Of a stretch of DNA of 32,160 nt, positions 1 to 32,160 are shown piece by piece. The translations under genes and the position numbers were made by a program. The notes below the pieces were generated by a model, which ran no database searches, was not told where the DNA came from, and worked only from the letters and a program-made list of their open reading frames with translations. How positions within the stretch are numbered: position 1 is the stretch's first letter; the number at the start of each line of letters is the position of its first letter. The DNA is taken from assembly GCA_020434415.1 (NCBI GenBank), contig JAGRAW010000010.1, positions 1-32,160 of the forward strand. The letters are read 5' to 3'. The stretch is from Bdellovibrionales bacterium (GTDB lineage Bacteria > Bdellovibrionota_C > UBA2361 > SZUA-149).

Positions 1-297
1 GTCAGTTCTTTTGTAGCGATGGCAGTCGCTTTGCTTGCGTTCGTTGATCCGGCATCTGCTCAGACCACGGGCCCACTTTTGACCGCGGACGGTCTCGCTG
101 GTCTTGGGATCGCCATTGCAGCGTTTGGCGGTGCAATGGGGCAGGGTCGAGCAATTTCTGCTGCGCTGGAAGCCATTGGGCGTAACCCAGGCGCTGCCGG
201 TCAGATGTTCTTGCCCTGGCTGCTCGCTCTCGTTCTCATTGAATCGCTCGTTATCTACGCCTTTGTTATCGCGCTTAAACTCGTCGGTCTCATCTAG
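1..297 (+). CDS. atpE: ATP synthase F0 subunit c (5'-partial)
   Basis: This is the proteolipid that forms the membrane rotor ring of F1F0 ATP synthase and carries the coupling ion. The protein is two hydrophobic helices joined by a polar RNP loop (IGRNPGAAG). The first helix is Gly/Ala rich with a GQG motif; the second holds the ion-binding carboxylate in LIESLVIY. An ATG lies at base 19, but it has no Shine-Dalgarno sequence and the frame stays open to base 1. The true start is therefore probably outside the window. The stretch before [10 protein letters not shown] ([12 protein letters not shown]) looks like a cleavable signal segment ending in ASA, as seen in some deltaproteobacterial c subunits. 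The glutamine in helix 1 together with Glu-Ser and a tyrosine four residues further on resembles the sodium-binding pattern, but this is not decisive. Strong hairpins follow the stop codon. Confidence 0.95.
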
Positions 298-307
298 GCG
301 ACAGCCC

Positions 308-380
308 TCACGCACGCAGTAGCAAGAAGGTGCGTGAAACGCCGCAAACGATCTTCGGCTTGCCGATGATCGTTTGCGGC
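308..380 (+). terminator. Tandem hairpins after atpE, possible transcript end
   Basis: Two inverted repeats follow atpE directly. The first has arms TCACGCAC (308-315) and GTGCGTGA (330-337). The second, 341-380, is almost a perfect 40-base palindrome: 13-base outer arms (341-353 and 368-380), a T/T mismatch, 5-base inner arms TCGGC/GCCGA and a TT loop. In addition GACAGCC (300-306) can pair with GGCTGTC (378-384), giving an alternative fold. There is no T tract after the stem, so it is not a textbook rho-independent terminator. It could instead be an mRNA 3' stability element for the atp operon. Confidence 0.5.
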
Positions 381-477
381 TGTCAGTAGCCATCGCTGTT
401 GCTCGACACTCTGGCTTCGCAGGACCTCGACACCGTGGCTTCTCCCGGCAAACTCGAGCATGCAGTGTGGAGAATCC

Positions 478-1296
478 GTGGCAGTTATCACCTTCCTCAC
501 GGACTTCGGCAGTAGCGACTCCTACGTCGCTGAAATGAAGGGCACTGCCTTGTGCCTCTGTCCGGCAGCGACACTGATAGATATTACCCACAGTATTCCT
601 CACGCAGACATCCTGCGCGGCGCACAAGTGCTCGCTGCTGCAGCTACGACCTTTCCTGATCGAACCGTGCACATCGGTGTGGTCGACCCCGGCGTTGGCA
701 GCAATCGGCGACGTATTCTCCTGGAAGCCGAGTATGAAACGTCGACGAAGACCAGGCTTCGGGCCTACTTCGTCGGACCGGACAACGGTCTTTTCTCACT
801 TGCCGTCGCCCGTGCTCGGTTAGTAAAGGCCTGGCACATCCGCAACATGTCGTTACTGGCGGGCACGCCGGCGCCGACCACGTTCGACGGTCGTGACGTC
901 TTCACCCCGGTTGGTGCTCAGGTTGCGGCGGGGGCGAAGCCCGATGGACTGGGAACGCCGGTTGACTACGAGCAGCTCGTGCGGCTCGACCTCCCCCTGC
1001 CGATAAAGGGCGCTGACGACAGCCTTGAGGGAGAGATCGTATACATCGACCACTTCGGAAACGCCGTCACCAACATTCCCGCTGATGCGGTGCCGGTAGA
1101 CGCCGGTTTACTCCTGCTGGGAGCGAATGCTGAGCAGCTGCCTCGAGTGGTGAATTATGAGCAAATCGAAGCGGGACGCTGTGCGGTCTTAATCAACAGC
1201 ATGAGACGACTGGAAATAGCGGCACATCGAAGCAGCGCAGCACTTCTGCTGAATCTTCAGGTAGGGCAACTAGTCCGGGTCCAAGCCCGCAAATAG
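478..1296 (+). CDS. S-adenosyl-L-methionine hydrolase (adenosine-forming), DUF62/SAM hydroxide adenosyltransferase family
   Basis: Members of this family split S-adenosylmethionine with water into adenosine and methionine; relatives are fluorinase and chlorinase. Family motifs are visible in order: the N-terminal FLTDFGSSDSYVAEMKG, VVDPGVG, the GPDNG loop, FDGRDVFTPVGA, and in the C-terminal barrel DHFGNAVTNIP followed by INSMRRLEIA. The length of 272 residues is normal. I chose GTG at 478 because GGAGA at 469-473 sits just upstream and the product then begins VAVITFLTDFG, as in the family. An ATG at 460 adds six residues but lacks a ribosome binding site. The gene stands alone, converging on trxB with only 28 bases between stop codons. 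The fluorinase-specific loop cannot be judged by eye, and hydrolase activity is the default assignment. Confidence 0.9.
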   Translation: MAVITFLTDFGSSDSYVAEMKGTALCLCPAATLIDITHSIPHADILRGAQVLAAAATTFPDRTVHIGVVDPGVGSNRRRILLEAEYETSTKTRLRAYFVGPDNGLFSLAVARARLVKAWHIRNMSLLAGTPAPTTFDGRDVFTPVGAQVAAGAKPDGLGTPVDYEQLVRLDLPLPIKGADDSLEGEIVYIDHFGNAVTNIPADAVPVDAGLLLLGANAEQLPRVVNYEQIEAGRCAVLINSMRRLEIAAHRSSAALLLNLQVGQLVRVQARK

Positions 1297-1324
1297 CAAC
1301 GAACTAGCCCGCAAGGCGCCGAGC

Positions 1325-2263
1325 TTATCCCAGTGCTGCGAGGTAGCGTTCTGCTTCCATCGCTGCCATACATCCTGATCCTGCTGCGGTGATCGCCTGA
1401 CGAAAAACATGGTCTTGGACGTCTCCACAGGCAAACACGCCGGGGATAGTCGTCTTGCTGCTGTCCGGCTCTGTCACCAGATACCCGTTGTCGTCCGTCG
1501 GGAGCTGACCGATGAAGAGCTCGGTATTCGGATGATGCCCAATTCCGTAGAAGATACCGTCCGCTTCAATCTGCGTTCGCTCGGCAGTTTGGGAGTGTTC
1601 CAACACTGCACCCGTCACGCCTGTTTTCCGATCGCCAAGTATTTCCACCAGGTTTTGATTGTACAGTATCTCGATTTTGGGATGAGTCTTGACGCGATGC
1701 TGCATGATCTGCGATGCCCGAAACTCCTCTCGACGCAACACGATGCGGACACGCTTGCCGAACTTCGTTAAAAACAGACCTTCTTCACAGGCCGAATCAC
1801 CTCCGCCGATAACGAGAATTTCCTTGTCGCGGAAAAAGGCTCCGTCGCAGGTGGCGCATGTCGACAGACCGAAGCCCATCATTTCGGACTCCCGGGGCAA
1901 ACCTAGGGTTTTCGCAGTGGCGCCCGTGGAGATGATTAACGTCTGTGAGTATTCTTCCCGACCGTCGTCCACCACCACCTTGAACGGCAGGTCGGAGAGC
2001 TCTACTTTGGTAACCCAGCCATTTATGATGGTGGTGCCGAAGCGTAGCGCCTGTTCCCGCATTTCGTTCATGAGATCCGGCCCCAAAATACCCTTGGCGA
2101 AGCCGGGGAAGTTCTCTACTTCCGTGGTAGTCGTGAGCTGACCGCCCGGCTGTGGGCCTTCGATTAGCAGTGGCGACAAGTTCGCGCGAGCTGCGTAAAG
2201 GGCGGCAGTCAAGCCCGCCGGTCCCGAGCCGAGAATCACGATGTGGTGTGGGTTGGTGGCCAT
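1325..2263 (-). CDS. trxB: Thioredoxin reductase (NADPH)
   Basis: This flavoprotein passes electrons from NADPH through FAD and a redox-active disulfide to thioredoxin in the cytoplasm. The 312 residues match the usual low-Mr TrxB length. Visible motifs are the FAD dinucleotide fold GSGPAG (residues 12-17), PGGQL, the redox pair CATCD (Cys136 and Cys139), the NADPH fold GGGDSA (153-158) and the C-terminal FAD motif GDVQD. The NADPH 2'-phosphate site reads VLRREEFRA (about 175-183), where many homologues have HRR; Leu replaces the His but both arginines remain, so NADPH use is still likely. It is divergent from the biotin carboxylase gene across a 319-base spacer and convergent with the SAM hydrolase gene. 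No thioredoxin gene is adjacent. Confidence 0.95.
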   Translation of the reverse strand: MATNPHHIVILGSGPAGLTAALYAARANLSPLLIEGPQPGGQLTTTTEVENFPGFAKGILGPDLMNEMREQALRFGTTIINGWVTKVELSDLPFKVVVDDGREEYSQTLIISTGATAKTLGLPRESEMMGFGLSTCATCDGAFFRDKEILVIGGGDSACEEGLFLTKFGKRVRIVLRREEFRASQIMQHRVKTHPKIEILYNQNLVEILGDRKTGVTGAVLEHSQTAERTQIEADGIFYGIGHHPNTELFIGQLPTDDNGYLVTEPDSSKTTIPGVFACGDVQDHVFRQAITAAGSGCMAAMEAERYLAALG

Positions 2264-2582
2264 TTCGCGTACTAAAGAGAGTGACTAAACGGAACTAACC
2301 TCGATTGCGGGGGAGGCGAAGCAAGTCGTGTTCAACGAGCAACGTCATACCGACACCCCTTTACCTTGGCTTAGAGCTTATCCAAGTACCTGAAGCTACT
2401 TCGGGTACATTAGGCGCCCGTTAGCACCGGCGAATCAATCACGGGCACCAAGGCAAACGCCTCAGCAAAAAAGAATAGCAAGTCCGGGTGGACAGGGCAA
2501 AACCGAGCAGCTAGCGTGCAGAGACGCCTCAAGGACTGTACGTTTTTGGTGCTCGACCTGATAAACAGAAAGGAAGCGTTTG
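2264..2582. other. Divergent intergenic region trxB / biotin carboxylase
   Basis: This is 319 bases with no credible gene. It must hold the promoters of both divergent genes. I see no confident -35/-10 pair. The one clear structure is an inverted repeat at 2386-2408: GTACCTGAAG, loop CTA, CTTCGGGTAC, with a single T/C mismatch that would be a wobble pair in RNA. It is not followed by T residues. Confidence 0.6.
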
Positions 2583-4013
2583 ATGTCGCGACGGCTACAG
2601 CGCCTGCTCATCGCCAACCGCGGCGAAATCGCGGTTCGTATTATTCGCGCTGCGCGTGCCGCCCGCGTCGAGACAATCGCGGTGTACTCTGAGGCTGATG
2701 CCGGGGCACTCCATGTCCGCCTCGCCGATCGAGCTATTTTAATTGGACCTTCACCCGCTCGACAAAGCTACCTCTCGATAGACCGACTGCTCGATGCTGC
2801 AATTCAAAGTGGCGCTGACGCAGTGCATCCCGGCTATGGGTTTCTCGCCGAAAACGCTGATTTCGCCCATGCGGTGACGAACCAGGGGCTCGTGTTCGTC
2901 GGCCCTAGTGCTGAGACCATTCGAGTTATGGGTGACAAGCGCCGAGCACGGGAGTGTGCGGTCGCCGCGGGGGTGGAGGTCGTACCCGGCACGGGTGCCG
3001 ATCCTTCGCCGGATGAGCTCGAGAAGTTTGTCTCGACCGTACAGTTTCCGGTGCTGGTCAAAGCGGTGGCAGGCGGAAGCGGCCGGGGTATGCGGCTCGT
3101 TGAAAGGAAGGAGGATCTTGCTGAGCGAATTGACGAGGCCCGCCGTGAAGCGGAAGCCGCTTTCGGCAACGGTTCCGTTCTCCTGGAGAAGTATCTTGAG
3201 CGTCCCCGGCATATCGAAGTGCAAGTTTTCGGCGATGGTCGGGGGCAAGTCGTGCACCTGTTCGAGCGAGATTGCTCGGTGCAGCGGCGGCATCAAAAGT
3301 TGGTCGAGGAGAGCCCTGCTCCGGGACTCCATCCCCGGCTGCGCGAACGGATTTGTGCAGCCGCGGTCAAAGTGGCGCAAGCGGTCGGTTACGAGGGAGC
3401 CGGGACCGTGGAGTTGTTGGTGGAAGGAGGGGCAAACCCTGACGATGCGTTCTACTTTTTGGAGATGAATACGCGCATCCAAGTGGAACATCCGGTAACC
3501 GAGGAGGTCACCGGTATCGATCTGGTACGCGAACAGCTTCAGGTGGCAACCGGCGCCGGGTTCTCGTTCGATCCTTCGTCCCTCGAGCAGCGTGGGCACG
3601 CAATAGAGCTGCGAATCTATGCCGAGGATTGCCGGAAGTCGTTTGCCCCACAGAGCGGCCGCCTCCAGTATATTTCTCGGAGCGGCGGACCGGGCGTACG
3701 CGAGGACGGCTGGGCTGAAGCGGGTACGACTATCTCGCCGTACTACGACTCCCTCCTGACCAAGCTGATTTTCAGCGGGCCGGATCGACAGGCGACAATA
3801 GAGCGAGCCATTGCAACCGTCGATACGTTTGTCGTTGATGGCCTTCCCACCACCTTGGATTTCCACCGCTGGCTGCTACGAACGGAAGCGTTTCGTAGCG
3901 GCGCGGTCGATGTGAAATGGGTGGAGCGGGAATACCGCGGGGAGGTAGTTCCGCCACAAAGCGTCGGGCCGCTCCGACTTCCGGATACTGACGGCGATGC
4001 TGCAGAAGATTGA
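2583..4013 (+). CDS. accC: Biotin carboxylase (acetyl-/acyl-CoA carboxylase subunit)
   Basis: The enzyme carboxylates biotin on a carrier protein using ATP and bicarbonate, the first half-reaction of acetyl-CoA or other acyl-CoA carboxylases. The 476 residues span the whole catalytic unit: IANRGEIAVRI near the N-terminus, HPGYGFLAEN (82-91), the glycine-rich ATP lid AVAGGSGRGM (161-170), the metal/bicarbonate motif EMNTRIQVEHPVTE (294-307) and the catalytic arginine in ELRIYAED (about Arg344). There is no C-terminal biotinyl MKM site, so it is a stand-alone subunit, and no accB or carboxyltransferase lies nearby. The reading frame can begin at TTG 2580, but ATG 2583 has AGGAAG at 2571-2576 with ideal spacing. 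The last 17 bases overlap the pseudouridine synthase gene, implying co-transcription. Whether the partner is acetyl-, propionyl- or another CoA carboxylase cannot be told. Confidence 0.9.
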   Translation: MSRRLQRLLIANRGEIAVRIIRAARAARVETIAVYSEADAGALHVRLADRAILIGPSPARQSYLSIDRLLDAAIQSGADAVHPGYGFLAENADFAHAVTNQGLVFVGPSAETIRVMGDKRRARECAVAAGVEVVPGTGADPSPDELEKFVSTVQFPVLVKAVAGGSGRGMRLVERKEDLAERIDEARREAEAAFGNGSVLLEKYLERPRHIEVQVFGDGRGQVVHLFERDCSVQRRHQKLVEESPAPGLHPRLRERICAAAVKVAQAVGYEGAGTVELLVEGGANPDDAFYFLEMNTRIQVEHPVTEEVTGIDLVREQLQVATGAGFSFDPSSLEQRGHAIELRIYAEDCRKSFAPQSGRLQYISRSGGPGVREDGWAEAGTTISPYYDSLLTKLIFSGPDRQATIERAIATVDTFVVDGLPTTLDFHRWLLRTEAFRSGAVDVKWVEREYRGEVVPPQSVGPLRLPDTDGDAAED

Positions 4014-4977
4014 GGTCGATGCGGCCGACAGCGGGCAGCGGCTCGACGTGTTTCTTTCGCGCATCGTCGCCGAGCTTAGTCGTCGTCGCGCGCGACTACT
4101 GTGCGACCAAGGCAAGGTGCAAGTAAACGCTCGACCGGCACGAGCCGGTCTGCTTGTGCGGGAGGGGGACATCGTTCTGATTTCCCAAAACGACCTTCCC
4201 GCTGCTGCCAGAAAAGACGGTGCCGCTGCAGTATCGCTTCCGATTCATTACGAGGATGAACATCTACTGATCGTGGAGAAACCGCCGCGAATGCCATCGG
4301 TCACCCTACGGCAGGGTGATCCACCGACGGTTGCGGACTGGTTGGTAAGGCACTGCGACGCTTGTGCCTCCGCGGGCCGCAGTCCCTCAGAGGGAGGCCT
4401 CGTCCAGCGACTCGACTTTTCCACCAGCGGAATGCTGCTGGCGGCTAAATCCGTTGAGGTGTGGGAGCGCCTTCACCGGATGTTGCTCGAGGGGGAGATC
4501 GAAAAGACGTATCAAGCGCTTTGTGAAAGCAATGCGGCGGTTGATATCCAGCGTCTTAGCGAAGAGTCTCTCGTCCAATACCCTCTCTTTGCTCGGTCCG
4601 ATGGTAAGGCGATGTGCGCTGTAGCTCCCAGCCCTAAAGCTGAATACGGGATACCCAAAGGGGCGACCGTGCTTGAAGCGCGCACTTGGCTCCAGCTAGT
4701 GCAACCGCTCGGTAAGGTTGTGCTGTTTCGCGCCAGGGGGTTTGGCATGCGGCGGCATCAAGTAAGAGTGCACCTTGCCGCACTGGGTTTTCCGCTCGTG
4801 GGAGATGCTCTCTATGGCGCCCGCACTGAATTGCGGAGTCTCGGCATCAGTCGTGAAGGATTTCTACTTCACGCCTCGGGACTGCGCTTCAATCATCCCC
4901 TGACCGGCGCGGCGCTTTGCATTGAGAGTGAGTCGAACGAGCTCGCTACGCTCTGCATGGGATTGGAAACTGCTTGA
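3997..4977 (+). CDS. RluA-family RNA pseudouridine synthase
   Basis: The enzyme isomerises uridine to pseudouridine in rRNA or tRNA. The N-terminal 60 residues form an S4 RNA-binding domain (GQRLDVFLSRIVAELSRRRAR then GKVQVN). The catalytic domain follows: IVEKPPRMPS, the active-site motif QRLDFSTSGMLLAAKS with catalytic Asp140, and the C-terminal RRHQVRVHLAALGFPLVGDALYG. The usual His before RLD is Gln here, and the loop after it is ordinary. The 326 residues fit RluC/RluD-type proteins, although the region between the catalytic motif and the C-terminal motif (about 165-235) is diverged, so the RNA target cannot be assigned. It begins inside the 3' end of the biotin carboxylase gene (17-base overlap), with no clear ribosome binding site, so translation is probably coupled. 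Confidence 0.88.
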   Translation: MLQKIEVDAADSGQRLDVFLSRIVAELSRRRARLLCDQGKVQVNARPARAGLLVREGDIVLISQNDLPAAARKDGAAAVSLPIHYEDEHLLIVEKPPRMPSVTLRQGDPPTVADWLVRHCDACASAGRSPSEGGLVQRLDFSTSGMLLAAKSVEVWERLHRMLLEGEIEKTYQALCESNAAVDIQRLSEESLVQYPLFARSDGKAMCAVAPSPKAEYGIPKGATVLEARTWLQLVQPLGKVVLFRARGFGMRRHQVRVHLAALGFPLVGDALYGARTELRSLGISREGFLLHASGLRFNHPLTGAALCIESESNELATLCMGLETA

Positions 4978-5063
4978 GAGGAGGGTCCTGTCACCGGGAC
5001 GCGTGGTTCGTTGCGTTTCCGGCCTGAGGCGGGGACGTTCACGCAAAACTAGTCCGCGAAAAT

Positions 5064-5178
5064 GGACAGGGTTTCGCAAAAAGGACAGGGTTTCGCAAAG
5101 AAGAAAGGGTTTCAGAAAAGGATAGGGTAAAAAAGACAGGGTGAAAGAAAGACAGAGTTAGAGAAAGACAGGGTAAGG
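5064..5178 (+). repeat. Degenerate A-rich tandem repeat (GACAGGGT core)
   Basis: About seven imperfect units follow the pseudouridine synthase gene. GGACAGGGTTTCGCAAA occurs exactly at 5064-5080 and 5083-5099. Decayed versions follow: AGAAAGGGTTTCAGAAA (about 5102), AGGATAGGGT (about 5119), AAGACAGGGT (about 5133), AAGACAGAGT (about 5149) and AAGACAGGGT (about 5165). The spacing drops from 19 to about 15-16 bases. The strand is strongly purine-biased. The array ends in the palindrome GGGTAA-GG-TTACCC (5171-5184), directly before the stop codon of the convergent gene. Confidence 0.75.
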
Positions 5179-5185
5179 TTACCCG

Positions 5186-5785
5186 CTAATGATAAACGAT
5201 GTTCTCAACCGCCGGTCGGCTAAGACTGTCGTACAGCTTTTTCAAGGCGTTCGCCAGCGCCATGTCGTTACGTTTGAGCTCTGACTTGATTTCTTTGATT
5301 CGCTGCTCGAAGTCGGTCTTGCTCCAAGACGGAATGTGCTTTCCGGCCTGCTCTCGACGAAACTTCAGGCTTCTGAACGATTCGTCGGCCCGAAGCAGCA
5401 GCTTCTGCAGTTCCGCCCGCTCAATGAACAACCGCTCTACTTCAGCAATATTCTCCGCGCGACTACCGAATTCTTCCGCAATCAAGAGGCAGCGCGAGAG
5501 GAAATTTTGATGGTGCTCCCGAATCCGTTGGATCCCCTCGTCGCTTTTTGGCAAATCGAAAATCGTGCAACGGCGAAGCAACTTCAGCGCCTCATTACAG
5601 CGATGTTCAGCGACCAAAGCATCGACTTTCTTGAGACGACCGGCAGCTTTCCGATGGCGTCCTGAGCCTTTGCCTCCCTGGTAGAGACCAAAGAGCGGCG
5701 CAATCAACAGCCAGCCGAAGTAAGCCGTTATCAGCAGGCCGAGGAGAAGCAGAGCTATGGCGACAATAAAGTTGAAAAGCTGCAT
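5186..5785 (-). CDS. Hypothetical membrane-anchored coiled-coil protein
   Basis: I do not recognise this 199-residue protein. It begins with a long hydrophobic stretch (FNFIVAIALLLLGLLITAYFGWLLIAPLFGLY, roughly residues 4-35), which is one long or two short membrane segments. A Gly/Lys/Arg-rich turn follows (GGKGSGRHRKAAGR), consistent with the rest facing the cytoplasm. The remaining 150 residues are charged and helical with heptad-like Leu spacing (VDALVAEHRCNEALKLLRRC, VERLFIERAELQKLLLRADES, IKEIKSELKRNDMALANALKKL), suggesting a coiled coil. The region around RLKKVDALVAEHRCNEALKLL could be a single TPR-like helix pair. It is a lone gene, divergent from hemH and convergent with the repeat array. 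The ATG has no strong Shine-Dalgarno sequence. Confidence 0.7.
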   Translation of the reverse strand: MQLFNFIVAIALLLLGLLITAYFGWLLIAPLFGLYQGGKGSGRHRKAAGRLKKVDALVAEHRCNEALKLLRRCTIFDLPKSDEGIQRIREHHQNFLSRCLLIAEEFGSRAENIAEVERLFIERAELQKLLLRADESFRSLKFRREQAGKHIPSWSKTDFEQRIKEIKSELKRNDMALANALKKLYDSLSRPAVENIVYH

Positions 5786-5900
5786 GGACGGATTTGGTTC
5801 CGAGTATGTTGCTATGGTAACTTCTCCCCGCTAAAAAGGCAAAAGTATCGCAGAGATCGCCGTGTTTTCGGCATCCTGTCGGCGGAGTCGGAGAAGTCGC

Positions 5901-7022
5901 ATGAAAAATGACAACCCGTATCAGTTTGTCGGAGAGCGCGACTACGTGCATGGGAGCGTTCCCGCCGTCGGGGTGCTGGTGGTTAATCTGGGCACGCCCG
6001 AAGCCCCGACCGCAAAAGCCCTCCGCCCCTACCTACGGGAGTTCCTCGGAGACCGGCGCGTCATCGAGCTTCCCCGGGCAATGTGGTGGCTGATTCTGAA
6101 CGGCATCGTCTTGGTCCGACGGCCGAAGCAGTCCGCTGAGCTGTATGCGCAGGTGTGGACCAAAGAGGGCTCACCGCTACGTGTGTATACCGAGAAAGTG
6201 ACGGACGTTATTCGTCAGGCATTGCAGAGTCGCTACGGCACCCCCGTCGTAGTCGAGTACGCGATGCGCTACGGTCAGCCTTCAGTCGCTCATGGACTGA
6301 ACAAGCTGCGGCAGGCGGGCGCGCGGCGCATTCTCATTTTGCCGATGTATCCGCAGTATTCGGCGACTTGTGGCGGCACCGTTTTCGACGCGGTTGCAGC
6401 CGAACTGACCCAATGGCGTTGGGTCCCCGAGCTACGCACCATCATGCAGTTTCATGACGAGCCAGGCTATATTCGCGCCTTGGCAAATAGCGTGCGTGAG
6501 CTGTGGGACAAGGACGGGAAGCCTGACAAGCTCGTGATGTCATTTCATGGCATCCCCAAGCGATACTTTCAAAATGGCGATCCCTACCATTGTCACTGTC
6601 AGAAAACGGGACGCCTGTTAGCAACTGCTCTTGGCCTGACGAAAGACGAGTATATTGTCAGCTTTCAGTCCTTGTTTGGCAAAGAAGAGTGGATTCGCCC
6701 GTACACCGATGAAACCATGAAAGCGTTGGGCGCTGCGGGTGTGGAAAAAGTCGATGCGATTTGCCCCGGTTTCACAGCGGACTGTCTAGAAACGCTGGAG
6801 GAGATCGATGAACAGAACCGGGAGCTTTTCCTGCATGCCGGCGGCAAGCAGTTTCGCTATATCCCGGCACTGAATGATCGCCCTGACTTCGTTGCGACGC
6901 TTCTAGACCTCATTGAACGTAATCTCGCGGGTTGGGTAGAAACCAACGAAAGCTATCAAGCGGCAGTTGTCGCCGAAGCCGCCAGGGACAGCGAACGTGC
7001 ATATCGAGCCATGAACGAATAG
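5901..7022 (+). CDS. hemH: Ferrochelatase
   Basis: The enzyme inserts ferrous iron into protoporphyrin IX, the last step of protoheme synthesis. Diagnostic motifs are VNLGTPEAPT at the N-terminus, PMYPQYSATCGGT, the active-site SFHGIPKRY with catalytic His216, GDPYHCHCQKTGRLL, FQSLFGKEEWIRPYTDET and CPGFTADCLETLEEI, where Glu297 lines the proton/metal path. The frame is open from ATG 5862, but ATG 5901 has GGAGA at 5890-5894 and avoids an Arg/Ser-rich leader absent from the family. The result is 373 residues. The C-terminal 30 or so residues after LLDLIERNL extend past the E. coli enzyme end and are Ala/Glu rich. No other heme gene is adjacent. Confidence 0.95.
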   Translation: MKNDNPYQFVGERDYVHGSVPAVGVLVVNLGTPEAPTAKALRPYLREFLGDRRVIELPRAMWWLILNGIVLVRRPKQSAELYAQVWTKEGSPLRVYTEKVTDVIRQALQSRYGTPVVVEYAMRYGQPSVAHGLNKLRQAGARRILILPMYPQYSATCGGTVFDAVAAELTQWRWVPELRTIMQFHDEPGYIRALANSVRELWDKDGKPDKLVMSFHGIPKRYFQNGDPYHCHCQKTGRLLATALGLTKDEYIVSFQSLFGKEEWIRPYTDETMKALGAAGVEKVDAICPGFTADCLETLEEIDEQNRELFLHAGGKQFRYIPALNDRPDFVATLLDLIERNLAGWVETNESYQAAVVAEAARDSERAYRAMNE

Positions 7023-7048
7023 TTCACGCTCGGCATACGCCGGAATGG

Positions 7049-7339
7049 CTAGGGAAGTTGTTCGTCAGAAAAGGTGTCAGCACTTTCCGGAAAAATCTCG
7101 ATTGCAACGGACAACGGTCGTTCAATGCGAATCGTACGTTGCTCGAGCGTTGCTAACGCCGCAACGGTGCTCAGGCTGAGTCGCTCATTTCGTCGAAGCT
7201 TTACGACAGTGGACTGGCCCGTTCCTCTTTTTTCGATTTCAAGTCTATCGCGGATGTCGGCAGTATTTGCGCAAGCGCACTCCGAGGAACAACTGTCCGG
7301 AGGCTTTACAGAAGAATCTTTTTGACCACCACCACTCAT
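7049..7339 (-). CDS. Small hypothetical protein
   Basis: This 96-residue reading frame is not recognised. The first 30 residues are Gly/Ser/Cys rich (CSSECACAN). The remainder alternates charged and hydrophobic residues like a small beta-rich domain (DRLEIEKRGTGQSTVVKLRR, QRTIRIERPLSVAIEIFPES). It is supported by a GGAG nine bases before the ATG, by filling an otherwise empty 467-base gap, and by its credible amino acid mix. An opposing frame (7074-7325, plus strand) is about as long but has a Ser/Arg-rich, shadow-like composition. The gene lies tail to tail with hemH, 26 bases apart. Confidence 0.4.
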   Translation of the reverse strand: MSGGGQKDSSVKPPDSCSSECACANTADIRDRLEIEKRGTGQSTVVKLRRNERLSLSTVAALATLEQRTIRIERPLSVAIEIFPESADTFSDEQLP

Positions 7340-7414
7340 ACCACAGCACTCCGTACTGAACCTGCACCATGTGGTCCGGCAAGACCACTCTCAGGTGTTA
7401 TGACGTGCTTCACC

Positions 7415-7426
7415 CGATAGCTATCG
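7415..7426. promoter_or_regulatory. 12-base perfect palindrome, possible operator
   Basis: CGATAGCTATCG lies in the 150-base gap between the GNAT gene stop and the start of the small minus-strand frame, about 75 bases upstream of the latter. A symmetric site of this size in a spacer could bind a dimeric regulator. It could also be chance. Confidence 0.25.
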
Positions 7427-7489
7427 CCCGCTACTGCTACCAATTCCGGGATCTACTAGTCGAGAGCCGGTCGGTACCCTAAGAAGTCC

Positions 7490-8002
7490 TTACAGATACA
7501 GGACCATCTGATGTACATCGACGTAGCGCTCACCAATGCGCATTGAACGATGCTCGGTGCCGATACGTTCGAAACCCATCGAGGTGTAAAGTGCACGAGC
7601 TCGTGGACTCGTGGTCGAAACCCAGAGATGAATTTGCTCTATTTCGCCGAGGCCTCGCACTTCGTCGATCAGGCGCGTTAACAGCTGCTTTCCGATGCCG
7701 CGGCCCCTCGCTTCCGGAACCACGAACATGCCCCAAATACAGCCTTTGTGTTGAAACTTCTGTCGACGCTCTCGTCTGAAACCGTTCGTTCCGAGGAGCG
7801 TGCCGTTTTCGTAGGCCCCTAAAATAAATTGCTGGGGAAATTCATTCACGACCTGCACCCGTTCGCGGAGCTCGGAGCCGGTGAGGTGTTCATTTTCTTC
7901 GACACTTTCCCCGAAGGCTTCGGGATTGAGTTGGAGTGAGCGAAGACGGAGCTCGAGCCAGGGTTCAGCGTCCTCTGCGGTCAGCAGTCGGTAGTCAATC
8001 AT
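7490..8002 (-). CDS. GNAT-family N-acetyltransferase
   Basis: This is a predicted acetyl-CoA-dependent acetyltransferase of unknown substrate, 170 residues long, the typical length for one GNAT domain. Motif A with the acetyl-CoA pyrophosphate loop is clear: GMFVVPEARGRGIGKQLL (residues 91-108, R99-G-R-G-I-G). A later strand plus helix reads IHLWVSTTSPRARALYTSMGFERIG, the usual C-terminal signature in which ARALYTSMGF contacts the cofactor. The N-terminus (YRLLTAEDAEPWLELRLRSL) is typical of RimI-like or toxin-resistance acetyltransferases. The ATG is preceded by AGGGAAG eight bases upstream. That Shine-Dalgarno sequence sits beside one arm of the 8005-8098 inverted repeat, so expression could be affected by it. 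It is a lone gene on the minus strand. Confidence 0.88.
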   Translation of the reverse strand: MIDYRLLTAEDAEPWLELRLRSLQLNPEAFGESVEENEHLTGSELRERVQVVNEFPQQFILGAYENGTLLGTNGFRRERRQKFQHKGCIWGMFVVPEARGRGIGKQLLTRLIDEVRGLGEIEQIHLWVSTTSPRARALYTSMGFERIGTEHRSMRIGERYVDVHQMVLYL

Positions 8003-8004
8003 CT

Positions 8005-8098
8005 AGCAGCTTCCCTACGCGGTAGATTGGCGAAGTCAGAATTCTAGTCCCATGCACAGCGGAATTCAAGCGACAAGAATACCTACCGCGTAGCTGCT
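8005..8098. repeat. Long-arm inverted repeat upstream of the GNAT gene
   Basis: CTACGCGGTAG (8015-8025) is repeated in exact reverse complement as CTACCGCGTAG (8083-8093). Just outside these, AGCAGC (8005-8010) pairs with GCTGCT (8093-8098). The 57-base spacer contains two GAATTC sites. The left arm abuts the Shine-Dalgarno of the GNAT gene on the minus strand. It could be a paired operator or an RNA stem in the transcript coming from the gene at 8183-8902. Confidence 0.6.
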
Positions 8099-8182
8099 TT
8101 CCTACAAGCAATGGCGGCAGAACTCAAAGCCGGCGAATCGGGCGATCGCCGTAGCGGCGTCCTGCTGCAATCGCCAGGAACC

Positions 8183-8902
8183 CTACTCTGATCCGAACAT
8201 CTGCGTGTAGTTCGCCTCTCTTTTGCGTTCCAAATGTTCAACGAGATCGTTAAGCTTGCGCCATCCTTTCTGCCCGATATCGCTTTGCAAGAGTCGGCTG
8301 CGGACTTCCTCGACCTTCTTTGCCTTGAACTCCTCGAAATGCGAACTGAGTTGTGCGAGGGGACGCCTTGCCGCTGTCGATGCGATCTCCTCCGGAGCAG
8401 ACCCCTCCTCGTCGGCCTCTTCCTCCAACAATTTCCGGAATAGATCCACGCGTTTCTGCGCCGCCAGTAGAGGCTCTTCATCAACGTCTCTTTCAAGGAT
8501 GGCGAGAGCACGTCGGCGCAGGGTCAAGGTATTCTGATGGTCAGGAGTTGCTTCTGCTTCCAACGCAAGCAGCCTCGACTGTTCGAGGGCGTGAGCGAGC
8601 GCGTTGCGAATGTGTTCCAGGGCCGCAATTTTCTCCTGCACAGCCTCAAGCAATCGAGCATAGCGGATCGGCACCTGGGCACCGAAAACAGCGCGATGCA
8701 CGAAGCCGACGAACCCCGGCTGTAAGTTGAAGATCTCTTCAACAACGCCATTAAGCTCGTCTTTCGCATCATCCAACCGCTGCTGCGCCTCTTTGATAGC
8801 ACGGAAGCAATCGCGGTCTTTCACCTGCAAGACCTGCAGCACCAATATCGATTCCGCGACAGGATCGCTCCGTTGGGGTGTCGTTGGTTCTTCTTCACTC
8901 AT
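8183..8902 (-). CDS. Hypothetical coiled-coil protein
   Basis: I do not recognise this 239-residue, mostly helical protein. It is acidic at both ends and has no signal peptide or membrane segment. Heptad-like helices cover about residues 25-65 (DRDCFRAIKEAQQRLDDAKDELNGVVEEIF), 85-120, 130-165 (LRRRALAILERDVDEEPLLAAQKRVDLFRKLLEEEADEE) and 180-235 (RRPLAQLSSHFEEFKAKKVEEVRSRLL, LNDLVEHLERKREANYTQMF). A short hydrophobic patch, NLQPGFVGFVHRAVFGAQVPIRYARL, interrupts them. The ATG has a strong GGGAGG five bases upstream, the best ribosome binding site in the window. A perfect 9-bp hairpin stands just before it (8917-8944). It is a single-gene unit facing the GNAT gene. Confidence 0.75.
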   Translation of the reverse strand: MSEEEPTTPQRSDPVAESILVLQVLQVKDRDCFRAIKEAQQRLDDAKDELNGVVEEIFNLQPGFVGFVHRAVFGAQVPIRYARLLEAVQEKIAALEHIRNALAHALEQSRLLALEAEATPDHQNTLTLRRRALAILERDVDEEPLLAAQKRVDLFRKLLEEEADEEGSAPEEIASTAARRPLAQLSSHFEEFKAKKVEEVRSRLLQSDIGQKGWRKLNDLVEHLERKREANYTQMFGSE

Positions 8903-8916
8903 AGTTGCCTCCCATA

Positions 8917-8944
8917 TTTGGTGTTATGGACCCCCAACACCAAA
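8917..8944 (-). promoter_or_regulatory. Hairpin in the leader of the 239-residue coiled-coil gene
   Basis: TTTGGTGTT (8917-8925) and AACACCAAA (8936-8944) form a perfect 9-bp stem with a 10-base loop. In the minus-strand transcript it ends only a few bases before the GGGAGG ribosome binding site and so could tune translation or protect the 5' end. The loop contains GGACCCCCAA, close to the GGACACCCAA decamer that recurs in the neighbouring repeat region. Confidence 0.5.
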
Positions 8945-9020
8945 GCGTTGCTTCCAGATCCATCCGCAACTACCCGAAAACCCCCGATTTTCAACCAGCA
9001 AAGCTCTCCGTCAGAAACAG

Positions 9021-9223
9021 GACAGAAACAGGACACCCAATGAAAAGCTCCCGGTAAGGCTGCAATACAGGACACCCAATCAAAGGCCTCGCTGCTGCCG
9101 CGCTCAGTCCAGGGCTCGGAAGGGAATCTTTGGGTGTCCCGTGTTGGCCTCCCGTGTTGGCCTACGCAGGCAATGCGGGACACCCAAGTAACGGCGTCCA
9201 GGGCTGCTGTGCTGTGTTCGGCA
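9021..9223. repeat. Repeat unit, copy 1
   Basis: Bases 9021-9150 recur at 9232-9361 with a single difference (G at 9119, A at 9330). The continuation 9185-9223 recurs, diverged, at 9367-9406. Copy 1 has about 30 extra bases, created partly by a 13-base tandem duplication CCCGTGTTGGCCT (9138-9150 and 9151-9163). At its left edge CAGAAACAGGACA is also repeated with an 11-base period (9012-9024, 9023-9035). Decamers GGACACCCAA are at 9031, 9070 and 9178, and the reverse complement is at 9130. Confidence 0.9.
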
Positions 9224-9231
9224 ATTGGAAT

Positions 9232-9406
9232 GACAGAAACAGGACACCCAATGAAAAGCTCCCGGTAAGGCTGCAATACAGGACACCCAATCAAAGGCCT
9301 CGCTGCTGCCGCGCTCAGTCCAGGGCTCGAAAGGGAATCTTTGGGTGTCCCGTGTTGGCCTCGCCGCAAGTAACGGCTTCCGGGGCTGCTGTGCTGTGTC
9401 CGGCGA
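9232..9406. repeat. Repeat unit, copy 2
   Basis: This is the second copy of the unit, offset by 211 bases from copy 1 over the first 130 bases and by 182 over the remainder. Decamers GGACACCCAA lie at 9242 and 9281, with the reverse complement at 9341. A further reverse-complement decamer lies just outside at 9419-9428. No transposase gene or target-site duplication accompanies it. Confidence 0.9.
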
Positions 9407-9627
9407 ATAGAAAATATATTGGGTGTCCTGAATTGCCTCTCCGCGGCTGCTGGGCGCCGAGGCGGGTTTGGTCGATGTGTAAGGGCTCGGAAACGAGGAG
9501 TTTTTGGAATGACTGGGCCGTGCGTCAGATCCTTCAGCAATCTGCGGTGGCGCCGATCTTTTAGTTTAGAGGGATCGCGGGGCAGACCGGCGATCTGTGG
9601 GCTTGGACCGGATATCGCAGCGTATAC

Positions 9628-10881
9628 ATGAGTAGTATTTATCGAGGGTTGCTAGCGGGGAGATCGGCCCTGCAGGCGTTCAGCACCGGACTTGGTGTGG
9701 TGGCCGACAATGTGGCGAACGCCTTTACGCCCGGCTTCAAGCCGAGCCGAGTCAGCTTCAGTGAGGTGCTCGCCGGCGAGGGGAGCCTCGGCGGCAGCGG
9801 CGTCAGCGCGACGACTCAGCGCATTGATGCACCAGCTTCGAGGGAAATGACCGGCCGCGGGCTTGATGCTGCGCTGGAGGGGAACGGAATGTTCGTGGTG
9901 GAGAACCCCGCTACCGGCGAGCGTTTCTATCAGAGGGCAGGGCAGTTCAACCTCGCTTCCGATGGCTCGATCCGCACCCGGTCCGGATACTCCGTCCTTG
10001 GCTATGCGCCCGGCGGGGGTGGGCTTCAACCGCTGCAGACCGCAGGAGCAGTCGGAGGTCCGACAGCTACGACGTCCGTGGACATCTCGGGAAATCTTGA
10101 TGTTCGCTCAGCGGTCGTGGCGGCGGCCGACTTACCTGTCGCGGGGACCAGCACGTTCGCTCAATATCGTAGTACTGCGGAAAGCAGCATCTCGTTCGAG
10201 ACGACGGATTCACTCGGTGGCACGCACTCAGCTACTGCGTATTTTTATCACACGGCGAATACTCCGACTCAGCAGTTCGAGTATCGCGTAGTGGTAGACG
10301 GAGCGGACGTAGGTGCAACGTCCGGCATGCCGGTAGAAGTTGCAGCCGGACAACTTCAGTTCACGCCTACGGGAGCGCGCGCGCTTCCCGTACCGGCTTC
10401 CGATGCAGTGCTCTCTCTTCCTTACGCGAATGGATCGCAAGCGAGAACGGTGGCGGTAAGTTTTGCAGGTTTTACGGCGTTGGCCACCGACTCGGCGACT
10501 TCTTCCATCATCGGCGATGGCCGTGGAAGTGCCCAGGTTACCGGCATCGAAGTCGGGGAGAACGGTATCCTCTACGGACGACTGTCGAACGGTGAGTCGA
10601 AAGTGCTTGGACAAGCGGCACTGGCACAATTTCCCAATGCCGAGCAACTCACCCGAATCGGTAACGGCTTATACGCAGTGAATGAAGCCTCCGGTGCGCC
10701 CGCATATGGTGTGGCAGGAGTGGGAGGCTTCGGAACGGTGACGCCGGCTGCGCTCGAGCTATCGGCAGTAGATATCGCCGGAGAGTTTCTTTCGGCGACC
10801 CTGTATCAGCGCGGCTTCGAGGCGAACATTCGGATGCTGGCAGGGATCGACGATCTATTGCGCGAGATTACGAAGCTCTAG
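9628..10881 (+). CDS. flgE: Flagellar hook-like protein (FlgE/FlgF/FlgG family)
   Basis: Family members polymerise into the flagellar hook or rod outside the cell. The N-terminal rod-like region contains LLAGRSALQAFSTGLGVVADNVANAFTPGFKPSRVSFSEVL (about 8-48), the recognisable NxANxxTxGFK motif. The C-terminal D0 helix reads ELSAVDIAGEFLSATLYQRGFEANIRMLAGIDDLLREITKL (about 376-417), the matching coiled-coil end. Between them are GRGLDAALEGNGMFVVENPATGERFYQRAGQFNLASDGSIRTRSGYSVLGY, typical of the D1 domain of hook and rod proteins, and a FlgE-like insert. The 417 residues suit FlgE better than FlgF or FlgG (250-260). There is no secretion signal, as expected for type III export. No other flagellar gene is in the window. 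The ATG lacks a good Shine-Dalgarno. The 3' end overlaps the convergent HDOD gene by 14 bases. Confidence 0.82.
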   Translation: MSSIYRGLLAGRSALQAFSTGLGVVADNVANAFTPGFKPSRVSFSEVLAGEGSLGGSGVSATTQRIDAPASREMTGRGLDAALEGNGMFVVENPATGERFYQRAGQFNLASDGSIRTRSGYSVLGYAPGGGGLQPLQTAGAVGGPTATTSVDISGNLDVRSAVVAAADLPVAGTSTFAQYRSTAESSISFETTDSLGGTHSATAYFYHTANTPTQQFEYRVVVDGADVGATSGMPVEVAAGQLQFTPTGARALPVPASDAVLSLPYANGSQARTVAVSFAGFTALATDSATSSIIGDGRGSAQVTGIEVGENGILYGRLSNGESKVLGQAALAQFPNAEQLTRIGNGLYAVNEASGAPAYGVAGVGGFGTVTPAALELSAVDIAGEFLSATLYQRGFEANIRMLAGIDDLLREITKL

Positions 10882-12355
10882 CAGATGCTGCTCGAAGCGC
10901 CGCCAGACAGTCGTGGAGAGCATGGCGAATAGCCTTGAAGTTGAGCAGGCGTTCTGAACCCGCCGGAGTCTCCGGCGACAATTCGAGGGACAAGACGCCG
11001 AGCTCGATGGAACCGCCTGCTGCTGCGGTAACGTGCCGGAAGAGTGAGCCGTCTTTCAACATCCCTTGTTCGCAAAATGGCGTTTCACGAAACACGCTGT
11101 CGCTGAGGATGGAGCGGATATAGGGATCCGAGGCCCGGTAACGGGAGCGGGCGCCCGCTCCGATAAATACGGCAGGCGTGAGTTCCGCTCCGGGTTCGGC
11201 AGCAAGAAACACGCACCCTGAGACGAATCCCGCCGCCACGACAGTGTCGACTATCAGTGTCTGTAGGGCTTGGGTAGGCGCAACTTCAAGGTCGCAATAG
11301 ACGCGAGTGAGCGAGCTTCGGACCGCTTCTCGGCAAAGATGCAAGTGGGGATTGCGGGCGTCTTTCGCGGGGGGGCCTCGGCGAACGGTTCGACGCTCGA
11401 ACAACGATTTCCCTACTACCGAAGAATACCGTTCCAGTCGGTCGCCTGCAGTTTGTTCGAGCCGGTGCATCAGAGAGCTTGTCCGATCCTCACCCAGGTA
11501 GCGAGTCAAGTGCGGTGCGGTGTCTTCCCACTCTCTGTCGGCTTTTGGAAACTGCTTGGGATTTTGCAGGCGCGCCAAGCCTTCAGCGATTTCGCAGAAC
11601 GCACCAATTGCCTCGGCCGATGTCGGATCCGTGAAATCCATGCGTCGCGGCAAGTTCGGGTTGGGATTCGACGCGGTAAATGCCACCGCTTGTTGTAGCT
11701 GAGGCCGAAGCCGCCATTCTGCGGCAAATGAACGAGCGATTCGGTTTGGCGGATCCCCGAAGAGGCGTTCAATTGCCTGCTCGAGCGTGGCCTCGCCGCG
11801 TCGTACCGTGCGAAGAACTTTGGGATACAGTCGTGGGTAGTTCCAAGCGAACAGGTTTGGCACAAGCTGTCGCAGCAAGGCGCAAGCCGCAGCATGCTTG
11901 GGATCCAGGGTGGCGCTGTGCAGGGCGGCTTCCTCGGAGAGCACTTCCAACCCGGCTAGGCTGGTCAGGGAGTGCGAGAGCTGCGTTGTCTGAAAGGAGT
12001 TCATGCGGTTGAAGCGATGCTTTGATACTGCGTTTTCTGACAGAGAAAACACCCGTGCCAACTGTTCGTCATCGAGAGACGCTAAAGCCTCGAACGGGTC
12101 GCTGTCCCACATGCGCTCTGCCGCAACTTGGCTCAGATGTCGTAAACAGTGGGTCGCGAGCGCGATATCACTTTCGATATCGGTGCAGATCGATGCTTGG
12201 CCGGCTGAGTAAGCCCCGTCAGCGATCTTCTCTTGAATCTCGCTCAAAAGGCCCGGTGTCGGGGGGATCCAGCCGCGAAGGAGGGTATCGGTCGTATCTT
12301 TTCTGGTGCCGGAGCCATAGCGTCGAATGCTCCGACTGATCACGATATCCGCCAT
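10868..12355 (-). CDS. HDOD-like signalling protein with C-terminal GAF-like domain
   Basis: HDOD proteins are catalytically dead relatives of HD phosphohydrolases found in signalling and motility control. About residues 28-240 look like a divergent HDOD domain: PPTPGLLSEIQEKI followed by DIESDIALATHCLRHLSQVA, the usual pattern of short helices, and later HAAACALLRQLVPNLFAWNYPRLYPKVLRTV and LEQAIERLFGDPPNRIARSFAAEWRLRPQLQQAVAF, matching the second half. I see no HD dyad. About 355-470 (LQTLIVDTVVAAGFVSGCVFLAAEP to GSIELGVLSLEL) resembles a GAF sensory fold. I chose ATG 12355, preceded by GGGAG; the frame is open upstream to 12433. It follows the receiver and kinase genes on the same strand after a 167-base gap containing two hairpins, and probably belongs to that regulatory unit. 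Confidence 0.65.
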   Translation of the reverse strand: MADIVISRSIRRYGSGTRKDTTDTLLRGWIPPTPGLLSEIQEKIADGAYSAGQASICTDIESDIALATHCLRHLSQVAAERMWDSDPFEALASLDDEQLARVFSLSENAVSKHRFNRMNSFQTTQLSHSLTSLAGLEVLSEEAALHSATLDPKHAAACALLRQLVPNLFAWNYPRLYPKVLRTVRRGEATLEQAIERLFGDPPNRIARSFAAEWRLRPQLQQAVAFTASNPNPNLPRRMDFTDPTSAEAIGAFCEIAEGLARLQNPKQFPKADREWEDTAPHLTRYLGEDRTSSLMHRLEQTAGDRLERYSSVVGKSLFERRTVRRGPPAKDARNPHLHLCREAVRSSLTRVYCDLEVAPTQALQTLIVDTVVAAGFVSGCVFLAAEPGAELTPAVFIGAGARSRYRASDPYIRSILSDSVFRETPFCEQGMLKDGSLFRHVTAAAGGSIELGVLSLELSPETPAGSERLLNFKAIRHALHDCLAALRAASARAS

Positions 12356-12447
12356 TTTATCTCCCTTTGCGTAGCGTCGAGGGTACGGAGTGTCCTCGAG
12401 ACCTATCAGGGTGCTGAACACGCCTGTCAGCAAACTGCTGCTGTCCT

Positions 12448-12500
12448 GCTTCTTCCGTTCGCTGAAGAAGCGCGGTCACCGCTCGCGGCCGGAGCCGCGA
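12448..12500 (-). terminator. Paired hairpins between receiver and HDOD genes
   Basis: GCTTCTTC (12448-12455) pairs with GAAGAAGC (12464-12471) around an 8-base loop. TCGCGGC (12483-12489) pairs with GCCGCGA (12494-12500) around a 4-base loop. Both stems are perfect. In the minus-strand transcript they lie after the receiver stop codon and before the HDOD gene. Neither is followed by a T run, so partial termination or RNA processing is as likely as full termination. Confidence 0.4.
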
Positions 12501-12522
12501 AGGAGGACACATTCAGTACAAC

Positions 12523-12888
12523 TTAGGGTAGATGCTTCTCGATGTGCTGAAGAAGCTCGGGCAGGGAAAAGTATGATTTTATTAGATATTCTCGAACCCC
12601 TAAGCTGCGTGCTCGTGATTCATAAGCCCTATCGGAGACGGCGGTAAGCATTATCACCGGGAGTTCGGGAAGCAGGCCTTGTGCGCCCAGTTCCTGCAGT
12701 ACCGCAAATCCATCGAGCTTCGGCATGGCGGCGTCGAGCAGCACAAGCTCAGGGGAGGTCTCGAAAATGGCGGCGAGCGCTTGTTCACCCGTTTCCACGC
12801 AGAAAACGGTATGGCCCTGCCGTTCAAGCAGCAGCACGATCGGCGCTCGAAACGCGGCCGTATCCTCGGCGATGAGTATCTTACTCAT
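12523..12888 (-). CDS. Single-domain response regulator (receiver only)
   Basis: This is a CheY-like phosphoacceptor with no output domain, 121 residues. The acidic pocket is ILIAEDTAAFR (Glu8-Asp9), the phosphoacceptor is Asp52 in LVLLDAAMPKLDG, the switch Thr82 is in VIMLTAVS and the conserved Lys104 is in YLIKSYFSL. The residue after Lys is Ser instead of the usual Pro. The frame is open to 13002, but the ATG at 12888 gives the standard MSKILIAED start. That ATG overlaps the last codons of the kinase gene by 8 bases, so the two are translationally coupled and the kinase is the likely phosphodonor. It closely resembles the receiver at 15239-15631. Confidence 0.88.
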   Translation of the reverse strand: MSKILIAEDTAAFRAPIVLLLERQGHTVFCVETGEQALAAIFETSPELVLLDAAMPKLDGFAVLQELGAQGLLPELPVIMLTAVSDRAYESRARSLGVREYLIKSYFSLPELLQHIEKHLP

Positions 12889-15070
12889 GAGTGATCGCTG
12901 CCGGCTCTCCAAGTGCGGCAGGTCGATCCAGATCTGCCCGTAACCGAACTTTGACTGTGGTTCCTTGCTGAGGGAGCGATTCGATAGCGATGGTGCCGCC
13001 ATGTGCGGCTACGATACCGCGGCAAATCGCGAGGCCGAGGCCGCTTCCCTTTACACCCGCCTCTCCAACCAAACCGGCGTTGAGAGCGAAGGCGACACCA
13101 AGATTTCTAGCGATGTCGGGCGCGATTCCGCTGCCTGTGTCCTGAACGGAGAAGTCCGCCATTTGGTGATTACCCTCTTCCGTCACCGTCGCACTTACTC
13201 GAACGAAGCCGGAGGCGGTATGCTTCAGCGAATTGCTCAGCAGGTTGATTAGGAGACGCCGAACTGCGCTTGGGTCCCCTTGCATGAGAAACGACTCGGG
13301 CTCGCAGTGAAGCTCGAGGGAAATGTCACGGTCCTTGAGCAAATACCTGACGGACGCGAGAGCTTCTTCGCAGACCGCACGTGCCTCGAACTCTGACCAG
13401 TTCCAGTGAGCGATGCCGCTATTGAGGCGAGCAACCTCGAGCATGTCATTCACCATCGCAACCATGCGGACGGCCTCGTCGTGAATCGCTCGAACGTAGG
13501 AGGTGTGTTCGCCGACAGTGTCGGCATCGAGCATCAACACGAGCTCTGCCGAGGCGCGGATTGCTGCCAAGGGAGTACGAAGCTCATGCCCCACGACGCC
13601 CAGAATTCGTTCGAAGGACTTCAATGCAGCCTGCAAGCTGTTACGCTCCTGCTCCAGCGCCCGCGTCGTGTTCTGGGCGGTAACGTCGGACAAGAAGCCG
13701 ATTACTCGCTTCAACGCTCCGTCAGAAGAATGAACCGCTCGACCACGATCGAGAACAGCGACGTAGCTACCGTCTTTCCTGCGGACGTCGTATTCGACCG
13801 CATAGGGTTCATTGGCCGAGAGACTTGCCGCTTTTACACAGCGCACGTGATGCTGTTGGGACGGCTCGATTAACGCGTGCCAAGCATCGAGCGTCGTCGG
13901 CAGCTGTTCCTTCTGATAGCCGAGGATTTCGCCCACTTCCCCGCTGAAGACCAAGCTGTCGGCCGCGGGCTCGTAATCGTAGAGCACCTGCCCGCTGGCA
14001 TCGATCGCAGCGCTGTACCGATCCATCCATTCCGTCAGCTCGGTTGCTTGCGCTTGCGCCAGTAATTCTGCGCGCCGGAGCTCTTCAATCTTTTTCTGCA
14101 GCAGATGGGCGTCTTGTTGTATCTCTCGAGTTAATACCAAGTTTTCGTAGGCGATACCTGCTTGGGCACCTAGAAAGAAAAGTAGATTCTGATCTTCGTC
14201 CGTGAAGGCACGTTCTTCTGGTCCATTGGCAACATACAGCCATCCGTGGAGTGAGGTCGGTGAGGCGATCGGCACCGTTACCATCGACCCGACCGGAGGG
14301 TGGCCTTCAGGGAAAGAAAGGTCCTCGAACTCGGAAGGCGGTCCGCTGCGGCGTGAAGGGAGCACCATCATCAATCGATCAACCTGTTCCCTGCTCGGCG
14401 GCGCCATGGTTGTACGTGTGGCTTCATCAAACCCAAAGCGGAGCCAGTACGCGAGATCCGACTTGTTTGCGGAGGGAATGCCCAACGCACACCATCGAGC
14501 GTCAACGATACCGCGGGCGGTTTCTCCGTACCGGCTAAGCACGGTATCCGGATTTCTGTCGGAGCCGGCTTGCAGGGCTAGTTGGATGATGCGAGTCAGC
14601 TTCTGCGGGTTGGCCTTGGCCAATTGCTCGTAGTACGAGTCTTTCCAGGCGGTAGGTTTGCCGATCGCAGCAGCCCCATGGCCGACGCTTTCGTCGGAAA
14701 GCGGTAGGCCGAGCGTGTCGTGAACTGCGGCGATTATGTCGGTCGGCTCTGAAGGCTTGGGAAGGACTACCGCTGCTCCACAACCGTCGGCGAGCTTTTC
14801 GGCATCCTGGTTACTGAATGTCGCGGTGTAGAAGATGACCGGAACGGGCGGTCGCGAGTCATCGGCGTTCACCAGTGTTGCAAGCTCGTAGCCGTCGAGC
14901 TCGGGCATGACGATGTCGGTGATGATTAGATCCGGTACCTCTTTTTCGATCAACTCGAGTGCTTCCGGACCCCCATAGGCTTCGATCACGCCATGTCCGA
15001 AAGATTCGAGCACCGCTCGAAGGTAGTAACAGTTGACCGGGCGGTCGTCGACTACAAGGACTCGGGCCAT
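12881..15070 (-). CDS. Hybrid sensor histidine kinase, REC-GAF-PAS-HisKA-HATPase
   Basis: This 729-residue protein has no membrane segment, so it is a cytoplasmic sensor kinase. An N-terminal receiver (1-120) has VVDDRP, phosphoacceptor Asp52 in TDIVMPELDG and Lys105 in LPKPSEP. A GAF-like domain follows at about 165-310 (ARWCALGIPS to ENLVLTREIQ), then a coiled linker. A PAS domain is at about 350-465 (YSAAIDASGQVLYDYEP, VFSGEVGEILGY, YDVRRKDGSYVAVLDRGRAV, VIGFLSDVT). The dimerisation helix carries His495 in VVGHELRTPLAAIR. The ATPase has an N box (INLLSNSLKHT), G1 DTGSGI and G2 GSGLGL. A receiver at the N-terminus instead of the C-terminus suggests input by phosphotransfer from another kinase. 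Receiver genes lie on both sides. Confidence 0.92.
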   Translation of the reverse strand: MARVLVVDDRPVNCYYLRAVLESFGHGVIEAYGGPEALELIEKEVPDLIITDIVMPELDGYELATLVNADDSRPPVPVIFYTATFSNQDAEKLADGCGAAVVLPKPSEPTDIIAAVHDTLGLPLSDESVGHGAAAIGKPTAWKDSYYEQLAKANPQKLTRIIQLALQAGSDRNPDTVLSRYGETARGIVDARWCALGIPSANKSDLAYWLRFGFDEATRTTMAPPSREQVDRLMMVLPSRRSGPPSEFEDLSFPEGHPPVGSMVTVPIASPTSLHGWLYVANGPEERAFTDEDQNLLFFLGAQAGIAYENLVLTREIQQDAHLLQKKIEELRRAELLAQAQATELTEWMDRYSAAIDASGQVLYDYEPAADSLVFSGEVGEILGYQKEQLPTTLDAWHALIEPSQQHHVRCVKAASLSANEPYAVEYDVRRKDGSYVAVLDRGRAVHSSDGALKRVIGFLSDVTAQNTTRALEQERNSLQAALKSFERILGVVGHELRTPLAAIRASAELVLMLDADTVGEHTSYVRAIHDEAVRMVAMVNDMLEVARLNSGIAHWNWSEFEARAVCEEALASVRYLLKDRDISLELHCEPESFLMQGDPSAVRRLLINLLSNSLKHTASGFVRVSATVTEEGNHQMADFSVQDTGSGIAPDIARNLGVAFALNAGLVGEAGVKGSGLGLAICRGIVAAHGGTIAIESLPQQGTTVKVRLRADLDRPAALGEPAAITHE

Positions 15071-15103
15071 TGATCGGGAGAATTTGTTGTCATGGGAACA
15101 TTG

Positions 15104-15137
15104 CTTGGTAGCGAACAGTGCTTGGTAGCGAACAGTG
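15104..15137. repeat. 17-base tandem duplication between divergent regulators
   Basis: CTTGGTAGCGAACAGTG occurs twice with no spacer (15104-15120, 15121-15137), 34 bases after the kinase start codon and about 100 bases before the receiver start. It could be a doubled binding site for a regulator of either gene, or a simple slippage duplication. Confidence 0.8.
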
Positions 15138-15149
15138 CTGGCTCATTAT
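15122..15149 (+). promoter_or_regulatory. Possible sigma-70 promoter for the plus-strand receiver
   Basis: TTGGTA (15122-15127) and CATTAT (15144-15149) are separated by 16 bases and match four of six consensus positions each. The -35 element falls in the second copy of the 17-base tandem repeat. Recognition is by eye only. Confidence 0.25.
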
Positions 15150-15238
15150 CTAGCGTAAAGAATCGAGACTTCAAGTCCGATAGTCTAACTTTAAGGACGA
15201 TACCATTTGGCGATGTCCTTCGGGAGTACCCGTACTGC

Positions 15239-15631
15239 ATGCAACAGAAGATTCTCATAGTCGATGATACTGCGAACTTCAGACATGCAGTGGCTGCCGC
15301 GCTTCGTGGAGAGGGCTACGAGGTGCTGTGCGCGAAAAACGGCGAGGATGGGCTTTCGCTCGCCCTGACCGAACATCCCGGACTTATTCTGCTTGATATC
15401 GCTATGCCGGTCATCGACGGCCTGAGTTATCTGGCCAGCCTGCGGGCGCACAAGCACCTGAAAGACACGCCGGTCATCATGCTCACGGCCAGCGCCGACG
15501 TGAATCATGTGCGGGAGGCCAGCGGACTCGGAATCCAAGGCTACATGCTTAAATCCGCTTTCTCACTGGGCGAGATGATCAAGAAAGTCGAAGAGCTGAT
15601 CGGCGCGCCGGCCGTTTTTACGCATCAATAA
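15239..15631 (+). CDS. Single-domain response regulator, paralogue of the 12523-12888 receiver
   Basis: This is a receiver-only protein of 130 residues. It shows ILIVDDTANFR (Asp9-Asp10), phosphoacceptor Asp53 in ILLDIAMPVIDG, Thr83 in VIMLTASA and Lys105 in YMLKSAFSLGEM. It shares with the 12523-12888 product the unusual DTAxFR, LLDxAMPxxDG, PVIMLTA and KSxFSLxE strings, including Ser in place of Pro after the lysine. The two are therefore likely duplicates. The frame is open to ATG 15092, but that N-terminal extension (MGTLLGSEQCLVANSAG) reads through the tandem repeat and is not receiver-like; ATG 15239 gives the family start. It is divergent from the hybrid kinase gene. Confidence 0.85.
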   Translation: MQQKILIVDDTANFRHAVAAALRGEGYEVLCAKNGEDGLSLALTEHPGLILLDIAMPVIDGLSYLASLRAHKHLKDTPVIMLTASADVNHVREASGLGIQGYMLKSAFSLGEMIKKVEELIGAPAVFTHQ

Positions 15632-15742
15632 GAATTCTCACCGAATCCTCACCTGGTTTTCGACACGCGTCTATCCCACTGTCCTTTTCGTTTGTGGTGT
15701 AGCGAGGAGCCGGCAAGAAATGTCATGCAAGCCGCACCCGGT

Positions 15743-16783
15743 CTAGGAAAGGTATCTCGGAGGAAGCACGAGCGCCTCAGCCGGAAGAGCGCTGAAGTCT
15801 GTCCCATTCCTGAGTTCGTCGACTACGAAACACTCAATTGCTCGCGAGATTTGTTCTGAAGATTTTCCGTTTGTTGTTTCGTTATAGCTGCGAACGCGCA
15901 CGAATTGTTCCTCATCGGAGCCGATTCGAAGCGAGACACGCCAATCTGTTCCTTCTTTGCTCGGTCCCGACTCCTGATAGAAATGACCCGAGAGACCGTC
16001 GACGACGCGCACGGATATTGCAGCACAGGTGGTGCCGGAACTGAAGATAGCCTCCGCCAGGTCTTCGTCCATCGCTTGGTACATCAAGATGGTGACATGT
16101 GACGGCATCAGCCACGTCAGCTGTGCTACGCATGCCTGAGCCTCTTCAACCGATGAAAAATCGTCAACAGCGATTGTCGCCACCAAAGAAAGATCGTTTT
16201 CGCTTGCTGCAGGGTCGACGGGAACTTGGATAGCGAGTGCCACGTCGCTGAACCCAAATTCGGAAAAGCAAGCAAATAGATTTTGCACCGTGGCCTCCGT
16301 GACGAACTCCTGTAACGGATGAAGCTCGAAGAGGGCACCGCTTTCGATCTGCCTTTCGTCCGAAACGTGCGCAGTTTCGCCGTTCGCGCTTCCATTTCGA
16401 TAGTGAAAAGTGGGCTCGTGCACATAAGGCTTGCCGGTAAAGAGGAAGCACTCGATATCGCCGCAGCGAAATATCCAGTCAGCCCTTTGGTCGGATCCCG
16501 GGTTCAAGATCACACCGAGTTGATTCGTCAAAGCGATTTCGAGCAATGCAGCGAAGTCGCTCGAGACGACCTCATGCTCGTCAAAGGGTAGTTCCTGATA
16601 TTGTGGTCCGTAGACGAGAAGGCATGGATGTCCTCCAACGTAAGCGGAGTCATCGAGATTGAGCGAATAGGCGACCGGTAGATCAGGGAGAAGCGTAAGA
16701 AACGCATCCTTCCAGTCTCCATCTCGATGTTCCTTTTCGACGTCCAGCAAAGAATAGTAGCTATCAAGGGTAGTTGCATCCAT
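15743..16783 (-). CDS. Hypothetical protein, possibly SseB-like N-terminal region
   Basis: I do not recognise this 346-residue acidic protein. It has no signal peptide, membrane segment or obvious catalytic motif. Residues 78-110 (FAALLEIALTNQLGVILNPGSDQRADWIFRCGDI) resemble the SseB domain pattern of a helix followed by GxxLNPGS. Residues 150-345 alternate strands and helices in two blocks (QEFVTEATVQNLFACFSEFGFSDVALAIQVPV; DWRVSLRIGSDEEQFVRVRSYNETT), like two small alpha/beta domains. It lies between the paired kinase/double-receiver genes and the other regulators, on the same strand as the kinase pair, 170 bases beyond the double-receiver stop. A partner or output role in that signalling cluster is only inference. 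Confidence 0.65.
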   Translation of the reverse strand: MDATTLDSYYSLLDVEKEHRDGDWKDAFLTLLPDLPVAYSLNLDDSAYVGGHPCLLVYGPQYQELPFDEHEVVSSDFAALLEIALTNQLGVILNPGSDQRADWIFRCGDIECFLFTGKPYVHEPTFHYRNGSANGETAHVSDERQIESGALFELHPLQEFVTEATVQNLFACFSEFGFSDVALAIQVPVDPAASENDLSLVATIAVDDFSSVEEAQACVAQLTWLMPSHVTILMYQAMDEDLAEAIFSSGTTCAAISVRVVDGLSGHFYQESGPSKEGTDWRVSLRIGSDEEQFVRVRSYNETTNGKSSEQISRAIECFVVDELRNGTDFSALPAEALVLPPRYLS

Positions 16784-16953
16784 ACGCCACCTTCAAACCT
16801 CAGCGTAACCAACAGGTAAACCTCACGGCAACGAATAGGTATCTTGTGCAGAAATAGATCAGGGTTGTGCTGTTTGAGGCGCGTCAGTCGACCAAGGTGC
16901 GCCTAGCGGGAACGGCGGCGTTCGACCGTTCATCTTCAAGAGCCCTCTGGTAG

Positions 16954-17787
16954 CTACTTTGAAACGGTCTCGTCGAAGCTCGGCAGGTCCAGACACTCTT
17001 TAAGCTCGTCCACCAGTTCGAGGGGCTCGATAGGACGCTGGAGGAACTTCGCCGCTCCTAGTCCGAGGCCCTTCTGACGATCCTTGTTGGAAAGCATCGT
17101 GGAAGTAACGAACACGAACGGAATCTGAGCGAGGCCCGCATCCGCCTTTACACTTTGAATGAAATCGTAGCCGGAACCTTCCGACATATTGATGTCCGAG
17201 AGAATCAAATCGGGAACGACTGCTTTCGCCAATTCCAGGCCGCTTATGGGACCTTCAGCGGTGTAGACGGTGAAACCGAAAGGTTCGAGCAAGCTACGAG
17301 CGAATTCTAACTGCACCGGCAAGTTGTCGACCACCAAGATGCTATGCGGGTGCGGCAGCTGTTGGCGATTTTGCTCTTGCACCGCTCGTCCCGGTGAGGG
17401 CGGCTTACGCGAACGGGCTGACAACGGCAAAAATTCTTCGAGTTGAGCGACGAACTTTTGCGGGTCGATAGGCTTCGAGAGATACCCGTCAAAACCGGCG
17501 GCCAGGACTTTCTCGCGATCGCCGACCATCGCGAGAGCGGTCACCGCAACAAGCGGTATCGAGCGGCAGAGCGGGTCGGCTTTCAGCTCCCGCGCGATCT
17601 GATAGCCGTCCTTGCCGGGTAGGTGGATATCGCAGACAACCAGATCGGGCAGCGCCGACCGGCAGGTCGGCAGCGCATCCTCCCCGCTTGTCACCGAGAT
17701 CGGGGTGTGGCCGAAGGCAGCGAGCAGGTATCCCATTAGGTCAAGATTGTCTGCGTTGTCTTCGATGATCAGGATCCGTCCTGACAT
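16954..17787 (-). CDS. Double-receiver response regulator (REC-REC)
   Basis: Two CheY-like receivers lie in tandem with no DNA-binding or enzymatic output (277 residues). The first (1-120) is complete: LIIEDNADN, phosphoacceptor Asp53 in VCDIHLPGKDG, Thr83 in VAVTALA, and Lys105-Pro in YLSKPIDP. A Pro/Gln-rich linker (125-147) follows. The second (148-268) has VVDNLPVQ, Asp198 in LSDINMSEGSG and Thr228 in VFVTST. It has Arg251 where the conserved lysine should be (FLQRPIEP) and Asn for the second pocket aspartate, so its phosphorylation chemistry may be altered. The gene begins four bases after the stop codon of the PAS kinase, with the ribosome binding site overlapping that stop, so the two are an operon and a probable kinase-substrate pair. 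Confidence 0.9.
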   Translation of the reverse strand: MSGRILIIEDNADNLDLMGYLLAAFGHTPISVTSGEDALPTCRSALPDLVVCDIHLPGKDGYQIARELKADPLCRSIPLVAVTALAMVGDREKVLAAGFDGYLSKPIDPQKFVAQLEEFLPLSARSRKPPSPGRAVQEQNRQQLPHPHSILVVDNLPVQLEFARSLLEPFGFTVYTAEGPISGLELAKAVVPDLILSDINMSEGSGYDFIQSVKADAGLAQIPFVFVTSTMLSNKDRQKGLGLGAAKFLQRPIEPLELVDELKECLDLPSFDETVSK

Positions 17788-17791
17788 GGCT

Positions 17792-18934
17792 TCACCGATG
17801 GAGTAGCGAAAGATGAAAGGTGCTGCCGGTGCCGAAGGTGCTTTCGAAGGTGATTCGGCCGCCGAGAAGTTCGGCCAGGCGCTTGCTGAGATGGAGCCCG
17901 AGGCCCGAGCCTTCAGAGCGGACTCCCGGCGCGGTTATCTGAGAAAACGCTTCGAACAGCTTTGTTTGATCGCCAGGACGGATGCCCACCCCGGTGTCGC
18001 GAATGCTGAAACGGACCAACGTCTCTCCTGTTTCGGCAAGTCGCTTGATGCTCACTTCAACTCCACCTTGTTTGGTGTACTTGATTGCGTTGCTGGTAAT
18101 GTTCAGCAAGATCTGACTCAGCGCGCGCTTGTCCGTCTCAAGTACGATTTCTTCTTCCGGAAGCGTCGTTCTGATATAGAGGCCTTTGTCTTCCGCCAAC
18201 GGTCGAAGCGATTCGACAATTTCTTGCACGACGCTTTGACAGACTATGGGTTCCCAATCGAGCTCGACTTTCCCCGATTCAATCTTTGCGAGATCAAGCA
18301 GGTCGTTGATCAATGACAGGAGATGACGAGCGCTCACCTGGACGGTTCGGAGCTGACGTTGCTGTTCTTCGGTGAGCGGACCGGGAAGGCCCATCAGCAG
18401 TGTGCCGGTGAACCCGATTATCGCGTTCAGAGGCGTCCGCAACTCGTGGCTCATGCCGGCGAGAAAACGGTCCTTCGCGAGGTTCGCCTGTTCCAGCTCG
18501 ACATTCTTCTCCTGGAGGGCACGCTCGACCCGCTTGCGCTCCGAAATGTCACGGATCGAGCTGCTGACCAGAATACCTTCGTCGGTTTGCAAGGGACTGA
18601 GGCTAATCTCGACGGGAAACTCTTGCCCGCCCTTCTTCAATCCTCGCAAATCGAATCCGGCACCCATCGGACGCACTCTCGGTTCGGCGAAGAAGTGCTC
18701 ACGATGGATCGCGTGTTGCTGTCGTAACTCCTGCGGAACGAGCATTTCCACCGGACGTCCGAGAAGTTCATTTCTCGTGTACCCGAACAGCGACTCGGTT
18801 TGAGAATTGACCAGTACCATGCAGCCCGAGCGATCGACGATCACCATCGCGTCGGGTGCCGCCTCGAGTAGGCTACGAAACATGTCCTCGGAAGACGTAA
18901 CAGGAAGGCCGCCGATAAGATCGTTCGGGTTCAT
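17792..18934 (-). CDS. PAS-domain sensor histidine kinase
   Basis: This is a 380-residue soluble histidine kinase. The PAS domain (about 17-130) reads FRSLLEAAPDAMVIVDRSGCMVLVNSQTESLFGYTRNELLG and ends in SSIRDISERKRVERAL, the classical PAS exit into a coiled coil. HisKA carries His163 in GMSHELRTPLNAIIGF. The ATPase domain shows the N box LLNITSNAIKYT, G1 DTGVGI, an F box (KLFEAFSQI) and G2 GSGLGL. It ends at LHLSLLHR without a receiver, but the next gene, four bases on, is a double receiver that is its likely partner. There is no membrane segment, so it senses an intracellular signal. The ATG has no strong Shine-Dalgarno sequence. Confidence 0.93.
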   Translation of the reverse strand: MNPNDLIGGLPVTSSEDMFRSLLEAAPDAMVIVDRSGCMVLVNSQTESLFGYTRNELLGRPVEMLVPQELRQQHAIHREHFFAEPRVRPMGAGFDLRGLKKGGQEFPVEISLSPLQTDEGILVSSSIRDISERKRVERALQEKNVELEQANLAKDRFLAGMSHELRTPLNAIIGFTGTLLMGLPGPLTEEQQRQLRTVQVSARHLLSLINDLLDLAKIESGKVELDWEPIVCQSVVQEIVESLRPLAEDKGLYIRTTLPEEEIVLETDKRALSQILLNITSNAIKYTKQGGVEVSIKRLAETGETLVRFSIRDTGVGIRPGDQTKLFEAFSQITAPGVRSEGSGLGLHLSKRLAELLGGRITFESTFGTGSTFHLSLLHR

Positions 18935-19061
18935 GCGCTAGCCCAGACAGATGACGGAACGTTACCGTCGTTGCGGTTAAGCGAATACGGCGAGTCGATT
19001 TTCTTACTCGTATAGCCGTTCGGCAGCGTCTTCAGCAACCAAGGTCTGCGTTCAGCACCGT

Positions 19062-20213
19062 CTATGAGGATTGGGTGAGCAAGTAAGCCGCTACTGCGCA
19101 TGCTTTGGGGACGAACGAATCGATGCGCGCATACTCTTGATGGGTGTGTAGGTTTGCTCCCGACACTCCGAGCCCGTCCAATGCCGGAATACCTAAGGCC
19201 GCTAAATTGTTCGCATCACTTCCGCCGCCGGCTGCTTCGCCAAGGAGCGTCACCGTATGGCCGATACTCGCGGCCGCAGCACGATACGCTTCGAACAGCT
19301 CTCGCGACGCAGGAGTCTCTTCCAGCGGCTCGAGCCCGAGCAGTTCAGTGCATGAAACCTTGACCCCGTCGCACTGCACGCCATCCACGATAGCTTGAAC
19401 AGCCGCGCGAAGGGAGGCCAGCTTCTCCTTACGCTCAGCGCGAACTTCCAGATGAAGCACTGCCGTTTCCGGAACGACATTGATGGCGCTGCCGCCCTTG
19501 ATGAGTCCGACGTTGGCAGTTGCACCTTCTTGGTAATCGGTCAGTGCCTCGATCTTTTCCACGAGCGCGGCAGCAACGCGAATAGCGCTTTTCCCGTCAC
19601 TGTGGCGGGAGCCGGAGTGTGCGGCTTTTCCCGTGACGCGAATCGAGAAGTCGGCAATTCCCTTGCGACGTGTGACAAGAGCGTTTCCGGGTCGATCGCC
19701 TTCGAACACCAAGCCGAGGCGAAGTTCCGGAGCGAGACGGGCCAGTGTCTTGCGCGAGCAGGGAGAAGCAATCTCCTCGTCGCTATTGAAAAATACCGTA
19801 AGTGGCAGGGACTCGAGCCGACCGAGTCGAGCGAGTCCTCTCAAGGCGAGGAGCACCACGACCAATCCGCCTTTCATATCCAACACACCGGGACCGAAGA
19901 CGCAGTCACTATCACGGGAGAACTCGGTAAATCCGCCATCAGGTGGAAAAACGGTATCAACGTGTCCCATCAGCAGTATTCGCGAGTGCTCCTCCGGAGC
20001 GGAAGAACGACCGATGATTTGATCGCCAACCTCGGTTTCCAATACTCGCTCCACGTCCATATCCATGTCGCTCAATACTTCGGCGAGCATGCTCTGAACT
20101 TCGTTGACTCCCTCTCGATGCTTCGTAAACGTGTTGATGCGAACAATGCGCTCGAGGAAATCCAGTCCCCACGCCAGATCGTCTTGAATCACTGCGGCAA
20201 GCTCATTCTGCAT
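19062..20213 (-). CDS. M20-family metallopeptidase (glutamate carboxypeptidase-like)
   Basis: M20 enzymes are di-zinc hydrolases that release C-terminal or N-acyl amino acids. The predicted zinc and catalytic residues are present: His84 and Asp86 in GHVDTVFP, bridging Asp112 in GPGVLDMKGG, the Glu146-Glu147 pair in NSDEEIAS, Glu171 in FEGDRPGNALV and the C-terminal His358 in LHTHQEYA. The lid domain begins at ALVTRRKGIADFSIRVTGKAAHSG, as in carboxypeptidase G2. The length of 383 residues is normal and there is no signal peptide. The frame is open to 20396 through the E1 gene, but ATG 20213 lies two bases after the E1 stop with GAGG upstream, so it is co-translated with E1. The substrate is unknown. 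Confidence 0.9.
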   Translation of the reverse strand: MQNELAAVIQDDLAWGLDFLERIVRINTFTKHREGVNEVQSMLAEVLSDMDMDVERVLETEVGDQIIGRSSAPEEHSRILLMGHVDTVFPPDGGFTEFSRDSDCVFGPGVLDMKGGLVVVLLALRGLARLGRLESLPLTVFFNSDEEIASPCSRKTLARLAPELRLGLVFEGDRPGNALVTRRKGIADFSIRVTGKAAHSGSRHSDGKSAIRVAAALVEKIEALTDYQEGATANVGLIKGGSAINVVPETAVLHLEVRAERKEKLASLRAAVQAIVDGVQCDGVKVSCTELLGLEPLEETPASRELFEAYRAAAASIGHTVTLLGEAAGGGSDANNLAALGIPALDGLGVSGANLHTHQEYARIDSFVPKACAVAAYLLTQSS

Positions 20214-20215
20214 CT

Positions 20216-22186
20216 TCAATACCTCAACAAACGGTCTAGCGTTTTCTCCAGCCTGGCATTTGCCAAGTACGCCGCTTCGAGAGCAGCGGCAAAGGGGATG
20301 GGAGTGTCGAGACTGCCGACACGAACCACCGGTGCATCGAGTGCATGAAAGCAGTGCTCTGTAATCTGTGCAACCAACTCGGCACCAAATCCGCAACAGA
20401 GCGAGTCCTCATGCAGAATCAGGGCCCGTGCGGTTTTCTCGACCGACGCTGCGACGGTGGCAAAATCGAGCGGGCAAAGCGTTCTTAGATCGACGATTTC
20501 GATCGACACATCCGGACGACGATTGGCGAGCTCTTCCGCCCAATGTACTCCGAGGCCCCAAGTGATGATGGACACCTGCTTTCCTTCTCTCCGCACCACA
20601 GCCTGCCCGGGGAGGGTTCGATAGTAGCCGTCGGGCACCGGTTCGCGAACCCGGCGATAGAGCAGCTTGTGCTCGAAGAACAATACCGGATTTTCCGTCT
20701 CAATTGCGGCAAGCAGTAACCCTTTCGCATCTGTGGCTGTCGCCGGGTAGAACACCATGAGGCCCGGCGTCTTCAGAAACCACGCCTCGTTGGACTGGGA
20801 ATGAAAGGGACCTGCCTGAGTCCCCCCGCCGCAGGGCAGCCGAACAACGACATCTGCCGGAGCGTTCCAGCGGTATTTCGCCTTGGCGATGTTGTTGACG
20901 ATTTGGTTGAAGCCGCAACTGACGAAATCCGCAAACTGCATTTCAACTACAGATTTGTACCCGAGCAGGGACATCCCTTGGCCGGCGCCGAGCACTGCAG
21001 ATTCACAAAGCGGGGTGTTTCGGACGCGCTGGGGACCGAACTCAGACAGAAAGCCCTCCGTTACCTTGAATACGCCGCCATACTCGGCGATGTCTTGGCC
21101 CATCAGTATCAGCTGGGGATGGCGGCGCATCGCTTCGTGGAGACCATCTGAGATTGCGTCGACGAAGCGTCGTTCTGTGGCGGAGCCTGAGGGTGCAACT
21201 TCCTGCGGTAGGGGGTGGTAGACTGCCGCAACTTCGCGAGCTTCATCTGAAGCCGGTTCCGGAAGGTCGAGCGCCTGTTCCAAAGCCGTGCTGATCTCTT
21301 GCTCCAGCGCTTGCCGCCGGGTTACTTTCTGCTCCTCGCTGATGCCGAGCTCCTGCTCGAGCAAGTGCAGCGGATCTTTCGCCTTCCACGATTCGATCAG
21401 TTCCGGCGGCACGTATTTCACTCCTGAAGCCTCTTCGTGGCCGCGAACACGAAACGACATGCACTCGAGCAGTACAGGCCGGGGATTCTCCCGTATGGAC
21501 TGAGCAACTTCGGTAACGACTCGATGTACCTCCAGAACGTCGTTGCCGTCGATGACCCGCCCCTCCATGCCGTAGCCTGCTGCGCGGTCAGCAAGCTGGC
21601 CGCAGCGATATTGCTCTTGTACCGGCGTCGACAGAGCATATCCGTTGTTCTCGATAAGGAAGATGACCGGCAGCGACCACACCGCTGCCAGATTCAGCGC
21701 CTCATGGAAATCGCCTTGGCTGGTCGCGCCTTCACCGCAGAATGCGAGCACTACCGAGCGGTCGCCGCTAAGTCGATGGGCCAATCCCACGCCATCGGCC
21801 AACGGAAGCTGCGCCGCCAAGTGAGAGATCATTCCGATAATACGGTGCTCAAGCGTGCCGAAATGAAATGAACGCTCTCTGCCCTGAGAGTAGCCGTCGG
21901 CTTTTCCAGTCAGCTGCGCGAAGAGTCTTACGAGGGGCACCTGTCGGCTCGTGAAGACACCAAGATTGCGGTGCACCGTGAAAATGAACTCGTCCGGACG
22001 TAGCGCCAGTGTCGCTCCGACCGACATCGCTTCTTGGCCGATTCCGGAAAACCACTTGCTGATCCTCCCTTGGCGCAGCAAGACCAACATGCGCTCCTCG
22101 ATGCAGCGCGGAAGTAGCAGCTGCCGATAAAGCTCATCAGGGGTTCGAGAGGGTGGCGTGTGCTCGGAAGTCGCGTGATCGTGCAT
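20216..22186 (-). CDS. Fused alpha-beta E1 component of a 2-oxoacid dehydrogenase
   Basis: This thiamine diphosphate enzyme decarboxylates a 2-oxoacid and passes the acyl group to an E2 lipoyl carrier. The first half is the alpha subunit: GQEAMSVGATLAL, FTVHRNLGVF, SFHFG, and the cofactor motif GEGATSQGDFHEALN (about 151-165) ending in ENN (179-181). The second half is the beta subunit: MGQDIAEYGGVFKVTEGFLSEFG, NTPLCESAVLGAGQGMSLLG, QFADFVSCGFNQIVN, and SQSNEAWFLKTPGL. The alpha-beta fusion of about 656 residues resembles branched-chain or acetoin-type E1 enzymes, not the AceE type. The frame is open to 22744, but the first 186 residues are Arg/Ser-rich noise and the family starts near ATG 22186 (ATG 22249 is possible). 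No E2 or E3 gene is adjacent. The stop is two bases from the peptidase start. Confidence 0.92.
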   Translation of the reverse strand: MHDHATSEHTPPSRTPDELYRQLLLPRCIEERMLVLLRQGRISKWFSGIGQEAMSVGATLALRPDEFIFTVHRNLGVFTSRQVPLVRLFAQLTGKADGYSQGRERSFHFGTLEHRIIGMISHLAAQLPLADGVGLAHRLSGDRSVVLAFCGEGATSQGDFHEALNLAAVWSLPVIFLIENNGYALSTPVQEQYRCGQLADRAAGYGMEGRVIDGNDVLEVHRVVTEVAQSIRENPRPVLLECMSFRVRGHEEASGVKYVPPELIESWKAKDPLHLLEQELGISEEQKVTRRQALEQEISTALEQALDLPEPASDEAREVAAVYHPLPQEVAPSGSATERRFVDAISDGLHEAMRRHPQLILMGQDIAEYGGVFKVTEGFLSEFGPQRVRNTPLCESAVLGAGQGMSLLGYKSVVEMQFADFVSCGFNQIVNNIAKAKYRWNAPADVVVRLPCGGGTQAGPFHSQSNEAWFLKTPGLMVFYPATATDAKGLLLAAIETENPVLFFEHKLLYRRVREPVPDGYYRTLPGQAVVRREGKQVSIITWGLGVHWAEELANRRPDVSIEIVDLRTLCPLDFATVAASVEKTARALILHEDSLCCGFGAELVAQITEHCFHALDAPVVRVGSLDTPIPFAAALEAAYLANARLEKTLDRLLRY

Positions 22187-22458
22187 TGCAATCAGCTCAG
22201 CTCGTGAAATAAACCTCGTCGACGTCGAGCTGGTGAGACCGCGACGCATCGGCCGTTCGACACCAATGGTGCCGTTGAGATTGCAGAGCGTATCCCCGGA
22301 TAAGTTCTTGGTCCCCGACGACAGCACTAGTATAGCGCGCGTCCGGCCCCGGGGAACAGTAGGAGGGTTTAGCCGCCCAACCACCGGCCATGCTGAATCA
22401 ATCGCCCCCTGCACGTGAACGTCCCCGGACCTCACTCTCTTGAAGAGCCTGAACTGAG
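22187..22458. other. Spacer between STN-domain gene and E1 gene
   Basis: This is 272 bases without a gene, the largest gap inside the minus-strand gene series. An internal promoter for the E1-peptidase pair may lie here. TATACT on the minus strand (22329-22334) is the only -10-like hexamer I noticed, and it lacks a convincing -35. Confidence 0.4.
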
Positions 22459-22839
22459 TCAACGACCCGCCGGGTGATGAAACAGCTCCGGTACCTTGTT
22501 TAGCGGAACGATCAGGATCACGTTGCCCTCTTCCTGATGGTACAGCCCGTGCATCCTCAGCACTAGCGCCAGCGCCTGGTCCCAGGGGACGTTCTTCAAT
22601 CGCAGGGTCACCGTGCCTTGCACGTCGGAATGGGCAACGAAATTCTTTCCCGATACTTCGGCGAGAATCCGGAACACCTGGTGAATGTTCGTGTCCTGCA
22701 AATCGAGAGTGATTGTTTTTCCCCGATAGTGAGGGGTTCCCCATAGAATACCAGGAGAAACCGCGAGCCAGGCAAAAGCGAGGGTTAGCAGCAGGGTACC
22801 CGTGCGTGCGCTATGCAGCGTTGGCTTCGCCCGGGCCAT
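22459..22839 (-). CDS. Exported STN-domain (secretin/TonB N-terminal) protein
   Basis: This small protein of 126 residues has a signal peptide (basic ARAKPTLHSAR, then TGTLLLTLAFAWLAV). A single STN domain follows (about 38-112): RGKTITLDLQDTNIHQVFRILAEVSGKNFVAHSDVQGTVTLRLKNVPWDQALALVLRMHGLYHQEEGNVILIV. This matches the short periplasmic domain that precedes the N domains and pore in PilQ-type secretins and TonB receptors. Nothing follows except a short tail ending in HHPAGR, so there is no secretin pore. I chose ATG 22839, preceded by AAGGAAG though closely spaced. Longer starts (TTG 22899, ATG 22887) add an Arg-rich leader. It overlaps the upstream vWA gene by 29 bases, so it is part of the MoxR/vWA operon. 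Confidence 0.8.
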   Translation of the reverse strand: MARAKPTLHSARTGTLLLTLAFAWLAVSPGILWGTPHYRGKTITLDLQDTNIHQVFRILAEVSGKNFVAHSDVQGTVTLRLKNVPWDQALALVLRMHGLYHQEEGNVILIVPLNKVPELFHHPAGR

Positions 22840-25516
22840 ATCTTCCTTGCGGCTTATTCGGCTGCGACTTGTTCGATACTCCGTCATCCGTTCGTCCAAC
22901 GTTGCGGCGGAACCGGGGAAGCCCTACTTCACGCAAAAATACATCGAACAAGACAAGCAGCAACGCCAGGAGCACGAGCGGCGTCAGCAGATGTTCGGTC
23001 TCTTCTGAAACACGCTCGTGGCCCTGCACTTGATCATGCGTGGGATTGAGCACTCCGCCGCTGACATAGGCGATTTGCTCCAAGGTCGCCAGATTCACCC
23101 CTCGGCCGGGGGATTCTCCGAATGCCTCTCCGCCCAGTGTGATGGCGACCGGAGGCAACTGAAGCTCCCCGTAGGCGATCGTGATCTTGTAGTCGCCCGG
23201 CCGTCCATTCTCAATCGCAGCTTCGAAGCGTCCTTTTTTGACGACACGGAAGGCAATTTGCTTCGGCTCGCCCCCCGGTTCCAGGACCTGAGCGGTGATC
23301 TGCGGGGAGCTTTGTGATCGAAGTCGTTCATCGAAAATGGCCAAATCCAACAGCACTGCACCTCGATTGACTCGATACCGTAGGTCGAAATCGACCTCGT
23401 TCGTGCGGGTGCCGCTTCGATCTTTGATGGCTTCGGTGACGTCACCCCAGAACTCCGGGAACTTCGGCCAACGAAGCCATGGTATGGACCACCGACCATT
23501 CGCGTCCGAAGTGTAGGCGATCACTCGGCCGAGCTTATACTTCCAACTGGCAAGGATTGGGTGGACCTTCGTGCCCTTGCGGGTCACCAGCTCCAGATCC
23601 GCTCCCTTCTTGGGTAAGGTTTCTACGAATCCGCGGAGCGGCGGGTAGCGCGTGATTGACGTCGTGACTACTCCCGAAGGACCGACCCCCACAGGAAACT
23701 CCTGGTTTTCCTTCATGGTCTCCTCTCCGGTCGAGACCTTGATGTCGTGAACGAAGATCTGCGGCAGTCGTGAGGGATCCAATGTGTGGTAGAAGGCACC
23801 TTTGCCGTATTTGGAGAGCAACTTCAGGAACGGCACGTCGGCTTCCAAACCGAGCGCTACTGTCGAGACACTGACGCCATCCGAGCGCAGGCGATTGATC
23901 TCCTCGACATAGACGTCGCTGGAGAGCGGAATCTTGCCGTCACTCAACACGATGATGTGCTTGCGGCTGGCCGGATTGTTGGCAAGACTTTGGCGAGCGG
24001 CCGCCATCGCAGGCAGTAAGTTCGTTCGACCCGCTGCCGTGAGATTCCGAAGCCTACGCTCTGCTTGATCGCGAACTTCTCTGACCGACTTCAAGGGGAT
24101 GATGACAAACGGAGCATGATCGAAGCCGATGACGCCGACAAAGTCTTCATCTTTAAGCGCGTCGACGGACTGACGAGCAGCCGCCTTGGCCGCGTCGATC
24201 TTGTTCTGATGGGCCATACTGCCCGACTTGTCGATTACCAGGATCACGGCAACCGTGAGGCGGCGCCTCTTGGTTTGCGGCGGCACGAACTTCAGCGGCG
24301 AAAGCTCCTCGAGGGGGGTATCGATATAGTTGCCTAGTCCATAGGCGCGCTCCCCTCCGAGGAGCAGCAGACCGCCGCCTTGCGCCACGAAACGCTGGAG
24401 GGCGGGAAGAAATCCCCCCGGCAGTTGCTCTCGAGCAGCGTTGTTGAGGACGACACTTGCATACGGCTCGAAGGAAACCGGGATGGTTGCATTGCCGTCT
24501 GCCACAAGGTTGGTCAGACCGTAGCCTTTGAGGCCGATCAGATCCTTGATAACTCGCTCATCTTCCTTGCTCCCGCTGACCATCAGGATCTTCTCTTTTT
24601 CTTTAACCGAGATCCATCGATGCTTCTCTTCGGGAGCGGCGTGGTTTCCGCCCTCCGGGATCAGGACCGCGCGCAAACGATGAAGGCCTCCCTCCAGAGC
24701 TGTCGACTCGAGAGTAATCAGCTTTTCTTGGTTGGCGGGAAATCCCAAGAGCTGCGAAAACAACTTCTTGTTTTCGAGCCATACCTCGACCGTGCCGCGT
24801 AACGCCTCACCGTGACTGTTCTGAACGCTGACTCGAACCGCTGCTTTGTCTCCAGCATGGGCCGTAATCGGTGCGGTGAGCGACGAAATTGCAAGCTTCT
24901 CCCGAGAAAACAGAGACACATCCGGGAGCAAGGGAAACACCCGCACGCCTTTCTTCGCCGAGGCGCGCGCCGCATGAAGCGCATCACCCGTTGTTTCCAT
25001 GCCGTCACTCAACAGCAGAATACTCGAGCTTTCCGTGAGAGACAGGGCATTGGTGAGCGCCAAGCCGATGTTCGTATCTCCGGTGTCAAGATCTTCCCGG
25101 GCATTCTCGAGGAGACGCGAAATAGCATCGGCTGACATCGCAGATGTGACAGTGAAGGGCCGCTGCATGGTCTGCCGGGCGAATGGATAGAGCTCGAGCG
25201 AACTGTCACGGCCACGGAGAAATGTTGCCAGCTCTTGAGCGAAACCCTCCTGGGCACGCTTTGAAACGCTGTAGGAGAGATCCACGAGGCCGGTTAGCTC
25301 CTCGGTCGCCGTGCGCTGAGTCGTGACCGGATCGGCCAATGCCACCAGCAGCAGCGCCAACGCTGAAAGCCGCAACAGATGCATCAACCACAGGCGAGGA
25401 GCACGGACGAGCGCGAGCACGGCAAGCACCGGTAGCGCCCACAGCACCATGAGCACCTGCGGCTGAACGTAGTCCGCGGCTAGTAATGATTCGATATATG
25501 CTGAGCCCACCATCAT
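22811..25516 (-). CDS. Large membrane protein with two vWA domains and an amidotransferase-like domain
   Basis: This 901-residue protein is anchored by two N-terminal membrane segments (about 25-38, 45-62) and one near the C-terminus (about 842-864), leaving most of it in the periplasm. The first vWA (about 73-200) keeps the metal site DLSYS (79-83), Thr148 and SDGMETTG. A beta-rich segment follows, then an amidotransferase-like Rossmann region (about 308-412: ILMVSGSKEDERVIKDLI, FVAQGGGLLLLGGERAYGLGNY). The second vWA (about 422-600) has DKSGS (429-433), GRTNLLPAM and VLSDGKIPL. The remaining 250 residues resemble the C-terminal half of batA/yjgR-cluster proteins. The frame starts at ATG 25516 (25513 also possible), 54 bases after the BatA-like stop, and overlaps the STN gene. 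Such proteins accompany MoxR ATPases and probably assemble or monitor envelope complexes. Confidence 0.88.
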   Translation of the reverse strand: MMVGSAYIESLLAADYVQPQVLMVLWALPVLAVLALVRAPRLWLMHLLRLSALALLLVALADPVTTQRTATEELTGLVDLSYSVSKRAQEGFAQELATFLRGRDSSLELYPFARQTMQRPFTVTSAMSADAISRLLENAREDLDTGDTNIGLALTNALSLTESSSILLLSDGMETTGDALHAARASAKKGVRVFPLLPDVSLFSREKLAISSLTAPITAHAGDKAAVRVSVQNSHGEALRGTVEVWLENKKLFSQLLGFPANQEKLITLESTALEGGLHRLRAVLIPEGGNHAAPEEKHRWISVKEKEKILMVSGSKEDERVIKDLIGLKGYGLTNLVADGNATIPVSFEPYASVVLNNAAREQLPGGFLPALQRFVAQGGGLLLLGGERAYGLGNYIDTPLEELSPLKFVPPQTKRRRLTVAVILVIDKSGSMAHQNKIDAAKAAARQSVDALKDEDFVGVIGFDHAPFVIIPLKSVREVRDQAERRLRNLTAAGRTNLLPAMAAARQSLANNPASRKHIIVLSDGKIPLSSDVYVEEINRLRSDGVSVSTVALGLEADVPFLKLLSKYGKGAFYHTLDPSRLPQIFVHDIKVSTGEETMKENQEFPVGVGPSGVVTTSITRYPPLRGFVETLPKKGADLELVTRKGTKVHPILASWKYKLGRVIAYTSDANGRWSIPWLRWPKFPEFWGDVTEAIKDRSGTRTNEVDFDLRYRVNRGAVLLDLAIFDERLRSQSSPQITAQVLEPGGEPKQIAFRVVKKGRFEAAIENGRPGDYKITIAYGELQLPPVAITLGGEAFGESPGRGVNLATLEQIAYVSGGVLNPTHDQVQGHERVSEETEHLLTPLVLLALLLVLFDVFLREVGLPRFRRNVGRTDDGVSNKSQPNKPQGRYGPGEANAA

Positions 25517-25570
25517 CCGGCTTCTTCACATTGCTCGGCCGGCCCGATCAGGGCCGACAAATACCGCCCT

Positions 25571-27517
25571 TTAAACACCAAGCGCCTCCGGAACCGGGCG
25601 CAGAAGGAACCACAGATATTCGCCGACGAGCAGGAGAAGGGCGACTGCGAGCAAATAGCCCCAGAGCGGGTTTTCTCCGGCGCTCGGCAGTCGTCCGTGC
25701 TCCACCATGTGCGGCAGAGAAAGCTCCATCGGGACGAAAGTACTTGATTCCTCAGGAGCGAAATTGTTGACGGTGACGACTTTTCGCACTTGTTCTTTAC
25801 CCGGCGTCCCATGGGCGAACCCCGCAAGTCGGTACGGGCCCGGCGCTCCTGCTTGGAAGATTTCGGTTTTTCCTGCCGGTACCTCTACTTCTACTGTCTC
25901 ATGGGCCGGGGTGCGAATCACCCAGCGTCTTCCCCCTTCGAGGCGAATGCCCCCGGCATTGAGGCTGTTCTGCGTCAACTCTCCGCCGCCGCTCAGCCAG
26001 GCAATCAGGTTTAGCGTAAGGATGCTCGTCACCGGTGTCTTGGCGCCTTCGAAGGGAAGTAATTCGAAGCCAACCGCTGCATAGCGGACGCCTTGAGTTT
26101 CTCCCGCGGCCAGCACGCATCCAGGCTCGGCATTGACGACCGACTGCGCCCAAGGCGGTACAGAAAAGATCGCACCCTGCGAAGGGGTGAGCAAAGGAAC
26201 GCGAAGGTAAGAGGTGATAGGGTGGTCGCCGGCCCAGGAGGTGATGCGAGGAGTCTGCGCGTCTGTCAGCACCGGGAAATGGGGGTTCTGCTCGGGTGGC
26301 AGAATCAGCAAAGCGGGGGTCGGCGGAAGCTTCGCCGGAGCGGTCCGATGAAAAAGCAACAACGTAAAGCGTGCGAGCTCCTCGTCGCGGAGGACGGCAT
26401 ACTCGCGAGGAGAAACAACGACTATCTCGGCGCCCGGGAGCCGCTTCAGACCGAGCGAATTCTGCCCCCCGGTCGCTGAAACCAGCAGAATCAAGTTCTC
26501 CGCAGAGTTTCCATCGCCAATCCATCCGGCATCGTCGTCAAGGAGTGCATTCGTCGCGAGTGCGTCCTCGGCGGCAGAAAGTTCGACCTTGTAAAGTAGA
26601 TCCGGCGAACGCCCTGGAGGAAGGAGTAGCTCTGCCTCGACGGAACTGTTCGGTTGCGCAGTGACGCGCCCTTTGGCGATTGAGCGCGGTGTCACATGCT
26701 TATCTTCGCCCAACTCGAACAGCTCAAGCTGTGCTACCACCGGCTCGCTGCCGGACAGTCCGACATCGGCGATGACCGTGCGCTGTCCGACGTAGTCGAG
26801 CGATTCGCTGAAGCGCAGTCCTGCAAGATAAAGATTGGGTCTGGGTTGTCCCACCGGCTGGGCATCCAGGATTGTCGTGTCTTGGCTGTCGTCCGCAGCT
26901 GAGCGAGGCGGGTCTCCAAAGTAGCGGACAGTGCGGTCGGTAATGGCGACGACGCGAACGTAGTCGCCGCTTTCGGCTAGTTCGGTCAGAGCGGTATCAA
27001 GGGAGTCCGTACCAATACCTGCGTCAGCTCCACTCAGTACCGTTTTGGCGGCAGTAGGTGAGAGGTCTTTCGCGCCAAGGGCGGTCAGCCTGGGACTTGA
27101 CTGGAAGAGTGAAATGCGTGTGCTCGATGATTGTTGGTCGAGCCAGCGGTTCGCCGTTTCGATCGCTTCTGCGAAACGAGTTGGCTGCGGGGCAAGAGAG
27201 TCATTGCGTGTGCGCATGCTCATCGAGGTATCCAGTACCAGGGCAACACGCTCCGAAGTGTCCCGATACCAGGGAAGCGAAGCGGCACCGATGAGGGCGA
27301 TGAGCGCGAGGAGCTCCAGGAAGAAACGCAAGGGGGGCCGAAAGCGTCGCCGTGTCACACGACGCTTCGCAAGCTGCTCCAGAATAACCACACTGCTAAC
27401 GACGCGCGTCTTGCGTTGGCGCTTCTTGAGATACGCAAGAACGAGTAACGGAATCAGGAGAGCTCCGGCAAACGCGAGCGGTTGAGCGAACGATAAAGTC
27501 GAGAGAATGCCGGGCAT
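25571..27517 (-). CDS. BatA-like membrane protein with vWA domain
   Basis: This 648-residue membrane protein begins with the aerotolerance-regulator N-terminus: LSFAQPLAFAGALLIPLLVLAYL (about 8-30), KKRQRKTRVVSSVVILEQLAKRRVTRRRFRPPLR, then a second membrane segment (64-82). The vWA domain follows (about 90-215) with the metal site DTSMS (96-100), GIGTDSLDTAL and VVAITDR. The large periplasmic part (220-610) has no motif I know. A third membrane segment (about 618-640) precedes the end. The start ATG is four bases after the DUF58 stop. In the Bat and MoxR systems such proteins are thought to receive metal-dependent substrates or present them to MoxR; the exact function here is unknown. Confidence 0.85.
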   Translation of the reverse strand: MPGILSTLSFAQPLAFAGALLIPLLVLAYLKKRQRKTRVVSSVVILEQLAKRRVTRRRFRPPLRFFLELLALIALIGAASLPWYRDTSERVALVLDTSMSMRTRNDSLAPQPTRFAEAIETANRWLDQQSSSTRISLFQSSPRLTALGAKDLSPTAAKTVLSGADAGIGTDSLDTALTELAESGDYVRVVAITDRTVRYFGDPPRSAADDSQDTTILDAQPVGQPRPNLYLAGLRFSESLDYVGQRTVIADVGLSGSEPVVAQLELFELGEDKHVTPRSIAKGRVTAQPNSSVEAELLLPPGRSPDLLYKVELSAAEDALATNALLDDDAGWIGDGNSAENLILLVSATGGQNSLGLKRLPGAEIVVVSPREYAVLRDEELARFTLLLFHRTAPAKLPPTPALLILPPEQNPHFPVLTDAQTPRITSWAGDHPITSYLRVPLLTPSQGAIFSVPPWAQSVVNAEPGCVLAAGETQGVRYAAVGFELLPFEGAKTPVTSILTLNLIAWLSGGGELTQNSLNAGGIRLEGGRRWVIRTPAHETVEVEVPAGKTEIFQAGAPGPYRLAGFAHGTPGKEQVRKVVTVNNFAPEESSTFVPMELSLPHMVEHGRLPSAGENPLWGYLLAVALLLLVGEYLWFLLRPVPEALGV

Positions 27518-27521
27518 ACGC

Positions 27522-28397
27522 TTACTTTAGAATTCCTGCTTCCGGAAGTCTGGAGAGCACGACCTCATCAACCGTCTGATTGCTTGGAATCAGGAGGTGA
27601 TCGATGCCGCTTCGGTTGGCAAACTGCTCCAATCGTTCAATATGGTCGGCAAGCTTTATCGCATATTCCTTGGCTGACGAGCCATCCAAGCTCAGTTCCA
27701 CCTCGCGTCCAGATTCCGCGTCGACGACGAGGCAGGTAGCATCGAGCTCCAGGGTCAGCTCGCTCGGGGCCAAGACCTGTAGAGCGACGATTTCGAAGTT
27801 CTTTGAGCGCAGGTAGTCGAAGGTAGCGAAGATGCCGTCGAGATCGCCCAGAAAGTCGGAAATGAAAAAACACTTTCCGGGAATGCGTTGTCGGGCGATG
27901 GCGGCGCGGGTTTCCGTCAGCAAGTCGAAGCTCCCTCCCGGAGTGGCTTCGCCAAGAATCCGTTGCGCCCGCGCGATCGCTCGTGGACCGACAAAGCGCG
28001 GGGAGTTCAACCGGCCAAGGAGAGAGAACGTCACCGTATCACCGTCCGTAAGAGCGACGTACCCTAGCGCTAGCGCCAGACTCCGCGCGAGCTCGAACTT
28101 CTGTTGGTGCTCCGGAAAGCCCATCGAGGCGCTGGTATCCAGAAGGACGACGACATTCAGATCCTGCTCTTCACGAAACTCACGGACATACATCCGATCC
28201 GTCCGCGCGAGCACACCCCAGTCGATGTGGCGAAAGTCATCTCCAGCGGCATACGCGCGGAAATCGGCGAATTCCAGCCCATGGCCCTTGCGGAGCGAGC
28301 GATGGGAACCTTGACGTGAGCCGACAAAGGTCCGTCGGGTACGGATCTTCAGTTGCTGGAGGCGCTTATAGAAGCTCGGCGTAAACGGTGCAATCAT
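27522..28397 (-). CDS. DUF58 domain protein
   Basis: This 291-residue soluble protein has the defining DUF58 motif GHGLEFADFRAYAAGDDFRHIDWGVLARTDRMYVREFREE (about 38-78). A vWA-like metal site follows: VVVLLDTSASMGF (DTSAS), then SLLGRLN and CFFISDFLGDL. DUF58 proteins are constant partners of MoxR ATPases; the vWA-like fold suggests a substrate or adaptor that MoxR remodels. ATG 28397 shares its A with the moxR stop (TGATG), so the two genes are translationally coupled. A TTG one codon earlier is a less likely start. There is no signal or membrane segment. Confidence 0.93.
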   Translation of the reverse strand: MIAPFTPSFYKRLQQLKIRTRRTFVGSRQGSHRSLRKGHGLEFADFRAYAAGDDFRHIDWGVLARTDRMYVREFREEQDLNVVVLLDTSASMGFPEHQQKFELARSLALALGYVALTDGDTVTFSLLGRLNSPRFVGPRAIARAQRILGEATPGGSFDLLTETRAAIARQRIPGKCFFISDFLGDLDGIFATFDYLRSKNFEIVALQVLAPSELTLELDATCLVVDAESGREVELSLDGSSAKEYAIKLADHIERLEQFANRSGIDHLLIPSNQTVDEVVLSRLPEAGILK

Positions 28398-29431
28398 CAA
28401 CTCGAATCACGCACTTCCTGAATCAATTGATCTGCAGTGACCCCTTCGGCTTCCGCCTGGAAATTCAAAATGAGCCGATGGCGAAGCGCGGGTATCAAGA
28501 CAGCCCGAATGTCTTCGTAGGCCAGGTTGATGCGATTATCCAACAAGGCGAAAACTTTCGCAGCGAGCAGCACGGACTGCGCACCTCGAGGACCGGGGCC
28601 GAAGCGGACATACTCTCTCACGCCATCGGTGCAGTTCGCACTGCCGGGTGTGAGCGCGAACATCATTCCTACCAGAACATCTTGAATGACCGGGGAGACC
28701 ACTACCTGACGCACGAGCTTTCTCATCCGCAGTACCGCTTCGGTCGTCTGCTCCGGTGGGAGGACGGGCGTAACTTCAGCCGAACGTTCTCCCGTCGTGC
28801 GAGCAAGTATTTCCTTGAGCTCGGTAGTGGACGGCGATTCCACCAGCAGCTTGAAGACGAAGCGATCAAGTTGCGCTTCCGGAAGGGGATAGGTGCCCTC
28901 CAATTCGATAGGGTTTTGCGTGGCCAGCACGAAGAAGGGTTGAGGAAGCTGACGAGTCGTGCCAAGCACCGTTACCTGCTTCTCTTCCATCGCTTCGAGT
29001 AGGGCTGACTGTGTTTTCGGACCTGCCCGGTTTACTTCATCCGCCAGAACGATATTGGCGAATACGGGCCCCTTCTGAAACACGAAGCGGCGACGGCCAT
29101 GTTCGTCTTCCGTCAGCACTTGCGTGCCGGTAATGTCGCTCGGCATCAGATCCGAGGTGAACTGAATACGATGGAATGACAAACCCATCGCATCCGCGAT
29201 GGATCGTACCAGCAAGGTCTTGCCGAGACCCGGTGCGCCTTCCAGCAGCACGTGGCCCCCTGCGAGGATTGCGGTCAACGTCAAGCGAACCACCTCTCGC
29301 ATCCCGACCACCGCTTTTCCAATCTCGCCCTCCAGCCGCCGAAAATGCGCGGAGAAAATCTCCACGTTCGCTTCCACCTCGCTAGGCCGTCCGGTGCTCT
29401 GTCGCAAATCGTCGAGGTGCCTTTCGCTCAT
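28397..29431 (-). CDS. MoxR-family AAA+ ATPase
   Basis: MoxR ATPases act as chaperones for metal insertion or assembly, often with vWA proteins. The AAA_3 core is clear: Walker A EGAPGLGKT (about 64-72 from this start), FTSDLMPSDITGTQV, Walker B NIVLADEVNRAGPKTQSALLEAMEE, sensor 1 FVLATQNPIELEGTYPLPEAQLDRF and the C-terminal lid GPGPRGAQSVLLAAKVFALL. Two starts are possible. ATG 29431 (344 residues) gives a family-like N-terminus near the AAA domain; ATG 29497 adds 22 residues (AILSFLDAQRFRKRGKGTVEP). Neither has a strong ribosome binding site. The gene overlaps DUF58 by one base and is the first of the tightly packed series, about 195 bases after the Gln-rich protein gene. Confidence 0.94.
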   Translation of the reverse strand: MSERHLDDLRQSTGRPSEVEANVEIFSAHFRRLEGEIGKAVVGMREVVRLTLTAILAGGHVLLEGAPGLGKTLLVRSIADAMGLSFHRIQFTSDLMPSDITGTQVLTEDEHGRRRFVFQKGPVFANIVLADEVNRAGPKTQSALLEAMEEKQVTVLGTTRQLPQPFFVLATQNPIELEGTYPLPEAQLDRFVFKLLVESPSTTELKEILARTTGERSAEVTPVLPPEQTTEAVLRMRKLVRQVVVSPVIQDVLVGMMFALTPGSANCTDGVREYVRFGPGPRGAQSVLLAAKVFALLDNRINLAYEDIRAVLIPALRHRLILNFQAEAEGVTADQLIQEVRDSS

Positions 29432-29626
29432 CGGTTCTACCGTCCCTTTTCCGCGTTTCCTGAATCGTTGTGCGTCCAAGAAGCTCAGTATTGCCATTTC
29501 GCCGGAAAGGGGAAAGTGGCTACCGGGCTCTTAGCTGCTGCGTCCTCTCTCTCCAGCTGAACGCCGGAGATTGAACGCTGATCGCTTTGGTATTTTCGTC
29601 ATTCTCACCGCGCGCCGCTGCCGGGA

Positions 29627-31789
29627 CTATTGCAATATGTCACTATATTCAACGGGAATCGGTTGCTTGGATTCCGGCAAATCAGCTTCCGGTTTGACGA
29701 AATCGTCGGAACCGAGCTCCGTCGTCGCGCGTGCGCCTTGGTTGCGATAGGCCTTGTTCTCGACGCCGCCAAGGGTGCGAACCAAAATTTTCTCTTCGTC
29801 CTGAGGTACCTCTACACCTTCGACTGCCGGGGGCTTACCGCCGCTGCCTTGAGCGCCGTCGGCGCCGTTTTCCGAGTAGCGCTGCGCCTCACCGCGTTCT
29901 CCAGGCATGTTCTCCGGCTTCTTGCTGGGATCGTAGGGAAGTGCTTTGGGGGTCGGACTACGCATGCCCGAGTCCTTTCCGCGAGTGCCGGACTGAGATG
30001 TCGACTGATCTGCTCCTTCATCGCCAGTGCCCTGGCGGTTCTCTTCCTTGCCGTCCTTGGTCCCTTCGGACTGCTGCCCCCCGTCCGATTGGTTTCCCTG
30101 TTGCCGCTTGTCTCCCGCCTGTTTGGAATCACCGGAGGGCTGTGACGGGGCCTCACCGGAGGCACTGCTTTGCTGCTCCGCTTCTTTGCCTGGCGACTGT
30201 CCCGAGGAACCGTTCTGTTGCTTTTGTTGCTGCTCGCCCTCTGCGTCTTGGCTTCCTTGTTCGCCGGATTGTTGGCTCCCCGATTGCTGCTGTTGGCCCT
30301 GCGCCTGCATTTCCTTCTGGATGTTCTCGAGCTCTGTCTTGGCTTGGGACAGGCTCTGCTTTCCGGTGCCTTCACCTTGTCCGTCGCCTTGTTGCTTGTT
30401 TTGCTGAGATCCCTGTTGTCGTTCCCCTTGTTCTCCCTGCTCACCCGGCTGCGGTTGCCCCCGGTCCCCCTGACCATCGCCTTGGCCGGATTCCTGCTGG
30501 GCATCGCCTTGCTGAGCGTTGGAAGCATCCGAACCCGGTTGGCTCTCCCCTTGCTGCTGCTTGTTGCCCCCGGAGGTGCCTCCTTTTCCTTCACCTAGTC
30601 CCGTGACGTCTTTTTTAGGATCATCCTGCGCTTCCGAAGCTGCTTGCTGTTCGCTAGGCTGCTGGGATTCTTGCGACTGCTCGCTGCCGGACTGCTGTTG
30701 CTGCTGGTCGTCTCCCTGTTCCGCCGCTTGCTCATTTCCGCTCTGCTGCTCCTCGGCCCCCGCACCTTTTGTCCCACTTTGTTGCTCCTCGGAGCCCGGC
30801 GATTCTTGGGACTGCTCCTGTTGTTCCTGCTCTTGCTCGGGAGTGCCGGCTGATTCCTCACCTGTGGAGGGTTCCGGGCTGTTCTCCGGCGTCGGCTGCT
30901 CGTCTTTTGAGGACTGGTCCGTCTTGTTGTCGGAGGTGTCGTCGGAAGATCTCTCCGAGGATGCGTCAGTTTCAGAGGCAGCAGGCTGCTGCTTTTCTCT
31001 TTTGCTTGGCGGATTCTCGGCTTCCGGCTGTTCGCTTTTCGGCGAGGAATCCTTCGGGCTTTGTGACAGCTCTTCCGGTGCACCTTGCTCGTTCTGAGCG
31101 GCCGCTATTTCAGCAAGAGATTCCTCCAGCTGACTGCCTGCTGTTTCCGAAAATAGACCTTCGTCTTCGAGCACTTCAGCAAGCTCCTCCAGTTTGGAGC
31201 GTAGCCCATCAGGAAGATCCGGATGGTTCTCGACTAGCTTCTGCAAGGCTTCGGCGTGCTGCTTTCCGCGTTGCAGGGCGTAGGGCGTCGGGGCGTACGA
31301 GCCGACCGGGCGGAAGAGTAGTAGGAGAAGCAAGAGGCCGGTCATGATCGGGGAGGCTATCGCCGACGCTCGTGCAGAAGGCGTAAGACGGAAGGGCAGA
31401 GCAGTCTTGGGATCGAACTGTTCGACCAGCGGCGCGCTCTGCGCTTCAACCAGCCGCAGTAATTCCTCGTCGAACGAGTCACGCTCGGCAACCGAAGCGA
31501 GGGTGAGGAAGCGCTCCTTGCCGCCCACCTTCTGATCGATTACGGCGGCAGCTTCATCAGCACGGGCGGGCGAAAGCAGAGCGCGGTCTCTGTTCAAGAG
31601 CGAGAGTCCAAGCAGTAGGCTGAGCGCGAGCAAAGGCAGCTCGAACGGCTTAGGAACGAACCCCAGCAGGATCAGAGTGGCGGCAACCGCAAACACCAGT
31701 ACTGCCAGCAGTTGGGATAGCAGTAGATTGATCCGGCGGAAAAAGGTCAGCCGAGTGCGTGCCGCTTCGATAAGTTCTGCTGCGCCCAA
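29627..31789 (-). CDS. DUF4175-like membrane protein with very long Gln/Gly/Ser/Glu-rich region
   Basis: This is a 720-residue protein. Residues 21-44, 50-66 and 143-160 are membrane segments. Between them RADEAAAVIDQKVGGKERFLTLASVAERD resembles the conserved part of DUF4175 family proteins that often neighbour moxR. Helical residues 170-235 (ALQKLVENHPDLPDGLRSKLEELAEVLED) follow. From about 235 to 640 the chain is low-complexity, dominated by Gln, Gly, Ser and Glu with runs such as QQQQQSGSEQ; it is probably disordered. The C-terminus (VPQDEEKILVRTLGGVENKAYRNQGARATTEL to PIPVEYSDILQ) is again ordered and probably functional. The only start I find is TTG 31789, with AGAG upstream and no ATG in frame. 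The likely role is periplasmic or cytoplasmic scaffolding for the MoxR/vWA set. Confidence 0.82.
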   Translation of the reverse strand: MGAAELIEAARTRLTFFRRINLLLSQLLAVLVFAVAATLILLGFVPKPFELPLLALSLLLGLSLLNRDRALLSPARADEAAAVIDQKVGGKERFLTLASVAERDSFDEELLRLVEAQSAPLVEQFDPKTALPFRLTPSARASAIASPIMTGLLLLLLLFRPVGSYAPTPYALQRGKQHAEALQKLVENHPDLPDGLRSKLEELAEVLEDEGLFSETAGSQLEESLAEIAAAQNEQGAPEELSQSPKDSSPKSEQPEAENPPSKREKQQPAASETDASSERSSDDTSDNKTDQSSKDEQPTPENSPEPSTGEESAGTPEQEQEQQEQSQESPGSEEQQSGTKGAGAEEQQSGNEQAAEQGDDQQQQQSGSEQSQESQQPSEQQAASEAQDDPKKDVTGLGEGKGGTSGGNKQQQGESQPGSDASNAQQGDAQQESGQGDGQGDRGQPQPGEQGEQGERQQGSQQNKQQGDGQGEGTGKQSLSQAKTELENIQKEMQAQGQQQQSGSQQSGEQGSQDAEGEQQQKQQNGSSGQSPGKEAEQQSSASGEAPSQPSGDSKQAGDKRQQGNQSDGGQQSEGTKDGKEENRQGTGDEGADQSTSQSGTRGKDSGMRSPTPKALPYDPSKKPENMPGERGEAQRYSENGADGAQGSGGKPPAVEGVEVPQDEEKILVRTLGGVENKAYRNQGARATTELGSDDFVKPEADLPESKQPIPVEYSDILQ

Positions 31790-32160
31790 ATATGCTCTCT
31801 CAGTCTGTCCGGGTGACGGAGTGCCCGGCTCTACTAGGGCGCCAAGCCCTTGATTCCAAAGTGCGCTGGATAACTCTTTTCAGCACCCTGCTAGAGCGAA
31901 GGTAGCACCCTCTCTTGCATACTATGGGACAACTTCCATTCGCACGAGCTGAAGAAGGCCATGGACGGACCGTTTCAGCAATCAGTTAGACGTCTGGCCG
32001 TAGGTCGGAATTCTCAGGGTAGTCCGCGGACCGGTCCCGTTCACAAGGGCCCGACACCACAGCCAAAAACGACCAGCTGGGATTGTCGAAAAACGCTAGT
32101 TTTTTGCCAATCCCGGCGAGCGCAGCTCGCTCGAGCGCCGAACAAGGCGCTCGGGTTAGC
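31790..32160. other. Gene-free right edge with inverted repeats
   Basis: This is 371 bases with no credible frame on either strand. The first 250 bases show nothing distinctive; the promoter of the Gln-rich protein gene must be here, but no clear -35/-10 pair is seen. The last 80 bases contain three inverted repeats in a row, listed separately. Confidence 0.6.
32079..32153. repeat. Three consecutive inverted repeats at the right edge
   Basis: The first is a 16-base imperfect palindrome with a GCTA loop and two mismatches (GGGATTGTCGAAAAAC at 32079-32094, GTTTTTTGCCAATCCC at 32099-32114). The second is GCGAGC (32116-32121)-GCA-GCTCGC (32125-32130). The third is CGAGCGCC (32132-32139), loop GAACAA, GGCGCTCG (32146-32153). 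They may continue beyond the window. The T run belongs to the arm of the first repeat, so a bidirectional terminator is possible. Confidence 0.65.

Follow-up and report, generated by a model that had tools for sequence, protein, structure and literature searches.

The eight-copy decamer array in the window (the whole 32,160-nt stretch of DNA that was analysed) is very probably composed of the terminal sequences of an element that encodes a transposase of TnpAY1 subclass 2.3, and the array itself is best explained as a derivative of such an element that lacks the gene and has been duplicated internally. The window forms contig 11 of a 4.54-Mb assembly, a metagenome-assembled genome that comprises 677 contigs and is 80% complete.

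As stated in the original prediction, which was made from the sequence alone, the decamer GGACACCCAA occurs eight times, on the plus strand at 9031, 9070, 9178, 9242 and 9281 and on the minus strand at 9130, 9341 and 9419. The predicted duplication holds as a 127-bp block of 99% identity (9025–9151 versus 9236–9362), with the copies 211 bases apart, and the small edge duplications of 11-nt (9012–9030) and 13-nt (9137–9163) period are likewise real, the former containing a truncated motif (ggaca) after the first copy of the repeated word. The array stretch holds no convincing gene, again as claimed. When one mismatch is allowed, the window contains 10 matches to the decamer, a number that no shuffle reached; the mean in shuffles was 1.53. 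Neither the 127-bp block nor the 211-bp unit has another occurrence in the genome, so that the unit is not dispersed. The array lies between an ORF at 8183–8902 on the minus strand, which has no Pfam match, and a FlgE/F/G-like flagellar gene at 9628–10881. No transposase gene sits next to it, and its inward-facing outer motifs have the same arrangement as those found around transposase genes.

Table 1 Features of the decamer array (positions are those of the window).
Feature	Positions	Strand	Sequence or remark
Whole array	9031..9428	.	gene-less derivative; outermost motifs + at 9031 and - at 9419, inward-facing
Motif copy 1	9031..9041	+	GGACACCCAAT
Motif copy 2	9070..9080	+	GGACACCCAAT
Motif copy 3	9129..9139	-	GGACACCCAAA
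Motif copy 4	9178..9188	+	GGACACCCAAG
Motif copy 5	9242..9252	+	GGACACCCAAT
Motif copy 6	9281..9291	+	GGACACCCAAT
Motif copy 7	9340..9350	-	GGACACCCAAA
Motif copy 8	9418..9428	-	GGACACCCAAT
Flank stutter outside motif copy 1	9012..9030	+	cagaaaca-ggac-agaaaca, 11-nt period
Flank stutter outside motif copy 3	9137..9163	-	cccgtgttggcct twice, 13-nt period
Duplicated unit, copy A	9025..9165	+	motifs 1-3
Duplicated unit, copy B	9236..9362	+	motifs 5-7; 99% identity with copy A over its first 127 bp

Genome-wide, GGACACCCAA is present 66 times in about 35 places, compared with two occurrences of the reversed control, which bears out the expectation that the decamer would be enriched elsewhere. The array consensus in this genome is GGACACCCAAT; a few single decamers inside genes (e.g. 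at L031) are probably there by chance. The outermost motifs face inward in seven places and outward in one, as taken from a site list in which some pairs are doubtful. Eight of the 35 places lie within 320 bp of a contig end, a number above chance (p = 0.015), and at seven of these eight the motif points toward the break, as is expected if multicopy genes were lost in assembly gaps. A DNA-uptake sequence is ruled out, as the 66 copies are too few, are clustered and correspond to transposon ends.

The partner of the motif was sought among 84,980 GTDB species by a scan for stretches in which GGACACCCAAT occurs twice in direct orientation. There were 33 of these, and they come from Gammaproteobacteria, Planctomycetota, Acidobacteria, archaea and others. 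Clustering of their ORFs gave a single recurrent family, a protein of 320–410 aa that is encoded in 15 of the 33 stretches, in most cases no more than a few hundred bases from the motif, and that contains RCVRR, NHxH, GRFWEGRF and YVDLNP blocks. In alignment A1, with a 326-aa reference, these appear as N70 H71 x H73, FWEGRF and Y183 VDLNP. The HUH motif in the form NHYH, the WE and YVDLNP motifs, a length of ~325 aa and an HUH-to-Y spacing of ~110 are those of TnpAY1 subclass 2.3 (spacing 110; Quentin et al. 2018, PMC6006769), and the source of the motif therefore fits a long Y1/HUH transposase of this subclass. An AlphaFold model of the protein (pLDDT 85.7) has one significant fold match in the PDB, the REP-associated tyrosine transposase 4ER8 (E 4.6e-5, probability 1.00), while a PDB sequence search found no relative. 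Pfam gave no match to the subclass 2.3 proteins examined, so that the partner of the motif would have escaped a search by family alone, and NCBIfam returned only a sub-threshold match to REP_Tyr_transpos. The four Pfam Y1_Tnp matches in the genome itself (L009–L012) were rejected as candidates because they belong to other subclasses and have no motif nearby. Two of these other Y1 transposase genes, L010 and L011, encode proteins of 344 and 347 aa that are 55% identical, and L010 is bracketed by palindromic GGAACCGGGTTCCT inverted repeats.

The motif marks the ends of the element that carries this gene. In a count of 8-mers in the flanks of 39 gene copies, GACACCCA, GGACACCC and GACATCCA rank highest both upstream and, once reverse-complemented, downstream. 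When 21 distinct copies were retrieved with the gene as the only query, GGACANCC was present in inward orientation within 350–400 bp on at least one side of 17 of them, where about one would be estimated by chance; searches that start from the gene and from the motif thus converge on one source, the subclass 2.3 transposase. The layout is constant, with forward motif copies upstream of the gene and the first reverse copy ~150–245 bp after the stop codon. In an uncultured Saccharospirillaceae genome (G083), homology among gene copies starts on the left at GGACACCCA and ends on the right at TGAGTGTCC, which identifies the motif as the element terminus. Column frequencies at the ends read GGACA(C/T/G)CCA, with A/T favoured 4–5 bases outside, and inward-facing GGACA(C/T)CCA brackets the genes in Gammaproteobacteria, Planctomycetota, Acidobacteria and the genome of the window. 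An intact element consists of inward GGACA(C/T)CCA copies, ~60–320 bp, the transposase gene, ~150–250 bp and inverted copies. The exact decamer is not universal, since the gene-rich Pseudoalteromonas rubra has the diverged ends aGACACCCA and GGACACTCA.

The element occupies a locus in two Pseudoalteromonas shioyasakiensis megaplasmids and is missing from that locus in strain CF6-2; the junctions of this single presence/absence pair are too diverged, and no empty site resolved to the base pair was found for any copy. The synteny route failed because the neighbouring gene has only ~40% protein identity in relatives. A phage search gave no match, and plasmid matches came to 16 records. Beside one Pseudoalteromonas element (L137, 3923–3962), a 35–40-bp stretch matches 31 Vibrio plasmid records, partly near integron-cassette-like genes, and is possibly an integron attC-like repeat. 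Five genomes (G073, G083, G062, G074 and G084) have 7–17 matches each to the subclass 2.3 gene, of which many are fragmentary or interrupted by stop codons; the multicopy hosts are Pseudoalteromonas rubra, a Saccharospirillaceae bacterium, Planctomycetota BJ22 and two unclassified bacteria, and these multicopy, partly broken genes reflect active spread and decay.

The gene is also present in the genome of the window. A profile search detects it at C677:31853–32311 (E 2e-33), where it is cut by the contig end; the fragment retains YIDLNP and the C-terminal domain, and motifs follow ~200–250 bp after its stop codon. Contig C384 begins within a 3' end of the gene that is 95% identical, with a motif ~170 bp onward, and contig C276 opens with a related 3' region. 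No intact transposase was found in this assembly, the copies being broken at contig ends. In a comparison of 46 genomes from the class, those six that bear the gene contain 6, 7, 9, 10, 18 and 66 decamers, whereas the 40 others have a median of 2 (Mann–Whitney p = 1e-4, Fisher p 9e-6, with only six gene-bearing genomes). One outlier, G044, has 23 decamers and no detected subclass 2.3 gene; its assembly is 1.7 Mb and 70% complete, and the gene may lie in a gap or have been lost.

A second feature of the motif is a repeat in its flank, which we term stutter and score where a word of 7 or more bases that abuts the motif on its outside is found again, without mismatch, 7–30 nt further out. In the genome of the window, such repeats lie on the outer side of 25 of 66 decamers, against a mean of 0.33 and a maximum of 3 in 1000 dinucleotide shuffles, and on the inner side of 1 of 65. 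This test involved no selection for arrays; the loci from the direct-pair scan were selected and serve as illustration only. When all loci are pooled, 118 of 345 distinct motif sites have stutter, and at 77 the outer copy lacks the full motif. In 67 of these 77 partial copies the junction falls 0–3 bases into the motif, and their matched lengths are mostly 8–13 nt with shifts of mostly 9–15 nt. The duplicated words vary from locus to locus, so the pattern is not the spread of one sequence.

It could be argued that stutter and array growth are independent of the transposase and arise at purine-rich repeats through unequal recombination or through slippage during normal replication. An existing repeat can indeed grow by slippage and unequal exchange, and some long arrays (L043, L054 and L055) look like plain microsatellites. 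The restriction of stutter to the outer side and its end at the motif start are at odds with this explanation, as are the frequency of such repeats at control GGA sites of the same loci, which is only ~1%, and the recurrence of stutter with unrelated flanks in different phyla, and we consider slippage as the origin unlikely. We tentatively read these strongly polar repeats as scars of nicking at the terminus, and an origin linked to the enzyme has, in our judgement, a little under an even chance of being correct.

The decamers also meet the centromere of this genome, at a different locus. The original prediction offered a centromere-like or condensin site as one reading of the window array, which is not supported at this locus: the parS sites (TGTTTCACGTGAAACA) are all on contig C145 and none is in the window. 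Nine perfect parS sites and one with a mismatch fall within C145:3648–4925 (L148, G000:C145), in the order parB-parA-[array]-rsmG-mnmG, and seven copies of the motif are interspersed among them. A unit of 82 nt, present three times, contains the motif and a parS site at a fixed 35-base offset, and one of 104 nt, present twice, contains a motif, a parS site and an inverted motif. These co-duplicated units indicate that part of the centromere cluster was duplicated together with the ends of the element. Were the motif instead a host protein-binding site (an operator, uptake or segregation signal) that the transposon uses as a target, the arrays would be functional binding clusters, which would suit both its presence throughout the parS cluster that separates parA from rsmG and the dense, bidirectional character of the arrays. 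That is very unlikely, however, because the motif is where transposon copies begin to be homologous, which places it in the element, and because the class-wide motif count tracks the transposase gene, with most gene-free genomes at chance numbers. The parS cluster also holds a second element of ~125 bp in three copies (L148 4020–4145, 4459–4582 and 4764–4886), which has 28-nt inverted ends GTCGAGGGGGTCAGGTGSCGG.

A strain-specific or assembly artefact, which the fragmented metagenomic source of the contig might suggest, is exceedingly improbable, since the two duplicated copies differ by one substitution and a ~30-bp indel, which makes a simple assembly duplication unlikely, and since the same layout recurs in dozens of independently assembled genomes, isolates among them, and enrichment of the decamer extends across the genome.

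Returning to the transposase as the source of the arrays, we hypothesize that the linear nonamer, read on one strand, is the recognition site of the enzyme, which would nick at the first bases of this motif or just within them. When the cut end is repaired or joined again, the adjacent 9–15 nt of outside DNA, about one helical turn, could be re-copied, leaving a polar stutter of the form X, GG(A), X, GGACACCCA. Longer re-copied segments, or repeated rounds, would generate whole extra ends and arrays like that of the window, and plain slippage may enlarge arrays afterwards. The window array would be a gene-less derivative of ~400 bp that is, or once was, mobilised in trans and was then tandem-duplicated in place. 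It is possible, and we propose it tentatively, that a clade of HUH transposases with linear, non-palindromic ends re-copies about one helical turn outside its cut. Such end-stuttering would be an activity not described before, through which arrays are built and nearby sequence can be carried along, apparently including the host's own parS centromere.

The closest known systems share parts of this anatomy. In the survey that describes TnpAY1 subclass 2.3 (PMC6006769), the genes likewise occur in several copies per genome in marine Gammaproteobacteria, but the subclass was reported without REP-like sequences and mostly from Proteobacteria; here a linear nonamer is found at both ends, and Planctomycetota and Acidobacteria also have members. 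The part of Di Nocera et al. (2013, PMC3733652) considered here describes TIRtrons, in which a RAYT-like gene (TIRYT) lies between non-REP inverted repeats, some of them dispersed and clustered. Our element has the same structure, a RAYT-like gene flanked by terminal inverted repeats rather than REPs, and the TIRtron consensus GGGGWSAS given there can be read over the GGGGACAC start of some of its ends. Most TIRYT genes were later placed in subclass 2.1, and their TIRs are longer and varied; neither the GGACAYCCA motif nor flank stutter is mentioned in that part of the paper.

The prediction of a REP/BIME-like non-autonomous element served by a RAYT-type transposase elsewhere was correct as to role, as the genome contains a motif-tied Y1/HUH transposase related to TnpA-REP. 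Like REPs, BIMEs and REPINs, the decamers are short non-coding repeats that are dispersed at high copy number in both orientations, often clustered, and linked to a RAYT-type gene whose Y1 transposase has the 4ER8-type fold. They are not REPs in the strict sense, since GGACAYCCA is non-palindromic and no GTAG/GTGG foot is seen, and the often multiple gene copies per genome and defined ends make the element more like an insertion sequence. With IS200/IS605 it has in common Y1/HUH chemistry, defined ends and multiple copies, and it differs in its large insertion domain, C-terminal domain and terminal inverted nonamers. No subterminal hairpin is conserved between the stop codon and the right end in two alignments.

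Literature searches with the motif string returned almost only primers and unrelated sequences, and a search of open-access literature, which excludes most subscription papers, gave no description of the flank stutter or of a role for GGACAYCCA as subclass 2.3 terminus. The gene family and gene-plus-inverted-repeat structures such as TIRtrons are known; the terminal motif of subclass 2.3 and the flank stutter appear to be new. The motif supplies the missing DNA partner of this HUH subclass, so that cleavage and transposition become directly testable with short oligonucleotides, and the polar stutter is a sequence mark of where the enzyme probably acts. If stutter is enzyme-driven, it would provide a bacterial route to growing intergenic repeat arrays, including the duplication of centromere sites.

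Two other repeats are present in the window. At 5059–5176, tandem, degenerating units of 16–19 nt are built around GGACAGGGT (AAAAAGGACAGGGTTTCGC); this array resembles a variant or decayed form of a decamer-type array, and its 13-mer AAAAGGACAGGGT occurs nowhere else in the genome. At 15096–15139, an ORF begins with 2.6 copies of a 17-nt unit, GAACAGTGCTTGGTAGC.
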